From positions 3,980,001 through 4,044,000 of the forward strand of contig NZ_AP017312.1 of the NCBI RefSeq assembly GCF_002355375.1: a stretch of DNA of 64,000 nt, read 5' to 3'. The position numbers were made by a program, and so were the translations under genes. The stretch's first letter is position 1, and every line of letters begins with the position of its first letter. Under the pieces are notes generated by a model. It was not told the DNA's origin, did no database searches, and was given only the letters and a program-made list of their open reading frames with translations. Shown piece by piece: positions 1-64,000 of this stretch. This DNA is from Aneurinibacillus soli (lineage in GTDB: Bacteria > Bacillota > Bacilli > Aneurinibacillales > Aneurinibacillaceae).

Positions 1-628
1 CATTCCAAATTATTCATTTCCCAAACCAGCAATCCTGCATTTCAATAGTAAAGAGTTCACTTCTTTTACTTGGTGTAGCTTCGACAAGCATACTATAATT
101 ATTCAAATGATTACTTTGCAAGACGAATGAAAGGCACGAGTTCTTCTAGTCAGTGCAGACATATAGTGCATGCTAGTCCTGTAATTTCCCCAAGGCCAAA
201 GTTGTCTTTTTCAGCTTTCGGTGTAAAGCAGATAGTTGCGTAAGGAAATTTCATTTAGGGAATTTTGTACACGGAAACCGGACAACCGGTCTCTAGGTCT
301 ATCCCTCAAAAGTTTTTGACCTACTCCCCCCTTCTTCTGATATTCTCCGATATGTATTTTTGAATTCCGCTACGTTTGTCGCCCGATTGTCCCCATTGGT
401 GTCGCCAATAAAGCATGGGGGACAAGGGGTTTTTCCCTCGGGTTGTGCAAACTGTCCCTATTAGCTCTTCCTTTTTTCTCCTACTCTCTCATCGTTTCCA
501 GCAGCCGGCGGATGGATTCATGATCGCAACAGTACAGCTCCCTTGCGTCTATCCACACGAAGCCGATGAAAAACACGGGTCCTTCCAGGCGAGATCTGCA
601 TGCGGATCATCCGAGCCCCAACGAGTTT
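1..628. other. Intergenic region with no convincing gene
   Basis: No reading frame here has a credible start, ribosome site or family signature. On the minus strand, about 120-270 contains a decayed segment that partly matches 3490-3790 of this window (see findings). The rest shows nothing I can name. Confidence 0.5.
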
Positions 629-1279
629 TTAAGATTGTAGCCTTTTCCCCAAAAGCATCCCTACTATAATACAGATACCACCTATAATCGAACTAAACGA
701 AAGATGTTCACCCATTAACAAAACAGAAAACATAGCTGCAAACAAAGGTTCACTACTCAGCAATAAAGCTACTCGTGAAGGTGAAGTTTTTCGTATCATA
801 ATCAATTGAACATAAAATGCAAATATAGTTGCGAAAATGGCGAGGTATCCCGTGATTAACCAGAACGTGGGGGTAAGTTCCACTGGCACAGGCTGTTGTA
901 CAAATGAAATAAGGCCTGCACCTACCGCTACTAATTGAATGGTAGTGAGGGCCCCAGGCTCTATTTCTTTACCTTCTGTTAATTTCTTTGTTATTGTCAT
1001 CTGAACAGCTCGAAATAAGGCAGCTCCCAAAATCAAAAAATCACCTAGATTGTAAACATAGGATTCTTTTAATGTCAAAAGGCCCGTTCCTACTATAGAA
1101 AGTGAAACAGCACCCAACAAAGAAATTTTAGGGAGCTTGCGGTAGACGATGCTATCTACAATAGGTACAAACACAACACACAAACTAATAATAAAACCAG
1201 CATTCGAAGCGGTTGTAAAAGCTACTCCGAATGTTTCTAGTGTATATATGAATGAACCTCCCTGCCTTAAAAATTTCAC
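629..1279 (-). pseudogene. 5'-truncated EamA/DMT-family transporter
   Basis: The 216-residue frame matches the last two thirds of an EamA-type (drug/metabolite) permease. After the motif TASNAGFI it carries about seven hydrophobic segments, including the second EamA repeat, and ends in GMLLGKRLQS. Intact members have about 300 residues and ten helices, so roughly 70-90 N-terminal residues are missing. The first ten or so codons (MKFLRQGGSF) lie in the terminal hairpin of the adjacent IS200/IS605 element, so the start codon is borrowed from the insertion sequence and not native. I could not find the missing 5' part beyond the other IS end, so a deletion probably followed the insertion. A functional transporter is unlikely. 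Confidence 0.75.
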
Positions 1280-1450
1280 TTTTTGAAGACGGGGTTTCTT
1301 GTTACTTCACCCAGTATGCCATCCAACGGACAAAAAGGTTGGCTTCTTGCCCTCGCTCAAAGAGCAGCACGCACATACAAATGATTTCATAAGCAACATC
1401 TTTTCTCACGAAAAGAAGGGTGGGTTCACACCTTCTACTACTTCTCGCAT
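1255..1450 (-). ncRNA. Putative omega RNA (reRNA) of the IS605 element
   Basis: The roughly 200 bases between the tnpB stop codon and the right end, read on the minus strand, are where TnpB guide RNAs are encoded in characterised IS200/IS605 elements. The segment is conserved-looking, non-coding and contains several hairpins. The guide would be the host sequence just outside the right end (below 1252). This is positional inference only; no expression signal was seen. Confidence 0.45.
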
Positions 1451-2655
1451 TAGGCGATCCGTAGATACTTTGTTTTTTCTACCTCAACAGGCAATCGCTG
1501 AATTTCGCCATGATACATCACTTTGGAGAGGATCCCACAAGCTCCGTGAATATCCCGATGTTGAGTGTAGCCACACGAGCAAACATACGTTCTAGAAGCT
1601 ATCTTTTTACGCTTCCCACAACAAGGACATTGTTGTGAAGTATACGATTCATTTACTTTTTCAATAGAAATTCCTTTACTTTTCAGTTTGTACGTAAGGT
1701 AGTCAAATAGTTTTCCAAACTGCCATTGGCCCATCTTTTGGTTATGGATACGTCTTCGTCTTTTCTTCTTGGCATTTTTCTTCTTGTTTCGACTTGTCCC
1801 ACGCTGAACACCTTCTACATCACCAATGGCGACTTGTTTTACTTGTTGTTGACATGCCCATTCGACAAAGGCTTTCGTTGTCTTATGCAAGGCATCCTGT
1901 AGCTGTTTGTCCGACTGCGATAACACGTATTGTTTGGCGTGGTTGTATCGTTTCCATTGTCGGGAACCTTTTTGACATTTGCTCATTTTTCGCTGGAGTT
2001 TCGCCAGTTTCTTGTTTCGCAATCGTTTAATACTGCGGATTTTTCGACCTGTGATGATCAAATTGGCTCCGTTCTCGGCAACAGTAGCAATTGTGTGAAT
2101 CTCACCCACATCAATCGCACAACGAATGCCTACTTGTTTCGGTTCAGCCACAATCCCATCTTCATACGAGAGACACAAACGCAAGCCACGATCATAAACA
2201 AGTTCGATTTCCTTTACTTGTCCTTTCGGTACGTCTTTTACATATACCACAATCGGCGATTGGCGTTTGCGTTCCCAAATCCCCATGCTTAACTCAATTT
2301 TTCCGTTTTGATGCAACATAAAGCCATGATTCGCCCATTTCGTGTTGAAGTACTTCTTCGTTTTGTATGGATACTTGTTGATGTAGCCTTTTTGTTTCGC
2401 TTGTCGTGCGCCATCGCGCGAAAACAAGTACTTGTGTGCCACCGCTTGAATCGACTGTGAGTGGAGTGGATACTTCCCTTTGATGAGCTTTTGGAGTTCC
2501 GTTTTTCCAATCCAACGCCCATTGTTTTGCATCGCATACGTTTTCGCTAACGAAATGCATTCATTCCAAACGTTTGCCGATTCACGATTGCACGCAAACA
2601 AGCGATCAAGATTGTGTTTCGAAGCATAGAAACGGGTTTTCATCGTTCGAATCAT
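1450..2655 (-). CDS. tnpB: TnpB, IS605 RNA-guided endonuclease
   Basis: The 401-residue protein has the TnpB layout: N-terminal OrfB/WED-REC region, then RuvC motifs and a zinc ribbon. RuvC-I is IDVGEIHTIA with Asp182. The zinc ribbon uses CPCC (343-346) and CSC (359-361), followed by RuvC-III HRDIHGA with Asp368. At RuvC-II, VAIGDVEGV (275-283) has Gly-Asp where most TnpBs have the catalytic Glu. A Glu at 336 in NESYTSQ could substitute, as proposed for TnpB groups with a rearranged active site. A strongly basic stretch (286-303) may bind RNA. The start is 35 bp after the tnpA stop. TnpB cuts DNA matching its guide RNA and helps keep the element at its donor site. Confidence 0.85.
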   Translation of the reverse strand: MIRTMKTRFYASKHNLDRLFACNRESANVWNECISLAKTYAMQNNGRWIGKTELQKLIKGKYPLHSQSIQAVAHKYLFSRDGARQAKQKGYINKYPYKTKKYFNTKWANHGFMLHQNGKIELSMGIWERKRQSPIVVYVKDVPKGQVKEIELVYDRGLRLCLSYEDGIVAEPKQVGIRCAIDVGEIHTIATVAENGANLIITGRKIRSIKRLRNKKLAKLQRKMSKCQKGSRQWKRYNHAKQYVLSQSDKQLQDALHKTTKAFVEWACQQQVKQVAIGDVEGVQRGTSRNKKKNAKKKRRRRIHNQKMGQWQFGKLFDYLTYKLKSKGISIEKVNESYTSQQCPCCGKRKKIASRTYVCSCGYTQHRDIHGACGILSKVMYHGEIQRLPVEVEKTKYLRIA

Positions 2656-2690
2656 CTTTTGTCACCACCAATCCAATGGTAATCAACCCC

Positions 2691-3089
2691 TTATTTTTCA
2701 CCTTGATTCTCAATATACCGTTTCAGCACTTCTAATGGTGCTCCACCAACGGTAAGGAGACAATAACTTTGTGACCAGAAATGCTCTTTCCATAGTTTCT
2801 TTCGAATCGAAGAATACTCTGTTTTTATCCGCCGAGAACTTGCACTTTTATACGCATTGATAAACTTCGATAGTTCGGTATTTGGTTTTGCCGTAAATAA
2901 CACATGCACATGATCGATATCATGATTCCATTCTTTCACCGAAATATGATAGTTTGGAGCAATCGACTCGAATATTTCTTGTAGTCGATTGGAAATAGCA
3001 TCATCAATCACTTTTCTACGATATTTGATCACCATGATCAAATGATAATTGAGTTTGAACACTGAATGATTATTTGTGTCTAAGTCCAT
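2691..3089 (-). CDS. tnpA: TnpA, IS200/IS605 Y1 transposase
   Basis: A 132-residue HUH single-strand transposase of normal family length. It shows the HUH motif HVH at residues 60-62 and the nucleophilic tyrosine in RYIENQGEK (Tyr125). It nicks the top strand at subterminal hairpins and joins ends as a single-stranded circle that reinserts 3' to a short target. It lies directly upstream of tnpB in the same direction, and a terminator-like hairpin precedes it. All recognisable catalytic residues are present, so the element may still be active. Confidence 0.9.
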   Translation of the reverse strand: MDLDTNNHSVFKLNYHLIMVIKYRRKVIDDAISNRLQEIFESIAPNYHISVKEWNHDIDHVHVLFTAKPNTELSKFINAYKSASSRRIKTEYSSIRKKLWKEHFWSQSYCLLTVGGAPLEVLKRYIENQGEK

Positions 3090-3142
3090 ATAATATCACC
3101 ACATTTTTATTATACGACTGGATAGGAATTAGGTCAAAAAAA

Positions 3143-3166
3143 GAGCCGTTAGGCTGCGCCTAACCG
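3143..3166 (-). terminator. Terminator-like hairpin upstream of tnpA
   Basis: On the minus strand GGTTAGGC-gca-GCCTAAC is followed by TTTTTTT. It lies inside the left end of the IS element, before tnpA, so it would block transcription entering the transposase gene from outside. Confidence 0.65.
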
Positions 3167-3240
3167 AAATTCATCCCCTCCCTACTAGCTGGCGCATTGC
3201 ACCTTCACGCTAGTTGAGGAAGGGGACTTCTTACGGAATA

Positions 3241-3864
3241 CGTTAAATTGACTGCTGTTCTGACAATTGAATAATCCACTCTGCCAAGCTCCTCTCAATT
3301 CATGAAATAAACTAATGATTTATTTTACCATATAATTCTAAATAGTTATGCCTAATAAATAATAAGCGAAACCAAGCCATTAGATATTCCTTATCACAGC
3401 ATTCATTTTTTGTTAGTGAAATCAGAGAAGTCAACCTGCATAGAGAGTTAGAAGTATTAATCCCTCCTGGAACGTCATTTTTCACAAGCCAGGTTCTTTC
3501 TAGCACTTATTGCAATATAGGTCATGCGAGCCCCTGTATCTCCCCAGTGACAAGTTCAAAAAGGTCATTTCGCTTCCAGTACGAAGCAGATGGCGGCATG
3601 GCAGGGTTTGAAACCGGCACAAATCCAGAAGAATAATAAAAAATATATTAAAGGTCTTCTGTATTTGTTGCACTAACGGGAATCGATAGTTGAACAAGCA
3701 ACCTAAAAGAGCCGACTTCCTGCGCTAAGGAAATCGGCTTTTTCTATGTGAAAATCGATTAGCGTACAAAATTCCCGAAATGTTGACGGTCCCACTTTAA
3801 ACAATAATTGTTACAACACAGGGAAACCGGAAGAGAAACGGATGATTATTTTGCAAACAAGACA
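3241..3864. other. Intergenic region with a degenerate repeat and a terminator
   Basis: No intact gene. At 3490-3790 there is a segment whose minus strand resembles 120-270, including the shared words GTACAAAATTCCC and ATCTGCTT. A minus-strand frame ending in FELVTGEIQGLA stops near 3531 and looks like the tail of a vanished gene or element. A hairpin terminator sits at 3711-3744. Confidence 0.45.
3711..3744 (+). terminator. Hairpin terminator
   Basis: GCCGACTTCC and GGAAATCGGC form a stem, followed by TTTTTCT on the plus strand. No gene is obvious immediately upstream on that strand; on the minus strand it has a shorter T run and could serve the secreted-protein gene at 3865. Confidence 0.55.
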
Positions 3865-4413
3865 TTACTTAATCCGAATACTGGCCAGAATTTTTTCCGC
3901 TTCTTGCTGCGATTTCTTTACATAATTTCCAGAAGGGATACAGGCTTCCGCATAATAATATTTTCCCTTTTGAATGGTCGACAGAGAAATTACCCGGGTC
4001 CCACCATCCAAATCAACATCCACAATTTCCTTTACGAATTTCTTACCGTTTACCGTCACAACTTTCCTTGGTTGGATTACTTTATGGTCGTCATCTCCGA
4101 ATCCTTTTAACAGATCGGCAAGCGTGTAGTTTTCCATGTTTGGACCCAAATCAATAGCAATTTTAATCATCCACTTCTCTAAAGGTTTTGATTCGCCTCC
4201 ATAACTGTCCCGTTTAAAATTGGTTAAACAAATATAATCCTTACGATCTTCAATAAACCAGCCTTTTGGATAAGAGAAGGTGAGGGATTTATCGTAAGAA
4301 GTGTATGTTGATGTGGTCTTAGAGGTAGAACTGGTTTTTGCTGATACAAGGGGGGCTGACAGAGAAAGAACAAAGATAAGAGATAAAAAGAAAGCGACCA
4401 AACTTTTTTTCAT
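3865..4413 (-). CDS. Secreted PsbP-like hypothetical protein
   Basis: A 182-residue protein with a clear Sec signal peptide (basic MKK, hydrophobic core, cleavage after LVSA at about residue 25), then a Ser/Thr-rich linker. The mature domain contains 'YPKGWFI' and later 'GKYYYAEACIPSGNY', the pattern of PsbP-like/DUF1795-type domains seen in small exported proteins of Bacillota. No catalytic residues are recognisable. The start is supported by GGAGGT 9 bases before ATG. It stands alone between a terminator and a broken resolvase. Function unknown. Confidence 0.6.
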   Translation of the reverse strand: MKKSLVAFFLSLIFVLSLSAPLVSAKTSSTSKTTSTYTSYDKSLTFSYPKGWFIEDRKDYICLTNFKRDSYGGESKPLEKWMIKIAIDLGPNMENYTLADLLKGFGDDDHKVIQPRKVVTVNGKKFVKEIVDVDLDGGTRVISLSTIQKGKYYYAEACIPSGNYVKKSQQEAEKILASIRIK

Positions 4414-4442
4414 TCTAGTACCTCCGTGATATTTTTTTAAAA

Positions 4443-4968
4443 TTAAGTATTTTCTATACGGACCATTACTATAAAAGGAATGGAGAACATTTTCCTAGCG
4501 TTCGTTCGGCCAAACTTTACACCGTTCTGCAGCGCAATATCAATCCCCTCGCGCTGGCGTTTTCGGATTCGTTCCCGTTCCTCCTGTGCCATCCAGGATA
4601 GGATCTGCAGAACAAAATTCGCAATAAACGTACCAAGGCTATTTTTGAACTGGGTAGTATCCAAAAGCGACATATCTAGCACTACGATGTTTGTCTTGAT
4701 ATTTTTTGTAACATCATTCCACTCATTTAGGATTTCCTCTTTGTTTCGCCCAAATCAACCCAGCGAATGGATATATAAAATATCGCCAACTCGCAGCGCC
4801 CGTTTCAGCAGCTGGTACTGTTCCCGCTGAAAGTCTTTCCCACTTTGCTTATCCATCTAGATATCCCGTTCGTTAACTCCTGCCTCTTTCAGGGATTCAA
4901 GCTGTCGTGCTTCATTTTGGTCCCTGCTGCTCACATATGTATGCGAATTTTCTTGCTTCCATTCTCAA
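4443..4968 (-). pseudogene. Decayed serine recombinase (resolvase/invertase)
   Basis: Conceptual reassembly on the minus strand gives KFAYI / VSSRDQNEARQLESLKEAG / ERDI-stop-MDKQSGKDFQR / YIHSLG-stop-FGRNKEE / QEERERIRKRQREG. This is the catalytic domain of a small serine recombinase. There is one frameshift near the catalytic serine (about 4935-4950) and two in-frame stops (near 4860 and 4757). After GVKFGRT the sequence diverges, so the C-terminal helix-turn-helix is gone. The last 79 codons remain open but cannot encode an active enzyme. Confidence 0.85.
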
Positions 4969-4977
4969 CAACAATAA

Positions 4978-5007
4978 GACCACCAATCACACTGAGTGGT
5001 CTTTTTC
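4978..5007 (+). terminator. Hairpin terminator
   Basis: GACCACC and GAGTGGTC flank a short loop, followed by TTTTTCTT on the plus strand. It separates the resolvase relic from the next fragment. Confidence 0.5.
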
Positions 5008-5051
5008 TTATCTCCGCACGATATACCCTTTCTTATAGAATAGTTTGCAGT

Positions 5052-5265
5052 TTAAACTAATCGCTTTTTACAGATATGAAACGGCTCTCTCTGCTGAAAA
5101 GTGATAATGGAGCCTGATGTGAAGATTGTAGCGTCCGGTTTGCCCATCTGGGGCGCTGAAACCGCTATGGCTCCATCGAGATATTCCGTATTGTATTCTT
5201 GAGCCTGTGTTTCGCAGCGGCAGTCTAGGATTGTATTTCTGATCCCGTACTCACGCTACTTTTTT
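5052..5265 (-). pseudogene. Orphan C-terminal coding fragment, unknown family
   Basis: On the minus strand an uninterrupted frame of about 70 codons runs from just after an in-frame TAG near 5266 to the stop at 5052-5054. It contains YGIRNTILDCRCETQAQ, LDGAIAVSAPQMGKPDA and TSGSIITFQQREPF. It has no start codon or ribosome site and its composition looks like real protein, so I read it as the 3' end of a truncated gene. I do not recognise the family. Confidence 0.4.
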
Positions 5266-5291
5266 TGATGTGAACCGTTCAATGATAAAAA

Positions 5292-5345
5292 CAATTAGAT
5301 ATATATATTGACATAATATATATCGGGTCGATATATTATTAAGTG
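5292..5345 (+). promoter_or_regulatory. padR promoter with overlapping operator palindrome
   Basis: TTGACA at 5308-5313 and TATATT at 5332-5337 (18-bp spacer) form a sigma-A-like promoter. The spacer and -10 region contain the dyad AATATATATCG / CGATATATT, the kind of ATAT-rich palindrome bound by PadR repressors. Autorepression is inferred. Confidence 0.6.
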
Positions 5346-5382
5346 TAATATACAAATATATCTAAATAAGGAGGTTCTATCC

Positions 5383-5925
5383 TTGAACAGTCAGGATGTC
5401 ATTTTAGGCATGCTCATGAAAGAATCGTTGACAGGCTACGAAATAAAACAGTTATTGGAAAATGTGTTCTCTAATTTCTATAGTTCTAGTTATGGCACGA
5501 TTTATCCAATGCTTACACGTATGGAGAAGGAGGAATTGATAACTAAGGAAATTGTGCTCCAGGATGGTAAGCCAAACAAGAATGTTTTAAACATAACGGC
5601 TAAAGGGCGAGATTGTTTTAACGCCTATTTACTATCGCCATTAGAGGGAGATAGTATTAAAAAATCTGATTTTATGATGAGGCTTTATTTTGGTGAATTT
5701 GTTGGGTATGACAAGGTGATTATTTGGTTGAAGCAAGTACAAGAGGAATCACAAAAAAAGTTAGATCAATTATTTGAGCAGTATTCGCTTTATAAAGATG
5801 AAATGCATCCAACACAGATCATCTGCATCCAAATTGGGATAGAAGAATATAAAGCTAAACTTGAAACCATTTCCCATGGGTTGTTAAGCATGGAGCAGTT
5901 AGTGGAAGAGAAGAGCAGTGTTTAA
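5383..5925 (+). CDS. PadR-family transcriptional regulator
   Basis: A 180-residue regulator with an N-terminal PadR winged helix (MLMKESLTGYEIKQLLE ... GTIYPMLTRMEKEELI) and a C-terminal coiled-coil dimerisation helix region (about 95-175) of the Vir_act_alpha_C type. The start is TTG, eight bases after AAGGAGG; no ATG upstream fits. PadR proteins usually repress neighbouring detoxification or efflux genes and are released by small aromatic or hydrophobic ligands. It lies about 80 bp upstream of the SDR gene on the same strand, so the likely target is itself plus the SDR. Confidence 0.85.
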   Translation: MNSQDVILGMLMKESLTGYEIKQLLENVFSNFYSSSYGTIYPMLTRMEKEELITKEIVLQDGKPNKNVLNITAKGRDCFNAYLLSPLEGDSIKKSDFMMRLYFGEFVGYDKVIIWLKQVQEESQKKLDQLFEQYSLYKDEMHPTQIICIQIGIEEYKAKLETISHGLLSMEQLVEEKSSV

Positions 5926-6008
5926 TAAATTCTAATGCTTAAGAGGTCAGTTTTGTACGAACCAGGATCAAGGAGTAACACTCACAAAACTTTTAGGAGG
6001 AATTGTTA

Positions 6009-6827
6009 ATGAAAACCATTTTTATCACGGGTACTTCGTCAGGTATTGGGAGAGCTACAGTAAAACATTTTGCTGAAAGAGGATGGAACGTAGTAGCCAC
6101 GATGCGTTCACCTGAACAAGAAACTGAATTCATTACGTTGGACAATGTTTTGGTGCTAAGGTTAGATGTTGAGAAAATAGACACCATTCAATCTGCATTA
6201 CTTGAAGCGATCCAACGGTTTGGTAAAATTGACGTTCTTCTGAATAATGCCGGATATGGAACAATGGGTCTTATAGAAGTAGCTACGGATGAGCAGATTA
6301 GAAGACAATTTGAAGTAAACGTTTTTGGTCTTATCAGTATGACTAAAGCCATGTTGCCACATTTTAGATCTAATCAAGAAGGTTTGCTGATCAATATCTC
6401 TTCTATGGGAGGGAAAGTGACCTTTCCTACGATGTCTCTGTATCATTCAACTAAATTCGCGGTAGAAGGTTTTTCTGAATCCGTATCTTATGAATTAGCA
6501 TCACAAAACATCAAAGTAAAGTTGATTGAACCAGGAGCTATTAACACGGATTTTGGCGGAAGATCAATGGAGTTCTTTTTTAATGATGCATTAACGGACT
6601 ATAAATCGTTTACTACTGCATTTCTGGGTAAATTAGGTGAAATGGAAAAAGATCCAGGCTACGCCTCGGCTCCAGAACTTGTAGCTGACACTATATATCA
6701 AGCGGCCACAGACGGTACAAATCAATTCCGGTATGTAGTTGGAGAAGATGCAAAGATGCTCATAAGTATGAAGGAAAATACGGATGAGGAAGAGTATCTA
6801 AATAATATATCTCAGCATTTTTCATAA
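6009..6827 (+). CDS. Short-chain dehydrogenase/reductase (SDR)
   Basis: A 272-residue classical SDR. It has the nucleotide-binding TGTSSGIG (7-14), NNAG (79-82), active-site Ser at 131/132 and YxxxK at 145-149 (YHSTK). The ATG at 6009 is preferred over the TTG at 6003 because AGGAGG ends nine bases before it. The LYHSTKFAVEGFSE context is typical of NAD(P)-dependent oxidoreductases of the YusZ/DltE-like group; substrate unknown. It is co-directional with padR and probably in one operon; the next recognisable gene is convergent. Confidence 0.85.
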   Translation: MKTIFITGTSSGIGRATVKHFAERGWNVVATMRSPEQETEFITLDNVLVLRLDVEKIDTIQSALLEAIQRFGKIDVLLNNAGYGTMGLIEVATDEQIRRQFEVNVFGLISMTKAMLPHFRSNQEGLLINISSMGGKVTFPTMSLYHSTKFAVEGFSESVSYELASQNIKVKLIEPGAINTDFGGRSMEFFFNDALTDYKSFTTAFLGKLGEMEKDPGYASAPELVADTIYQAATDGTNQFRYVVGEDAKMLISMKENTDEEEYLNNISQHFS

Positions 6828-6956
6828 AAAGAGGAAATGTGAAATCATCGTTTACTAGCTCACCGCTGTTAATGACAGATTATATTGTCCATAACTTGAC
6901 GATGTTTGTTGCCCAAATTTTGATAAAAATCGTGTTCAAGTATTATTTGAAAGAAG

Positions 6957-6978
6957 GGAGAATCATGACAATTCTCCC
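6957..6978. terminator. Hairpin downstream of the SDR gene
   Basis: GGGAGAAT-catgaca-ATTCTCCC is a perfect 8-bp stem. It lacks a long T run on the plus strand, so termination is only possible. Confidence 0.35.
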
Positions 6979-7150
6979 TCAACCACCCGTTTGACCATAT
7001 GGTCATCTATGATACGGTGCCCGTTCTAGGCTCCATAAATTACAGATAATGAATACATAAGTTAATTCACTTTGTTCTATGGCGTATATACCATAGACAC
7101 TCTTATCAATGTGCAAGCAAAGAGCCCGGTCAGCACCGAGCTTCTTCCTA

Positions 7151-7294
7151 CTATTTATGAGGTGTCCAGATAAATTCTTTTTCGGGTTTATTCTTAGAGA
7201 TGACAATCAGATTCCCTATCGTCTGGAACGTCAGTGTGCCATATCCGAGTTGTTCACGAATTTCTTCCAGGATCGGAACTCGATCTTGTTCATA
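7151..7294 (-). pseudogene. C-terminal coding remnant, unknown family
   Basis: The minus strand reads YEQDRVPILEEIREQLGYG, then TLTFQTIGNLIVIS, ending EFIWTPHK-stop at 7151. It has no start, and a stop lies directly upstream of the first residue. The coherent, protein-like sequence points to the tail of a destroyed gene. It abuts the TGT-ended repeat structure that begins at 7320. Confidence 0.35.
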
Positions 7295-7319
7295 TCAAGG
7301 GTTTCGCTCTCTTTATCGT

Positions 7320-7614
7320 TGTACAAACTAAATAAAGTTCTGACAAAAAACAGCTCTCCAACCCGCATTCCACCGTCGCCCGATTAAATAAAGTCTTGCT
7401 ACAAATCCGGCTTTTTTCGATTTTCCCCTCTCATTTTTTCTGTCAGAACTTTATTTTTTTCGTAATAATGTTTTGATAAAAAACAGGGGAAAAGGCTTGA
7501 TATGACTCGCTTTCGCCCTTTCCCCTCTTTCCTTTATCCTTGCCAAAAGCAGAACTTTATTTCGATTTTGGCAGATGTTTATTTAAAATAGCAGAACTTT
7601 ATTTATTGGTTACA
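7320..7614. mobile_element. Tn7-like end pair or miniature element (no transposase)
   Basis: The left boundary reads TGTACAAACTAAATAAAGTT and the right boundary, read on the minus strand, TGTAACCAATAAATAAAGTT. Both are TGTA-N6-AAATAAAGTTCTG in inverted orientation. Further copies point inward: AAATAAAGTCTTG at about 7385 from the left, and minus-strand AAATAAAGTTCTG at about 7442-7456 and 7550-7563 from the right. This matches the general design of Tn7-type ends (5'-TGT plus several TnsB-like sites). No convincing 5-bp target duplication was found and no transposase lies inside. Confidence 0.5.
7472..7560. repeat. Copy 1 of a ~90-bp dispersed repeat (right-end type)
   Basis: ATAAAAAACAGGGGAAAAGG through the hairpin to CAGAACTTTATTT is nearly identical to 10394-10486. 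The core is a stem GGGGAAAAGGC / GCCCTTTCCCC followed by a pyrimidine run, so it may also terminate transcription. Confidence 0.8.
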
Positions 7615-7663
7615 TAGTAGGAATAAGTGAAAAGGGATTTAAGGGGACTATATCCTGTAATCT

Positions 7664-8356
7664 CTATTTGTTCAAAGACTGATTCACTGCTTCAATCGCG
7701 TGCAATGCTGTTGTATCAAATACAGGAACATCCGAATCTTCTTGCTTTACGAGTAATCCGATTTCAGTGCAGCCCAAAATAATTCCCTCAGCTCCGTTTT
7801 CCATTAAACGTTTCATGACCTGTTTATAATACTCTCTGGATTCCTGCAATACCTTACCTACGCATAACTCCTCATAAATAACCTTATTTACACTCTCTCT
7901 GTCCCTGTTATCCGGCACTATAACTCGTATTCCGTTCAACTCCAAGCGCGACCTATAAAACTCCTGTTCCATCGTATATTTTGTACCCAGCAAACCTACC
8001 GAACTGATTCCTCTCTGCTTAATTGCCGCAGCAGTTGCGTCTGCAATATGTAAAATCGGAATGCTGATTTTTTGCTGTATGATATCTACTACCTTGTGCA
8101 TCGTATTGGTACAAATAACAATAAAGTCTGCTCCCCCTTTTTCTAGAGAATGAGCAGCATCGCCCAACACTTCTCCAGCCTTATTCCAATCTCCTATCGA
8201 CTGATATCGCTCAATTTCTGCAAAGTCTACGCTATATAATAAGCACTTTGCGGAGTGTAATCCTCCCAATCTACTTTTTACTTCTTCATTCATAATTCGA
8301 TAATATTCAACCGATGATTCCCAACTCATGCCTCCTATAAGACCAATCGTTCTCAT
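7664..8356 (-). CDS. Aspartate/glutamate racemase family protein
   Basis: A 230-residue cofactor-independent amino-acid racemase. The N-terminus MRTIGLIGGMSWESS is the signature of the aspartate racemase branch (RacX/YgeA type). The two catalytic cysteines are Cys82 in CTNTMHK and Cys196 in GCTEIGLL. They interconvert L- and D-amino acids, typically Asp; other members act on several residues for cell-wall or biofilm use. I chose ATG 8356 (GGAGGAG eight bases upstream) over an earlier ATG that gives MDGGVS. It stands alone among accessory genes. Confidence 0.85.
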   Translation of the reverse strand: MRTIGLIGGMSWESSVEYYRIMNEEVKSRLGGLHSAKCLLYSVDFAEIERYQSIGDWNKAGEVLGDAAHSLEKGGADFIVICTNTMHKVVDIIQQKISIPILHIADATAAAIKQRGISSVGLLGTKYTMEQEFYRSRLELNGIRVIVPDNRDRESVNKVIYEELCVGKVLQESREYYKQVMKRLMENGAEGIILGCTEIGLLVKQEDSDVPVFDTTALHAIEAVNQSLNK

Positions 8357-8390
8357 GCTTACTCCTCCATCCAATAAAATCTTTATATAA

Positions 8391-8978
8391 TTAATGAGAA
8401 CCTATCCAATACCAGTGTTTTTCTATTTCCTGAATTTCCGCAAATCCTCCCCCAAAAGCGTCTGTTGGAAACTGCTCAGACGGCACATACATAAACCCGG
8501 AAAAATTATCGAGCATACCCCGAAAGGTAAAAAAGAAAAGAGCGTATTTGTCACCTTGCTTTTTCACCATAATGTCTCCGCCACCCTTGGAAAGACGCTC
8601 ATATTTAGGAGGCAAATGGATAAGTGAAGATGTTTCTGACACCGTAGGACGTAGTTCCTGTGACTCAACCATCCGAATCACCTCTTGCCGGGCGGACTTA
8701 TAAAGGTAAAAATCTAAACTAATCATAATCGAAGTAAATGGCACGAACAAATATAGGGATAGTGCTACCCCTTGAACAAGCAATGGTTTCCACACTTTTT
8801 CTTTCACCGCTATAGATATAGAAGCAATCGCCACAACCAAAAAGAAAATGACCGCACATAACCAAATCACTGGCATGAAAAAAGGCGTAAAAAAATCCAC
8901 CAGTTCCCATTGCAGAATGGCAAGTAAGAGTAAAGATATGCTGCTTATGAAAGCCAATCCTAAAAATTGTTTCTCCAT
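8391..8978 (-). CDS. Hypothetical membrane protein
   Basis: A 195-residue protein with three predicted transmembrane helices in the first half (about 5-25, 30-55 and 65-90), then a soluble C-terminal domain of about 100 residues with a Gly-rich end (FGGGFAEIQEIEKHWYW). No family recognised. It is 3 bp downstream of the preceding minus-strand gene at 8982-9359, so the two are almost certainly co-transcribed. The C-terminal domain probably lies outside the membrane or on its surface. Confidence 0.6.
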   Translation of the reverse strand: MEKQFLGLAFISSISLLLLAILQWELVDFFTPFFMPVIWLCAVIFFLVVAIASISIAVKEKVWKPLLVQGVALSLYLFVPFTSIMISLDFYLYKSARQEVIRMVESQELRPTVSETSSLIHLPPKYERLSKGGGDIMVKKQGDKYALFFFTFRGMLDNFSGFMYVPSEQFPTDAFGGGFAEIQEIEKHWYWIGSH

Positions 8979-8981
8979 ACG

Positions 8982-9359
8982 TTATGTATTTCTCCATTCC
9001 TTCGGTACTTTGCAAAGAATATACTTACCTGTCCACATTTCTGTTGTAACAATGATAGTCCGGTCTTTCTTCATAAAAAATAATCCGTTTCCATCTCGCT
9101 TCTGCAATGACCAACCACTGTTATTCATCATTTGTGTCACATTCGTATATCCCCTCCCCTGCTCCATTATTGTAATATACCAATCGTAACCGCCTTCTTC
9201 TACTATTTTGGCAATGTTGCCGGATGAGTAGTGAAGCGTTGAGATGGCTTCTTTTTTACCTATAGAAGATAGGGGCAAGGGTGGATAATATTCTTTATTC
9301 GATATGAACCATACGAGACATATGAAAGATAAAATGGCGACACATAAATATTTTTTCAA
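8982..9359 (-). CDS. Hypothetical membrane-anchored protein
   Basis: A 125-residue protein with one N-terminal hydrophobic helix (residues 4-20, KKYLCVAILSFICLVWFIS), acting as signal anchor or uncleaved signal. The small extracytoplasmic domain is rich in aromatic residues (YDWYITIMEQGRGYTNVTQ). The start appears to be TTG (9359); no strong ATG alternative fits. It forms a two-gene unit with the membrane protein immediately downstream. No homologous family recognised. Confidence 0.55.
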   Translation of the reverse strand: MKKYLCVAILSFICLVWFISNKEYYPPLPLSSIGKKEAISTLHYSSGNIAKIVEEGGYDWYITIMEQGRGYTNVTQMMNNSGWSLQKRDGNGLFFMKKDRTIIVTTEMWTGKYILCKVPKEWRNT

Positions 9360-9496
9360 CGAACATTTCTCTCCCTGTATTTCTCGTTACGTCTACCATT
9401 TATTTTTCCTTTTTTATCCTCATGATTCTACGTTCATGATACTATAAGAATAGATAAAAGTAATATTTTCCCTATCGATACATAAAGGAGTGCCAT

Positions 9497-10018
9497 ATGC
9501 AAAAAGGACACCTCGTAAAGCTGGCGCTGGATGCACTGAAGAAGCGACTAGCTGATAATGACAACGTTATCGAAATCTATTCAGGTGAAGGGTATGTGAG
9601 TCCAGCAGTCTTTACATTTAACCTTCCTATTTCCCCGCAAGAACTGAACGAATTTATCGATACATTCGGTATTGAGCTTCCCATTGACTATAAAAACTTT
9701 CTACTCATGCATAACGGGGCCGAATTGTTCAAACATCCTGAATATGGTGGAGAGTTTCATCTCTATGATTTGGCGGCAATAGAGGATTGTTTCGTTGACG
9801 AGGATTGGCCAAAGCATTGGCTGCCTGTCGCTTACCATTATGGGGAAGAGATTATTATCGACCTTACCAGAGTAGCACATGGAATGGACAATTATCTCAT
9901 CTGGCGAGGTTGCTGCGCCCCACTGGAGGAATCTGTAGATATGGGAATGAGTTTTGAGCAGCGGCTTGACCGCTCTCTTATTTGTCAGGGGGTAAATTTC
10001 TGGCAGTGGTCTATTTGA
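9497..10018 (+). CDS. SMI1/KNR4 (SUKH) family protein
   Basis: A 173-residue protein with a SUKH-1 core: EFIDTFGIELPIDYKNFLLMHNG is the hallmark 'LP.dyk.fl...NG' segment, followed by FHLYDLAAIED and WLPVAYHYGEEI. SUKH proteins often serve as immunity proteins against contact-dependent or polymorphic toxins, but solitary copies are common in Bacilli. Start ATG 9497 has AAAGGAG nearby. No toxin gene is next to it, so it could be an orphan immunity gene. Base composition is slightly AT-rich, as for its neighbours. Confidence 0.75.
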   Translation: MQKGHLVKLALDALKKRLADNDNVIEIYSGEGYVSPAVFTFNLPISPQELNEFIDTFGIELPIDYKNFLLMHNGAELFKHPEYGGEFHLYDLAAIEDCFVDEDWPKHWLPVAYHYGEEIIIDLTRVAHGMDNYLIWRGCCAPLEESVDMGMSFEQRLDRSLICQGVNFWQWSI

Positions 10019-10026
10019 GGGTAGAG

Positions 10027-10350
10027 CTAGTGAATACTTGCTGATGGTAAGTATATTACTTTATATTTATCTCCAAGTTCTTGTCTCACCTTTTCGCATA
10101 AAATTATTCCCATTTGATTAAATGAATTTTCTAGTTCAATCCCATTAGGAACCCATTTATCTATGTCCCAATCAATCCATTCCCCATACTTCATTGCCCA
10201 GGACAACAGCTCATTTGCTAATTCACTTGAAATCGGTATGTCTTCTATGTTCAGGTTACAACCACATTTATTGCACCAAACGGGATCTGCTCCGATATCC
10301 CCCTCTATTTTTAAATCATTTGTTTCTCCACCTTCACAAAAACAGTTCAT
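10027..10350 (-). CDS. Small zinc-binding hypothetical protein
   Basis: A 107-residue protein with N-terminal CFC (3-5) and CNKCGC (about 26-31), a probable structural zinc site, followed by an acidic helical region (MKYGEWIDWDIDKW). GGAGGAGG lies 7 bases before ATG. It is convergent with the SUKH gene and may be another immunity-type or orphan accessory gene. I do not recognise a named family. Confidence 0.55.
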   Translation of the reverse strand: MNCFCEGGETNDLKIEGDIGADPVWCNKCGCNLNIEDIPISSELANELLSWAMKYGEWIDWDIDKWVPNGIELENSFNQMGIILCEKVRQELGDKYKVIYLPSASIH

Positions 10351-10392
10351 ACACTTCCTCCTCCGCTATCATCGTTTCCATCTCACCTGTAT

Positions 10393-10495
10393 ACCGGATA
10401 AAAAAACAGGGGAAAAGGCTTGATAACTCGTTTTCGCCCTTTCCCCTCTTTCCTTTATTCTTGCCAAAATCAGAACTTTATTTATTGGATACACA
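10393..10495. mobile_element. Solo Tn7-like right-end copy
   Basis: The 10394-10486 segment nearly repeats 7472-7560 and ends CAGAACTTTATTTATTGGAT followed by ACACA. On the minus strand this is TGT(G)TATCCAATAAATAAAG, the same TGTA-N6-AAATAAAGTTCTG pattern as at 7614. It ends about 9 bp from the detached rlmCD 3'-end copy. It could be the partner of the left end at 7320, giving a ~3.2-kb cargo element, or an orphan end. Confidence 0.5.
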
Positions 10496-10504
10496 CGTTT
10501 TATG

Positions 10505-10546
10505 AGCAACGCGACACTCTCAACATGCACCGTATGCGGGAACATA
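10505..10546 (-). pseudogene. Detached 3' end of an rlmCD-type gene
   Basis: The minus strand reads MFPHTVHVESVALLIK, matching [16 protein letters not shown] at the C-terminus of the intact RlmCD (19724-21148). At DNA level 34 of 42 bases agree with 19758-19799, all differences being transitions. The reading frame upstream does not continue as methyltransferase. It is either a decayed paralogue or a duplicated attachment-site remnant, in the same orientation as the intact gene. Confidence 0.75.
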
Positions 10547-10854
10547 GCCTATTTGGTCTTCATCTGCCGTAATATACCGATGCCTTGATTTATAAGGGGT
10601 TTCTCCATTGGAGTATGGTTCTATTTGATTGCCGTTCACCTGGAAATGATGGCTTTCGTCCCCATTCCGTCCCCAATTAAGAAGAAGATACCGCTGTCCT
10701 TATCGTTATCGCCAGCGAATCGTCCCATCCTCAAACTAATGTGCTACCCATGAATTTTGATGAAATCATATAGATCCTTATCCCCCACGGCGATACCACA
10801 GTACGATGACCCATACCACAAACAGGGAGTACTTTAGTTAGTCCAATTCCTTTT
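10547..10854. other. Decayed region without an intact gene
   Basis: On the minus strand broken frames such as YLLLNWGRNGDESHHFQVNG and YKSRHRYITADEDQIGYVPA read like protein but are split by stops and frame changes. I see remains of one or two dead genes, no family recognised. Confidence 0.35.
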
Positions 10855-10980
10855 TTATGCATCAAGCATGTTTTTAATTTTTCTCAAGCAATCCTCAATA
10901 AATCGATTAAAATATTCCTGATCGAACAGTTTGTAATATTCATCATCTATTGAGGGGCTTTTAAAAATCGAGGTTTGCTT
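10855..10980 (-). pseudogene. C-terminal coding remnant, unknown family
   Basis: The last about 40 codons (SIFKSPSIDDEYYKLFDQEY, then FNRFIEDCLRKIKNMLDA-stop) look like a genuine acidic/amphipathic C-terminus. The frame upstream runs into the 21-bp repeats at 10983-11054, so the 5' part has been replaced. No ribosome site supports an independent 66-residue gene. Confidence 0.35.
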
Positions 10981-10982
10981 TT

Positions 10983-11054
10983 TGTGTGCACTAAAAAAAT
11001 GTATTAGACTCGAAAAATAGAGTCTTAGACTGTGAAAATAAAGTTGTAGACTCA
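10983..11054 (+). repeat. Three tandem ~21-bp AT-rich repeats behind a TGT end
   Basis: After TGTGTGCACT come three units ending in TTAGACT, TTAGACT and GTAGACT: AAAAAAATGTATTAGACT, CGAAAAATAGAGTCTTAGAC(T) and GTGAAAATAAAGTTGTAGAC(T). Unit length, AT bias and distance from TGT resemble TnsB-site arrays at Tn7-like left ends. An operator array is the alternative. Confidence 0.5.
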
Positions 11055-11132
11055 CTGCGAATCGTTACGCTAACGGACAGGATAATTTAAGAGTAAGTAC
11101 GGTCAGTCCCTATCACAAGTAACGGCAAAAAA

Positions 11133-11636
11133 TTAGGGTGTTGAGAAAGTATGGGGGCTGTTGTGTGGATTGTCATCTTTAAATTTAATATTTTTCGCTT
11201 CTCCTACTGGATTAATACCAAGAGCTCTCACCAAAATAACAGCCATGTCCTGACGACTGAGTTTTTCCCCATTTCCAAATTGACCATTTTTATTTCCTTT
11301 AATTAAACCAGCCTTAGCTACTGCTTCTACATACTTATAGGCATAATGAGAAGGAGGAATATCTGAAAATGTAGGGATAGCTCTGGAGTCAGAAATATCT
11401 AAATCCAATGCTTTTGCAAGGATAATAGCAAAATCTTGTCTTGTAACATATCCTTTAGGATCAAATTTTCCATTTCCTTTCCCACTTATAATCTCTTTGT
11501 TTGCAAGTTGAAAAATAGCATCTTTCGCAAATGAGTCTTCTACATCATTAAAAGAAGCAGCCCCATATCTCGGAAATACATAAGAGCTAAGTAATGAGGT
11601 AATTATTGCCGTCTTTAAAATCCGCCTTTTATCCAT
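11133..11636 (-). pseudogene. Truncated SLH-domain surface protein
   Basis: A signal peptide (residues 1-26) is followed by two S-layer homology domains (FNDVEDSFAKDAI ... GKFDPKGYVTRQDFAIIL; FSDIPPSHYAYKYV ... SRQDMAVILVRAL). A third begins at IKFKDDN and breaks into an unrelated tail NPHNSPHTFSTP. SLH domains come in threes to bind pyruvylated secondary cell-wall polymer, so loss of the third plus the normal C-terminal region marks a 3' truncation. AAGGAGG precedes the ATG. A short secreted product is still possible. Confidence 0.7.
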
Positions 11637-11685
11637 CTTTTCCTCCTTAACAAGAATACTTTAATCCAATAGTTCCATGAAAAAA

Positions 11686-11736
11686 GGGTTATCCCTCAAG
11701 CAGCTCATTCGACTGCCTACCGGATAACCCTGGTTA
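11686..11736 (-). terminator. Terminator of the large SLH gene
   Basis: GGGTTATCC (11686-) pairs with GGATAACCC (11722-11730) across a long loop. The minus strand continues with TTTTTTC, 35 bp beyond the stop of the 11771-15859 gene. Confidence 0.75.
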
Positions 11737-11770
11737 TTTACCTATACCATTCAACTCAGGCTGACGATTG

Positions 11771-14700
11771 TTACTTTACTTGCTCTTTGTGTGCCAGCAT
11801 TTTCAGCAAAACCGTTACAGCTTCTGCTCTTGTTGTTTTATCACCAGGAGCAAACTCGTTCGTGCCTTTACCTTCTATAATGCCAAGTTTCTTCATTGCT
11901 GCCACTGCGCCTTTCGCCCACGTCGGAATGTCCTTGTCGTCCGCGAAGCCCGTTGCAGTATCCGCTTTGATAGACTGACCCAAAGTGTTTGCGATCATCG
12001 CTGCCATCTCCGGACGTGTAATCTCGGCATCCGGACGGAAGGTGCCGTCCTCATAGCCATTAATAATGCCTGCTTGCACCGCTTGCGCGACCGCTTTCTG
12101 TGCCCAAGCGTCGATCTTCGCTGTATCGGTGAAAGTCAGCACTGCTCCTTCTCCTTGCGGCTTCAACGTATTCATCAGCATGACCGCAAATTCCGCGCGA
12201 GTCACAGTAGAATTCGGCTTAAACGTGCCGTCCGGATAACCGCTGACGATTCCGCTGCTTACCGCTTGCTTGATGTTGGCCTCAGACCAGTGTCCAGAGA
12301 TGTCGCTAAAGTTAATCGTTGGTTTCATGTCAGGTGTTGGCACAGTTGCCCCTTGACCTACAACGAATACCGCATACTTCGTGAAATGATCTACCTGTAC
12401 GGTGATGTGATTTTCGTTAATCTTGCCACCTGGAACTTCCACCCATTCCTTCTTCACTTCGTCAAAATAGCATACAGCTACTGTTTGGTTGCCACTTAAT
12501 TTTGCTTTGTCGAAAGCAAAGGTCAGCGTTGCCGGTTTATTGAAGTTCTCCGAGAAGTTTTTCAGAATCTCAAAGATCGGGCCGGCTAGCATGTTTTTAT
12601 CAGTTATCAGATTCTGAGTGTTCAACAATTTTTCTATCGTTATTTTTAGCTCTTTATCTGTCGCACCTGTGGGAATAGAAACCGTCACTTCTTTTTGCAA
12701 ACTAACCTCGCCTGATCTACCTACAGGAAGCGTTAATGTACCATCTGTGGAGGTAACTGGTGACGTTGATACTATCGAACCGCCACCGCCGCCGCTAGAA
12801 TAGCTGCCCGCGTTGTTGGCCGTCCACTTCGCGTACAGCGTCACATTCGCCGTTGCCATGCTGAACGTAGTACCTGCGGCATAAGTCGTTCCGTTGCCAT
12901 CCGCTTGCGTGTTCCAACCTGCGAACGTGTAGCCGGTCTTCACCAGATTTCCCGTGTTGCCGTACACCGAAACTGTGACGCCCTGCGCATATGAGCCGCT
13001 ATCGGTCGGTGCGCTGCCTCCGGAGTTGCCATTACCGTTATAGGTTACGGTGTAGGTAGGATTCGCCGTCGGATTTTCCGTCCACTTTGCGTACAGCGTC
13101 ACATTTGCCGTTGCCATGCTGAACGTAGTACCTGCGGCATAAGTCGTTCCGTTGCCATCCGCTTGCGTGTTCCAACCTGCGAATGTGTAGCCCGTTTTCA
13201 CCAGATTTCCCGTGTTGCCGTACACCGAAACTGTGACGCCCTGCGCATATGAACCACTATCGGTCGGCGCGCTGCCTCCGGAGTTGCCATTACCGTTATA
13301 GGTTACGGTGTAGGTAGGATTCGCCGTCGGATTTTCCGTCCACTTCGCGTACAGCGTCACATTCGCCGTTGCCATGCTGAACGTAGTACCTGTGGCATAA
13401 GTCGTTCCGTTGCCATCCGCTTGCGTGTTCCAACCTGCGAATGTGTAGCCCGTTTTCACCAGATTTCCGGTGTTCTCATACACCGAAACTGTAGCTCCTT
13501 GCGCATATGAACCACTATCGGTCGGCGCGTTGCCAGATGTAGCGCCGTTGCCGTTATACGTCACCGTATATGCCGGAATAACCGTTACCGTATACGTCAC
13601 CGTGGTTCCATCCTGCGCGGTAACAATGACCTTGTTGCCAGTTGTCAAAGCTGTAGCTACGGTGGTTCCGTCTGCATCGTACACCTCAAACGTTGCATTG
13701 GCTTCCGGCGTGATCGCTGCCTTGAGTGCAGCTAACGTTGTGCCGTATGGAATGTTCGTGATGCTTTCATTCGCTGTTCCACCTGTGCTTACAGTGCCAA
13801 TGGTCGAGGTCAACGTTGCGGCTGTGCTCAGTGTCTGAACATTGATCGCTCCACTCTGCGCCGATTCACCGGCTGCATCGAATGCGCTCGCCGTAAACGT
13901 ATAAGAGGTATTCGGCGCCAGTCCGTTCACCGTATAGGTCGCGCTAGTCACGGTGGCAATCGCCGTATTGCCCCCATTCTCGTAGATGTAGTAGCCAGTC
14001 GCTCCTGATACGGCATCCCATGATAGCGTAGTCGATGCAGACGTCGTGCTGCTGGCCTGCAGATTCACAGGTGCTCCGAGAGAGATCAGTTGTTCTACAC
14101 CATTCCATCCCCCTGCATATATGTTACTGTTTACTTTTAGGAAGGAATATAGTTGGCTCGGTGAACCACTTACCTGTTCCCATGTGCCGTTACTGTATGA
14201 CCATACGGCGTTGCTGCCGTTAGTAGTCCCCGCATACAGCGTGCCGTTGACATCAATCATGGAATGCACATTGCTCGGCGAACCGTTCAACTGCGTCCAC
14301 GTACCGTTACTGTACGACCATACGGCGTTGCTGCCGTTAGTAGTCCCCGCATACAGCGTGCCGTTGACATCAATCATGGAATGCACATTGCTCGGCGAAC
14401 CGCTCATCTGCGTCCACGTGCCGTTACTGTACGACCATACGTCGTTACTGCCGTTACTAGTCCCCGTATACAGCGTGCCGTTGACATCAACCAAAGAAGT
14501 CACATTGCTCGGTGAGTTGCTCATTTGTGTCCACGTGCCGTTACTGTACGACCATACGTCGTTACTGCCGTTACTAGTCCCCGTATACAGCGTGCCGTTG
14601 ACATCAACCAAAGAAGTCACATTGCTCGGCGAACCGCTCATCTGCGTCCACGTGCCGTTACTGTACGACCATACGTCGTTACTGTCGTTACTAGTCCCCG

Positions 14701-15859
14701 TATACAGCGTGCCGTTGACATCAACCAAAGAAGTCACATTGCTCGGCGAACCGCTCATCTGCGTCCATGTACCGTTACTGTACGACCATACGGCGTTGCT
14801 GCTGTTAGAAGTCCCCGCATACAGCGTGCCATTTAGACCAAGCAAGGTTGTCACTGCTCTCGGCACGCCGCCCATCTGCGTCCACGCGCCGTTACTGTTC
14901 GTCCATACGTCGTTGCTGCCGTTCTGCGTCCCTGCATACAGCGTGCCGTTGACATCAAGCAAGGAATATACCTTGCCCGGCGAGCCGCTCGTATGCGTCC
15001 AACCACCACTGGTCGTGTATGTCCATATGTCGTCGTAGCCGTAGCCGGAAGCAGTACCCACATATAGCGTACCGTTTATATTGAGCAAGGTTTTCACATA
15101 CCTCGGCGAGCCGCTCATCTGCTTCCATGTACCATTACTGTACGTCCATACGCCCTTGCTGTCGGTATTCCCCACATACAGCGTGCCGCCCACTTCGGCT
15201 AAAGAAGTCACTTTGCCCGGCGAGCCGGTCATCTGCGTCCACGTCCCGTTGCTGTACGTCCACACGTCATTGCTGCTGCCATTAAAAGTCCCCGCATACA
15301 GCGTGCCGTTGACTTCGAGCAAAGCATACACATTGCCCGGCGAACCATTCATCTGCATCCACGTCCCGTTACTGTACATCCATACGTCGTTGCTGCTGCC
15401 GTTAGAAGTCCCCGCATACAGCGTGCCGTTGACTTCGAGCAAAGCATACACATTGCCCGGCGAGCCGCTCATCTGTGCCCAACCGCCACTGGCCGTATAC
15501 GTCGATACGTTGTTGCCGTCACCCCAAGCCCCCGCATACAACGTGCCATTTGCATCAACGAGCAAGGTTCGCACATAGCTCGGCGAGCCGATCATCTGTG
15601 TCCAAGTACCGTTACTGTTCGACCATACGTCGTTGCTGAAGTTTCCCGTCCCCGCATACAGCGTGCCGCCCGCTTTGAGCAAGGTTTGCACGTTTAACGG
15701 TTGCACGGTTTGTCCCACCGCTGCCCAAGTTGGCGAGGTCGCATGGACTACATTTCCTGCACCCATGAATGGGATAAGCATCAAGGTGAGTAGGCATGCC
15801 AGAGCTATCCTCCCTGATCGGGAAGACCACATCTTGAGTCCTGATGTAGATAGTTTCAT
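11771..15859 (-). CDS. Giant repeat-rich SLH-anchored surface protein
   Basis: A 1362-residue cell-surface protein. Order of parts: signal peptide (about 1-40); about 14 propeller-like repeats of about 39 residues (45-600; consensus NVTSLVDVNGTLYTGTSNGS-NDVWSYSNGTWTQMSGSPS); a fibronectin-III-like domain (about 615-695); an Ig/cadherin-like segment ending TYTVTV (about 700-765); three InlB-B (Listeria-Bacteroides) repeats of about 86 residues (YTVTYNGNGNSGGSAPTDSG ... TLYAKWT); a Gly/Ser linker; and three SLH domains (about 1182-1362) that tether it to the cell-wall polymer. It probably acts in adhesion or sensing of surfaces or ligands. The repeats are nearly identical at DNA level, indicating recent expansion. 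The MalT-type regulator directly upstream may control it. Confidence 0.85.
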   Translation of the reverse strand: MKLSTSGLKMWSSRSGRIALACLLTLMLIPFMGAGNVVHATSPTWAAVGQTVQPLNVQTLLKAGGTLYAGTGNFSNDVWSNSNGTWTQMIGSPSYVRTLLVDANGTLYAGAWGDGNNVSTYTASGGWAQMSGSPGNVYALLEVNGTLYAGTSNGSSNDVWMYSNGTWMQMNGSPGNVYALLEVNGTLYAGTFNGSSNDVWTYSNGTWTQMTGSPGKVTSLAEVGGTLYVGNTDSKGVWTYSNGTWKQMSGSPRYVKTLLNINGTLYVGTASGYGYDDIWTYTTSGGWTHTSGSPGKVYSLLDVNGTLYAGTQNGSNDVWTNSNGAWTQMGGVPRAVTTLLGLNGTLYAGTSNSSNAVWSYSNGTWTQMSGSPSNVTSLVDVNGTLYTGTSNDSNDVWSYSNGTWTQMSGSPSNVTSLVDVNGTLYTGTSNGSNDVWSYSNGTWTQMSNSPSNVTSLVDVNGTLYTGTSNGSNDVWSYSNGTWTQMSGSPSNVHSMIDVNGTLYAGTTNGSNAVWSYSNGTWTQLNGSPSNVHSMIDVNGTLYAGTTNGSNAVWSYSNGTWEQVSGSPSQLYSFLKVNSNIYAGGWNGVEQLISLGAPVNLQASSTTSASTTLSWDAVSGATGYYIYENGGNTAIATVTSATYTVNGLAPNTSYTFTASAFDAAGESAQSGAINVQTLSTAATLTSTIGTVSTGGTANESITNIPYGTTLAALKAAITPEANATFEVYDADGTTVATALTTGNKVIVTAQDGTTVTYTVTVIPAYTVTYNGNGATSGNAPTDSGSYAQGATVSVYENTGNLVKTGYTFAGWNTQADGNGTTYATGTTFSMATANVTLYAKWTENPTANPTYTVTYNGNGNSGGSAPTDSGSYAQGVTVSVYGNTGNLVKTGYTFAGWNTQADGNGTTYAAGTTFSMATANVTLYAKWTENPTANPTYTVTYNGNGNSGGSAPTDSGSYAQGVTVSVYGNTGNLVKTGYTFAGWNTQADGNGTTYAAGTTFSMATANVTLYAKWTANNAGSYSSGGGGGSIVSTSPVTSTDGTLTLPVGRSGEVSLQKEVTVSIPTGATDKELKITIEKLLNTQNLITDKNMLAGPIFEILKNFSENFNKPATLTFAFDKAKLSGNQTVAVCYFDEVKKEWVEVPGGKINENHITVQVDHFTKYAVFVVGQGATVPTPDMKPTINFSDISGHWSEANIKQAVSSGIVSGYPDGTFKPNSTVTRAEFAVMLMNTLKPQGEGAVLTFTDTAKIDAWAQKAVAQAVQAGIINGYEDGTFRPDAEITRPEMAAMIANTLGQSIKADTATGFADDKDIPTWAKGAVAAMKKLGIIEGKGTNEFAPGDKTTRAEAVTVLLKMLAHKEQVK
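12820..13560. repeat. Three 258-bp InlB-B coding repeats
   Basis: Copies starting at about 12822, 13080 and 13338 are nearly identical in DNA (period 258 bp = 86 residues) inside the SLH gene. The first two are the most alike, consistent with recent duplication or conversion. Confidence 0.85.
14160..15690. repeat. Tandem 117-bp propeller-coding repeats
   Basis: The word CAGCGTGCCGTTGACATC recurs at 117-bp steps (for example 14354 and 14471). Five or six central copies are nearly identical while outer copies have diverged, the pattern of expansion by slippage or unequal recombination in the centre. Confidence 0.85.
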
Positions 15860-16010
15860 AAATTCGTATACACCCCTTTATTTGTAATGATGATTTCAAC
15901 CGGCGATGTAGCGATACAAGATTACTTGAGCCGATAAATAACGATATTTTCCTGGCCGCGCTTGTCGATCATTGCCATTTTCCCCCTAATTCTATAACTT
16001 TCGTCCCAAC

Positions 16011-16037
16011 AAAAAAATCCCCCATCTAAGGGGGAGG
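16011..16037 (-). terminator. Terminator of the LuxR-family gene
   Basis: Minus strand CCCCCTTAGATGGGGG followed by ATTTTTTT, about 80 bp beyond the stop at 16120. Confidence 0.75.
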
Positions 16038-16119
16038 GACGGTAAAAAAATAGGGGATATACCCCCTACCAATATTTATTGTATAATCATGATTTTCTAC
16101 AATTGCGATAAATAGCTCT

Positions 16120-18636
16120 CTACAACCATTTTAATTCTCTTCCTTGCTCCAGTGCCTGTTCTCTGCTGTTCACATGAAGTTTTCTATACATGCTCTTCAG
16201 ATGACTCTTGACCGTTTCGGCTGTGATTTGAAGTTGTTCGGCGATCTGTTTATTCGATAGCCCCATGTCAATCATCCGTAATATTTTTAGTTCCTGTTTC
16301 GTGATAAGTGTTCCCGAGCTTACAGTCTCATTCACATGATCCGACATCAGCAGAAGCAATTCCCTGGCGTAGAGTATGCTCGCTGACTTACGGTTAGCGT
16401 TGATCTGCCTTTGCCGGATATATTCGCGTAACAGCTCAGCCATCTTTGCCCCTTTATCCACGAAACTGCGGATGTATTTCCCCGGCTCCGCCAATTGGAG
16501 CGCCGCTTCCAGCTTCATTACAGCGTTCGTCATATCTCCTTTTCGGTAAAAAGCCATGCTTTGCAGGATGGCCACCTTAACCTTATCCCAGGTCCGATCA
16601 GCCTTATCGACAAGCCGGTACAATTGTTCTAGCAGTTGCAAAGCTTCATCAACTTCCCGGTGTTCCATAAGAGCGCTTGCCAAATAAAGATATTCTTTGA
16701 TCGGACCGAGCGGGATCGTATCGGTATGCTTGATGCCGCATGTTTGCAGCCAACGCTCATCGAAGGAACCGTTCGCAAGCGACAAATTTGCCTTCTCCGC
16801 CTCTATCCTCCTCATAAACATTCTTTTGTCCACTGAATCGATCTTAGGTTTAACCCGTTCAAGCAATTCAAACGCTTTGGCCGAATCTCCTTTGGCCTGA
16901 CAGATCCGCGCAGCATTGATAGAAGCACTTAACAGAAGAAGAGCATAGGGCTGCATGCACGTTGACCTCAGTACCCTCTCCGCATAAGCTTCAGCCTCTT
17001 CCAAGCGGTTCCATTCATATAACAGCTTACTGTACGTATTGTAGAAAAAACCGACGTAGGGGTAATTGTCCCTATCTTCCCATACTTTGATCCATTTATA
17101 AAAGAATCTCTCCGCATCATGCAAATCATTAAAAAAGCTCAATAATGTGTCGAAATACATCGAAAACGAGTTCGCTTCAATCATCTGGATGTAGCTACCC
17201 CCCGGCGTATGCCGATCAAACATCTCAAAATATTCGTTCGCTCGTCGAAAGTCTCTTCGGTAAAAAGAAACAGCCGCGGACAAAAAATGAACGGTTCCTG
17301 CGTAAGGTTTCCATTCCGGATCCGATAGCTTATCCTCCATTAGGCGAAGTCTTGCTTGTGCCAACTCCATTTCATTGGTTTCCACCATCACTTTGACATA
17401 AAGAAACTGAATTCTCGGCTTTCCAGTAAAACAGGTTTCCGGTAGATCGCGCAACCATCGATAAAGCACCCCTCTCTTCGCATGAAGGTTTTGCAGATGC
17501 TTTTCAATCAAAGTGCTTGCTTCGTGATGATGCCCGTCCATAAACAGTTGTTCTACCGCTTCTTCCAAAAATCCGTGCTCCTCAAGCCAATGGGCTGCCT
17601 TGACATGCAACTCCTTCGATCGTCCCGCATACCTCTGCCGGAAAAGCCTCCGTAAAAACTCAGAAAACAAATGATGATAGCGATACCATTCCCGCTGATC
17701 ATCCAATGGAACAATGAACAAATTATGCTGTTCCAGCATTTCCAGCAACTCCTGACAATTCGCTTGTCCGGTAACCGTCTCGCACAACGGGCCGTTTATC
17801 CTTTCTACGATCGAAGTTTCCAATAGAAAGGACTGAATCTCGCTCGGCTGGAGACTAAAAACCTCCTGAAACAGATAATCGGATATGTTGCGGTGTTCCC
17901 CGCTAAAGGCGCGGATAAAATCCGAATAATTTCCACTTCTTTGCAGCGAAATGGCCGCAAGATACAATCCGCTGATCCATCCCTCCGTGCGGTCGACCAG
18001 CACGGCTATCTTTTCTCCCGACAGTGACAATCCCATGCAATCCTGGAAGTAACGAATTCCCTCCGCAAGTTGAAATCGCAGCTCCTGAATCGTGATTTTC
18101 ACCATTTGGCCAGTCGTCTGCAGCCTTGCCGTAGGAAAGGGCATTTCAGCCCGGCTTGTTACATAGAGGTGGATATGAGCGGGCAAATACGCAAGAAAAT
18201 AAGCCACCGATTCGTGAATGGCAGCCAGAGCAATCGCGTGATAATCGTCCCAAATCATGACCAATTCATCCGAATAGCTGTCAAGCTCGTGAATCATGGC
18301 TGAGATGAATGGCTCAACCGCTCCCGACTTTAAGGATAGCAAATAAGGGGTGACCGCTTCCGCAAAATGGGGGTTTTTACTATTGACTGCAGCGATCGTA
18401 TAGCTCCAAAACTCAATCAGGTCATTATCTTGAGGGCCCAAGGAAATCCATACGGCAGGTATGGCAGACTGCTGCAGCCACTGACTCAAAGCTGTTGTTT
18501 TGCCGTACCCCCCGGGAGCCGTTACGGATGTAAGTTTGCTCTTCAATCCTTTATTTAATAGCTCGGTGATCGCCGCTCGCTCAACAAGGTCATCGCGCCG
18601 CGTTTGCGGGATATGAAGTTTGGTACTCAGAATCAT
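16120..18636 (-). CDS. MalT-type LuxR-family ATP-dependent regulator (LAL)
   Basis: An 838-residue large ATP-binding LuxR regulator. It has the STAND-class opening MILSTKLHIPQTRRDDLVER, Walker A TAPGGYGKTT (about 39-48) and Walker B LVMIWDDYHAI. The middle is a TPR-like superhelix (about 400-750), and the C-terminal LuxR helix-turn-helix reads LSNKQIAEQL ... TVKSHLKSMYRKLHV (about 775-838). Such proteins oligomerise with ATP and an inducer and activate promoters. I use ATG 18636, which has GAGGTG upstream and starts at the family-conserved motif; a longer frame to 18714 lacks support. The downstream SLH surface-protein gene is the obvious candidate target (inference). Confidence 0.85.
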   Translation of the reverse strand: MILSTKLHIPQTRRDDLVERAAITELLNKGLKSKLTSVTAPGGYGKTTALSQWLQQSAIPAVWISLGPQDNDLIEFWSYTIAAVNSKNPHFAEAVTPYLLSLKSGAVEPFISAMIHELDSYSDELVMIWDDYHAIALAAIHESVAYFLAYLPAHIHLYVTSRAEMPFPTARLQTTGQMVKITIQELRFQLAEGIRYFQDCMGLSLSGEKIAVLVDRTEGWISGLYLAAISLQRSGNYSDFIRAFSGEHRNISDYLFQEVFSLQPSEIQSFLLETSIVERINGPLCETVTGQANCQELLEMLEQHNLFIVPLDDQREWYRYHHLFSEFLRRLFRQRYAGRSKELHVKAAHWLEEHGFLEEAVEQLFMDGHHHEASTLIEKHLQNLHAKRGVLYRWLRDLPETCFTGKPRIQFLYVKVMVETNEMELAQARLRLMEDKLSDPEWKPYAGTVHFLSAAVSFYRRDFRRANEYFEMFDRHTPGGSYIQMIEANSFSMYFDTLLSFFNDLHDAERFFYKWIKVWEDRDNYPYVGFFYNTYSKLLYEWNRLEEAEAYAERVLRSTCMQPYALLLLSASINAARICQAKGDSAKAFELLERVKPKIDSVDKRMFMRRIEAEKANLSLANGSFDERWLQTCGIKHTDTIPLGPIKEYLYLASALMEHREVDEALQLLEQLYRLVDKADRTWDKVKVAILQSMAFYRKGDMTNAVMKLEAALQLAEPGKYIRSFVDKGAKMAELLREYIRQRQINANRKSASILYARELLLLMSDHVNETVSSGTLITKQELKILRMIDMGLSNKQIAEQLQITAETVKSHLKSMYRKLHVNSREQALEQGRELKWL

Positions 18637-18899
18637 GGGTCGGCACCTCGTATCTAACTGTGAACATCTTTTCATCATTATATCTGATTCTAATGATTTC
18701 AAGATAGGTCTCACTCAAGGAAATTCTCTCCTTGGATTATTCCCATCCGGCAGAAAGGATGCATACACGCTGAAAAGCTAATACACTATAAGGCTCAAAA
18801 ATGAATGTAAGTGCAGCAGACGCATTCCAGTAGAATGTGAGGGAACCGACGGGCGGACGATAAGACGTTTCCTTTTACAGAGGAGCCGCCAACCTTGGG
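18637..18899. other. Intergenic, upstream of the LuxR-family gene
   Basis: I see no gene. It separates the regulator from the recombinase relics and presumably contains the LuxR gene promoter, which I could not place with confidence. Confidence 0.3.
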
Positions 18900-19120
18900 T
18901 TGGCTAGACGCCTGAGAAAACAGAAAAAGCAGCTATCACAGAGGACTCTCTGCGACAACTGCTTTCTCAGTTCAGGGACCACATCGAAAAGCGAGACATT
19001 CCCGAAATCAAGAAGTTCATCGCCAGCTATGTGGAAAAGGTAATCGTCTACGAAAAGCATGTAGAAGCTTTAAGGTCCCCGTTGTGGATTTGATAGATGG
19101 AGGCGAGGGGAATCGAATCC
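18900..19120 (+). pseudogene. C-terminal relic of a large serine recombinase
   Basis: The plus strand reads EDSLRQLLSQFRDHIEKRDI, then PEIKKFIASYVEKVIVYEKHVE. This is the conserved distal coiled-coil/C-terminal segment of large serine recombinases of phages and integrative elements. A one-base shift after KHVE restores KVPVVDLIDG. No catalytic domain remains nearby. Confidence 0.7.
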
Positions 19121-19129
19121 CTGTCCACC
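19098..19129 (-). other. tmRNA (ssrA) 3'-end-like segment, possible att remnant
   Basis: Minus strand GGTGGACAGGGATTCGATTC followed by CCCTCGCCTCCA is the T-arm and acceptor 3' strand typical of bacterial tmRNA, with a mismatch at the base of the T loop. The rest of ssrA is absent. Fragments like this are left when integrases use the ssrA 3' end as attachment site. Confidence 0.55.
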
Positions 19130-19167
19130 TAATCATACAAATATAAAAATCCTACTCCTTCAAAATA

Positions 19168-19560
19168 AAAGTTGCACTCCCCCCTTCTGTCCTTGAAGAA
19201 TTAAAGGAGTATTACACATACCGGGTTAAGGAGCGGGATAAGATCTGGGACACGTGGCAAGGTGGCAAACTTTTTTTTGTATTTGCTCATGCTGACGACA
19301 GAGCCTTTCACCACAAACGGCCGTACCTATAGTTTCGGCAATTCGTTAAGAAGAACGGTTTCCGATATCTCCGCTTCACGATCTACGCCATACACCAGCA
19401 ACGATGCTCATAAGTCAAGCCATGCAAAAGTTATTTCTGAGCGACTTGGACATGACAGCATAACAACCACAATGAACATATACGGACATGCCCTCCGTTC
19501 CTCCGATCAAGCCGCTGCCGATAAGTTCGAAAATCTGTTCATACTAGATGCCAAACAAGC
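19168..19560 (+). pseudogene. Decayed tyrosine recombinase/integrase
   Basis: Reassembled across frames: LPPSVLEELKEYYTYRVKER, WQGGKLFFVFAHADDRAFHH, RPYL-stop-FRQFVKKNGFRYLRF, HDLRH (damaged), then AKVISERLGHDSITTTMNIYGHAL. These are the catalytic-domain motifs HxxR, the LGH box and the tyrosine (IYGH) of phage/ICE integrases. There is one in-frame TAG (about 19331) and at least two frameshifts (about 19377 and 19423). The N-terminal arm- and core-binding domains are missing. Confidence 0.85.
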
Positions 19561-19561
19561 T

Positions 19562-19605
19562 AAAAAAGACGTTGGGATAATATTTCTCCCAGCGTCTTTT
19601 TCTTT
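19562..19605 (+). terminator. Terminator downstream of the integrase relic
   Basis: AAAAAAGACGTTGGGA pairs with TCCCAGCGTCTTTTTCTTTT. It is bidirectional in form and may also end rlmCD transcripts from the right. Confidence 0.65.
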
Positions 19606-19723
19606 TATGCTCTCTTACTTTACCTTTACATATAGTTTTACGGCAGTTTTACGGCAATTCATCAAAAGCACTTCTGTTATACAAATTTCCAATACACTGT
19701 ATCACCCAATAAATCCTTATATA

Positions 19724-21148
19724 TCAACGGGTTTCAGCATCTGTTTCACTCCTTACAAGCAACGCGACATTTTCAACGTGTGTTGTATGTGGGAACATAT
19801 CGACCGGCTGCACCTCAACCGTCTTGTACCCGCCTTCCTCCAGAAAACGAAGATCACGGGCCAGCGTTGACGGATTACACGACACATACACCACACGGTC
19901 CGGCTTCATATCCAGTATCGTCTGCAACAGCGCCTCATCACAGCCCTTGCGTGGCGGATCAACCACAATCACATCCGCACGATTCCCTTCCTCATACCAT
20001 GCAGGAATCACAACCTCCGCTTCACCAACTGCAAACGTCGCATTCTCAATTCCGTTCAACTGCGCATTCCGCTTCGCATCCTCAATCGCATCCGGCACAA
20101 TCTCCACACCAAACACCTGCTTCGCCTTCTGCGCCAGGAATAGCGAGATCGTCCCGATGCCGCAGTATGCGTCAATCACACTCTCTTCTCCCGTCAGCGC
20201 CGCATACTCCAGCGCTTTGCCATACAGGCGCTCCGTCTGTACCGGATTCACCTGATAGAAGGAACGGGCCGAGATTGCAAACGTGATATCCCCAATCGTA
20301 TCGTATATGTATTCCTCGCCCCACAGCACCCGGGTAACATCACCGAAAATCACATTCGTCCGCTTTGTATTGACGTTCTGGACAATGCTTTTCACACCCG
20401 GTACAGCCTGCGCCAGCTCTGCCACCAACTCATCCTGGTTTGGAATCTTGTCCCCATTTGTGACAAGCACAATCATTACATCTCCAGTCGCAAAGCCGAC
20501 TTTTGTGACGACATGGCGCAAAAGCCCGGTATGTGTTTCTTCCTGATAAGCACGGACACCGTGCTTCCAGGCGATCTTCTTCACATGAGCGATTACGTCA
20601 TCACCCGTTTCGTGCTGGATGAGACAGGCTTCCATATCAATAATTTCATGCGAACGAGCGGCGTAGAAACCACCGATTAAACCGCCCACTTGCTCGCCAA
20701 TCGGCACCTGGGCCTTGTTTCGGTAGCGCCATGGGTTTTCCATGCCGATCGTCGGATGAACTGGAACACCTTCGATTTTGCCGATACGGCGCAAGTTGTC
20801 TTCGACAAGCTTGCGCTTGAATTCGAGCTGTGCGGCATACTCCATATGCTGAATCCCACAGCCGCCGCAGCGGGCGTACAATGGGCAAGAAGGTTCTGTA
20901 CGAGCCAAAGACGGTTCGAGAATCTCAAGCAGACGGGCGTAGCCGAACTGCTTTTTCAACTTTGTAGCACGCACGCGAACGCGTTCGCCTGCAAGCGCAC
21001 CTGGCACGAACAACGTGTACCCTTCATAGCGCCCTACACCATTTCCTTCGTGTGAGATGTCTTCAATCGTAATCTCTACTGTTTCATTTTTCGTAAGCGG
21101 CAGGCCGGACAGATCGGCTGTCGGCTGCTTGCGCTGTTTTTTCTTCAA
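19724..21148 (-). CDS. rlmCD: 23S rRNA (uracil-C5)-methyltransferase RlmCD
   Basis: A 474-residue TrmA/RumA-family enzyme. It has an N-terminal TRAM RNA-binding domain (about 20-78), an iron-sulfur cysteine cluster (Cys88, Cys94, Cys97 in [10 protein letters not shown]), and an SAM-binding Rossmann domain ([14 protein letters not shown]). The catalytic cysteine is Cys424 in [13 protein letters not shown]. In B. subtilis the orthologue makes m5U747 and m5U1939 in 23S rRNA. The start is TTG 21148. It lies 27 bp downstream of dgkB as in B. subtilis. Its 3' end borders the accessory region and is duplicated at 10505-10546. Confidence 0.92.
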
Positions 21149-21175
21149 AATAACCCACCTATATTCTATGCGTAA

Positions 21176-22060
21176 TTAGCGAATAAGCTTGATGTGCCGT
21201 GGCAGTGCCGTAAAGGTACATGGGAGCGTGCCCCCGAATTCTCCATCGAGATTCAGCTTCACCTTCTCGTTGGAAATCGCGACAAGTTTCCGAGTCTGAA
21301 AATATTCGACCTTCGGATCATTCACATGTTCGCCTTTCAGTGCCAGCGTAGCAATGCGGATAAAATCCGGGAGCGATGTTTTCCTCAACACGATGCAGTC
21401 AAGCAGACCGTCATCTGTTTTTGCGTTCGGCGCGATTTTTTCAAAGCCGCCGATGGAATTGCTGTTGGCGACGAGAAACATCATGATTTCCTCATCAATT
21501 ATCCGATCATCCGCTTCAAGGCGAATATGCATCGGGGAGAGGAAAGCCAATTTCTCGATGCCTTTCATATAATAGGCAAGCTGGCCGAGCAGCGTTTTCA
21601 GCTTGCTGGGCACTTCGTATGTGAGCGTTGTCAATGCGCCGCCGCCCGCAATATTAATGAAGTAGCGGCTGTTAATTTTGCCGACGTCAATTGGAATTGG
21701 TGTACCGTTTGCGATGACTTCTACCGCCTTCGGAATGCTGCGCGGTAGGCCAAGCGCACGGGCAAAGTCATTCGTCGTCCCTGCTGGAATGATGCCGAGT
21801 GCCGGACGGTATCTCTGTTCGGCAATACCGTTAATCACTTCGTATATCGTCCCGTCTCCTCCGGCTGCAATCACGAGATCAAAGCGACGCTCGACCGCCA
21901 TGCGTGCCGCAAACGTCGCATCTCCCTGCCCTTTGGTCGCGTGACAGGAGGTTTCATAGCCGCTCTTCTCTAGTGTATCGAGTATCCTCGGAATCCACCG
22001 TTTCACTTCTTCCCGTCCGGAAGACGGATTATAAATTAAACGTGCACGTTTCATATCCAT
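21176..22060 (-). CDS. dgkB: Diacylglycerol kinase DgkB
   Basis: A 294-residue soluble lipid kinase of the DAGK catalytic-domain family. It carries LIYNPSSGRE at the N-terminus, the nucleotide motif AAGGDGTIYEV (about 67-77) and IPAGTTNDFARALG. It phosphorylates diacylglycerol released by lipoteichoic acid synthesis to phosphatidic acid, returning it to phospholipid synthesis. Length is typical. The next gene is rlmCD in the same direction, as in Bacillus. The start ATG opens MDMKRARLIY; ATG two codons later is an equal alternative. Confidence 0.92.
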   Translation of the reverse strand: MDMKRARLIYNPSSGREEVKRWIPRILDTLEKSGYETSCHATKGQGDATFAARMAVERRFDLVIAAGGDGTIYEVINGIAEQRYRPALGIIPAGTTNDFARALGLPRSIPKAVEVIANGTPIPIDVGKINSRYFINIAGGGALTTLTYEVPSKLKTLLGQLAYYMKGIEKLAFLSPMHIRLEADDRIIDEEIMMFLVANSNSIGGFEKIAPNAKTDDGLLDCIVLRKTSLPDFIRIATLALKGEHVNDPKVEYFQTRKLVAISNEKVKLNLDGEFGGTLPCTFTALPRHIKLIR

Positions 22061-22128
22061 CCACCCTATTTCCCCATGAACTTAACTATTCCTTTACAAA
22101 GATTACCCTACTTGAAGAAAAAAAGAAA

Positions 22129-22151
22129 GCCGCCTGTATATGAGGCGGCTT
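22129..22151 (-). terminator. Terminator of the glcDF operon
   Basis: Minus strand GCCGCCT-catatac-AGGCGGC followed by TTTCTTTTTTT. It overlaps the glcF stop codon. Confidence 0.8.
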
Positions 22152-23514
22152 ACAACGCACGGTCGAGCAAATCCATGATGTGGATCGCTTCCATCTCATC
22201 CTGCATGCCGGCCCGGATGATGCCTTGCTTCATCTGAAGCAGACAGCCCGGATTGGACGTTACGATGAGGTGTGCTTTCGTTTTCTTGACATTTTCCATC
22301 TTGTCATCAAGAATACGCATCGACATATCGAAGTTTGTGATGTTATAGATACCCGCCGAACCGCAGCAGCTATCCGCGTTTATCATCTCGACGTATTCCA
22401 CACCTGGAACGCTGCGGATAAGCTGGCGTGGCTGGTTGCGAACGCCCTGACCGTGCGCTAAGTGACACGAATCTTGATACGTTACGCGCACGTCTAGAGA
22501 ATTCTTGAATTCAATCTGCGGCAGTTCGGTCAGCAGTTCATTTGCATCGCGTGTTTTGGTGACAAATGCCATCGCCCGCTCTTTCCATTCTGGATCATCG
22601 TGGAACCAGTGATGATATTCCTTAAGCGCGGCTCCGCAGCCACCCGCGTTGTTAACGATGAAGTCGACATCTGCTTTCTCGAATACTTCGATATTGCGTT
22701 TCGCAAGCTCAACCGCTCCGTCTTTTTCTCCGGAGTGTGCGTGCAGCGCCCCGCAGCATGCCTGATCATCGACAAAGATCACTTCACAGCCCGCTTTCGC
22801 AAGCACACGGGAGGTCGCCTGGTTCGTTTCATAAAACATTACATCCATAATGCAGCCTTTAAACATACCAATGCGGAGCTTGGCTGGCTGATCGGCTGGT
22901 TTCACGATCTTTTGACGCTTTTTGCGTTCAGCCGGAGACGCTACTTTTTCTACGGCTTTCTGCATTTCTGCCATCGGACGTGGAAGCATATTCACAAGGC
23001 CAGTTTTATCCGCCAGTGTTTGCAGGCCAGCCGCCTGCGCTGCCCAGAGTGCCGTACCAAGTGTATCAATCCGCTTCGGATGCTTGAAGATCTTATTAAA
23101 AACAATATCGCGGATAAATGGTGATTTGCTTTGTTCTTTTTTGTTCGTTTCCACCACTTCGCGTGCCGTTTCCACCAAACTACCGTATGGTACACCTGCC
23201 GGACAGGCCGTCTCACAAGCGCGGCAGCCAAGACACAAATACATGTTGTTTTCGAACTCATGATTTACTTGCAGCGCTTCTTGAGCTACGCCTTTCATGA
23301 GAGCGATGCGGCCACGCGGGCTTGCCACTTCTTTACCTGTCTGTCGATACGTCGGACAGGACGGGAGGCAGAAGCCGCACTGCATGCAGTTCATGATTTC
23401 GTTCATGTCAAACTTGTTCAGCAGGGATACACCTGCTGTGGAGCAGTCCGGGTTACTTATCTGCTTGTTCGGTTCCATGTTCATGTTCTCCCGTGTGTCC
23501 ACATCCACAGCCAT
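22150..23514 (-). CDS. glcF: Glycolate oxidase iron-sulfur subunit GlcF
   Basis: A 454-residue heterodisulfide-reductase-type Fe-S protein. Two ferredoxin clusters: CMQCGFCLPSCP (about 43-54) and CLGCRACETACP (about 93-104). Two CCG domains follow: CCGALHAHSGEKDGA and CCGSAGIYN. It passes electrons from the FAD subunit GlcD to the respiratory chain during glycolate (or lactate-like 2-hydroxyacid) oxidation. The 5' end overlaps glcD by about 60 bp if the first ATG is used. The ATG at 23478 (after GGGAG) gives a shorter overlap and may be the true start. Translational coupling with glcD is likely. Confidence 0.9.
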   Translation of the reverse strand: MAVDVDTRENMNMEPNKQISNPDCSTAGVSLLNKFDMNEIMNCMQCGFCLPSCPTYRQTGKEVASPRGRIALMKGVAQEALQVNHEFENNMYLCLGCRACETACPAGVPYGSLVETAREVVETNKKEQSKSPFIRDIVFNKIFKHPKRIDTLGTALWAAQAAGLQTLADKTGLVNMLPRPMAEMQKAVEKVASPAERKKRQKIVKPADQPAKLRIGMFKGCIMDVMFYETNQATSRVLAKAGCEVIFVDDQACCGALHAHSGEKDGAVELAKRNIEVFEKADVDFIVNNAGGCGAALKEYHHWFHDDPEWKERAMAFVTKTRDANELLTELPQIEFKNSLDVRVTYQDSCHLAHGQGVRNQPRQLIRSVPGVEYVEMINADSCCGSAGIYNITNFDMSMRILDDKMENVKKTKAHLIVTSNPGCLLQMKQGIIRAGMQDEMEAIHIMDLLDRAL

Positions 23515-24919
23515 GATTCACGACCACCCTTCTTCTAGAGCTTTTCGCAAAAATTTTGCCAGGGTTCATAATTCCGTGCGGGTCAAATGCTTCTTTAATT
23601 CGTCGCATTACGTCCATACCAACTGGACCAACTTTCAGATCAAGGTAATCGGCTTTTGCCATACCAACGCCGTGTTCGCCTGTAATGGTGCCCCCGAGCT
23701 TGATTGCCGCATGGAAAATCTCTTCGAACGCCTGCTCGACGCGATGGATTTCTCCCTTATCCCGTTCATCTGTCAGGCAAGTCGGATGCAGATTGCCATC
23801 TCCCGCATGACCAAATGTACAAATCTGCAGGTCGTATTTTTTCGCTACCAGATTAACCTGTTCTACCATCGCCGCCAGGTTGGCACGCGGTACCGTCGCA
23901 TCTTCCAGAATCGTCGTCGGTTTAACACGGGCAAGTGCTGAAAGTGCGGAACGACGCGCTGCCATCAGGCTCGCTCCTTCTTCTGCTGTCTGCGCCATCC
24001 GTACTTCTGCTGCGCCTTCTGCCCGGCAAATATCTGCTATCCGCGCAATATCGTGCTCAACCTGAAGCTGGGTTCCGTCCTGTTCGATAATGAGCATCGC
24101 CTTCATGTCCAGCGGCAAGCCAATGTGAGCAAAGTCTTCCACTACGATCATCGTCTCCTGATCGAGGAATTCCAGCGTCGCCGGAATAATCTTGGAAGCG
24201 ATAATCCGCTGTACACTTCGGGCTGCATCAGTCAAGTCATTGTAGTACGCCACCATCGTTTGTTTTGTTTCTGGAAGCGGTAACAATTTTGCAGTAATCT
24301 CGGTAATGACTGCCAGCGTGCCCTCTGATCCAACGAGCAGCTTGGTCACATCGTATCCGGCTACATCTTTCGCATTCTTACCACCTACCCGTAAAACATC
24401 ACCGTTCGGCAGAACAGCTTCCAGTCCCATGATATAATCTTTTGTTACACCGTATTTCAGGCCACGCATACCGCCCGCACATTCTGCAACATTCCCACCC
24501 ATGGTCGAAATCCGCATACTGCCTGGATCCGGTGGATAAAATAATCCAACTGCCTCTACCGCTTTATGAACATCCGCCGTAATCACACCCGGCTCAAATG
24601 TTGCGGTCAAATTATCCTGATCAATTTCTTTAAAAGTATTCAAACGATTCATATTGAGTACAATTCCACCTTCGACCGGTACCGTTCCGCCGCACAAGTT
24701 CGTGCCAGAACCACGGGATACAATCGGAATACGGTGCTGGCTGGCAACTTTCATAATCGCCGCTATTTCCTCTACACTAGATGGAATCACTACAGCATCC
24801 GGCATTGCCTGGTAAAGCGGGGTTGCATCATACGAATACACATACAATTCATTCGGTGTATCGAGAAAATAATCGCGGCCTACAATACTCCGCAATTCAT
24901 TTTTAATATTTTGATTCAT
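23453..24919 (-). CDS. glcD: Glycolate oxidase FAD subunit GlcD
   Basis: A 488-residue FAD-binding oxidase (VAO/PCMH fold). The FAD loop is SRGSGTNLCGG (about 68-78), later DPGSMRISTMGGNVAECAGG, and the C-terminal FAD-oxidase domain has TFGHAGDGNLHP and ITGEHGVGMAKADYL. It oxidises glycolate to glyoxylate, with GlcF as partner; GlcE is not separately encoded here, which is usual in Bacilli. The C-terminus is His/Cys/Gly-rich (NHGCGCGHTGEHEHG), an odd metal-binding-like tail. It is transcribed divergently from a GntR regulator 120 bp away. Confidence 0.9.
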   Translation of the reverse strand: MNQNIKNELRSIVGRDYFLDTPNELYVYSYDATPLYQAMPDAVVIPSSVEEIAAIMKVASQHRIPIVSRGSGTNLCGGTVPVEGGIVLNMNRLNTFKEIDQDNLTATFEPGVITADVHKAVEAVGLFYPPDPGSMRISTMGGNVAECAGGMRGLKYGVTKDYIMGLEAVLPNGDVLRVGGKNAKDVAGYDVTKLLVGSEGTLAVITEITAKLLPLPETKQTMVAYYNDLTDAARSVQRIIASKIIPATLEFLDQETMIVVEDFAHIGLPLDMKAMLIIEQDGTQLQVEHDIARIADICRAEGAAEVRMAQTAEEGASLMAARRSALSALARVKPTTILEDATVPRANLAAMVEQVNLVAKKYDLQICTFGHAGDGNLHPTCLTDERDKGEIHRVEQAFEEIFHAAIKLGGTITGEHGVGMAKADYLDLKVGPVGMDVMRRIKEAFDPHGIMNPGKIFAKSSRRRVVVNHGCGCGHTGEHEHGTEQADK

Positions 24920-25041
24920 TCGAACCCTCTCCCCCCCTTATTCAGCAGGTCATCTGATGAATTTGATAATAATTTTAGCATACTACAAGAAAATTGTGTA
25001 GAATAAAAGAAAAGAATTTAACAGAGGGGTACGAGAAATCT

Positions 25042-25734
25042 ATGTCACTTATTAAGAAAAGTTATGAAGTGATCGCGGAACAACTGGAGAAGCTTGTGGA
25101 AAACGGTTCACTAGAACCTGGAACGCGCCTGCCTACTATCGACCGCTTAGCGGAACAATATCAAGTCGGAAAGTCTACTATCCGGGAAGCACTCAGTCAA
25201 CTCAAGGCACGCGGTTTAATTGAATCGCGTCAAGGTGAGGGGACCTTTGTGAAAAAAAGCGCATCAGCAGCCCTAAAAGCCATCCCACCCATTATCGCCA
25301 GCAATCACGAAGAATTGGTGAAGCTGATGCAGGTACGCCAGATCGTGGAGTCCGGCTGTGCGGAACTCGCGGCGATGAATCGAGATGAAGCAGATATACA
25401 ACGTCTTTCTTCTATTATAAATAGTATGGAAGCTGCACTTACTGATGAAGAGATGAGTCGGTTATACGACATTGAGTTTCACATTGCGATCGCATACGCC
25501 ACAAAAAATCAGTACTTGCAAAACATGATGGAAAGCATTTCGGAGGCGCTTAATCTGACGATTCGAGACAGCCGCAACCTGTGGTTGTATGAAAACGAAA
25601 GCACAACCGCCCGACTCTACCATGAGCATCTGGAAGTATTCGAGGCCATTCAAAACCAGGACAGTGGAGAAGCTCGCCGCTTGATTGAGCAGCACCTGAT
25701 CCGCGTGCGCCAGGTACTTGAGACAAGCCGTTAG
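25042..25734 (+). CDS. FadR/GntR-family transcriptional regulator
   Basis: A 230-residue GntR regulator. The winged helix spans about 5-70 (PGTRLPTIDRLAEQYQVGKS, then TIREALSQLKARGLIESRQG) and an FCD ligand-binding all-helical domain follows, with Asp/His metal ligands (DIEFHIAIA, YHEHLEVFEAI). This FadR subgroup senses small carboxylates. It is divergent from glcDF, so glycolate- or lactate-responsive control of that operon is the likely role (inference from position). ATG 25042 has GAGGGGT upstream. The 3' end overlaps the convergent chelatase gene by 4 bp. Confidence 0.85.
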   Translation: MSLIKKSYEVIAEQLEKLVENGSLEPGTRLPTIDRLAEQYQVGKSTIREALSQLKARGLIESRQGEGTFVKKSASAALKAIPPIIASNHEELVKLMQVRQIVESGCAELAAMNRDEADIQRLSSIINSMEAALTDEEMSRLYDIEFHIAIAYATKNQYLQNMMESISEALNLTIRDSRNLWLYENESTTARLYHEHLEVFEAIQNQDSGEARRLIEQHLIRVRQVLETSR

Positions 25735-26480
25735 GATATATATGTTTTTATTGTGATATTCAGCCATTTTGTCACGTTTGGATCGGGAAGATAGGCGCGC
25801 CCATCGTAGCGCACCGGAATGCCCGCGAGACGCTGCGGAATGGCTGTTTCTGTATAGTAACCTGAACTGAGGAACAGCGGAATGACGAGCGGTTGATACT
25901 TCTCTGCCAGTCTGTATGCCTGCTGTCGAACGTTATCAGGGTGAAACGTACCGTATGTAGCAGCACGTAGCCCTACCTCATCACGCAGACTGATCGCCAG
26001 TTCCTGCAATAGGCCCTCCCACTGCTCCTGATAGCCCGGCTCCTCACTGCCGTGCGCCACGAGCAACAGCGCTTCTTCTTCCGGGCGGACCGACAACTCA
26101 CATACTCGTTTCCGCAACAAGGTGCGGATACATGGATGTGCATCCATCGGTGCAGCCCAGATGATAGTGGTACCCGGTCGCAGCGTAATACGTTCCAAAT
26201 CGGTCGGCACCGCACATGTATCCGTAATCCCGAGCATGTAACGGATTTCGGACAGATGAGTGCTCCCGCTCGAAATAAACAAAGGGATGGCCACAATGCG
26301 CTGCACACCCTTCTCTTCTAGCTTTCGAATACTATCTGCAATCGATTTCCCTTCGACCATACCAAGGAAGGCTACTTCTATCGGAACACTGCTATCAAGC
26401 TGTGTGGCTGTTTTTTCTACAAGCTCGTTCCATTCTGATCGGCGCGAACCATGTGCAATGATGACGACTCCCTGCTTCAT
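25731..26480 (-). CDS. Sirohydrochlorin chelatase (CbiX/SirB-like)
   Basis: A 249-residue duplicated CbiX-type chelatase. The first half has VVIIAHGSRRSEWN and IPLFISSGSTHLSEI, the second LLLVAHGSEEPGY and IPLFLSSGYYTE. Each half carries the metal-binding His (HGS motif). They insert Fe2+ or Co2+ into sirohydrochlorin for siroheme or cobalamin. No other tetrapyrrole or sulfate-assimilation genes lie in the window, so the exact metal cannot be told. GGGGGG lies upstream of the ATG. Confidence 0.85.
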   Translation of the reverse strand: MKQGVVIIAHGSRRSEWNELVEKTATQLDSSVPIEVAFLGMVEGKSIADSIRKLEEKGVQRIVAIPLFISSGSTHLSEIRYMLGITDTCAVPTDLERITLRPGTTIIWAAPMDAHPCIRTLLRKRVCELSVRPEEEALLLVAHGSEEPGYQEQWEGLLQELAISLRDEVGLRAATYGTFHPDNVRQQAYRLAEKYQPLVIPLFLSSGYYTETAIPQRLAGIPVRYDGRAYLPDPNVTKWLNITIKTYIS

Positions 26481-26561
26481 ACATTCCCCCCCTTTTAAAA
26501 ACCCACTATTTTTCTATGTATTGTATATTTTATAGCACTTTTCTGAGTTTTTGTACACAAA

Positions 26562-26618
26562 AAAGTCCTGGCATCGCTCCTCTCCATAAGAAAAAAGAGG
26601 AATATGCCAGGATTTTTG
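26562..26618. terminator. Bidirectional terminator
   Basis: TCCTGGCAT and ATGCCAGGA form the stem, with A/T runs on both outer sides. It serves the minus-strand kinase gene at 26645-27229. Confidence 0.75.
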
Positions 26619-26644
26619 TATCTTACTATGCCGTTTGCTTACGG

Positions 26645-27229
26645 TTAGTCTTCAAGAAATTTAGCATCCAGGTAGTTCTCTAGCAGCTTCGTAATTTCGA
26701 AAGCCGTATGCGATGAATCGAAGTTTTCAAATACGTGTTCGCACGCATCCTTATATGCCATCGATTCGTTATAATGAGCAAGGTGTCGTGCAATATCCTT
26801 CTCCGAATCCCCGCGCTGCTTTTGTCGCTCGACAACCGTATCGCTGTCAGCATAAACAAAGAAACGAATTACGTTGTCTCCATACAGCTTTTTCACTTTT
26901 TCGGTTCCTTCCGCATTCAACACCATAATGATACTCTGGTTTTCCGTAAATAATGCGGCAATATCTCCTTCTTTGATGCCATAGTGATAGCCGTCCATCG
27001 CAACGCTTTCCAAAAACTCATGGTTTGCTGCAGCCTGATGAAATTGTTCTTCTGTTATAAAATAATAGTCCTGTCCCTCCACTTCCATCGGTTTCTTTGG
27101 ACGAGTTGTATAGGAAATAATAGGAGGGATATGCAGACTACGAAAAATCATTTCTGCAATTGTTTTGCGACCTGCTCCATCGGGTCCAGTAAATACCAGG
27201 ATATATTCTTTGTCTTTTAAACTAAACAT
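26645..27229 (-). CDS. Guanylate-kinase-like protein with atypical P-loop
   Basis: A 194-residue member of the guanylate kinase fold. ISYTTRPKKPMEVEGQDYYFI is the GMP-binding segment, followed by the lid and a C-terminal helix. The P-loop reads GPDGAGRKT where canonical Gmk has GPSGAGKGT: the catalytic Lys position holds Arg, followed by Lys. Essential Gmk is normally encoded near rpoZ/priA, so this is probably a divergent paralogue whose activity or substrate may differ. It stands alone between two terminators. Confidence 0.75.
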   Translation of the reverse strand: MFSLKDKEYILVFTGPDGAGRKTIAEMIFRSLHIPPIISYTTRPKKPMEVEGQDYYFITEEQFHQAAANHEFLESVAMDGYHYGIKEGDIAALFTENQSIIMVLNAEGTEKVKKLYGDNVIRFFVYADSDTVVERQKQRGDSEKDIARHLAHYNESMAYKDACEHVFENFDSSHTAFEITKLLENYLDAKFLED

Positions 27230-27380
27230 GGCATAAAACCTCCTTGGGATAAATGAACCTCTAGATTGTTAATAGCGCTTACTACATACACAAACACATA
27301 GCGATAAACACAGGACATACCAATTATTATATTCGATATTTCTCATAAAATTCCTTTTCAGCAATTCCCCTTAAATGAAA

Positions 27381-27424
27381 AAGCGGCTGAACACTAGAAG
27401 TCTCTCCTCATGTTCAGCCGCTTT
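27381..27424. terminator. Terminator of the thioredoxin-like gene
   Basis: AAGCGGCTGAACA and TGTTCAGCCGCTT form a 13-bp stem just beyond the stop of 27427-27981, with flanking A and T runs. Confidence 0.75.
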
Positions 27425-27426
27425 AC

Positions 27427-27981
27427 TTATACCTGTAGCTTATCTTTAACACTTTCTATAACGGTACGCCATACTGATGGATTGGACGTGATTTCTTCTT
27501 TGAATTGACGATACATATTTTTTTGCTTCTCCTCAAAATCGGGAGAATCTGCTGCCGGTAGTTCAGCTCGTAAGGACGCGACCATCTCCTGCACCTCCGA
27601 TGATCTCGGCCCCCAAACTTTTATTTCCTCACCATTCTGGTCGATAAAAATGAAGATTGGTATAGATCGAGCTGTCCCATTGGTCAAATATTGATCCATG
27701 AGCTCTAGGTTCTCATCACGAATTAGAAAACGTAATTCCATGTTGCTTGTCTCTGCTATTCTTTGCAGAACGGGAACACATAAAGCAGCGTCCCCACACC
27801 AATCCGCAGTAAGAACGATTCCTCGCCAGTTGCGCTTTGCAACCTCCTGAAATGTCTCCAGATCATCTTCTGAAAAAACAAGTTGTTCGTAGACGCGAGT
27901 CAGTTCTTGCTGGTTTACTTGCATACTCATGCGATACTGTTCAAATGTCATGCCTTTTTCATACCAGGATTCCAATGTCAT
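27427..27981 (-). CDS. Thioredoxin-family protein
   Basis: A 184-residue thioredoxin-fold protein. The active-site region reads LTADWCGDAALCVPVLQRI, so the usual CGPC is replaced by a wider CGDAALC, as in a Bacilli-specific group of thioredoxin-like proteins. The cis-Pro loop is SIPIFIFIDQNGEEI. The start ATG 27981 has GGAGG nearby; a longer frame (MYLKGG...) is unlikely. Function in thiol redox is inferred; the partner is unknown. Confidence 0.75.
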   Translation of the reverse strand: MTLESWYEKGMTFEQYRMSMQVNQQELTRVYEQLVFSEDDLETFQEVAKRNWRGIVLTADWCGDAALCVPVLQRIAETSNMELRFLIRDENLELMDQYLTNGTARSIPIFIFIDQNGEEIKVWGPRSSEVQEMVASLRAELPAADSPDFEEKQKNMYRQFKEEITSNPSVWRTVIESVKDKLQV

Positions 27982-28108
27982 GACAACGCCTCCTTTCAAG
28001 TACATACTATTATAATCGACAAATTCCTTTGGTATAGAGTCAAAATTTTGCTACAATATTTTTACCCATAACTTTATGCATCTGAAGCGGTAAGAAGGAG
28101 GGAATTTT

Positions 28109-28993
28109 GTGGTTTCTGGGTATCTTCTTGTACTATTATCGGCGGTAGGATTCGGTGTGCTGCCGATCTTTGCACTGTTTGCGTATGATAGTGGCGTAAG
28201 TGTAGCGACGCTTTTATTTTTACGTTTTGTAATTGCGGCGGTTATTTTCTTTGGCTGTGTGTTCCTGTATTCACGCACATGGAACGTATCACGGCGTCAA
28301 CTGGTGTCGCTTCTGCTGCTTGGAGGTGTATTCTACACCTTGCAATCGTCAGCGTATTTCTTATCCGTAAAATACATTCCAGCCTCACTCGCCACTCTTT
28401 TGTTCTATTTATATCCTGTATTCGTCGCCGTTCTATCCTTCTTCTTTAATAAGGAAACACTCTCAAAACGACTGATCGTATCAGTTCTGATCTCGCTTGG
28501 CGGTATGGGACTGGTGCTCGGAACGCCAAACGGAGACATCAATGCAATCGGCGTACTGTTTGCACTCGGAGCCGGTGTCGTTTATTCGCTGTACATTATC
28601 ATCGGTGATCGGGTAACCTCTTCCGTTCCACCGATTGTTACGAGCGCATACATTGCCCTATTTGCTTCCACATCATTTTTTGTATGGGGATTGGCTACGG
28701 ATTCTTTGCATTTTTCGTTTAGCAAAATCGGCTGGCTCTCCATCATTGGTGTAGCTATTTTCTCCACCGTGTTATCGATGCTCACATTTTTCATCGGTAT
28801 GAACAAGACCGGGCCAACAAAAGCTTCTATTGTTAGTATGGTCGAACCAATCGTAACCATACTCTTTTCCTTCGCTCTGCTGCATGAGCAGATGGCGGCA
28901 CTGCAGATACTCGGTGGCGCAATCGTGCTCACAGGAGCCGTGCTTGTTATTATCGCAAAAGAAAAACAACATGAAAACAGCCAGTCCTCCTGA
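28109..28993 (+). CDS. EamA/DMT-family transporter
   Basis: A 294-residue permease with ten predicted helices arranged as two EamA repeats (about 5-135 and 150-285); GLVLGTPNGDINAIGVLFAL links the halves. GTG start after AAGGAGG. Unlike the truncated EamA copy at 629-1279, this one is full length. The substrate cannot be predicted; related proteins export amino acids or metabolites. Its transcript ends in a shared hairpin facing gatB. Confidence 0.85.
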   Translation: MVSGYLLVLLSAVGFGVLPIFALFAYDSGVSVATLLFLRFVIAAVIFFGCVFLYSRTWNVSRRQLVSLLLLGGVFYTLQSSAYFLSVKYIPASLATLLFYLYPVFVAVLSFFFNKETLSKRLIVSVLISLGGMGLVLGTPNGDINAIGVLFALGAGVVYSLYIIIGDRVTSSVPPIVTSAYIALFASTSFFVWGLATDSLHFSFSKIGWLSIIGVAIFSTVLSMLTFFIGMNKTGPTKASIVSMVEPIVTILFSFALLHEQMAALQILGGAIVLTGAVLVIIAKEKQHENSQSS

Positions 28994-29014
28994 TGGAAGA
29001 ACTGGCTGTTTTTA
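28976..29014. terminator. Bidirectional terminator between eamA and gatB
   Basis: AACAGCCAGT and ACTGGCTGTT pair, followed by TTTTATT on the plus strand, between convergent genes. Confidence 0.8.
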
Positions 29015-29020
29015 TTCTCA

Positions 29021-30454
29021 CTACAATTTTGCAAGCGCATCACGGAGCAGTTGATTGACCACACCTGGATTTGCTTTTCCTTTGGAAGCTTTCATAATCT
29101 GACCAACAAGAGCGCCGATCGCTTTTTCTTTGCCGGCTTTGAAGTCTTCAATCGCCTGCGGATTTGCGGCAAGCACTTCGTCTACCATCTGTTTCAGTGC
29201 CCCTTCGTCGCTAATCTGCACCAGACCTTTTTCTTCAACGATTTTTTCCGGTGACTTGCCCGATTCCATCATCTCTTTGAAAACTGTCTTAGCAATCTTA
29301 TTACTGATGGTGCCTTTTTCGATGAGCTGCACGAGAGCACCAAGATTTTCCGGTGTGAGACTGATTTCTTTAAATTCCAGATTATTGGCGTTCAAGTACC
29401 CAATCGTCTCTCCCATGAGCCAGTTAGAAACTACTTTGGCATCCGCACCAGTCTGTACGGTCACATCAAAAAAGTCGGACATGTCCTTCGACATCGTCAG
29501 CACACCTGCATCATATTCTGGCAAGCCGTACTGCTCTACATAGCGGGCTTTACGCGCATCTGGAAGTTCCGGGATCAAGGCGCGAATTTCTTCGATCCAG
29601 GCCGAATCAATCTTCATCTTGATAAGATCTGGGTCCGGGAAATACCGATAGTCGTGCGCTTCTTCCTTGCTGCGCATCGAGAAGGTACGGGCTTTGTTAT
29701 CATCCCAGCGACGTGTTTCCTGTACGACTCTCTCTCCGTCACGCAGCAGTTCCGCCTGGCGTACTTCTTCATATTCGAGTCCACGCTGAACATTGCGGAG
29801 CGAGTTCACGTTTTTCAGCTCGGCACGTTTACCGAACTCTTCCTGGCCTACCGGACGCAGACTGATGTTAGCGTCACAACGGAATGAACCTTCTTCCATT
29901 TTTACGTCGGAGATTTCGCAGTACTGGACAATTGATTTCAACTTCTCTAAGTACAGACGTGCTTCTTCCGGTGAACGAAGATCCGGTTCAGACACGATCT
30001 CGATGAGCGGCGTTCCAACACGGTTGAAGTCAACAAGCGACGCGTAGCCGCTGTCGGCGTGCGTCAGCTTACCTGCATCTTCTTCCAACTGTAGACGGGT
30101 GATGCCAATACGTTTCGGCTTGCCGTCTACTTCAATTTCAATCCAGCCATTTACGGCGATAGCCTGATCAAGCTGAGAGATCTGATAGGCTTTCGGTGAG
30201 TCCGGATAGAAATAGTTTTTGCGCTCGAAAATACTTTCGTCTGCAATCTCGCAATTAAGTGCCAATCCGGCCTTGATGGCGAATTCCACCGCTCGCTTGT
30301 TCAGTACCGGCAGGACGCCCGGGTGTCCAAGGCAGACCGGACATGTATGCGTGTTCGGCGGTGCGCCGAATTCGGTTGAGCAACTGCAGAAAATTTTTGT
30401 GTTTGTGGACAATTCCACGTGAACCTCAAGTCCAATGACCGTTTCGAATTCCAT
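29021..30454 (-). CDS. gatB: Asp/Glu-tRNA(Asn/Gln) amidotransferase subunit B
   Basis: A 477-residue GatB. The catalytic cradle begins [20 protein letters not shown], with a zinc/Cys-rich [19 protein letters not shown], PEDARLxxE-type phosphorylation pocket and C-terminal YqeY/tail domain (about 330-477). It phosphorylates Glu-tRNA(Gln) (or Asp-tRNA(Asn)) and transfers ammonia from GatA. It is third in the gatCAB operon, 18 bp after gatA. Confidence 0.95.
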
Positions 30455-30472
30455 CGTCTGTCTAACCCCCTT

Positions 30473-31933
30473 TTACAGCTCCGGACGAGCTTTGTGATGT
30501 TCGGTATTTTGTTCAAACGCATGCGCAACGCGCAACACGGTTGCTTCGTCAAATGATTTACCGGCAATTTGCATGCCCACTGGCATCCCGTTGCTTGCGA
30601 ATCCGCACGGAACACTAATCGCCGGAATACCTGCAAGGTTAACCGGGACTGTGCAAATATCTTCTAAGTACATCGTTAACGGATCGTTCACTTTCTCACC
30701 AATCTTGAATGCCGTTGTTGGCGCAGTCGGTCCAATAATCACGTCATAGTTCGCGAATACCTGGTCGAAATCGCGCTTGATCAGCGTGCGCACCTGCTGG
30801 GCTTTCCGATAGTATGCATCATAGTAGCCAGAGCTTAATGCATACGTGCCAAGCATAATGCGGCGCTTCACTTCCGGGCCAAGGCCCTGACTACGCGTCT
30901 CGTGATACATATCAAGTAAGTTCTCCGCACTGTCTGCCCGCACGCCGTAGCGTACACCGTCATAGCGTGCCAGGTTGGATGATGCTTCCGATGGAGCAAG
31001 GATGTAATACGTAGGCACCGCGTATTCAGTATGTGGCAGTGTTACCTCTTCTACTGTTGCACCCAGACTTTCAAGCACTTTCAGCGCCGCGCTGATTTTC
31101 TCGCGCACTTCCGGGTCGATGCCTTCACCCATCATTTCTTTCGGTACACCGACACGCAATCCTTTGATGTCGCCTGTAAGCGCAGAGATGTAGTCTGGAA
31201 TTTCTACGTCTGCTGATGTCGAATCGACCGGATCATGCGCCGCAATCGCCTGTAACACGTAAGCAGAGTCTTCCACATTTTTCGTAATCGGACCAATCTG
31301 ATCAAGTGAGGATGCGAACGCCACCAGACCATAGCGAGATACGAGACCATATGTCGGCTTTAAGCCAACTACGCCACAGTACGCCGCTGGTTGACGAATA
31401 GAGCCGCCCGTATCGGAGCCAAGTGAGAAATACACTTGTCCTGCCGCAACAGATGCTGCCGAACCGCCGCTTGAGCCGCCCGGTACATAGTCAAGATTCC
31501 ACGGATTGTATGTGTTATGGAAGCTGGAGTTCTCGGTCGAGCCCCCCATCGCGAATTCATCCATGTTCAGCTTCCCGATCATGACAGCTTCGGACGCATG
31601 CAAACGATCCATCGCAGTAGCGTTATGAACCGGCTTATAGTTAGCCAGTAATTTACTCGCACATGTAGTGATTACATTTTTTGTTATAATGTTATCTTTA
31701 ATCCCTGCCGGCAAACCAAAAAGCAATCCCTGCTCTTCTCCACGGGATTGCTGCTCGTCCAATTGTTTCGCGCGGGCACGGGCATTCTCCTCATCGAGGG
31801 AGATAAATGCCTTTACTTTCTCTTCAGTTTGGGCGATGCGCTCAAACGAAGCATTTACGAGATCGGAGACGGTAAGTTCTCCTTTTTCCAATTCCGTATG
31901 TATATCCTGCAACCGTTTTTCAAACAAAGACAC
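30473..31933 (-). CDS. gatA: Asp/Glu-tRNA(Asn/Gln) amidotransferase subunit A
   Basis: A 486-residue amidase-signature enzyme. The catalytic triad is Lys79 (PAGIKDNI), cis-Ser154 (GGSSGGS) and nucleophile Ser178 ([11 protein letters not shown]), the same numbering as Staphylococcus aureus GatA. It hydrolyses glutamine and channels ammonia to GatB. The gene lies between gatC and gatB with 17-18 bp gaps, so all three are co-transcribed. Confidence 0.95.
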
Positions 31934-31950
31934 GCGGTTGTCCCCCTTTC

Positions 31951-32241
31951 CTATTCAATAACAGCCGGTACTTTGAATTGTCCGTCTTCCTCATCCGGCG
32001 CGTTGCGCAAGGCGTCCTCATGACTAAGAGACGGGCGCACGATATCGTCGCGCATCACGTTGTACACATCAAGCACATGGCTTGTAGGCGGTACGTCCGC
32101 TGTGTCGAGTTCGTTTAACTTTCCGGCAAACTCCAGGATGCTGTTCAGCTGTTCAGTATATTTCACGGCTTCTTCTTCCGTCAGATTCAGACGGGCAAGC
32201 TTAGCTACATATTCAACCTCATTGCGTGTAATGGCACTCAT
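31951..32241 (-). CDS. gatC: Asp/Glu-tRNA(Asn/Gln) amidotransferase subunit C
   Basis: A 96-residue Gat[21 protein letters not shown] is the typical opening, followed by [20 protein letters not shown] and ...DVMRDD-type motif ([10 protein letters not shown]). It wraps GatA and stabilises the GatAB complex. GGAGG precedes the ATG. First gene of the operon. Confidence 0.95.
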
Positions 32242-32373
32242 TTTTCCACCTCCTGCATATGTTTCTGGCGTCGCTCTCCTCGTACGCCAGCGTTACTAAA
32301 TCTACGTAAAATCATACCAGAGAAGAACAGGTGGTGCAATAAAAGAGGGGGAACAAGGCTTCGCGCGTTTCAA

Positions 32374-33468
32374 TCATTCCTCTTTGTATATCTTTACACC
32401 ATTCCGTCCGCTGTTTTTCACTTCATATAGGCTTTGATCCGCATACAAGAGGGTCTGCTGCACATTCTCAATAGAAGTCAATTCTGCGCAGCCAATCGAG
32501 AGAGTAACAGAAGGAATGCGCGATCCATCTTCCGCCCAGAATTCTGCTGCGGCCACAGCTTCGCGAATATGCTCAAGGCAGGATTCCAAGTATTCTACAG
32601 ATGTACAAGACACATAGAGAATAAACTCTTCTCCCCCGTACCGTGCCACAAATGCTCTTTGTCCTTCACTGTTTATTGTTTTACACGTTTGCAAAAACAC
32701 CTTTGCCATTTTTTGCAGGACACGGTCCCCTGTTAGATGACCGTACGTATCATTAATTTTTTTAAAATAATCAAGATCAACCAGCGCAAGATAATTTACA
32801 GTTTTTTTCTTCTTATATTCAACTTCCAGCAAATCAAAAAACTTTCGCAGATTGTACATCTCTGTTAAAGGATCATGCTCAGCAAAAAATTTCAGCTTAT
32901 GCTGTAATTCAATCTGCCGAGTTGACCAGATCACAAAAAGATAAAGAATCACAGCAGAACTCATTAGCGATATGTATCTAAAAGGCGCAATCATCATAAA
33001 AACTTCCCATCCATTCGGAATCCAAATAATGATAGGAAGGTCAGAAATTAGCCACATCACACTAAATAAAGCCCAAACTTTAAACAGTTGAACCTTCGTA
33101 GTATTCCCGATATAAAACAACAACACAAAAATAGTCGGCAAAAGTAGTCCAAAAACAATGCCCGGTACAGCGCCAGCCCCGCCCATTCCCCATCTCCACA
33201 TACAAACGATAGCCAGAGCAGGTAAGACCTCTCTCCATCCTATAAACAATGCCGCAAATCCGAGCGGAATAACCCGTAGATCAAGCCGGTATCCCTTATA
33301 CTCAATCGGAAGATAAAACATGGAGATAGAGGTAAAAGAGATAATAAACACGACTAACGAATAAAACACGCCCTTCGACACCTTATCTTTTAAGAACGTA
33401 ACCATAAAATTCAGGCATGCGTGCATAATTAAAATGACTGCTATATTTGATAAAACAGACTGAATCAT
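32374..33468 (-). CDS. Diguanylate cyclase with 5TM-5TMR-LYT sensor
   Basis: A 364-residue membrane protein. Six hydrophobic helices (about 1-190) match the 5TM-5TMR_LYT sensory module, followed by a GGDEF domain (about 195-364) with the active signature RYGGEEF and substrate Asp in ALVDLDYFKKINDTYGH. It should make cyclic di-GMP from two GTP. The RxxD product-inhibition site is absent at its usual place before GGEEF (GQRAFVARY), so feedback inhibition may be lost. The signal is unknown. Monocistronic. Confidence 0.88.
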   Translation of the reverse strand: MIQSVLSNIAVILIMHACLNFMVTFLKDKVSKGVFYSLVVFIISFTSISMFYLPIEYKGYRLDLRVIPLGFAALFIGWREVLPALAIVCMWRWGMGGAGAVPGIVFGLLLPTIFVLLFYIGNTTKVQLFKVWALFSVMWLISDLPIIIWIPNGWEVFMMIAPFRYISLMSSAVILYLFVIWSTRQIELQHKLKFFAEHDPLTEMYNLRKFFDLLEVEYKKKKTVNYLALVDLDYFKKINDTYGHLTGDRVLQKMAKVFLQTCKTINSEGQRAFVARYGGEEFILYVSCTSVEYLESCLEHIREAVAAAEFWAEDGSRIPSVTLSIGCAELTSIENVQQTLLYADQSLYEVKNSGRNGVKIYKEE

Positions 33469-33566
33469 CTTTTATTCCTCATTATTCCGATTAATTACAA
33501 AGTCATACAGCGTGCTCATTTTATCATACAAAACATATCGTAAAACAGAAGTAATCCGAAAATAAA

Positions 33567-33602
33567 GAGGGCTGTCCACACCTCATGCAGACAGCTCCCT
33601 CA
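33567..33602 (-). terminator. Terminator of the XRE-cupin gene
   Basis: GAGGGAGCTGTCT and GGACAGCCCTC pair on the minus strand, followed by TTTATTTTC. Confidence 0.65.
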
Positions 33603-33603
33603 C

Positions 33604-34155
33604 CTATATCACATCATCTGAATGCGCTGCATACACTGAGATCAACATCTTCCCCATTGTATCCCCTATGTTCACAACTCGATGAGGAATACAGGCTTTC
33701 CAATAGAAGCTATCCCCCGGTCCAACCACGAATTCATCCTCTCCCTGTTGAATAAGAAAAGTCCCCTCAAGTACCAGATGCGCTTCTTCCCCTTTATGAG
33801 CATGTGGTTCATCCCCGGTACCCACACCAGGTGGTGTATACGTAATCATCATACGGAGCCCATCCCGATTTTGTGGAGTGAGAAGTTCCACCCGGATCCC
33901 ATTCTTGCCAAACTCATGGATAATCCGTTCTTCTCTTCGTACTACTTTAACTGCCTGACTTGGCTCCAGTAACAAATAAGCAAGCGGTACATTAAGAAAA
34001 TCAGCAATCGTTTGCAATGTCGCAATCGACGGTGATGTTTTTCCGTTCTCAACCTGGCTAACGAATCCTTTGGACAATCCGGTTCCTTCACACATTTCTG
34101 CAATCGTAATCCGCTTGCGATTACGCAAGCTCCGAATATTTTCACCTATATTCAT
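33604..34155 (-). CDS. XRE-family regulator with C-terminal cupin
   Basis: A 183-residue regulator. The HTH_3 domain (about 6-62) contains TIAEMCEGTGLSKGFVSQVE and NGKTSPSIATLQTIADFLNV. The cupin_2 domain (about 105-175) has HAHKGEEAHLVLEG and PGDSFYWKACIPHRV. The double-stranded beta-helix probably binds a small ligand. It is divergent from the DODA-DoxX operon with 198 bp between, including a 12-bp inverted repeat, so it most likely controls that operon and itself (inference). Confidence 0.85.
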   Translation of the reverse strand: MNIGENIRSLRNRKRITIAEMCEGTGLSKGFVSQVENGKTSPSIATLQTIADFLNVPLAYLLLEPSQAVKVVRREERIIHEFGKNGIRVELLTPQNRDGLRMMITYTPPGVGTGDEPHAHKGEEAHLVLEGTFLIQQGEDEFVVGPGDSFYWKACIPHRVVNIGDTMGKMLISVYAAHSDDVI

Positions 34156-34207
34156 AATTTTTTCACCTCATACTTGACATATTACCACCATCGTGATAGT
34201 TTTTAAA

Positions 34208-34304
34208 TACAAAACATAGTTCACTTTAACAAAACCCGGATACGAAGAGATGATCCTTCCTCTCTTAACTATATACCGGATTTTCTTTCCCTTCTATGTT
34301 TTGT
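34208..34304. promoter_or_regulatory. Widely spaced 12-bp inverted repeat (operator candidate)
   Basis: TACAAAACATAG at 34208-34219 is the exact reverse complement of CTATGTTTTGTA at 34293-34304, 73 bp apart, in the space between the divergent regulator and dioxygenase genes. The arms could bind the XRE regulator with DNA looping. Confidence 0.55.
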
Positions 34305-34353
34305 AATACGAAACTTTAATTTATAAAATAAAACTCAAAAGGAGGTTATACGT

Positions 34354-35124
34354 ATGATGCCAGCCTTTTTTCTTGCACATGGAGCCCCTTCACTTGTTAT
34401 AGAGGAAAATTCCTATACAGAGTTTCTTAGCAAGCTAGTTGCTGAGCTTCCACGTCCCAAAGCGATTATCGTTTTCACTGCACACTGGGAATCAGATGTG
34501 CAACTCATCAGCAGTGCCCAAACACACCGCACGCTGTATGATTTCTCAGGATTTCCTGCCGAGATGTATGAGATGACATATCCAGCACCCGGTGATCCGG
34601 CACTTGCAGGGCGCATCGCAGAGCTGTTAGCTAGCCAAGGAATACCATCCCGTCAGGATGACGTGCGACCGCTTGACCACGGTGTGTGGGCACTGCTTAA
34701 GTTGATGTATCCGAATGCTGATATCCCGGTTGTTGCGATGTCAGTCAATCCGTTCCTGTCTCCTGCTGAACAGTATCGCATCGGGCAGGCACTTGCGCCG
34801 CTTCGCGATGAAGATGTTCTTATTATTGGCAGTGGCGGCACCGTTCACAACTTACGGCGTCTCCAATGGGGCGGTGGGCAACCTGAGCCATGGGCGATGG
34901 AGTTTGATCAGTGGGTTAATGAAAAGCTCGTCACATGGAATACGGAAGACATGTTCCGCTATGACGAACTCGCTCCACATGTGCGAGAAGCCGTTCCACG
35001 CAACGAACATTTCATCCCGCTTCTCCCGATCATGGGGGCAGGCGACCGTACGCGCCAGGCAACATTGCTGCACCAAGTATATCAATACGGTTCGCTTAGC
35101 TTAAGTGCTTGGAAATTTGATTAA
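34354..35124 (+). CDS. DODA-type extradiol dioxygenase (YgiD-like)
   Basis: A 256-residue class III extradiol ring-opening dioxygenase. Metal-ligand histidines lie in FLAHGAPSL (about 9), FTAHWES (about 47), LDHGVWALLKLMYP (about 110) and GTVHNLRRL (about 168). Bacterial relatives such as E. coli YgiD open the ring of DOPA-like catechols. AAGGAGG 9 bases before ATG. It is followed at 36 bp by a DoxX gene and then a tiny CDGSH-like gene: a probable three-gene operon dealing with catechols or quinones. Confidence 0.88.
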   Translation: MMPAFFLAHGAPSLVIEENSYTEFLSKLVAELPRPKAIIVFTAHWESDVQLISSAQTHRTLYDFSGFPAEMYEMTYPAPGDPALAGRIAELLASQGIPSRQDDVRPLDHGVWALLKLMYPNADIPVVAMSVNPFLSPAEQYRIGQALAPLRDEDVLIIGSGGTVHNLRRLQWGGGQPEPWAMEFDQWVNEKLVTWNTEDMFRYDELAPHVREAVPRNEHFIPLLPIMGAGDRTRQATLLHQVYQYGSLSLSAWKFD

Positions 35125-35160
35125 TACGTATGTACTTATATAAAAGGGGAGATTTTCTAC

Positions 35161-35571
35161 ATGACTAACAAAGACAAAGCATTATTTCTTGTGCAACTCA
35201 TTCTCGGATTTATTTTCTTCATGCACGGTCTCGGTAAATTCCAGGGAGGAATCAGCAACATCGCTGGCTGGTTTGCAAGCATCGGTCTTCCGGCCGGACT
35301 CGCTTACGTCGTAGCAACGATTGAATTGGTCGGTGGCTTGCTTATGATCGCAGGTCTCGGTACTCGCGTAGTCGCAGCCCTGTTCGCTGCTGTAATGGTA
35401 GGAGCAATCGCTACGGTCAAAGGTGCTGCCGGACTTATGGGTAACGGAACACAACCGGGTTATGAATTTGAGCTCGTACTGCTCGTAGTATCTGTATTCT
35501 TCGTACTGGCTGGCCCTTCCGCAATCTCGCTTGATCGCAAACTCTTCAAACGCGGACAAGAACAACAATAA
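35161..35571 (+). CDS. DoxX family membrane protein
   Basis: A 136-residue protein with four predicted helices (about 8-28, 45-68, 72-92 and 104-122). FFMHGLGKFQGGISNIAGWF and ELVGGLLMIAGLGTRVVA are typical of the DoxX/YphA family. These are often paired with dioxygenases or quinone/thiol stress genes. It follows the DODA gene by 36 bp with GGGGAG in front of the ATG. Function as quinone-linked partner is inference. Confidence 0.85.
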   Translation: MTNKDKALFLVQLILGFIFFMHGLGKFQGGISNIAGWFASIGLPAGLAYVVATIELVGGLLMIAGLGTRVVAALFAAVMVGAIATVKGAAGLMGNGTQPGYEFELVLLVVSVFFVLAGPSAISLDRKLFKRGQEQQ

Positions 35572-35607
35572 AGAAACACGCATGTGTATTGAAAGGAGGT
35601 GATCCGG

Positions 35608-35694
35608 ATGGCTGCTTGTGGTTGTGGACAAACTCAGAACCCGCAGGGACAATGCGATGGTTCACATGCAAATAAAAAAGAAGAAGCAAAATAA
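35608..35694 (+). CDS. 28-residue CDGSH-like mini-protein
   Basis: ATG 35608 follows a very strong AAAGGAGGTGAT site. The product reads MAACGCGQTQNPQGQCDGSH plus ANKKEEAK. The core CxCxxTxxxPxxCDGSH closely matches the CDGSH [2Fe-2S] motif (CxCxxS/TxxxPxCDGS/A/TH) with one extra residue before CDGSH. If folded it might bind an Fe-S cluster as an oligomer or small peptide. It is the third gene after DODA and DoxX and is followed by a strong terminator. The gene is shorter than usual annotation cut-offs. Confidence 0.75.
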   Translation: MAACGCGQTQNPQGQCDGSHANKKEEAK

Positions 35695-35697
35695 GCA

Positions 35698-35733
35698 AAA
35701 CGGGTGAGGCTATGTGGTCTCACCCGTTTTGCT
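35698..35733 (+). terminator. Terminator of the DODA-DoxX-CDGSH operon
   Basis: AAACGGGTGAG and CTCACCCGTTT form an 11-bp stem followed by TGCTT; the A run on the other side also serves the convergent minus-strand gene at 35747. Confidence 0.8.
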
Positions 35734-35746
35734 TATTCCTAGCATC

Positions 35747-36064
35747 TTACTCTTCCATACATTCCCTCGGTTTTCTAATGAATTCAAGTGTATCTTCCAG
35801 TTTTTTTAGCAAAAGCCACTCCTTCATTATAATCGTTTCCATAAGCTTCGTAACAGAACGATTCAATCTAATAATTTCGTGATTACTCGGACAAGTAGGG
35901 AAATCATGGCATTTCCCTACAAACGCTTGAACTTTACCAGCTTCCGCCCTGATAAGGTGAGCAAGCGCTTCTTCTTCGTGAGCGACAGATTCCATTAAAT
36001 CAAGTAATACGGTATGCAGTGATTGTCTCTCTTTATGTTTGCCTTCGAAGCATTCCTCTGACAT
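35747..36064 (-). CDS. Small helical protein, paralogue A
   Basis: A 105-residue, mostly helical protein. The core LMESVAHEEEALAHLIRAEAGK ends in KEWLLLKKLEDTLEFI and is shared with the protein at 37118-37456 (also FPTCP) and, twice, with the one at 36280-36834. Similar segments (SIALEELALAHIINAEGEKI-like) occur in surface- or spore-associated proteins of Bacilli, so a structural role in spore or cell envelope is possible but unproven. No signal peptide. Confidence 0.6.
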   Translation of the reverse strand: MSEECFEGKHKERQSLHTVLLDLMESVAHEEEALAHLIRAEAGKVQAFVGKCHDFPTCPSNHEIIRLNRSVTKLMETIIMKEWLLLKKLEDTLEFIRKPRECMEE

Positions 36065-36279
36065 GCCATTGCCACCTCTTTGTGAATTTTTTCAATAGAC
36101 ACTATAAAGGTATGTGCAAGCGCCCTGCCCGGTGTCCGGGCATTAGCCTAATTTATAGGCCCTGTTCCTGCTGTATACGGCAGTTGCTAAAAAATTATCA
36201 TTTGCCCCCTGATACCTGTCTATACCAATAAAAACAGCAACTCATATAATGCGGTATCAAAAAAGAAAGGATGATATAA

Positions 36280-36834
36280 ATGAGTAACGAAGAAAATCAA
36301 AATGAGGTTTTGCAACAAACTTCAACAGATGTCGGGGCCGCGTTAAATGCGATACTTGAGTCCATTGCATTTGAAGAACTACAGTTAGCCAGCATGATTA
36401 CTGCCGAGGCCAACAAAGTCCTTGCCACCGATGCAAACATCCTCCACTTACTCACCATAAACGCAAACGTAGAGCAACTGCTACGTACAATTGTCAAAAA
36501 GAATATCGTACTGGAAACAAAACTGCAGGATAACCTCGATGCTGCTACTGCTCTTAATCACAGTTTTGGTGTAAATTTAGCTGCTTTGCTTCCCGGGTTA
36601 GTTAGTGTATTAAACTCGATTGCTGCTGAAGAAACTGCGCTTGGCAAGTTAATCGGGGCGGAAGCTAATAAAATTAACAAGGCAATTACCGTTCCAGGGG
36701 TTTCTACGAATAATTTAGTTGATATAAACAATAGTGTGAACCGAACTCTCCGTACGATTATCAAAAAAGAAATTGTACTGGAAACGAAGATGCAGGATGT
36801 GCTTGACTTTATCGTGGGACATCTTAACACCTAA
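36280..36834 (+). CDS. Small helical protein with duplicated domain, paralogue B
   Basis: A 184-residue protein made of two copies of the same domain: ILESIAFEELQLASMITAEA to IVLETKLQDNLD (about 24-90), and VLNSIAAEETALGKLIGAEA to IVLETKMQDVLDFI (about 110-180). Each is a helix-turn-helix hairpin with the ESIAxEExxLxxxIxAEA pattern and an RTIxKKxIVLETKxQD second helix. GAAAGG 11 bases before ATG. No signal peptide. It is divergent from A and convergent with C/D. Internal duplication is plain. Confidence 0.65.
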   Translation: MSNEENQNEVLQQTSTDVGAALNAILESIAFEELQLASMITAEANKVLATDANILHLLTINANVEQLLRTIVKKNIVLETKLQDNLDAATALNHSFGVNLAALLPGLVSVLNSIAAEETALGKLIGAEANKINKAITVPGVSTNNLVDINNSVNRTLRTIIKKEIVLETKMQDVLDFIVGHLNT

Positions 36835-36851
36835 TTCTATTAAAGAAAGAG

Positions 36852-36888
36852 GGGGAGAGCACGGACATTACCTGTCCGTGCTCTCCCC
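36852..36888. terminator. Bidirectional terminator
   Basis: GGGGAGAGCACGGACA and TGTCCGTGCTCTCCCC form a perfect 16-bp stem between the convergent genes at 36280-36834 and 36888-37118. Confidence 0.8.
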
Positions 36889-37118
36889 TATTTCAATGAT
36901 TTTAACAACGATCTTTTTCTTTCTATAATTCGTTTCATCTGATCCAGAGAACGAAGCATCACTTCTATGGAGTACATCTCATGCTTTTTCGAAAAATCCA
37001 GTTCATTTTCAGATGCCCGTTTTAGTTTGCGCACCGCTCTCGTATGCTGATCAATAGAACGTTCGGAAGCCAAAAGCGACTGCAGTAACTTCTCATTCAC
37101 TTTGCGCTCAACATCCAT
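36888..37118 (-). CDS. Small coiled-coil protein
   Basis: A 76-residue, highly charged, almost entirely helical protein (SERSIDQHTRAVRKLKRASE; MLRSLDQMKRIIERKRSLL). It overlaps the stop of the upstream gene (37118-37456) by 1 bp, so they are translationally coupled. It does not share the ESIAxEE motif of its neighbours. No family recognised; likely a binding partner of paralogue D. Confidence 0.55.
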   Translation of the reverse strand: MDVERKVNEKLLQSLLASERSIDQHTRAVRKLKRASENELDFSKKHEMYSIEVMLRSLDQMKRIIERKRSLLKSLK

Positions 37119-37456
37119 TACTCCTCATCCTCACAAAACGGGCGCTCAACAAATCGAATCGTATCCTCCAGCTTTTTGAGTAGCAGCCATTCCTTCATGA
37201 CTACCGCTTCAATCAACCGACTAACTTCCTGATTAAAATCAATAATTTGCTGGTTATGCGGACAAGTAGGAAAATTTTTCTTTTCTCCCACAAAAGCATG
37301 GATTTTATCCGCCTCGGCACAAACCAGTTTTGCAAGTGCAAATTCCTCATCCGCAATCGATTCCATCAGATGCAGAACGACTTCTCGCAAATGCAGTTTT
37401 TTATGGAAGATCGGTGCCAAATGTTCGAATTCTTCATCATGTGTATGGTCAGACAT
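37118..37456 (-). CDS. Small helical protein, paralogue D
   Basis: A 112-residue protein. LMESIADEEFALAKLVCAEA, FPTCPHNQQII and MKEWLLLKKLEDTIRFVERP align along the whole length with the protein at 35747-36064. The acidic N-terminus holds several His (MSDHTHDEEFEHL). It forms a two-gene unit with the coiled-coil gene. Envelope- or spore-associated role is possible by similarity to segments seen in such proteins; not shown here. Confidence 0.6.
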   Translation of the reverse strand: MSDHTHDEEFEHLAPIFHKKLHLREVVLHLMESIADEEFALAKLVCAEADKIHAFVGEKKNFPTCPHNQQIIDFNQEVSRLIEAVVMKEWLLLKKLEDTIRFVERPFCEDEE

Positions 37457-37601
37457 TTTCTTTCCCCCCTCGGTAATAGTAAAAAGCTAGGCGTTAGTAC
37501 TATCGCTTCAATATATTACCGATGGAGAGAAAGCGTTCAATATAGGCAGAAAAATACACGCCCAAAAACTGCCAGAACAAACCGGCCTGACCTCCTCTTT
37601 A

Positions 37602-39308
37602 TTATCTTGCTGTATCTACTTTAAAAACAGCTACCGCCTCTTTTAACTGCTCAGCCAGATGGGAAAGTTCAGTCGCACTCGCTGCAAGCTCTTCCACAGT
37701 CGCAGACTGCTCCTGTGCAGCGGCCGCTACTTGTTGGGAAGAGGCTGCAGATTCTTCGGTAATGCTCGCTACATCCTCAATGGATCGCAGCACATCCGCT
37801 GATGTCTTCTCTAAAGACAGAAAAATCTCATGAATGGCGTGTACGCTTTTCTCGGTCCCTTCTACTTTACTCACAATCATATTAAGCGCCTTTCCTCCCT
37901 CCGCAATGATACTTACCTGACTCTCCACCGCATCAAGATTACTTTCCATCGTACGTACGGTAACCGATGTTTCTGCCTGAATATCCATAATCATATCCGT
38001 AATTTGCTTGGCTGCCTGGCTTGATTGTTCTGCCAGCTTCCGTACTTCATCTGCCACAACCGCAAAGCCTTTTCCATGTTCACCAGCACGCGCCGCTTCA
38101 ATAGCCGCATTCAGAGCCAGCAAGTTCGTCTGTCCTGATATATCAGTAATCACCGTTATAATACTTCCGATTTCTTGTGAACGCCTCCCTAGCTTATGAA
38201 TCGAGTCCGTTGCGAACCGCACTGTACGACTTACCGATTCCAAATTCTGAATGGCCTGGTTAATGGATTGGTCTCCTTCATAGGCCATCCGGGTAGCTTC
38301 TAGCGCCTGATCTAACGTTTGTTTTACTTGCAGGCTTCCATCCTTCGTCTGATCGATGGCATCATTCATCTTGTGCAGAACATACGTCGTCGATTCTGCC
38401 TGCTGGCTGGCTCCATCTGCCACTTCATGAATCGTTGCAGCAATCTGATTAGACGTTTCTCCCGTCTGATGAGATGATTCTGATAGTTCATGACTGCTTG
38501 AATCAAGTGTATGGGACATATTTTTCATCTTTACGATTAAGTCATGTAACTCCACTCTCATTTTTTCAAAGGAAGCCGATAATATGCCGACTTCGTCTTT
38601 GGAAGTCACATCAATCGGATTGGTGAGATCCCCTTGCGAAATTTCTTCCGCACTTCGCACAAGTCGGGAAATCGGATTCACAATTGAGCGACTCAACAAG
38701 AACGAAATCAGTAACGAAAGCAGGATGATGATGATAAAAGAAACGACTGCAATTTGAATTAAGCTTTTAATCGTTTCCCTTGCATGCGCAACTGTATCCT
38801 GTACATTTTTCAATGCTTCCGCCCGGAATTGATCCACTTGCTGATTGATCTTTTCTGCATACGCATCGAATTCACCCATTGTCTGGTTCCCTTTTGCCGG
38901 ACCACCTTGAACATAGTCATTGGCCATTTTTTTGCCCATCGTATAATAATCAGCAAAAGCCTGCTTAAGCCCTTCTAAGTTCTTCTTATCTCCGGCATAA
39001 ATAACCTCGACTTCCTTTACATTGTTCGTAAAACTTTTTGCGTTTTCATCCGCTTTTTCAAACCCATCATTCAGTCCGTTCAATCCACGTGTCGCACTAA
39101 TATCTGTAAGAAATTGCTGTACCTGTACGACTGACAGCTTCATTTCATCCGCTTTTAGAGCAAGCGGGACTGTGCTTCGCTCCATCTCTTCGATTTCTTT
39201 CACATGACTGTTAATTCCAATCAGCACGTATGAAATCACACCAATAAACAACGCAAATATTAATAGGAATGCCGCTAGCATCCTTGCTCGTATGCTGTTT
39301 AGTCTCAA
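37602..39308 (-). CDS. Methyl-accepting chemotaxis protein
   Basis: A 568-residue transmembrane chemoreceptor. Helix 1 at about 8-30, a 4HB-type ligand domain (about 35-185), helix 2 at about 186-208, HAMP (about 209-262), then the signalling domain with the invariant tip [20 protein letters not shown] and [22 protein letters not shown] start after GGGGAG. It lies 15 bp downstream of the PP2C gene, so it is the last gene of the partner-switching operon, an unusual link between chemoreceptor and RsbV/W-like control. Confidence 0.9.
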
Positions 39309-39323
39309 AAATAGTCTCCCCTT

Positions 39324-40475
39324 CTATAATTGAATCGCAATTATGCAGATGTCATCTTTCGCTATTGATTGGTCATACGACCTCGTTATACACGCTAATA
39401 CATCTTGTATATCAATCGAAGAAGACAATAAAATATTCTCTTTTATCTTCTGGTATGCTTCCTGTGCCGAATTGCTAAACAAGTCAAATACCCCATCTGT
39501 ATATAACACAATCTGTGTTCCTTTCTCATACGTAAGGCACCCTTTTTGTATCTTCATATCTGGAATGATCCCAATCGGACAGCACCCCTGATCCAACTCT
39601 TGAAAAACGTTTGTTTCTTTTCTCAAAAATCCACACGGACTGCCGGCATTAACATATTGAATGGTTTGATTGTGTGTATTAATGACCATGTAAAAAGCTG
39701 TGAAATACAACACAGCTTCTTCCTTAAGAAATATATGGTGAATCTGTCGATTTAACTCCTCCATGACCAGCACCGGGTCTGTCACACGCATAATCAAGCC
39801 CCGAAGCAATGCCCGAAGCGACATGCTAACAAGTGAAGCGGATACGCCATGCCCCATAACGTCAATCAGCATCACCCCATAACATCCTTCTTTGATCTCG
39901 TACCAGCAATACATATCGCCCGATAAAACATCCGATGGTTTATAATAAGCCGAGATCGCAAAGTTCTGCTCATAAATAGGCATACTTAAAACGCTTCGTT
40001 GCAGTTTTTTTGCTAGATTTAGCTCTTTCTGAAAACAAGAAATAAGCGACTCCAGTTTGTTCCGATCTTGATTCTGTTCCTGGATACGCTGTGTAAGCTT
40101 TAACGCCCAACGAATGCGGGCTAGCAGTTCGACTTTTGTAATCAAAGGAGATATACAGTCGCTAACCCCTATCGCCTGAGCTCTTTCTATCGTTTGCTGA
40201 TCCACTGATTCTACCGTCACAATAATCGGAACATCCTTAAAATCAGGATGTGAGAGAATACGCTGTGATACGTCAAGAATATATGATTCTGGTAATAAGC
40301 TCTTCACAACAATTACATCTATCTTACAGAGCACATCCCTACATTCCCGTGACGCATCCAATCCTATATATGAAACCAATTGATCAGGAGAAGATAATGT
40401 AACAATATTTTGATAGCCGATCTTCCGTAATGCATCTCCTAGCATTGGACTTGTATCAATTAGAACAATCGCCAT
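39324..40475 (-). CDS. Pseudo-receiver / PP2C (SpoIIE-type) phosphatase
   Basis: A 383-residue fusion. The N-terminal receiver fold (1-125) keeps LIDTSP but has Lys58 where the phospho-Asp should be (IDVIVVKSLLPE), and Ser109 in place of the conserved Lys (CISPLI), so it cannot work as a normal receiver. After a coiled-coil linker (about 130-165) comes a PP2C/SpoIIE phosphatase domain with metal-binding Asp in SGDMYCW, LIDVMGHG and YTDGVFD, KDDICII. It should dephosphorylate the STAS protein encoded upstream, with input through the receiver by an unknown non-phosphorylation signal. Confidence 0.85.
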   Translation of the reverse strand: MAIVLIDTSPMLGDALRKIGYQNIVTLSSPDQLVSYIGLDASRECRDVLCKIDVIVVKSLLPESYILDVSQRILSHPDFKDVPIIVTVESVDQQTIERAQAIGVSDCISPLITKVELLARIRWALKLTQRIQEQNQDRNKLESLISCFQKELNLAKKLQRSVLSMPIYEQNFAISAYYKPSDVLSGDMYCWYEIKEGCYGVMLIDVMGHGVSASLVSMSLRALLRGLIMRVTDPVLVMEELNRQIHHIFLKEEAVLYFTAFYMVINTHNQTIQYVNAGSPCGFLRKETNVFQELDQGCCPIGIIPDMKIQKGCLTYEKGTQIVLYTDGVFDLFSNSAQEAYQKIKENILLSSSIDIQDVLACITRSYDQSIAKDDICIIAIQL

Positions 40476-40498
40476 CGTATTGATATTCTCCTTATCGT

Positions 40499-40897
40499 TT
40501 AGTAATCATCTAACGGCAAACAGGACGATCCTTCATTCGACAGTATTTGCAAAGCTTCATCTTCGCTCTCCACGATCGAAAAAATCAAATCGAATTTTGC
40601 AATCATAAATAGTTCCCGAATAATCCCTGGTTTGACCACAATGACGATAGGACAATTTTGTTTTTTGATTTGCTTCACAACGGTAACCAGCATTCCCAAC
40701 CCGGTACTATCAATCATTTTCAGGCCGTTTGCGTCAAAGATGTACCCTTCCGCAACGGTTAGCATCTGGATGATTTTTTCTTTCACTTCGTTTGTCTTCC
40801 CATAAATCAACTTGCCTGACAAGGTAATCTTTTGGTATTGATTTACAGAATGCACAGCGACTCGAATTTCATTTTGATCTTGTGTGTAATTGTCCAT
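40499..40897 (-). CDS. STAS anti-sigma-factor antagonist (RsbV/SpoIIAA-like)
   Basis: A 132-residue STAS protein. The conserved phospho-acceptor is Ser64 in MIDSTGLGML. In unphosphorylated form such proteins bind the cognate kinase and free its client. The start codon overlaps the stop of the kinase gene by 1 bp. The C-terminal tail is longer than usual (SNEGSSCLPLDDY). The client need not be a sigma factor, and none is encoded nearby. Confidence 0.85.
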   Translation of the reverse strand: MDNYTQDQNEIRVAVHSVNQYQKITLSGKLIYGKTNEVKEKIIQMLTVAEGYIFDANGLKMIDSTGLGMLVTVVKQIKKQNCPIVIVVKPGIIRELFMIAKFDLIFSIVESEDEALQILSNEGSSCLPLDDY

Positions 40898-41328
40898 TAT
40901 ATCTCTCCTCTAAATCGCAGAGTGAATATCCCCTTATTTCCATCTGCTTCATACTGCCATTCATCGGCTATATGATGAATCATCATAAGTCCGCGACTAT
41001 TTTCTTCTAACAACACATCCTCAAATGTACGGATTCTTACGCTACCCAGAATCTCATCTGGAATCCCACTTACCTCATCGCTTATCTCAATTTCTATTTC
41101 GTTATTTTGACTGGAAATACGCATACTTAACTTTTTATTATGAGAGTCCCCGTATTGTTGCCGTGTTGCCTCAATAATGTTAATAAAGACTTCATGAGCA
41201 GCAAAACAGATCCACTCTTTCTTTATACTACCAATAAAAGAAAGTGAATGTTCACAAAAATCGTCAAGAAAGTACAAGGAATTCAGATTAGCCGGACATG
41301 TAACCTGAAGTTCCACTTCTTTATTCAT
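40897..41328 (-). CDS. Anti-sigma-factor-type Ser kinase (RsbW/SpoIIAB-like)
   Basis: A 143-residue HATPase_c kinase. The N-box HEVFINIIEATRQ (about 44-56) and a G-box EISDEVSGIPDE then RGLMMIHHIADEW are visible. It phosphorylates the STAS protein at Ser64 and presumably sequesters a client protein. The N-box has Glu-Ala after Ile-Ile rather than the usual Asn-Ala (EAxxxA), so ATP/Mg binding may be altered. First gene of the four-gene operon. Confidence 0.8.
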   Translation of the reverse strand: MNKEVELQVTCPANLNSLYFLDDFCEHSLSFIGSIKKEWICFAAHEVFINIIEATRQQYGDSHNKKLSMRISSQNNEIEIEISDEVSGIPDEILGSVRIRTFEDVLLEENSRGLMMIHHIADEWQYEADGNKGIFTLRFRGEI

Positions 41329-41481
41329 ATTTCTAATCCCCCTACCTGTACACCCATCACCCTACTTTATCATGAAATGGAATTTTGTATGTATCATTCT
41401 ACCATTTAATTAGGTCTAAATAAACATTCTTTAACAGATATAATATTACTTTTTACCTAAATAATTAAGCCGAATCATAAA

Positions 41482-41517
41482 AAAATCCCTACCTACACCA
41501 ACTGTGCAAGCAGGGAG
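41482..41517 (-). terminator. Terminator of ligA
   Basis: Minus strand TCCCTGC ... GTAGGGA followed by TTTTTTT, just beyond the ligA stop. Confidence 0.6.
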
Positions 41518-41533
41518 TCCTGACTGTATTCAA

Positions 41534-45836
<4,303 letters not shown>

Positions 45837-45874
45837 AAACCCCTTTCACTCTCCATCAGTATCCTTTGATTATA

Positions 45875-46564
45875 TCATTTTTGGCGCTTTACAGCTTCTA
45901 CTGTTGCGAGCGCATGTTCGATATTTTCATATACAGCATTGCCAACGACCACAGTATCTGCCCACTGTGCCATCTCCTGTGCCTGCTCTGGCGTCCGAAT
46001 GCCACCACCGTAAAAAATCTGGCTGTTCTGCACGACTTTGCGGGCTGCCTTCACCATATCCGGATTGCCGTATGTACCGCTGTATTCGATGTAGAGCACA
46101 GGGAGGCGGAGCATCTGATCTGCCAGACGGGCATACGCCTTCATCGTATCCTCATCAATCTCCGTACGACTTTCTGTCAGCTGTGCCACCGTAGAGTCTG
46201 GATTGCAGACGACGTAGCCTTCTACCGCTACTTCCTCCCATTTAATAAAAGGTCCGTGCTCTTTTAGCCCTTCGACATGTGCACCCAGAATTAAGTCCGG
46301 ATTTTGGGCATTGAGCACAAGCGGCACAAAATAAAAATCAAAACCTGGCACGATCCCCTCCATATTGGACACTTCCAATGCGCACGGCAGAGCATAGCGT
46401 CGAATACGACTTAACAGGTCAATTGTATTGTCGAACGTTACATTCGTCGTGCCCCCGACGATAATCGCATCTGTTCCAGACTCGCATACTAACTCCAGCG
46501 CGTCATCGCTGATCTCCTTGTCCGGATCTAATTTAAATACATGCTTCCAGGTGTGCATTTCCAC
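45875..46564 (-). CDS. pcrB: Heptaprenylglyceryl phosphate synthase PcrB
   Basis: A 229-residue TIM-barrel enzyme of the GGGP/HepGP synthase family. LDPDKEISDDALELVCESGT, then IVGGTTNV, YFVPLVLNAQNPDLILGAH and YGGGIRTPEQAQEMAQWADT (phosphate-binding). It transfers a heptaprenyl group to sn-glycerol-1-phosphate, giving an archaeal-type ether lipid in Bacilli. It lies 38 bp upstream of pcrA in the same direction. Confidence 0.93.
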   Translation of the reverse strand: MEMHTWKHVFKLDPDKEISDDALELVCESGTDAIIVGGTTNVTFDNTIDLLSRIRRYALPCALEVSNMEGIVPGFDFYFVPLVLNAQNPDLILGAHVEGLKEHGPFIKWEEVAVEGYVVCNPDSTVAQLTESRTEIDEDTMKAYARLADQMLRLPVLYIEYSGTYGNPDMVKAARKVVQNSQIFYGGGIRTPEQAQEMAQWADTVVVGNAVYENIEHALATVEAVKRQK

Positions 46565-46627
46565 GTTTGATGTCCTCCTCGTTCTTATCTGCCCTTCATT
46601 ATACCGAAACTTGGGGGCAGTAAAAAA

Positions 46628-46650
46628 CCTCCCGTACTAACGGGAGGCTT
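46628..46650 (-). terminator. Terminator of yerC
   Basis: CCTCCCGT-tagt-ACGGGAGG followed by TTTTTT on the minus strand. Confidence 0.8.
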
Positions 46651-46665
46651 TCGCTCATTACACAG

Positions 46666-46962
46666 TTACTTTTTTGGATTCATCCGTTCCAGTGCGGCAA
46701 AGTAGCCGCCATTTCCATAATTCAGGCAGCGTTTCACGCGCGAAATCGTCGCCGTGCTCGCCCCGGTCTCTTCTTCAATCTGGCTGTACGTCTGTTTCTC
46801 GCGCAGCATGCGTGCGACTTCCAGACGTTGTGCCATTGATTTCATCTCATTAACGGTACACAAATCGTCAAAAAACAGGTAGCAGTCTTCCATCGTATCC
46901 AGTGCGAGAATCGCTTCAAACAACTGCTCCAGTTCTCGTCCCCTGATTTTATCCAATTGCAC
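46666..46962 (-). CDS. yerC: YerC/YecD family TrpR-related protein
   Basis: A 98-residue TrpR-fold DNA-binding protein: YLFFDDLCTVNEMKSMAQRL, EVARMLREKQTYSQIEEETG and STATISRVKRCLNYGNGGY, matching B. subtilis YerC along its full length. TrpR-type helix-turn-helix at about 55-80. Regulatory target unknown. The position between yerB and pcrB is conserved in Bacillus. Confidence 0.92.
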   Translation of the reverse strand: MQLDKIRGRELEQLFEAILALDTMEDCYLFFDDLCTVNEMKSMAQRLEVARMLREKQTYSQIEEETGASTATISRVKRCLNYGNGGYFAALERMNPKK

Positions 46963-47102
46963 GGGTGACCCCTCCGTTCCCTTGCCATTTCACGCTTTAG
47001 CCAGGCAATACTTTACACAAGTTATGAGGTAAAGCCGCCGTTATTTCTATAATAAGAAATTCCCTGCTCTTTGACAAGGAAAACGTTTTCCGCAAACCAT
47101 GC

Positions 47103-48146
47103 TTACTTATAAGTAAGATGAGCTTTTAGGGACGGAGTGTCCGGTACAACGTTCACCCAGGTTGTACCCGGATACAACTTCACTTCTACACCGTTCTGAT
47201 AGGCACGGATCGCCCCATCATTCCGGCGTTCCCAGGTAACTGAGAGGGCTTTGCCGTGCTGGAACATATAGCCCTGCCCCGGTCCTGTTGTATCGATCTC
47301 AAGCCGCCCCTCTTGATCGAGTGTCCGATGATGAGCGGCGATCACAAGCACATTGGTCACCGTCAGTTGTTTTCCGGTTTCTTTATCCATATGTGGCTTG
47401 CCTGCGGTCAGACGCTTATATTGCTTCGTCGCAGCATCATATTCATATCCGGCAGTATTGCGCTTCGAATACATGACATGAATGGATGTCGCTGTCTCTC
47501 CACCCATCGGCTCATCCGGTGCTTTAAAAGAAAAGGTCGGAGTCGCTCCTCCAAGATTGTACCCTTTTGCTTCTGCCCCGGTCCGCAGCCTGACGATGCT
47601 TGTATACAGATTGTGCGGCGCGCGGCGGGATTTGTCACGCCAGTACGCTTTGCTGTAGGCATAAATCTCGTCTAAGTCGGCATATTGCCCATTTTTGAGC
47701 ATAGAGAGGGCTGCAACACTGCCGCCTGCATGTGACATGATTGCATCGAATCCTTGACCAAGCTCGACATTATATGGGCGAATGCTGCGCACTGGACCGA
47801 CTATTTTCGGAGAATGACTCTGATAGAACGCCATGAAGCGAGTAATCAGTCCTTCTTCTAGCATTTCATACACCATATCTGCCTGATCCAGCCCGGATTG
47901 TGGTCGTGCCTTGCTGTAATTGTTGATCATGACCATCACAACCCGATCCTTTAATTCGTGATCAGCAGGCAGGCCTGTCAAGGGAGCTATATAGCTGGCA
48001 CTGCTCTGCCCAGACACTGGCTTGGCCGGCTGTTCTGTAGACTGTGCGGGAGAAGGAGCACCTTGCTCTGTTATGTTGCCGCAGCCCGCTGCTGTTAGAG
48101 CAAGCACAGTCGTCAGGCCAAGTGAAAGAAAGCGATACCGTGCCAT
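47103..48146 (-). CDS. yerB: YerB-family lipoprotein (DUF3048)
   Basis: A 347-residue lipoprotein. Signal peptide with lipobox LTAAGC (Cys22) and a low-complexity linker, then the DUF3048 domain with MINNYSKARPQSGLDQADMVYE and VRSIRPYNVELGQGFDAI. The second half includes PGTTWVNVVPD. The start ATG 48146 is preferred: AAAGGA lies nine bases upstream and it gives a proper signal peptide, while the frame is open to 48266. It is exported and lipid-anchored, function unknown. In B. subtilis it is the neighbour of yerC. Confidence 0.88.
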   Translation of the reverse strand: MARYRFLSLGLTTVLALTAAGCGNITEQGAPSPAQSTEQPAKPVSGQSSASYIAPLTGLPADHELKDRVVMVMINNYSKARPQSGLDQADMVYEMLEEGLITRFMAFYQSHSPKIVGPVRSIRPYNVELGQGFDAIMSHAGGSVAALSMLKNGQYADLDEIYAYSKAYWRDKSRRAPHNLYTSIVRLRTGAEAKGYNLGGATPTFSFKAPDEPMGGETATSIHVMYSKRNTAGYEYDAATKQYKRLTAGKPHMDKETGKQLTVTNVLVIAAHHRTLDQEGRLEIDTTGPGQGYMFQHGKALSVTWERRNDGAIRAYQNGVEVKLYPGTTWVNVVPDTPSLKAHLTYK

Positions 48147-48277
48147 TTGCCCACGTCCTTTCTTATTCATATCGGAGCGCCTTAATCGAATGTCATTTTG
48201 CCGCCTTTCCTTCCAGACTTGACATACTTTTTGTTTCGCATACTCTCTTGCTTCTCTCTCACGCATTTAGGTTCCTT

Positions 48278-48751
48278 CTATAATATAGCCTCAATCTCTC
48301 CCTCGATCGCTTCCGGGGCTGTTGTCGGTGCATAGCGCTTGATTACCTCTCCATTCCGATCAACAAGAAACTTCGTGAAATTCCACTTCACGGCCTCTGA
48401 CAAAATGCCCGGTGCCTGTTTGGTCAAATAGACAAACAGTGGGTGCGCGTTTGCTCCCTTCACATCGATCTTGGCAAACATCGGGAAGGTCACACCGTAA
48501 TTCAACTCACAGAACTGTTGAATGTCCGCCTCTGTTCCCGGCTCCTGCTTCATGAACTGGTTGCACGGAAATCCAAGCACTTCGAAGTTTTGCTTGTGGT
48601 ATTTCTCATACAACGCCTGCAATCCTTTATACTGCGGAGTAAACCCACATTTGCTCGCTGTATTTACAATGAGTAAAGCGTTTCCTTTATAGTCGGCAAG
48701 TGACTTCTCTTCTCCGGTAATCGTTTTGGCTGAAAAATCATAGATACTCAT
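48278..48751 (-). CDS. Glutathione peroxidase family (thiol peroxidase)
   Basis: A 157-residue Gpx-like protein. Peroxidatic Cys35 in NTASKCGFTPQY (Cys form, not Sec), GFPCNQFMKQEPG with the resolving-type Cys, and KWNFTKFLVDRNG holding the Trp/Asn of the tetrad. Such enzymes in Bacilli (BsaA) use thioredoxin to reduce peroxides. GGAGG upstream of ATG. Divergent from the MFS gene at 48819. Confidence 0.92.
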   Translation of the reverse strand: MSIYDFSAKTITGEEKSLADYKGNALLIVNTASKCGFTPQYKGLQALYEKYHKQNFEVLGFPCNQFMKQEPGTEADIQQFCELNYGVTFPMFAKIDVKGANAHPLFVYLTKQAPGILSEAVKWNFTKFLVDRNGEVIKRYAPTTAPEAIEGEIEAIL

Positions 48752-48818
48752 ATAAATTCCTCCTTACTATTAGTTGTATAATACAACTAAAGACATGTAT
48801 ATAAAAGGAGACTCCCCT

Positions 48819-50075
48819 ATGCCTTCTTCCATATCCGCTTCCGTACAGAAGACGATTCCGCAGTCGAAGAATCAGGCTCGCATGCTCTGGTTACTCGTTT
48901 CCTTTGCATATCTGCTTATTGTCAGTCAGCGGACAGCCCCTGGCATCATTAGCGATCAACTTCTGTCCGAATTCCATGTATCGGCTTCTGTATTAGGTCT
49001 CATGAGTACGTTTCAATTTGTCATGTATGCAGGTCTGCAAATTCCAATCGGGCTGTGGGCAGCGCGTCTCGGCCCGGCCCGTCTGCTGCTTGTAGGTATC
49101 CTAGCAAGTGGTCTCGGAACAATTCTATACAGTACAGCAGACAGTCTGCCACTTTTATTTGCCACCCGCGCATTGATCGGGTTTGGCGATGCTTTCATCT
49201 GGGTGAATTGTGTACTGATTCTCGGAAAAGCGTTTGAGCCTCGTTCATTCTCGACAATGATTGGCATGACGGGAGCGATGGGCAGCCTTGGCAATATGCT
49301 GACGACCATGCCACTTGCCTGGTGGGTCACCGCTTCTGGCTGGCGACTGCCGTTCACCTGTATGGGCATCATCCTGCTTGTGCATGCGCTAATCATGTAT
49401 CGGGGATTCAGCCGCCGGGATATGCTGTTTCCTGCTGATGCTGCGAACTTGCATCCAGCAGTCACACTGCGAGAATTCGCCACCCTAATCCGGAAGCGGA
49501 CTGTGTGGGGACCCTTTCTGTGCCACTTCGGAATCATAGGTACATATGTTGGATTTACCAGTGTATGGGCCATTCCATATTTGCTTGATATGTATGGAAT
49601 CAGTCGCGCAGAAGCCGCCTCTATTCTTGGCCTAGCACTCATCAGCGCAGTCGCAGGTGGTCCATTGTCCGGTTGGATGGCCGCCCGAGCTGGCAATTGC
49701 CGGACACCTTATATATGGCTACAAGTACTAAACGTTACCGTATGGAGTGTGTTCCTTCTCACCAAAGCGCACCCGCCGCTTGCACTTGTATATGTCCTGT
49801 TTATTGCGCTTGGTTTTGGAATCGGCATCAGCACCCTTACGTTCGCCTCGATTCGAGAGAGTTTCCCTGTAGCGCAGGTCGGTGCACTAACCGGGCTCGC
49901 CAATACAGGTGGATTTTTCAGTGCTGTATTGCTTCCCCCTATTATGGGACTTGTTTTTGACCACCTGGGACTTCACAGTCAACAAGCATATGCCGTAGCC
50001 TTTATTATTCCAGTCCTGTTTGCTTCTATCGGCATTGCAGGAGGCCTTATGTTATCTAAGCCCAAACATGTGTAA
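48819..50075 (+). CDS. MFS transporter
   Basis: A 418-residue major-facilitator permease with 12 predicted helices in two halves; the loop 2-3 motif is GLWAARLGPARLL. It resembles the nitrate/nitrite- or cyanate-type MFS_1 exporters; the substrate cannot be predicted. ATG 48819 has AAAGGAG upstream. Its transcript ends at the hairpin at 50082-50111 facing the second MFS gene. Confidence 0.85.
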   Translation: MPSSISASVQKTIPQSKNQARMLWLLVSFAYLLIVSQRTAPGIISDQLLSEFHVSASVLGLMSTFQFVMYAGLQIPIGLWAARLGPARLLLVGILASGLGTILYSTADSLPLLFATRALIGFGDAFIWVNCVLILGKAFEPRSFSTMIGMTGAMGSLGNMLTTMPLAWWVTASGWRLPFTCMGIILLVHALIMYRGFSRRDMLFPADAANLHPAVTLREFATLIRKRTVWGPFLCHFGIIGTYVGFTSVWAIPYLLDMYGISRAEAASILGLALISAVAGGPLSGWMAARAGNCRTPYIWLQVLNVTVWSVFLLTKAHPPLALVYVLFIALGFGIGISTLTFASIRESFPVAQVGALTGLANTGGFFSAVLLPPIMGLVFDHLGLHSQQAYAVAFIIPVLFASIGIAGGLMLSKPKHV

Positions 50076-50081
50076 GATAAC

Positions 50082-50113
50082 AAAATCGCCAGTATAATCG
50101 CTGGCGATTTTCC
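50082..50113. terminator. Bidirectional terminator between two MFS genes
   Basis: AAAATCGCCAG and CTGGCGATTTT form the stem with A and T runs outside. Confidence 0.8.
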
Positions 50114-50142
50114 CTCATGCTCCCATATATGGATCTATTCCA

Positions 50143-51570
50143 TCACCTAACTGGCTTCCCCCTTCGTGCCGATACAAAAGCACCAAGCAGGCAAATCACA
50201 GCGGCAGCCCCGAATACACTGTGGAGTGCCGCGATAAAGGTAGCGCTATACGCCTCCCCTTGTATCGTAAAACGCTCACCGCTGCCTGCTAGACGCTGAA
50301 ACTGAAAGGAAAATAACGAAACAGAAAAAGTCGTCCCGAGCACCATCCCCAGATTCCGTACCAGCGCATTCAATCCCCCTGCCCTACCTAATTGGATAGG
50401 TGGTACAGCCCCAAGTACGCTCGCATTATTCGGTGACTGAAACATCCCCGTTCCAAGCCCGAACAAAGCCAGATGTAGCGCGATTTGCCACGGTAATTCC
50501 TTTACCCCTAGCGTAGTTAGCATGGCAAATGACACCGCATTTAACAAAAGCCCACCTGTTGTAAGGAAAAACGGGCCTATCCGATCAGACAGCCAGCCTG
50601 AGAGTGGCGCAACGAGTGCCATAACCAACGGGTTTGCCATCATCACATATCCAACAATATGCGGAGAATAACCCAGCACATTTTGCATATAAAAAGGCAT
50701 CATGACTGTAATACAAAACAAGGAAATAAACGATAACAATGCCGCCAGACTTCCCACCCGAAACGTCCGAATTCGATATAAAGAAAAATCAAGCATAGGA
50801 AACGAAATTGAAGTTTCTCGTTTATAAAATCCAATAAGAAGGCCAATCGCTCCCACAAGTCCGGCAATTGTCCAAATAGAGCCCCATCCCCATACTTGCA
50901 CATTTGATAACACATAAAGAAACGCTACAATCCCAACCATATACAACAGTGACCCCGTATAATCAAAAGGCTCGCTTACTTGTTCCAACTTCTCTTTCGG
51001 CAAGATCCATATCCCTGCCAAGAAAGCCAGCAACCCAATGGGAACATTCACCCAGAAAATTGATTCCCATCCAAACGAACTCACAAGCATCCCACCGACG
51101 GCAGGACCGGTTAAAGAACCCAAAGAAACAACGGTTCCTGTAATCCCAAGCGACCTCCCTCTCTCTGCTTTTGAAAAAGTGGAAGCTACAATGGCCTGAC
51201 TATTCCCCATCAACAACGCTGCGCCCGCTGCTTGTACAATCCGTCCGACAATTAACATCCAGATTGAGCCCGATAACCCGCAAAAAATCGATCCTCCAAC
51301 AAAAGTAAGAAACCCTGCTTGATAAAGCCGACCTCGTCCTAGAGAATCGGATAACTTCCCAACGATCGGCAGAAGTGCCGCAATCGTAAGCAAATAAGCT
51401 GTAATGACCCATTGGACAAGATTCAGGGGAACTGCAAGTGCGTGTGAAATACTCGGCAGCGCCACATTTGTAATGCTTCCGTCAAGCGTCGCCATAAAGG
51501 TGCCGAGCGAAACGTTAGCTAGAATCAACCATTTCCTATACTCTTTTTTCTTAGCAGCTACAGTGCTCAT
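50143..51570 (-). CDS. DHA2-type MFS drug exporter (EmrB/QacA-like)
   Basis: A 475-residue permease with about 14 predicted helices. SLGTFMATLDGSITNVALPS is the DHA2 motif D1 in helix 1, GKLSDSLGRGRLYQAGF is loop 2-3, and GITGTVVSLGSLTGPAVGGML is antiporter motif C. It probably exports drugs or toxic organics using the proton gradient. It is the only gene of its unit; the KAS III gene follows upstream at 180 bp. Confidence 0.88.
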   Translation of the reverse strand: MSTVAAKKKEYRKWLILANVSLGTFMATLDGSITNVALPSISHALAVPLNLVQWVITAYLLTIAALLPIVGKLSDSLGRGRLYQAGFLTFVGGSIFCGLSGSIWMLIVGRIVQAAGAALLMGNSQAIVASTFSKAERGRSLGITGTVVSLGSLTGPAVGGMLVSSFGWESIFWVNVPIGLLAFLAGIWILPKEKLEQVSEPFDYTGSLLYMVGIVAFLYVLSNVQVWGWGSIWTIAGLVGAIGLLIGFYKRETSISFPMLDFSLYRIRTFRVGSLAALLSFISLFCITVMMPFYMQNVLGYSPHIVGYVMMANPLVMALVAPLSGWLSDRIGPFFLTTGGLLLNAVSFAMLTTLGVKELPWQIALHLALFGLGTGMFQSPNNASVLGAVPPIQLGRAGGLNALVRNLGMVLGTTFSVSLFSFQFQRLAGSGERFTIQGEAYSATFIAALHSVFGAAAVICLLGAFVSARRGKPVR

Positions 51571-51751
51571 GATGCCTCCGTGTCATCGTTCTCGTGAACT
51601 CCTTAGCATATGTTTTCCGCGTTGTGTCCCTATTAGTCATTATTTTGGTTATTACAGGAACAAACAACAACTGGGATAAGCAGGAGCGAAAGAATAACTC
51701 CTGCAAACTTCCTTGCTTTTCCCTCCCACCACATACCACCCATCTTATTTT

Positions 51752-52744
51752 CTATACCATCCACTCTAGCAAAATTCCTGCTTGCACCAATCCACCGCCA
51801 AAACCATACAGCAAAACACGATCGCCTGCTTTCACTTTTCCTTCCACTATTCCTTTATTCAGCGCGAGTGGAATGGATGCTGCTGACGTATTGCCGAAAT
51901 GCTCTAGGCTCCATAACGTTTTCTCTAGCGGAAATCCACTACGTTCACAAATTGACTCAATCATCCGCAAATTCGCACTATGCGGTACAAACCAATCCAC
52001 TGCCTCAAGCACGGACCCACTCTTCTCCATAACTTTCTCCATCCCGCAAGGCACGGTCGTAACCGCCCATTTATACACTTCTCTGCCGTTTTGAACAATA
52101 TAACCACTGTTTTGTAATTCCTGTCCGTTCATTTGATTCGAAAGTCCAGTACGATATAAATGAATTCCCCCTTCCCCTTTAGCCGTCATGTGGACAGATA
52201 AGAAGCTCCCTCGCTCTTCTATATACTCGACAAGCATCGCTCCTGCTCCATCTCCAAACAAGATACATGTTGTACGATCATTGAAGTCTGTTATTTTCGA
52301 CAACGTTTCCGCCCCAATAACCAACACTTTTTTATTCATACCTGATGTGATGGCACTGTTCGCCATCTGCAAAGCATACACAAACCCGGCACAAGCCGCA
52401 TTCATATCCAGTGCACCTGCATCTTCAATTCCTAATCGTGCTTGCACCTGACTCGCTACACTCGGAAATGCGTAATCAGGCGTGCTAGTTGCAACAAGAA
52501 TGAGATCGACATCGTCTACTGTCTTGTCATACCTTTTCATTAAATCCTGCACCGCCGCCACACATAAATCCGTTGTGAATTCCCCTTCAGCTGCAATTCG
52601 CCGTTCTCGAATCCCGGTCCGACTAAAAATCCACTCATCACTTGTATCCACCATTTCTTCCAGGTCAAAATTGCTTAACACACGTTCTGGTGCATACGTG
52701 CCAATCGCTGTAATTTTCGCTTTTGATAAAAAAGAGTTTCCCAT
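51752..52744 (-). CDS. Beta-ketoacyl-ACP synthase III (FabH-like)
   Basis: A 330-residue KAS III. The catalytic triad is Cys118 in MNAACAGFVYAL, His in FVPHSANLRMIESICERSGF and Asn in EHFGNTSAASIPLAL. It condenses an acyl-CoA starter with malonyl-ACP to begin fatty-acid synthesis. Housekeeping fabH normally sits with fabF; this isolated copy is probably a second KAS III such as B. subtilis FabHB, or a secondary-metabolite version. GGAGG precedes the ATG. Confidence 0.87.
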   Translation of the reverse strand: MGNSFLSKAKITAIGTYAPERVLSNFDLEEMVDTSDEWIFSRTGIRERRIAAEGEFTTDLCVAAVQDLMKRYDKTVDDVDLILVATSTPDYAFPSVASQVQARLGIEDAGALDMNAACAGFVYALQMANSAITSGMNKKVLVIGAETLSKITDFNDRTTCILFGDGAGAMLVEYIEERGSFLSVHMTAKGEGGIHLYRTGLSNQMNGQELQNSGYIVQNGREVYKWAVTTVPCGMEKVMEKSGSVLEAVDWFVPHSANLRMIESICERSGFPLEKTLWSLEHFGNTSAASIPLALNKGIVEGKVKAGDRVLLYGFGGGLVQAGILLEWMV

Positions 52745-52836
52745 ATCGTCCCTCCTGTTTCATTTTACAATTATTATATCACCAGATATTATGACCAGAT
52801 ACTAATTTTTATGAACATCCATATCCCGACAATAAA

Positions 52837-52873
52837 AAAGTCTCCTGTTCACATAGTAGAACAGGAGACTTTC
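52837..52873. terminator. Terminator of the liv operon
   Basis: AAAGTCTCCTGTTC and GAACAGGAGACTTT form a perfect 14-bp stem directly beyond the livF stop. Confidence 0.8.
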
Positions 52874-52885
52874 GCTATCCCTATT

Positions 52886-53593
52886 TTAGTGGCCACCTAA
52901 ATACGCCATCTTAATCTGATCGCTCGCATTTAACTCTTCCGCTGTACCAGACAGCACAACCCGTCCCGTCTCGATTACGTATGCCCGATCAGCAATTGAC
53001 AATGCCATATTAGCATTCTGTTCTACCAGCAGAACGGTAGTGCCCGCCTGATTAATCTCTTCGATAATGCGGAATATCGTCTTCACCAGTAACGGAGCAA
53101 GACCCATAGATGGCTCATCGAGCAACAGCAGTTTCGGGCGTGCCATCAGCGCACGACCCATCGCAAGCATTTGCTGCTCTCCACCTGACAATGTACCGGA
53201 CAACTGCTTTTTCCGTTCGAGTAAGCGTGGGAACAACTCGTACACTTTCGCGAAATCCTGCCGGATACCGTCTTTGTCCTTGCGCAAGAATGCACCAAGT
53301 TCCAGATTCTCTTCCACCGTCATGTTTGCAAACACACGGCGACCTTCTGGAACATGAGAGATTCCTTCTTTCACAATCGCCTGAGCTGCCCGGCCTGAGA
53401 TTGATGTACCTTCATATACAATATCGCCCTGCTTTGGCTTCAAGAGACCGGAGATTGCTTTGAGCAGCGTGCTTTTGCCTGCACCATTTGCCCCAATCAA
53501 CGTCACAATCTCACCCTGGTTAATCTCAAGCGATACACCATGAAGCGCCTGGATGTTGCCGTAGAATACATCGATGCCGTTTACTTTTAACAT
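52886..53593 (-). CDS. livF: Branched-chain amino-acid ABC transporter ATPase LivF
   Basis: A 235-residue ABC ATPase. Walker A GANGAGKST (about 34-42), signature LSGGEQQMLAMGRAL, Walker B LLLLDEPSMGLAP, and H-loop segment VLLVEQNANMAL, typical for LivF. It powers uptake with LivG. Last gene of the livKHMGF operon, 1 bp from livG. Confidence 0.93.
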   Translation of the reverse strand: MLKVNGIDVFYGNIQALHGVSLEINQGEIVTLIGANGAGKSTLLKAISGLLKPKQGDIVYEGTSISGRAAQAIVKEGISHVPEGRRVFANMTVEENLELGAFLRKDKDGIRQDFAKVYELFPRLLERKKQLSGTLSGGEQQMLAMGRALMARPKLLLLDEPSMGLAPLLVKTIFRIIEEINQAGTTVLLVEQNANMALSIADRAYVIETGRVVLSGTAEELNASDQIKMAYLGGH

Positions 53594-53594
53594 A

Positions 53595-54374
53595 TCAGGA
53601 AACCTCCTCGCCGAGATACGCTTCGATTACCTTTGGATTGTTCCGCACTTCTTCCGGCGTACCCTGGGCAATCAACTGACCGTGATCAAGCACATAGATG
53701 CGTTCACACACACCCATTACAAGCGGCATATCATGCTCGATTAATAGAATTGTGAGATTGAACTCTTTGCGGATAAACGCAATCAGCTCCATGAGCTGTT
53801 TCGTCTCCTGCGGGTTCATCCCGGCTGCCGGCTCATCAAGCAACAGAATTTTTGGATTAGCGGCTAACGCACGCGCAATCTCTAAACGACGCTGCTGACC
53901 GTACGGCAGATTTTTCGCCTGCTCATCTTTTAGGCGATCCAGATCAAAAATCTTCAAGAAACTGATCGCCTTCTCTTCCATTTCCTTCTCACCGGAAAAG
54001 TGTGCGGGCAGGCGCAAAATGGAACTGAACATGGAATGCTTGGATTGGGAATGATACGCAACTTTTACGTTATCTAATACAGACAGTTCACCAAACAGAC
54101 GAATGTTCTGGAATGTTCGGCTGATGCCTTTGCGTGTAATCTGGTAGGGCGCATTTCCGTTCAGCTTCTCTCCATTTAGAGAGATCACCCCTTCTGTTGG
54201 CACGTATACACCTGTCAACAAGTTAAAAAATGTAGTTTTTCCGGCACCATTCGGACCGATAAGGCCCACAAGTTCTCCCTGGTTTAAATAGGCGTTAACG
54301 CTGGATACAGCTTTTAAGCCGCCGAACTGGATGCCGACGCCATCAACGTTAAGCAGCGGTGTGTTTGTTGCCAT
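53595..54374 (-). CDS. livG: Branched-chain amino-acid ABC transporter ATPase LivG
   Basis: A 259-residue ABC ATPase. Walker A GPNGAGKTTFFNLLTG, a LivG-type insert NGNAPYQITRKGISRTFQNI, signature LPYGQQRRLEIARAL and Walker B ILLLDEPAAGMNP. The start overlaps livM by 26 bp, indicating translational coupling. Confidence 0.93.
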   Translation of the reverse strand: MATNTPLLNVDGVGIQFGGLKAVSSVNAYLNQGELVGLIGPNGAGKTTFFNLLTGVYVPTEGVISLNGEKLNGNAPYQITRKGISRTFQNIRLFGELSVLDNVKVAYHSQSKHSMFSSILRLPAHFSGEKEMEEKAISFLKIFDLDRLKDEQAKNLPYGQQRRLEIARALAANPKILLLDEPAAGMNPQETKQLMELIAFIRKEFNLTILLIEHDMPLVMGVCERIYVLDHGQLIAQGTPEEVRNNPKVIEAYLGEEVS

Positions 54375-55311
54375 TCGGCTTCCCTCCTACTGTCGCGCGC
54401 TTTTTGAATAGCTGCGTCAATTCTTTCGTACCGAGTAAGCCCTGTGGACGATAAATCATCATAATAATGAGCACAAGGCTGTAAATAATCATCCGTGTCT
54501 CCGGGTAATCCTGCAGGAGCGTTGAGACAATCGTCAACAACACGGCGGCAATGACCGCACCAGACATACTGCCGAGCCCGCCAAGTACAACAAAAATCAA
54601 AATATCAAACGACTTCAAAAAACCGAAGGTAGACGGCTGAATGATGTAGAAGTTATGTGCATACAACCCGCCTGCGATACCCGCGAAGAACGCACCAATC
54701 GCAAATGCCGCTACCTTATAATAGGTCGTATTAATTCCCATCGCATCCGCTGCGATCTCATTCTCGCGAATCGAGATACATGCACGTCCATGTGTGGAAT
54801 TCGTAAAGTTCACAATGACGACGAGCGTAATAATCAGGCATGCGGTCGCTGTCGTCCAGTCCGTCATGCTGTTGACCATCATGCCACTCGCACCGCCAAC
54901 ATAATCAATGTTCAACATGACGATCCGCACAATCTCACCAAAACCAAGCGTGGCAATCGCCAGGTAGTCACCGCGCAGACGCAAGCTTGGAATTCCGATG
55001 ATCAATCCGGCAATCGCTGCGGCAATCCCGCCAATCGGAAGGGCTGCTATGAACGGAACGTTAAAGTTCATGGTCGCAATCGCTGACGCATACGCCCCAA
55101 CCGCAAGAAAACCAGCATGTCCAATCGAGAATTGGCCCGTAATGCCAATGATCAAATGCAGACTTACTGCCAGAATGATATTAATCACAATCGTGATCAG
55201 CATATTCTGATAAAAATCATTGAGCGCTCCACTCATAATCAAAAACTGGATCACTGCGTACAGGGCGAGCGCACCAACTATAGAAAGCCAAAAGCCCTTT
55301 GTCTGCTTCAT
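54349..55311 (-). CDS. livM: Branched-chain amino-acid ABC transporter permease LivM
   Basis: A 320-residue permease with about nine helices. HAGFLAVGAYASAIATMNFN, then the EAA-like loop with GACISIRENEIAADAMGINT and AGIAGGLYAHNFY. It pairs with LivH to form the channel. The 3' end overlaps livG. Confidence 0.93.
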   Translation of the reverse strand: MKQTKGFWLSIVGALALYAVIQFLIMSGALNDFYQNMLITIVINIILAVSLHLIIGITGQFSIGHAGFLAVGAYASAIATMNFNVPFIAALPIGGIAAAIAGLIIGIPSLRLRGDYLAIATLGFGEIVRIVMLNIDYVGGASGMMVNSMTDWTTATACLIITLVVIVNFTNSTHGRACISIRENEIAADAMGINTTYYKVAAFAIGAFFAGIAGGLYAHNFYIIQPSTFGFLKSFDILIFVVLGGLGSMSGAVIAAVLLTIVSTLLQDYPETRMIIYSLVLIIMMIYRPQGLLGTKELTQLFKKRATVGGKPNGNKHTAA

Positions 55312-55328
55312 CGTTGTATTTCGCCTCC

Positions 55329-56207
55329 CTATACTTTCTCTCTCATGTTTTTACCGAACAGGCCCGACGGTCTAAAGATGAGGATCAGGATCAGCACAAC
55401 GAATGCTACGCCATCCCGCCAGAGCGAGTAGCCAAGTGCACTAACCATCGCTTCAATCACGCCAAGCAACAGCCCCCCAACCATCGCACCCGGGATAATA
55501 CCAATCCCGCCAAGAACAGCTGCAACGAATGCTTTTAGACCGGGGATAATCCCCATCAGCGGCTCAATTTTTATATAATAAATCCCAAAGATAACACCTG
55601 CTGCCCCGGCAAGCGCTGAACCGATCGCAAAGGTCGCAGAGATCGTATTGTCAACATTAATCCCCATCAAACGAGCTGCTTCTGTATCATACGATACCGC
55701 CCGCATCGCTTTTCCAATTTTCGTTTTGTGAACGATAAATTGAAGCAGAATCATTAGCCCAAGCGATACACCAAGAATCAATAACGACTGGCTGTTGATT
55801 GTAGCTCCGAGAAACTTGAATTCAGTGGACGGAAGCACCGTGCTCGGATACGCTTCTGGTTGAGCTCCTCGCACATAGATCGTTCCATATTCGATCAGCA
55901 ATGATACACCAATTGCGGTAATAAGGGCCGCAATACGCGTCGCATTCCGAAGTGGCTTATACGCGATACGTTCAATCGTAACACCAAATATCGCACATGC
56001 TGTCATCGAGATCAGCAATGCCGGGAAAAAACTAATTTTCAGCACGGTAATGGCGTAGAAGCCAATAAACGCACCAATCATGAATATATCACCGTGAGCA
56101 AAGTTAATAAGTTTAATAATGCCGTATACCATCGTGTAGCCAAGCGCGATCAGCGCATAAATACTGCCGAGCGATATACCGTTCACAAGCTGCTGAATAA
56201 ATTCCAT
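55329..56207 (-). CDS. livH: Branched-chain amino-acid ABC transporter permease LivH
   Basis: A 292-residue permease with about eight helices: LVNGISLGSIYALIALGYTM, then VYGIIKLINFAHGDIFMIGA is the LivH hallmark, later AVSYDTEAARLMGINVD (cytoplasmic coupling loop). ATG 56207 (MEFIQQL) follows AAGGGAG; the frame is open upstream to 56231. Confidence 0.93.
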   Translation of the reverse strand: MEFIQQLVNGISLGSIYALIALGYTMVYGIIKLINFAHGDIFMIGAFIGFYAITVLKISFFPALLISMTACAIFGVTIERIAYKPLRNATRIAALITAIGVSLLIEYGTIYVRGAQPEAYPSTVLPSTEFKFLGATINSQSLLILGVSLGLMILLQFIVHKTKIGKAMRAVSYDTEAARLMGINVDNTISATFAIGSALAGAAGVIFGIYYIKIEPLMGIIPGLKAFVAAVLGGIGIIPGAMVGGLLLGVIEAMVSALGYSLWRDGVAFVVLILILIFRPSGLFGKNMREKV

Positions 56208-56324
56208 ATGGCCACTCCCTTTGACAAACACTTTACTACTATAACGCGATAATGTCCCTTATAAAGATGGAATGGCGGGACAGATGTCCCACCATTCATC
56301 TTGCCTATGTTGTTACATGATCTA

Positions 56325-57524
56325 TTACGGATTTACTTTCATTTTGAAGGTTTGCTTGCCGTCTTTGTACTCAAGGATGGCTGCAGATTTAATCGGATTG
56401 TGTTGTGCATCAATTGTGATTTTGCCAGATACGAGTTCAAGATCTTTCGTGCTTGCAAGCGCTTCCTTAATCTTCACTGGATCTACATCGCCCGCACGCT
56501 TAATGGCATCAGCGAGAAGGTATCCAGTGTCATAGCCAAGCGCTGCGAAGCCATCTGGAGCTTTGTCTTTGTATTTCGCTTTAAATGCACTGACGAATTT
56601 TTGTACTTTCGGGTCTTTATCTTCTACAGAGTAGTGATTCGTGATGTATGTATTGTTCAGTGCTTTCGCACCAGCAATCTCAATGAGCTTCGGAGAATCC
56701 CAACCATCGCCACCCATGAATGGAACATTCAAACCAATCTCACGTGCCTGCTTCACAATAAGACCTACTTCTTCATAATAGCCCGGCAAAAATACGAAAT
56801 CTGGATTCGCTGCCTTAATGCGTGTCAGCGTCGCACGGAAATCGGTATCACCTTTTACGTAAGCTTCTTTCGCTGCTACTTTTCCGCCGTTTTTGGTGTA
56901 TGACTCTTCAAACGCTTTTGCCAATCCTTTCGAATAATCGCTTGATGTTTCAGTAAAGATTGCCGCGTTTTTTGACTTTAATTCCTTAGATGCAAAGTTG
57001 GCTGCTACCGTACCTTGGAACGGATCGATGAAGCATGTACGGAATACGAAGTCATTTACTTTACCAGCTTTGGATGTAATATCCGGGTTTGTTCCAGTTG
57101 GTGTTATGAGCGGAATTTTATTTTTCTCCGCGATTTGCACTTGAGACAGTGTACTTGTACTTGTAGCTGCACCAACAAGTGTGACAACTTTATTCTGACT
57201 AATCAGCTTGAGTGCGCCAGCTGTTGCTTCTGCCGGGTCAGACTTGTTGTCCACTTTTACAACTTCAAATTTCTTGCCGTTAACGCCTTCTTTGTTGATT
57301 TCTTCAAGTGCAAGTTCAAGCCCTTCGCTCAGTGACTGCCCATATGACGCTACGCCGCCAGAAAGTTCAAGATTTTCCCCAATCTTGATCGTATCGCCAC
57401 TGCCGCCTGCCGGTTTTTTGTCTGCGCCAGCTCCCGTCTCCTTCGCTCCGCCACCGCAACCTGCTACTACGCCTGCTGAAAGCATGAGTGACATCGCAAT
57501 CCCAAGTGCTTTTCGTTTGTCCAT
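56325..57524 (-). CDS. livK: Branched-chain amino-acid binding lipoprotein LivK/LivJ
   Basis: A 399-residue periplasmic-binding-fold lipoprotein. Lipobox VVAGC (Cys23) after a signal peptide; mature domain IKIGENLELSGGVASYGQSL is the type I (Leu/Ile/Val-binding) opening, with VTLVGAATSTSTLSQVQIAE. It is tethered outside the membrane and delivers Leu/Ile/Val or related amino acids. ATG 57524 has AGGGGG upstream. The operon leader carries a direct repeat that may be an operator (57650-57690). Confidence 0.92.
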   Translation of the reverse strand: MDKRKALGIAMSLMLSAGVVAGCGGGAKETGAGADKKPAGGSGDTIKIGENLELSGGVASYGQSLSEGLELALEEINKEGVNGKKFEVVKVDNKSDPAEATAGALKLISQNKVVTLVGAATSTSTLSQVQIAEKNKIPLITPTGTNPDITSKAGKVNDFVFRTCFIDPFQGTVAANFASKELKSKNAAIFTETSSDYSKGLAKAFEESYTKNGGKVAAKEAYVKGDTDFRATLTRIKAANPDFVFLPGYYEEVGLIVKQAREIGLNVPFMGGDGWDSPKLIEIAGAKALNNTYITNHYSVEDKDPKVQKFVSAFKAKYKDKAPDGFAALGYDTGYLLADAIKRAGDVDPVKIKEALASTKDLELVSGKITIDAQHNPIKSAAILEYKDGKQTFKMKVNP

Positions 57525-57863
57525 AATCTGACCCCCTAAAAAATTTGTAAAAATCATTGTGTGATGAAATAGTTTGTTTTGCTGTTAAACCTTTGTTCTA
57601 TTAGTTCTATGCACAATTGTGTTACCAGCAAAACTATTAAAAATACATATATTATTCTGAAAACATTCTACAATATTATTCTGAATTCGTCTAGAGTAAT
57701 ACTATTTTTATTTATAAAAAAACATATTTTAGTATTGTAAAGCATTACAATGGTAAATCATCACATGATGTAATTATCTAAATGTTTATGTAATATTTCC
57801 CTCCATATATCAAGCATATTACCGTCCATTTGCTGCATCATAAAAACAAAGGAGGGAGTCGAC
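57525..57863. other. Intergenic: liv operon leader and promoter region
   Basis: No gene. It is AT-rich, and on the minus strand contains the direct repeat at about 57650-57690 between the livK start and the divergent small genes. I cannot place the -35/-10 with confidence. Confidence 0.5.
57649..57690 (-). promoter_or_regulatory. Direct repeat, CodY-box-like, upstream of livK
   Basis: Two copies of TTCAGAATAATAT on the minus strand, 24 bp apart. The better one (GTTTTCAGAATAAT) matches 11 of 15 bases of the CodY consensus AATTTTCWGAAAATT. CodY represses branched-chain amino-acid uptake in Bacilli, so this is a plausible site. Confidence 0.4.
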
Positions 57864-58118
57864 ATGAAGAAAAATATAGGTACCCTTGATGCACTTATTC
57901 GGATCACCATCGGAACAGCTGGACTCGCATACAGTACAGCTAAAATCATTCGACATCCACACCGAACAGCTCCCCTGCTTCTCGCAATGATTTTTGGAAT
58001 GAAGGTCGCAGAAGGCATTACTCGCTATTGTCCGCTTATGGATATGATGGGCAAAAATACAGACATGGATGAAACAGACTCGTACAGCCCTCGAAAATAT
58101 ACGCGGCGGATGCGCTAA
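57864..58118 (+). CDS. YgaP-like DUF2892 small membrane protein
   Basis: An 84-residue protein. MKKNIGTLDALIRITIGTAG is the DUF2892/YgaP-type opening, followed by one or two membrane helices and GITRYCPLMDMMGKNT, where the Cys and 'ryCPl..ll' segment are family-typical. AAAGGAGG before the ATG. The polar, Arg-rich tail extends beyond the usual family end. Function unknown. Probably in one operon with the next tiny gene. Confidence 0.8.
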   Translation: MKKNIGTLDALIRITIGTAGLAYSTAKIIRHPHRTAPLLLAMIFGMKVAEGITRYCPLMDMMGKNTDMDETDSYSPRKYTRRMR

Positions 58119-58131
58119 GGAGAGAAGATTC

Positions 58132-58263
58132 ATGGATCGATTATCATGGGAAGTGTTCAGTGACAATGCGTATGTGATTATAGCTGTTGTCGCTTCTGTT
58201 GCGGTTGTTGTATATGCCTGGTCAAAATTCAACAGTAAAGCAAGAAGCCGCTACAAGTCGTAG
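58132..58263 (+). CDS. 43-residue single-helix membrane protein
   Basis: ATG 58132 has AAGGAGAG eight bases upstream. The product MDRLSWEVFSDNAYVIIAVV continues ASVAVVVYAWSKFNSK and ends in a basic tail. It has one transmembrane helix (about 14-30). Its last codons form one arm of the following terminator hairpin, so the coding end and terminator overlap. 13 bp after the DUF2892 gene. No family recognised. Confidence 0.6.
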   Translation: MDRLSWEVFSDNAYVIIAVVASVAVVVYAWSKFNSKARSRYKS

Positions 58264-58275
58264 CGGCTTCTTCGT
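58244..58275. terminator. Bidirectional terminator overlapping the 43-residue gene
   Basis: GAAGCCGCTAC and GTAGCGGCTTC form an 11-bp stem followed by TTCG on the plus strand; on the minus strand it ends purD transcripts. Confidence 0.7.
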
Positions 58276-58286
58276 ATATTGTGTAG

Positions 58287-59570
58287 TTATGAACGGCTCT
58301 CTGCGCGGCGCAGCGCTTTTGCTGCAATATCAGTACGATAGTGCGCACCTTCAAAGGAGATGCCTTTAATTGTTTCATATGCTTTGCGTTTCGCTTCATG
58401 CAAGTCAGACCCGAGCGCGGTTATCCCAAGCACACGGCCACCGTTTGTCACGATCTGACCGTCTTTTTCTGCTGTTCCTGCATGGAATACGATAACGTCT
58501 TTTGTCGGTTCCGGCAGTCCTGTAATTACACGTCCTTTTGGATACGGACCAGGGTAGCCTTCTGATGCCATGATGACACACACCGCTGCATCATCTTTCC
58601 ATTTTACCTCTTCCATCTCTGCGAGACGTCCTTCTGCGACAGCGAGGAAAATCTCCGCCAGATCACTAGCAAGACGAGGCAAAACGACCTGGGTTTCCGG
58701 GTCTCCAAAGCGTGCATTATACTCAATGACCTTCGGACCTTGCTCGGTCATCATCAGGCCAGTGTACAGAATGCCCCGGAACGAAATTCCTTCCTGCACC
58801 ATTGCTTTAGCAGTCGGAAGAACAATCGTATCAATCGCCTGCTGCACGATTGCTGCGTCCATATGCGGTACAGGAGAATATGTACCCATCCCGCCTGTGT
58901 TTGGTCCTTTATCATCGTCAAATGCCGGCTTATGGTCTTGTGATGGTACCATCGGAATCACGGTCTCACCATCTACAAACGCAAGAATGGTCATCTCTTC
59001 TCCGGTCAAATATTCTTCGACTACAACACGCGCACCCGCACCAGCGAATGTATCTTCGACCATCATCGAGTGAAGTGCATCCTCTGCTTCTTCCAGTGTC
59101 ATCGCCACGACGACACCTTTGCCTGCTGCAAGCCCGTCCGCTTTAATAACGATCGGTGCTCCCTGTTCCCGTACGTAAGCACGTGCCTGTTCATAGTCCG
59201 TAAATGACTGGTAGCCACCTGTCGGAATCCCGTATTTCAACATTAAGTCTTTGGCGAATTTTTTACTACCTTCCATCATCGCTGCCAGACGATTCGGACC
59301 AAATACTTTCAATCCAGCTTCTTCGAACGCATCCACGATGCCCGCAAGTAGTGGATCTTCTGGACCGATAACTGTCAACTCGATTTCTTCTTGTTTGGCA
59401 AACGCAATGAGTGCCGCAAAATCATTCACGCCAATCGGTGCACACTCTGCCATCTGTGCAATACCTGCGTTACCCGGCGCACAATACACTTTCTCTACGC
59501 TCGGGCTTTGCTGAAGCTTCCAGACAAGCGCATGCTCCCGGCCGCCGCTTCCTACAACGAGTACCTTCAT
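58287..59570 (-). CDS. purD: Phosphoribosylamine-glycine ligase PurD
   Basis: A 427-residue ATP-grasp enzyme. MKVLVVGSGGREHALVWKLQ is the hallmark opening; the ATP-binding DGLAAGKGVVVA and the active-site FNARFGDPETQ are present. It joins glycine to phosphoribosylamine in de novo purine synthesis. Last gene of the pur operon, 21 bp after purH. Confidence 0.95.
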   Translation of the reverse strand: MKVLVVGSGGREHALVWKLQQSPSVEKVYCAPGNAGIAQMAECAPIGVNDFAALIAFAKQEEIELTVIGPEDPLLAGIVDAFEEAGLKVFGPNRLAAMMEGSKKFAKDLMLKYGIPTGGYQSFTDYEQARAYVREQGAPIVIKADGLAAGKGVVVAMTLEEAEDALHSMMVEDTFAGAGARVVVEEYLTGEEMTILAFVDGETVIPMVPSQDHKPAFDDDKGPNTGGMGTYSPVPHMDAAIVQQAIDTIVLPTAKAMVQEGISFRGILYTGLMMTEQGPKVIEYNARFGDPETQVVLPRLASDLAEIFLAVAEGRLAEMEEVKWKDDAAVCVIMASEGYPGPYPKGRVITGLPEPTKDVIVFHAGTAEKDGQIVTNGGRVLGITALGSDLHEAKRKAYETIKGISFEGAHYRTDIAAKALRRAESRS

Positions 59571-59591
59571 ATACAGGCTTCCTCCCTGGAA

Positions 59592-61133
59592 TTAGTGTTT
59601 AAAATGACGTACTTTCGTGAATACCATCGCAATGCCGTGTTCGTTCGCTGCTTTGATCGAGTCTTCATCACGAATCGAGCCACCCGGCTGAATAATCGCT
59701 GTGATGCCGGCTTTTGCTGCTTCTTCGAGTGTATCTGGCATCGGGAAGAATGCATCAGACGCCAGGATGCTGCCTTTTGCCTTCTCGCCTGCTTGCTCAA
59801 TGGCAATACGTGCCGAGCCAACACGATTCATCTGGCCTGCGCCAACCCCAACTGTCGAGCTGTCTTTTACGAGCACGATTGCATTTGATTTAACATGCTT
59901 AACAACATTCCAGCCAAACAGCATTTGTTCAACTTCTGCGTCAGTCGGTTTGCGGTCTGTTACAACTTCGAGGTCCGCTGCTGTGATACGTTTTGTATCT
60001 TCAGTTTGAATGAGAACGCCACCTTCTACGCTTGCCAGCTTCCAGTCGCCTTTTTCTTTGCGCACAACTTCACCCAGTTCAAGCAGACGCAAGTTTTTCT
60101 TTTCTTTCAATATTTCAAGCGCTTCATCAGTAAACGATGGAGCCATAATAATCTCAAGGAAGATTTCTTTCAGTTCCAGAGCTGTTTGTTTATCGATCGG
60201 ACGATTAGCTGCAATGATGCCGCCAAAGATCGAAACCGGATCGGATTCATATGCTTTGCGGAATGCAGCATAGATCGTTTCACCGATGCCCACGCCGCAC
60301 GGGTTTGTATGTTTCACAGCTACAACGGCTGGCTGATCGAATTCTTTTACGATATTCAGTGCCGCATTGCCATCGTTAATGTTGTTATAAGAAAGCTCTT
60401 TACCATGTAGCTGTTTCGCTGTCGCGATGTTGCCTGTACCAGCAAGCGGCTCACGGTAGAATGCAGCTGCCTGATGCGGATTTTCGCCGTAGCGGAGGTC
60501 TTGTACTTTTTCAAATGTAACCGTGTATGTTTCCGCCATCTCTTCGCCCACTTGAGCCGTAAGATATTGAGAGATAAGTGCATCGTATGCAGCTGTATGA
60601 CGGAATACTTTAGCCGCAAGCTTGCGTTTTGTCTCATCGGACAGTGCGCCGCCTTCTTTCAGTTCAGCTACGACTTTGCCATAATCCGCCGCATCGACAA
60701 CTACGCCGACAAACTTGTGGTTTTTCGCTGCGGAACGAAGCATTGTCGGGCCACCGATGTCAATGTTTTCGATTGCTTCGGCAAATTCTACATCCGGCTT
60801 GCTGATCGTTTCTTTGAATGGATACAGATTTACAACAACGAGATCGATCGGCGTAATGTTGTGCTCGCCAATTTGCTGCATGTGCTTCTCATCGTCACGC
60901 ACTGCAAGCAAACCACCATGGATATGCGGATCGAGTGTTTTCAGACGACCATCAAGAATTTCCGGGAATCCCGTTACTTCGGAGATACCGATTACGTCTA
61001 CGCCTTCTTTTTGCAGCATGGTTGCTGTGCCGCCTGTAGAGATGATTTCTACGCCAAGCTTGGACAATTCTTTTGCGAATTCTACAATTCCTGTTTTATC
61101 CGATACGCTGATTAATGCGCGTTTTACGCTCAC
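59592..61133 (-). CDS. purH: Bifunctional AICAR transformylase/IMP cyclohydrolase PurH
   Basis: A 513-residue fusion: MGS-like IMP cyclohydrolase domain (about 1-190, [25 protein letters not shown]) and AICAR formyltransferase domain (about 200-513, [22 protein letters not shown]). The two last steps to IMP. It lies 30 bp after purN. Confidence 0.95.
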
Positions 61134-61163
61134 TCTCGTTCACTCCTCGTTATCATTAAAAAA

Positions 61164-61769
61164 TTAGGCGATAATTTCAACCCGACGTCCGTCCAGCTGC
61201 ACTCGATTGTTGACAAGCAACTGCACCACTTCTGGCAAAAGCAGATGCTCTTCTGCATGAATGCGTGCCGCCAACGTTTCTTCTGTATCCCCCTGCTGTA
61301 CCTCTACCGTCCGCTGGGCAATAATCGGCCCGGTGTCCATTCCTTCATCGACGAAATGAACCGTAATCCCGGTCACTTTAACCCCATAACGGAACGCCTG
61401 TCCAATTGCATCCTTGCCTGAAAAAGACGGCAGAAGGGACGGATGCAGATTAATCATCCGTCCGCCGTATGCCCGAAGCAACGTCTCGCCAATCAAGCGC
61501 ATGTAGCCAGCAAGAATGATACGCTCTACACCCGCTTCTTCAAGACGACGCAAAATTTCTGTTTCAAATGCAACCTTATCGGGATATTCCTTCGCCTGAA
61601 AGACGAAGGTTGGAATGCCATACTGTGCTGCACGTTCGAGCACATATGCCCCCGGTTTATCGCAAACAAGCAGGACAATGTCCGCACCTGTGATCGTTCC
61701 ATTCTCAATCGCTTCCATAATGGCTCCAAAGTTAGAGCCACTACCGGATGCAAATACTGCAAGCTTCAT
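61164..61769 (-). CDS. purN: GAR formyltransferase PurN
   Basis: A 201-residue enzyme. LAVFASGSGSNFGAIMEAIE opens it; the catalytic Asn/His/Asp motif is INLHPSLLPSFSGKDA and later VDEGMDTGPII. It uses 10-formyl-THF to formylate GAR. The start overlaps the purM stop by 1 bp. Confidence 0.95.
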   Translation of the reverse strand: MKLAVFASGSGSNFGAIMEAIENGTITGADIVLLVCDKPGAYVLERAAQYGIPTFVFQAKEYPDKVAFETEILRRLEEAGVERIILAGYMRLIGETLLRAYGGRMINLHPSLLPSFSGKDAIGQAFRYGVKVTGITVHFVDEGMDTGPIIAQRTVEVQQGDTEETLAARIHAEEHLLLPEVVQLLVNNRVQLDGRRVEIIA

Positions 61770-62809
61770 TACCAGCTCACCCCGCCAAACTGAACGTCCT
61801 GATTGCCAGAAATAATACGGCCAATTTGGAAAGCTTGCTCACCTGCTTCTGCCAATACACGCATCGCTTCAGCAGCGTCTTCCTCTTTCACAACGGCAAT
61901 CATGCCGATGCCCATGTTAAAGGTACGGAACATATCTGGCTTCGATACGCTACCTTTTTGCTCGATCAAATCAAAGATAGGCAGAATCGGCCATGAACCG
62001 TAGGCAATCTCTGCTGACGTTCCTTCTGGAAGCACGCGCGGAATGTTGTCATAAAAACCGCCGCCAGTAATGTGAACAAATCCTTTTACGTCTACGCTGT
62101 CCATCAAAGACAGGCAAGACTTCACATACAGTCGTGTTGGAGTCAGCAATGTATCCCCTAGCTTACCACCGAGTTCTGCGACTTCATCCTGCAGAGAAAT
62201 CCCTGCTTTTTCAAGCAGCACGTTGCGCACAAGCGAGAACCCGTTGCTATGCACACCGCTTGATGCCATGCCAATGATTACATCGCCTGGTGCAATACGT
62301 TTACCGTCAATAATCCGATCTGCATCAACGACACCCACACTAAAGCCTGCAATGTCATACTCGGATTCTTCATACATTCCTGGCATCTCAGCAGTTTCAC
62401 CACCAATGAGTGCACAGCCAGACTGTTCACAACCATCCGCGATGCCTTTTACAATCGCTTCAATTCGCTCTGGCACAACTTTGCCGCATGCGAGGTAATC
62501 GAGGAAAAACAGCGGCTCGGCTCCTTGTACCACAATGTCATTCACGCACATTGCCACCGCATCGATGCCGATCGTATCATGTCGATCCATACCGAACGCA
62601 ATTTTTAGCTTTGTGCCTACACCGTCTGTTCCAGAGACGAGAACCGGCTTCTTGTATTTGGCTGTATCGAGGCCAAACAAGGCACCGAATCCGCCCAAGT
62701 CTGTTAGAACTTCCGGGCGGAATGTGCGCTTCACGTGTTTTTTCATCCGTTCAACCGCTTCATTGCCAGCGTCAATATCTACACCAGCCTGTTTGTATGC
62801 CTCACTCAT
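61769..62809 (-). CDS. purM: AIR synthase PurM
   Basis: A 346-residue Pur[21 protein letters not shown] opening, [12 protein letters not shown] (ATP/FGAM binding), [11 protein letters not shown] and [14 protein letters not shown]. It closes the imidazole ring of FGAM. Translationally coupled to purN. Confidence 0.95.
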
Positions 62810-62821
62810 GTTCTCTCTCCC

Positions 62822-64000
62822 TCACTTGTGCACGCAGTTTTTCGTATCTTCATAAATCTCAGTCGGGTACTGACCCGTAAAGCAAGCCAGACAGTGGCCG
62901 CGATTCGGTGCGCTATCCTCTTGTCCAATCGCATCAATCATGCCTTCTGGTGACAGGAAATAAAGAGAATCGGCTCCAATCATCTCGCGGATTTCCTCGA
63001 GGGATTTTATCGCCGCGATTAGCTCTTCCCGACTGGACGTATCAATCCCATAGAAACATGGGTTTTTAACCGGTGGGGAACTGATACGCACATGTACTTC
63101 TTTGGCGCCTGCTTCTCGAAGCATAGAGACAATTCGTCCACTTGTTGTCCCGCGTACGATAGAGTCATCAATCATCACAACCCGCTTGCCTTCAACAACT
63201 TTGCGAACCGCACTCAGCTTCATGCGCACGCCACGCGCACGCATTTCTTGCGTTGGCTGGATAAATGTCCGACCTACATAGCGATTTTTGATCAGACCAA
63301 GCTCATACGGTAAACCCGCTGCTTCTGCATAACCAATCGCCGCCGACGTACTTGAATCCGGTACACCCGTTACGATGTCAGCTTCGACGACCGGCGCTTC
63401 GCGGAACAACTGGCGACCCAGCTCCTTGCGTGCTAGGTGAACGTTAATCCCACCAATGTCGCTATCTGGACGAGCGAAATAAATGTATTCAAACGAACAA
63501 GTCGCACGCTGTGCCTGTCCGGCAAATCGCTCAGAACGCAAACCGTTCTCGTCAATAATAATCATCTCACCTGGCTCTACATCACGGATGACTTCCGCGC
63601 CTACAGTGTCAAATGCGCACGTTTCAGATGAAACAACATAGCCACCGTCTCCCATGCGACCAAGCACGAGCGGGCGCAGGCCGTTCGGATCAAGTGCCAC
63701 GATCAGTTTCTTCTCCGTCATGACAAGCAGCGCATACGCCCCTTTAATCATGCCGAGTGCATGGCGTACCGCCCCTTCAATCTCATATCCAGAACGGGCA
63801 ATCAGATGGGCGATTACTTCTGTATCGCTCGTTGTTTGAAAAATAGAACCTTGACGTTCCAGTTGATGACGTACTTGATCGGCATTAACGAGATTTCCGT
63901 TATGGGCCAGTGCAAGATTGCCATCTGTATATTTGAATACGAGCGGCTGGGCATTCTCGATTTTGCTCTCGCCTGCCGTTGTATAACGAACATGGCCGAT
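62822..64000 (-). CDS. purF: Amidophosphoribosyltransferase PurF (5' end outside window)
   Basis: 393 codons of the PurF C-terminal part, open to the window edge (IGHVRYTTAGESK is the first readable segment). It contains the glutaminase NTN fold remainder (LAHNGNLVNADQVR) and the PRT domain with GKRVVMIDDSIVRGTTSGRI. The C-terminus has the FTGQYPTEI tail. First committed step of purine synthesis. The Cys nucleophile and start lie outside. Confidence 0.95.
   Translation of the reverse strand: MGHVRYTTAGESKIENAQPLVFKYTDGNLALAHNGNLVNADQVRHQLERQGSIFQTTSDTEVIAHLIARSGYEIEGAVRHALGMIKGAYALLVMTEKKLIVALDPNGLRPLVLGRMGDGGYVVSSETCAFDTVGAEVIRDVEPGEMIIIDENGLRSERFAGQAQRATCSFEYIYFARPDSDIGGINVHLARKELGRQLFREAPVVEADIVTGVPDSSTSAAIGYAEAAGLPYELGLIKNRYVGRTFIQPTQEMRARGVRMKLSAVRKVVEGKRVVMIDDSIVRGTTSGRIVSMLREAGAKEVHVRISSPPVKNPCFYGIDTSSREELIAAIKSLEEIREMIGADSLYFLSPEGMIDAIGQEDSAPNRGHCLACFTGQYPTEIYEDTKNCVHK

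Follow-up and report, generated by a model that had tools for sequence, protein, structure and literature searches.

The locus studied here raises the question of whether an open reading frame of 28 codons, located at positions 35608-35694 (plus strand) of a 64,000-nucleotide stretch of Aneurinibacillus soli DNA (hereafter the window), encodes a protein and, if so, whether that protein is a reduced CDGSH iron-sulfur domain, as an earlier note on this DNA had proposed. The frame, which extends from ATG to TAA and is termed mini hereafter, encodes a hydrophilic CDGSH-like peptide of 28 residues, MAACGCGQTQNPQGQCDGSHANKKEEAK, with the layout C-x-C-x2-T-x2-P-x3-C-DGSH, i.e. CxC-x9-CDGSH. It is preceded by a Shine-Dalgarno (SD) sequence, AAAGGAGGTGATCC (35592-35605, plus strand), that matches the anti-SD complement, i.e. 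that of the 16S tail, at 14 of 14 positions. No other place in the window shows such a match; a run of at least nine consecutive in-register matches was found elsewhere at a single place on both strands of the 64 kb, before LigB, with which the mini shares its operon, and the best run among 149 stop-to-stop frames of at least 100 codons was nine. The ribosome-binding site, which the note had ranked among the strongest in the window, is thus the only one of its kind there, and its strength suggests a high output of the mini gene. An upstream start at GTG 35599 was considered and rejected because the homologues described below begin at the same Met, encoded by the ATG, and differ in the residues preceding it.

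Searches with the peptide or its profile, which amounted to 1808 genome look-ups (overlaps counted), revealed 47 intact members, the window's included, of 24-36 residues and with 32 distinct sequences, from 46 genomes, which belong to 16 genera within the class of A. soli. The gene was present in two of the seven genomes of its own genus; among the 15 genomes of its own order, G009 contained a third full-length mini, and a fourth, partial match was attributed to chance. The order of G364 yielded 6 of 39 genomes, namely five of the 26 genomes of genus g28 (one copy being split) and G782. The orders of G017 and G027, both searched at an E value of 1e-6 that weaker members would escape, yielded 33 of 392 genomes (a stop interrupts the frame in one of them, and another has two copies) and 6 of 397 genomes, respectively. 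When a sample of the class was searched at E 0.01, 13 of 398 genomes matched, corresponding to seven intact minis, one split mini and five ordinary CDGSH or chance matches, and the window's own gene was the sole mini among the four matching genomes of a phylum sample of 398. Matches in 10 of the 82 genomes from the class of G599 lay in frames of 98-274 residues and were taken for ordinary CDGSH proteins, L033 being the only one read. Neither plasmids nor phages matched the peptide (tblastn), and the motif was absent from the flanks (up to 4 kb) of 36 DoxX relatives in named genomes. One of the genomes harboring a mini, G990, was recognized by its sequence as Paenibacillus sp. V4I3 (601 of 601 bases agree, at an identical position in the contig). 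No fitting family was found in Pfam, NCBIfam, PHROGs or the PDB sequences, with nothing relevant to the minis in NCBIfam and PHROGs; four fragments of family peptides had no match in paper texts, and such a peptide was described in none of the literature matches listed, a scope that leaves most subscription papers outside. The family of 24-36-residue peptides is widespread and apparently undescribed.

Two further copies were broken. In G266 (L040, 7064-8755) an insertion that carries a UPF0236 (PF06782) gene splits the mini, a short stretch being duplicated at its two borders, and in G912 (L144, around position 5008) a stop codon replaces the third Cys, the mini having apparently decayed. These two copies suggest that the mini gene is dispensable in those genomes.

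As to the conservation of the CDGSH positions in homologues, on which the earlier note had made its reading depend, the four ligands were found in an open frame in 47 of the 48 regions taken up (the exception being G912), and C, C, T, C, D, G, S/T and H were kept in all 44 distinct 51-nt cores, a ligand invariance that is partly built in because the search profile favours the ligands and the extraction pattern demanded C, C, C-D-G and H. Residues that the extraction pattern did not demand, namely the T, the two G and the S/T, were likewise invariant in 44 of 44 cores. A pair of these cores, which encode 29 core peptides, differs by 2.7 at the first codon position, 1.25 at the second and 8.7 at the third, a distribution that indicates strong selection on the peptide. 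In agreement with this, three g28 genomes with an identical peptide showed 3-4 synonymous and no nonsynonymous codon differences along codons 1-20. The start codon is ATG in 46 of the 47 members, TTG having been assigned in one, and an SD-like core (loose test) is present in all 47. That the frame arose by chance, or is a spurious one within a non-coding RNA, would be easy to reconcile with a length of merely 28 codons, but the codon-position signal with its third-position variation, the SD-like core of every member and the recurrence of the same start and motif in 16 genera speak against it and make it an extremely improbable explanation. The frame at 35608-35694 is a real, coding gene, and the ligands conserved across 16 genera bear out the note's claim of a very small gene. 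The possibility that it encodes a leader peptide of a downstream gene was rejected in view of the hairpin and T-rich tail located 3' of the mini in 28 of the 47 loci, the window included, a count from a simple scan that includes some weak cases and detected no such hairpin in 19 loci.

The nature of the encoded peptide can be assessed by comparison with ordinary CDGSH proteins. In Lin et al. (2011, PMC3174974), the motif is given as Phi1-C2-x-C4-xx-[ST]7-xxx-P11-Phi12-C13-D14-G15-[STA]16-H17, Phi1, P11 and Phi12 form a universally conserved dimer interface, the module needs a beta-sandwich that includes an N-strand and a P motif, and the smallest single-motif protein has 53 residues. The consensus C-x-C-x2-[ST]-x3-P-x-C, with eight residues between Cys2 and Cys3, appears in a second source (PMC5859297), and x8 spacing was present in ten of ten ordinary CDGSH motifs read. 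In contrast, Cys2 and Cys3 are separated by nine residues in 47 of 47 minis, the pattern having allowed 8-11 and the profile having been built on x9 members. As for the motif CxCxxTxxxPxxCDGSH read in the peptide by the note, its ligands stand, but its layout differs in one detail from that of the peptide, C-x-C-x2-T-x2-P-x3-C-DGSH, which has one residue more between Cys2 and Cys3 than the CDGSH consensus. Furthermore, all 47 minis carry K, Q, T or A at the place of Phi1, G at that of P11 and N, Q or S at that of Phi12; only 3-4 residues precede the first Cys, with no N-strand or P motif, and V, I, L, F, W and Y are all absent after the start in 29 of the 47.

What the minis share with the CISD/NEET proteins (PF09360; chains 3tbn, 3tbm and 3tbo) is the ligand order C-x-C...C-D-G-[ST]-H, the S/T after CxCxx and the D-G-[ST] ahead of the His. 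PF09360 was the sole Pfam match of the window peptide, with 14.7 bits against a gathering cut-off of 29.5 (E 0.038), and was matched weakly by five of the six members of set A3 (best E 0.019); searched against the window's whole genome it gave nothing at E 0.001, and the best solved chain among the PDB sequences matched a mini with E 0.27. These likenesses are what could be expected of a canonical CDGSH domain reduced to its minimum and dimerising, like mitoNEET, around a [2Fe-2S] cluster, but the minis differ from CISD proteins in their length (24-36 versus 53 residues), in the x9 instead of x8 spacing and the Gly at the P11 place of all 47, in the absence of a proline at C-2, of the hydrophobic dimer positions and of the N-strand and P motif, and in giving weak matches only, so that we consider such a domain very unlikely. 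The x9 spacing and the replaced dimer positions argue that the mini is no scaled-down version of the known dimer, for whose beta strands it has no room, and the note's proposal of a minimal version of that domain is not supported. Judged by sequence comparison, the ligands and the turn are kept in the minis, the makings of the known dimer are missing, and we do not class the mini as a CDGSH domain.

In the window, the mini comes third and last in a LigB-DoxX-mini operon whose genes all lie on the same strand. The first gene (34354-35124, plus strand) encodes a LigB-type extradiol ring-cleavage dioxygenase of 256 amino acids (PF02900, 1.3e-41), whose score against NF007914, 4,5-DOPA-extradiol-dioxygenase, was 219 bits, below the cut-off of 233, and the second one (35161-35571, plus strand) encodes a DoxX-family membrane protein of 136 amino acids (PF07681, 4.9e-19). 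A 16-bp hairpin followed by TTATTCCTA (35695-35741, plus strand) is a likely terminator closing the operon, as judged from the hairpin and its T-rich tail, and was absent from the list of a generic terminator scan. A divergent gene (33604-34155, minus strand) encodes a regulator with HTH_3 and Cupin_2 domains (Pfam, 1.3e-13 and 1.1e-15, respectively), and between this gene and the operon there is a 22-nt inverted repeat (arms at 34198-34219 and 34294-34315, 82% complementary and spaced by 74 nt) that may act as an operator. The -35 box of a promoter-like sequence, TTGTAA-17-TAAAAT (34301-34329, plus strand; 9/12 in a consensus scan only), sits within the right arm of the repeat; promoter-like sites found by consensus scan numbered 8 in the region versus 3.9 in shuffles. 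In G006, a cupin-HTH regulator gene adjoins the operon too, and a near-identical inverted repeat with equal arm length and spacing was found.

The operon of the window is flanked by genes for related small proteins at 35747-36064 (minus strand), 36280-36834 (plus strand) and 37118-37456 (minus strand), in which an LLESIAxEExALAHLxxAEAxKIQ-like segment is repeated. The products of the first two cluster together and with proteins of G006 and match no Pfam family above its cut-off, and the third was likened to them by eye.

To describe the surroundings of the whole family, we considered as categories HxlR or MarR regulators, DoxX, LigB, VOC dioxygenases, nitroreductases and azoreductase-like proteins, assigned by BLAST to representatives identified by Pfam. 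At least one such gene, of the kind involved in quinone and catechol detoxification, was located within 1 kb of the mini in 23 of the 47 loci, and category ORFs (at least 90 aa) represented 34 of 134 ORFs within 1 kb versus 8 of 353 at 1-6 kb, a comparison in which the categories and representatives were picked after inspection of these same loci, the denominators include spurious frames, and the window's own DoxX is missing because ORF picking preferred a longer frame on the opposite strand. Ten of the 23 positive loci belong to a single genus, g440 (that of G990), and carry the same nitroreductase; the 24 loci with no category gene within 1 kb include all four intact g28 loci. An HxlR or MarR gene was found within 1 kb in 9 of the 47 loci.

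According to Pfam, LigB is a neighbour of the mini in the window and G782; DoxX or DoxX_2 in the window, G859, G1234, G1236, G1258 and G1344; HxlR in G859, G866, G886 (2.9 kb away), G1234, G1236, G1258, G1344 and G1367; MarR in G009 and at the two loci of G852, one of which (G852b) also has a VOC dioxygenase and the other (G852a) a flavodoxin_2/azoreductase-like protein; and a nitroreductase in G866, G1344, G1367 and, within g440, G914 and G1004. BLAST added LigB and DoxX in G006, and nitroreductases at eight further g440 loci. The gene orders observed included LigB-DoxX-mini (window, G006), HxlR//DoxX-mini (G1236, G859), HxlR//mini-DoxX (G1234, G1258), HxlR//DoxX-nitroreductase-mini (G1344), HxlR//nitroreductase-mini (G1367), MarR-VOC dioxygenase-mini (G852b) and MarR-mini-flavodoxin_2 (G852a). 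The two minis of G852 (L118 and L128) thus each come with a MarR gene of their own. Unrelated neighbours according to Pfam were AP_endonuc_2 (G1008), a rotamase (G880), an SLH protein (G990), GDPD (G952), radical SAM/BATS (G1285) and diadenylate cyclase (G886), and none was identified in G970. The g28 minis adjoin a gene for a PLP enzyme of Cys/Met metabolism. The mini of G1285 (L156, 5063) lies 3' of the radical-SAM/BATS gene, which is preceded by a gene that looks thiG-like by eye, a sulfur-related setting outside the quinone pattern.

The upstream regions of the minis were also distinctive. Sites resembling the 7-1-7 Fur box, with the consensus TGATAATNATTATCA, were present at a score of at least 12/14 in 17 of 47 mini upstreams (shuffles, mean 0.13, maximum 2) and at a score of at least 11/14 in 28 of 47 (mean 1.43, maximum 6), whereas the upstream regions of control neighbours gave 3 and 7 of 302, respectively. 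The Zur consensus was found upstream of none of the 47 minis. The PerR consensus was found once at a score of at least 12 (shuffle mean 0.52) and in 13 of 47 at a score of at least 11 (mean 3.76, maximum 8), an excess to be expected in part from its likeness to the Fur consensus. A promoter with a TTTAC[AT]-like -35 box, a 17-bp spacer and a TATAAT-like -10 box precedes 24 of 47 minis versus 4 of 302 controls, and in 23 of the 24 a GTAAG follows the -35 box and creates an imperfect inverted repeat; these promoters and the Fur-like boxes come mostly from related genomes and are not independent observations. The g28 loci have a TTGTNT-17-TATAAT-like promoter of their own, as read by eye. In the operon of the window no Fur box was found, the best sites reaching 8/14 before the mini gene and 9/14 before LigB, and there is no HxlR or MarR regulator alongside but the HTH_3-cupin regulator instead.

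A similar combination of genes and control elements is known from Bacillus subtilis, where catDE (catechol 2,3-dioxygenase) is described in PMC6212828 as being under the joint control of Fur, CatR and YodB, and where YodB, CatR and MhqR govern quinone reductases, nitroreductases and dioxygenases (PMC6798810). About half of the mini loci resemble these regulons in their HxlR or MarR regulators, DoxX proteins, ring-cleaving dioxygenases and nitroreductases, and the Paenibacillus-group minis resemble catDE in having a Fur-type box and an inverted repeat at the promoter. CatD is itself a member of the DoxX family. In contrast, no such peptide is mentioned in the parts of those two sources available to us, and the operon of the window departs from the YodB-CatR-MhqR regulons in its cupin-HTH regulator and in being without a Fur box. 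The likeness to the CatR/YodB/MhqR regulons is the main clue to the function of the mini.

On these grounds, we propose that the mini may be a redox microprotein of quinone- and iron-stress operons that binds a metal, probably iron or Fe-S, and serves as a small redox or iron-handling partner of quinone- and catechol-detoxifying enzymes, a reading to which we give an even chance. Metal binding, the identity of the metal, the redox role, the partners and an induction by quinones or iron shortage are all parts of the proposal that we infer. The three Cys would form, together with the His (CxC-x9-CDG[ST]H), a metal site that most likely holds iron, perhaps as a [2Fe-2S] cluster, and the mini would act as an electron shuttle between flavin reductases and quinones. 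Alternatively, it might maintain ring-cleaving dioxygenases with their Fe(II) in the active state, a role for which XylT, the small [2Fe-2S] ferredoxin that reactivates catechol 2,3-dioxygenase, provides a precedent. In mitoNEET, the CDGSH cluster, which in its oxidised form has a band at 458 nm, accepts electrons from FMNH2 and hands them on to ubiquinone or oxygen (PMC9490426). The transfer from FMNH2 to ubiquinone fits the presence of flavin reductases as neighbours of the minis. Flavin-to-quinone electron transfer via a Cys3His site would then be common to both, as far as the role proposed for the mini goes, whereas mitoNEET is a membrane-anchored dimer with a folded domain and the mini comprises hardly more than the motif. 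The more specific version, in which a bare CDGSH-like loop, longer by one residue, acts as an Fe-S electron carrier in quinone and catechol detoxification under joint Fur-type and electrophile control, is put forward tentatively, as possible rather than probable.

Much of the same data could be accounted for if the mini were a metal buffer or a thiol scavenger, i.e. if it had a mononuclear, metallothionein-like Cys3His site for Zn, Cu or Fe, or thiols that trap electrophiles such as quinones, with no electron transfer. Three Cys and one His in a peptide nearly devoid of hydrophobic residues (those listed above being absent from 29 of 47), the high output suggested by the strong SD sequence and neighbours of the electrophile-stress kind are what this explanation would predict, but the T, the two G and the S/T kept in 44 of 44 cores go beyond the needs of a simple scavenger and D-G-[ST]-H is the signature of the CDGSH Fe-S site, and we regard it as a minority possibility that deserves consideration. 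It is also conceivable, and to our judgement unlikely, that the mini is a partner-binding or regulatory peptide that docks on DoxX, a flavin reductase or the HxlR/MarR regulator, its Cys/His site being structural or a redox switch. A peptide probably too small and polar for folding alone would suit such a role, as would the regulator genes within 1 kb in nine loci, but the partners vary among loci and 24 of the 47 have no category gene at that distance.

If the mini, as in the redox microprotein proposal, binds an Fe-S cluster, it would show that such a site can do with very little protein in vivo. If the bare-loop Fe-S reading were true, the minis would rank with the smallest Fe-S proteins found in nature and would be at odds with the view of the CDGSH module as an obligatory pair of beta-sandwich subunits. 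As a bare motif without the dimer, they bear on the origin of the CDGSH domain, and the 32 distinct peptides constitute a natural series short enough for chemical synthesis. For the organisms that carry it, the mini would then be a small, so far unseen part of a well-studied Gram-positive stress response.
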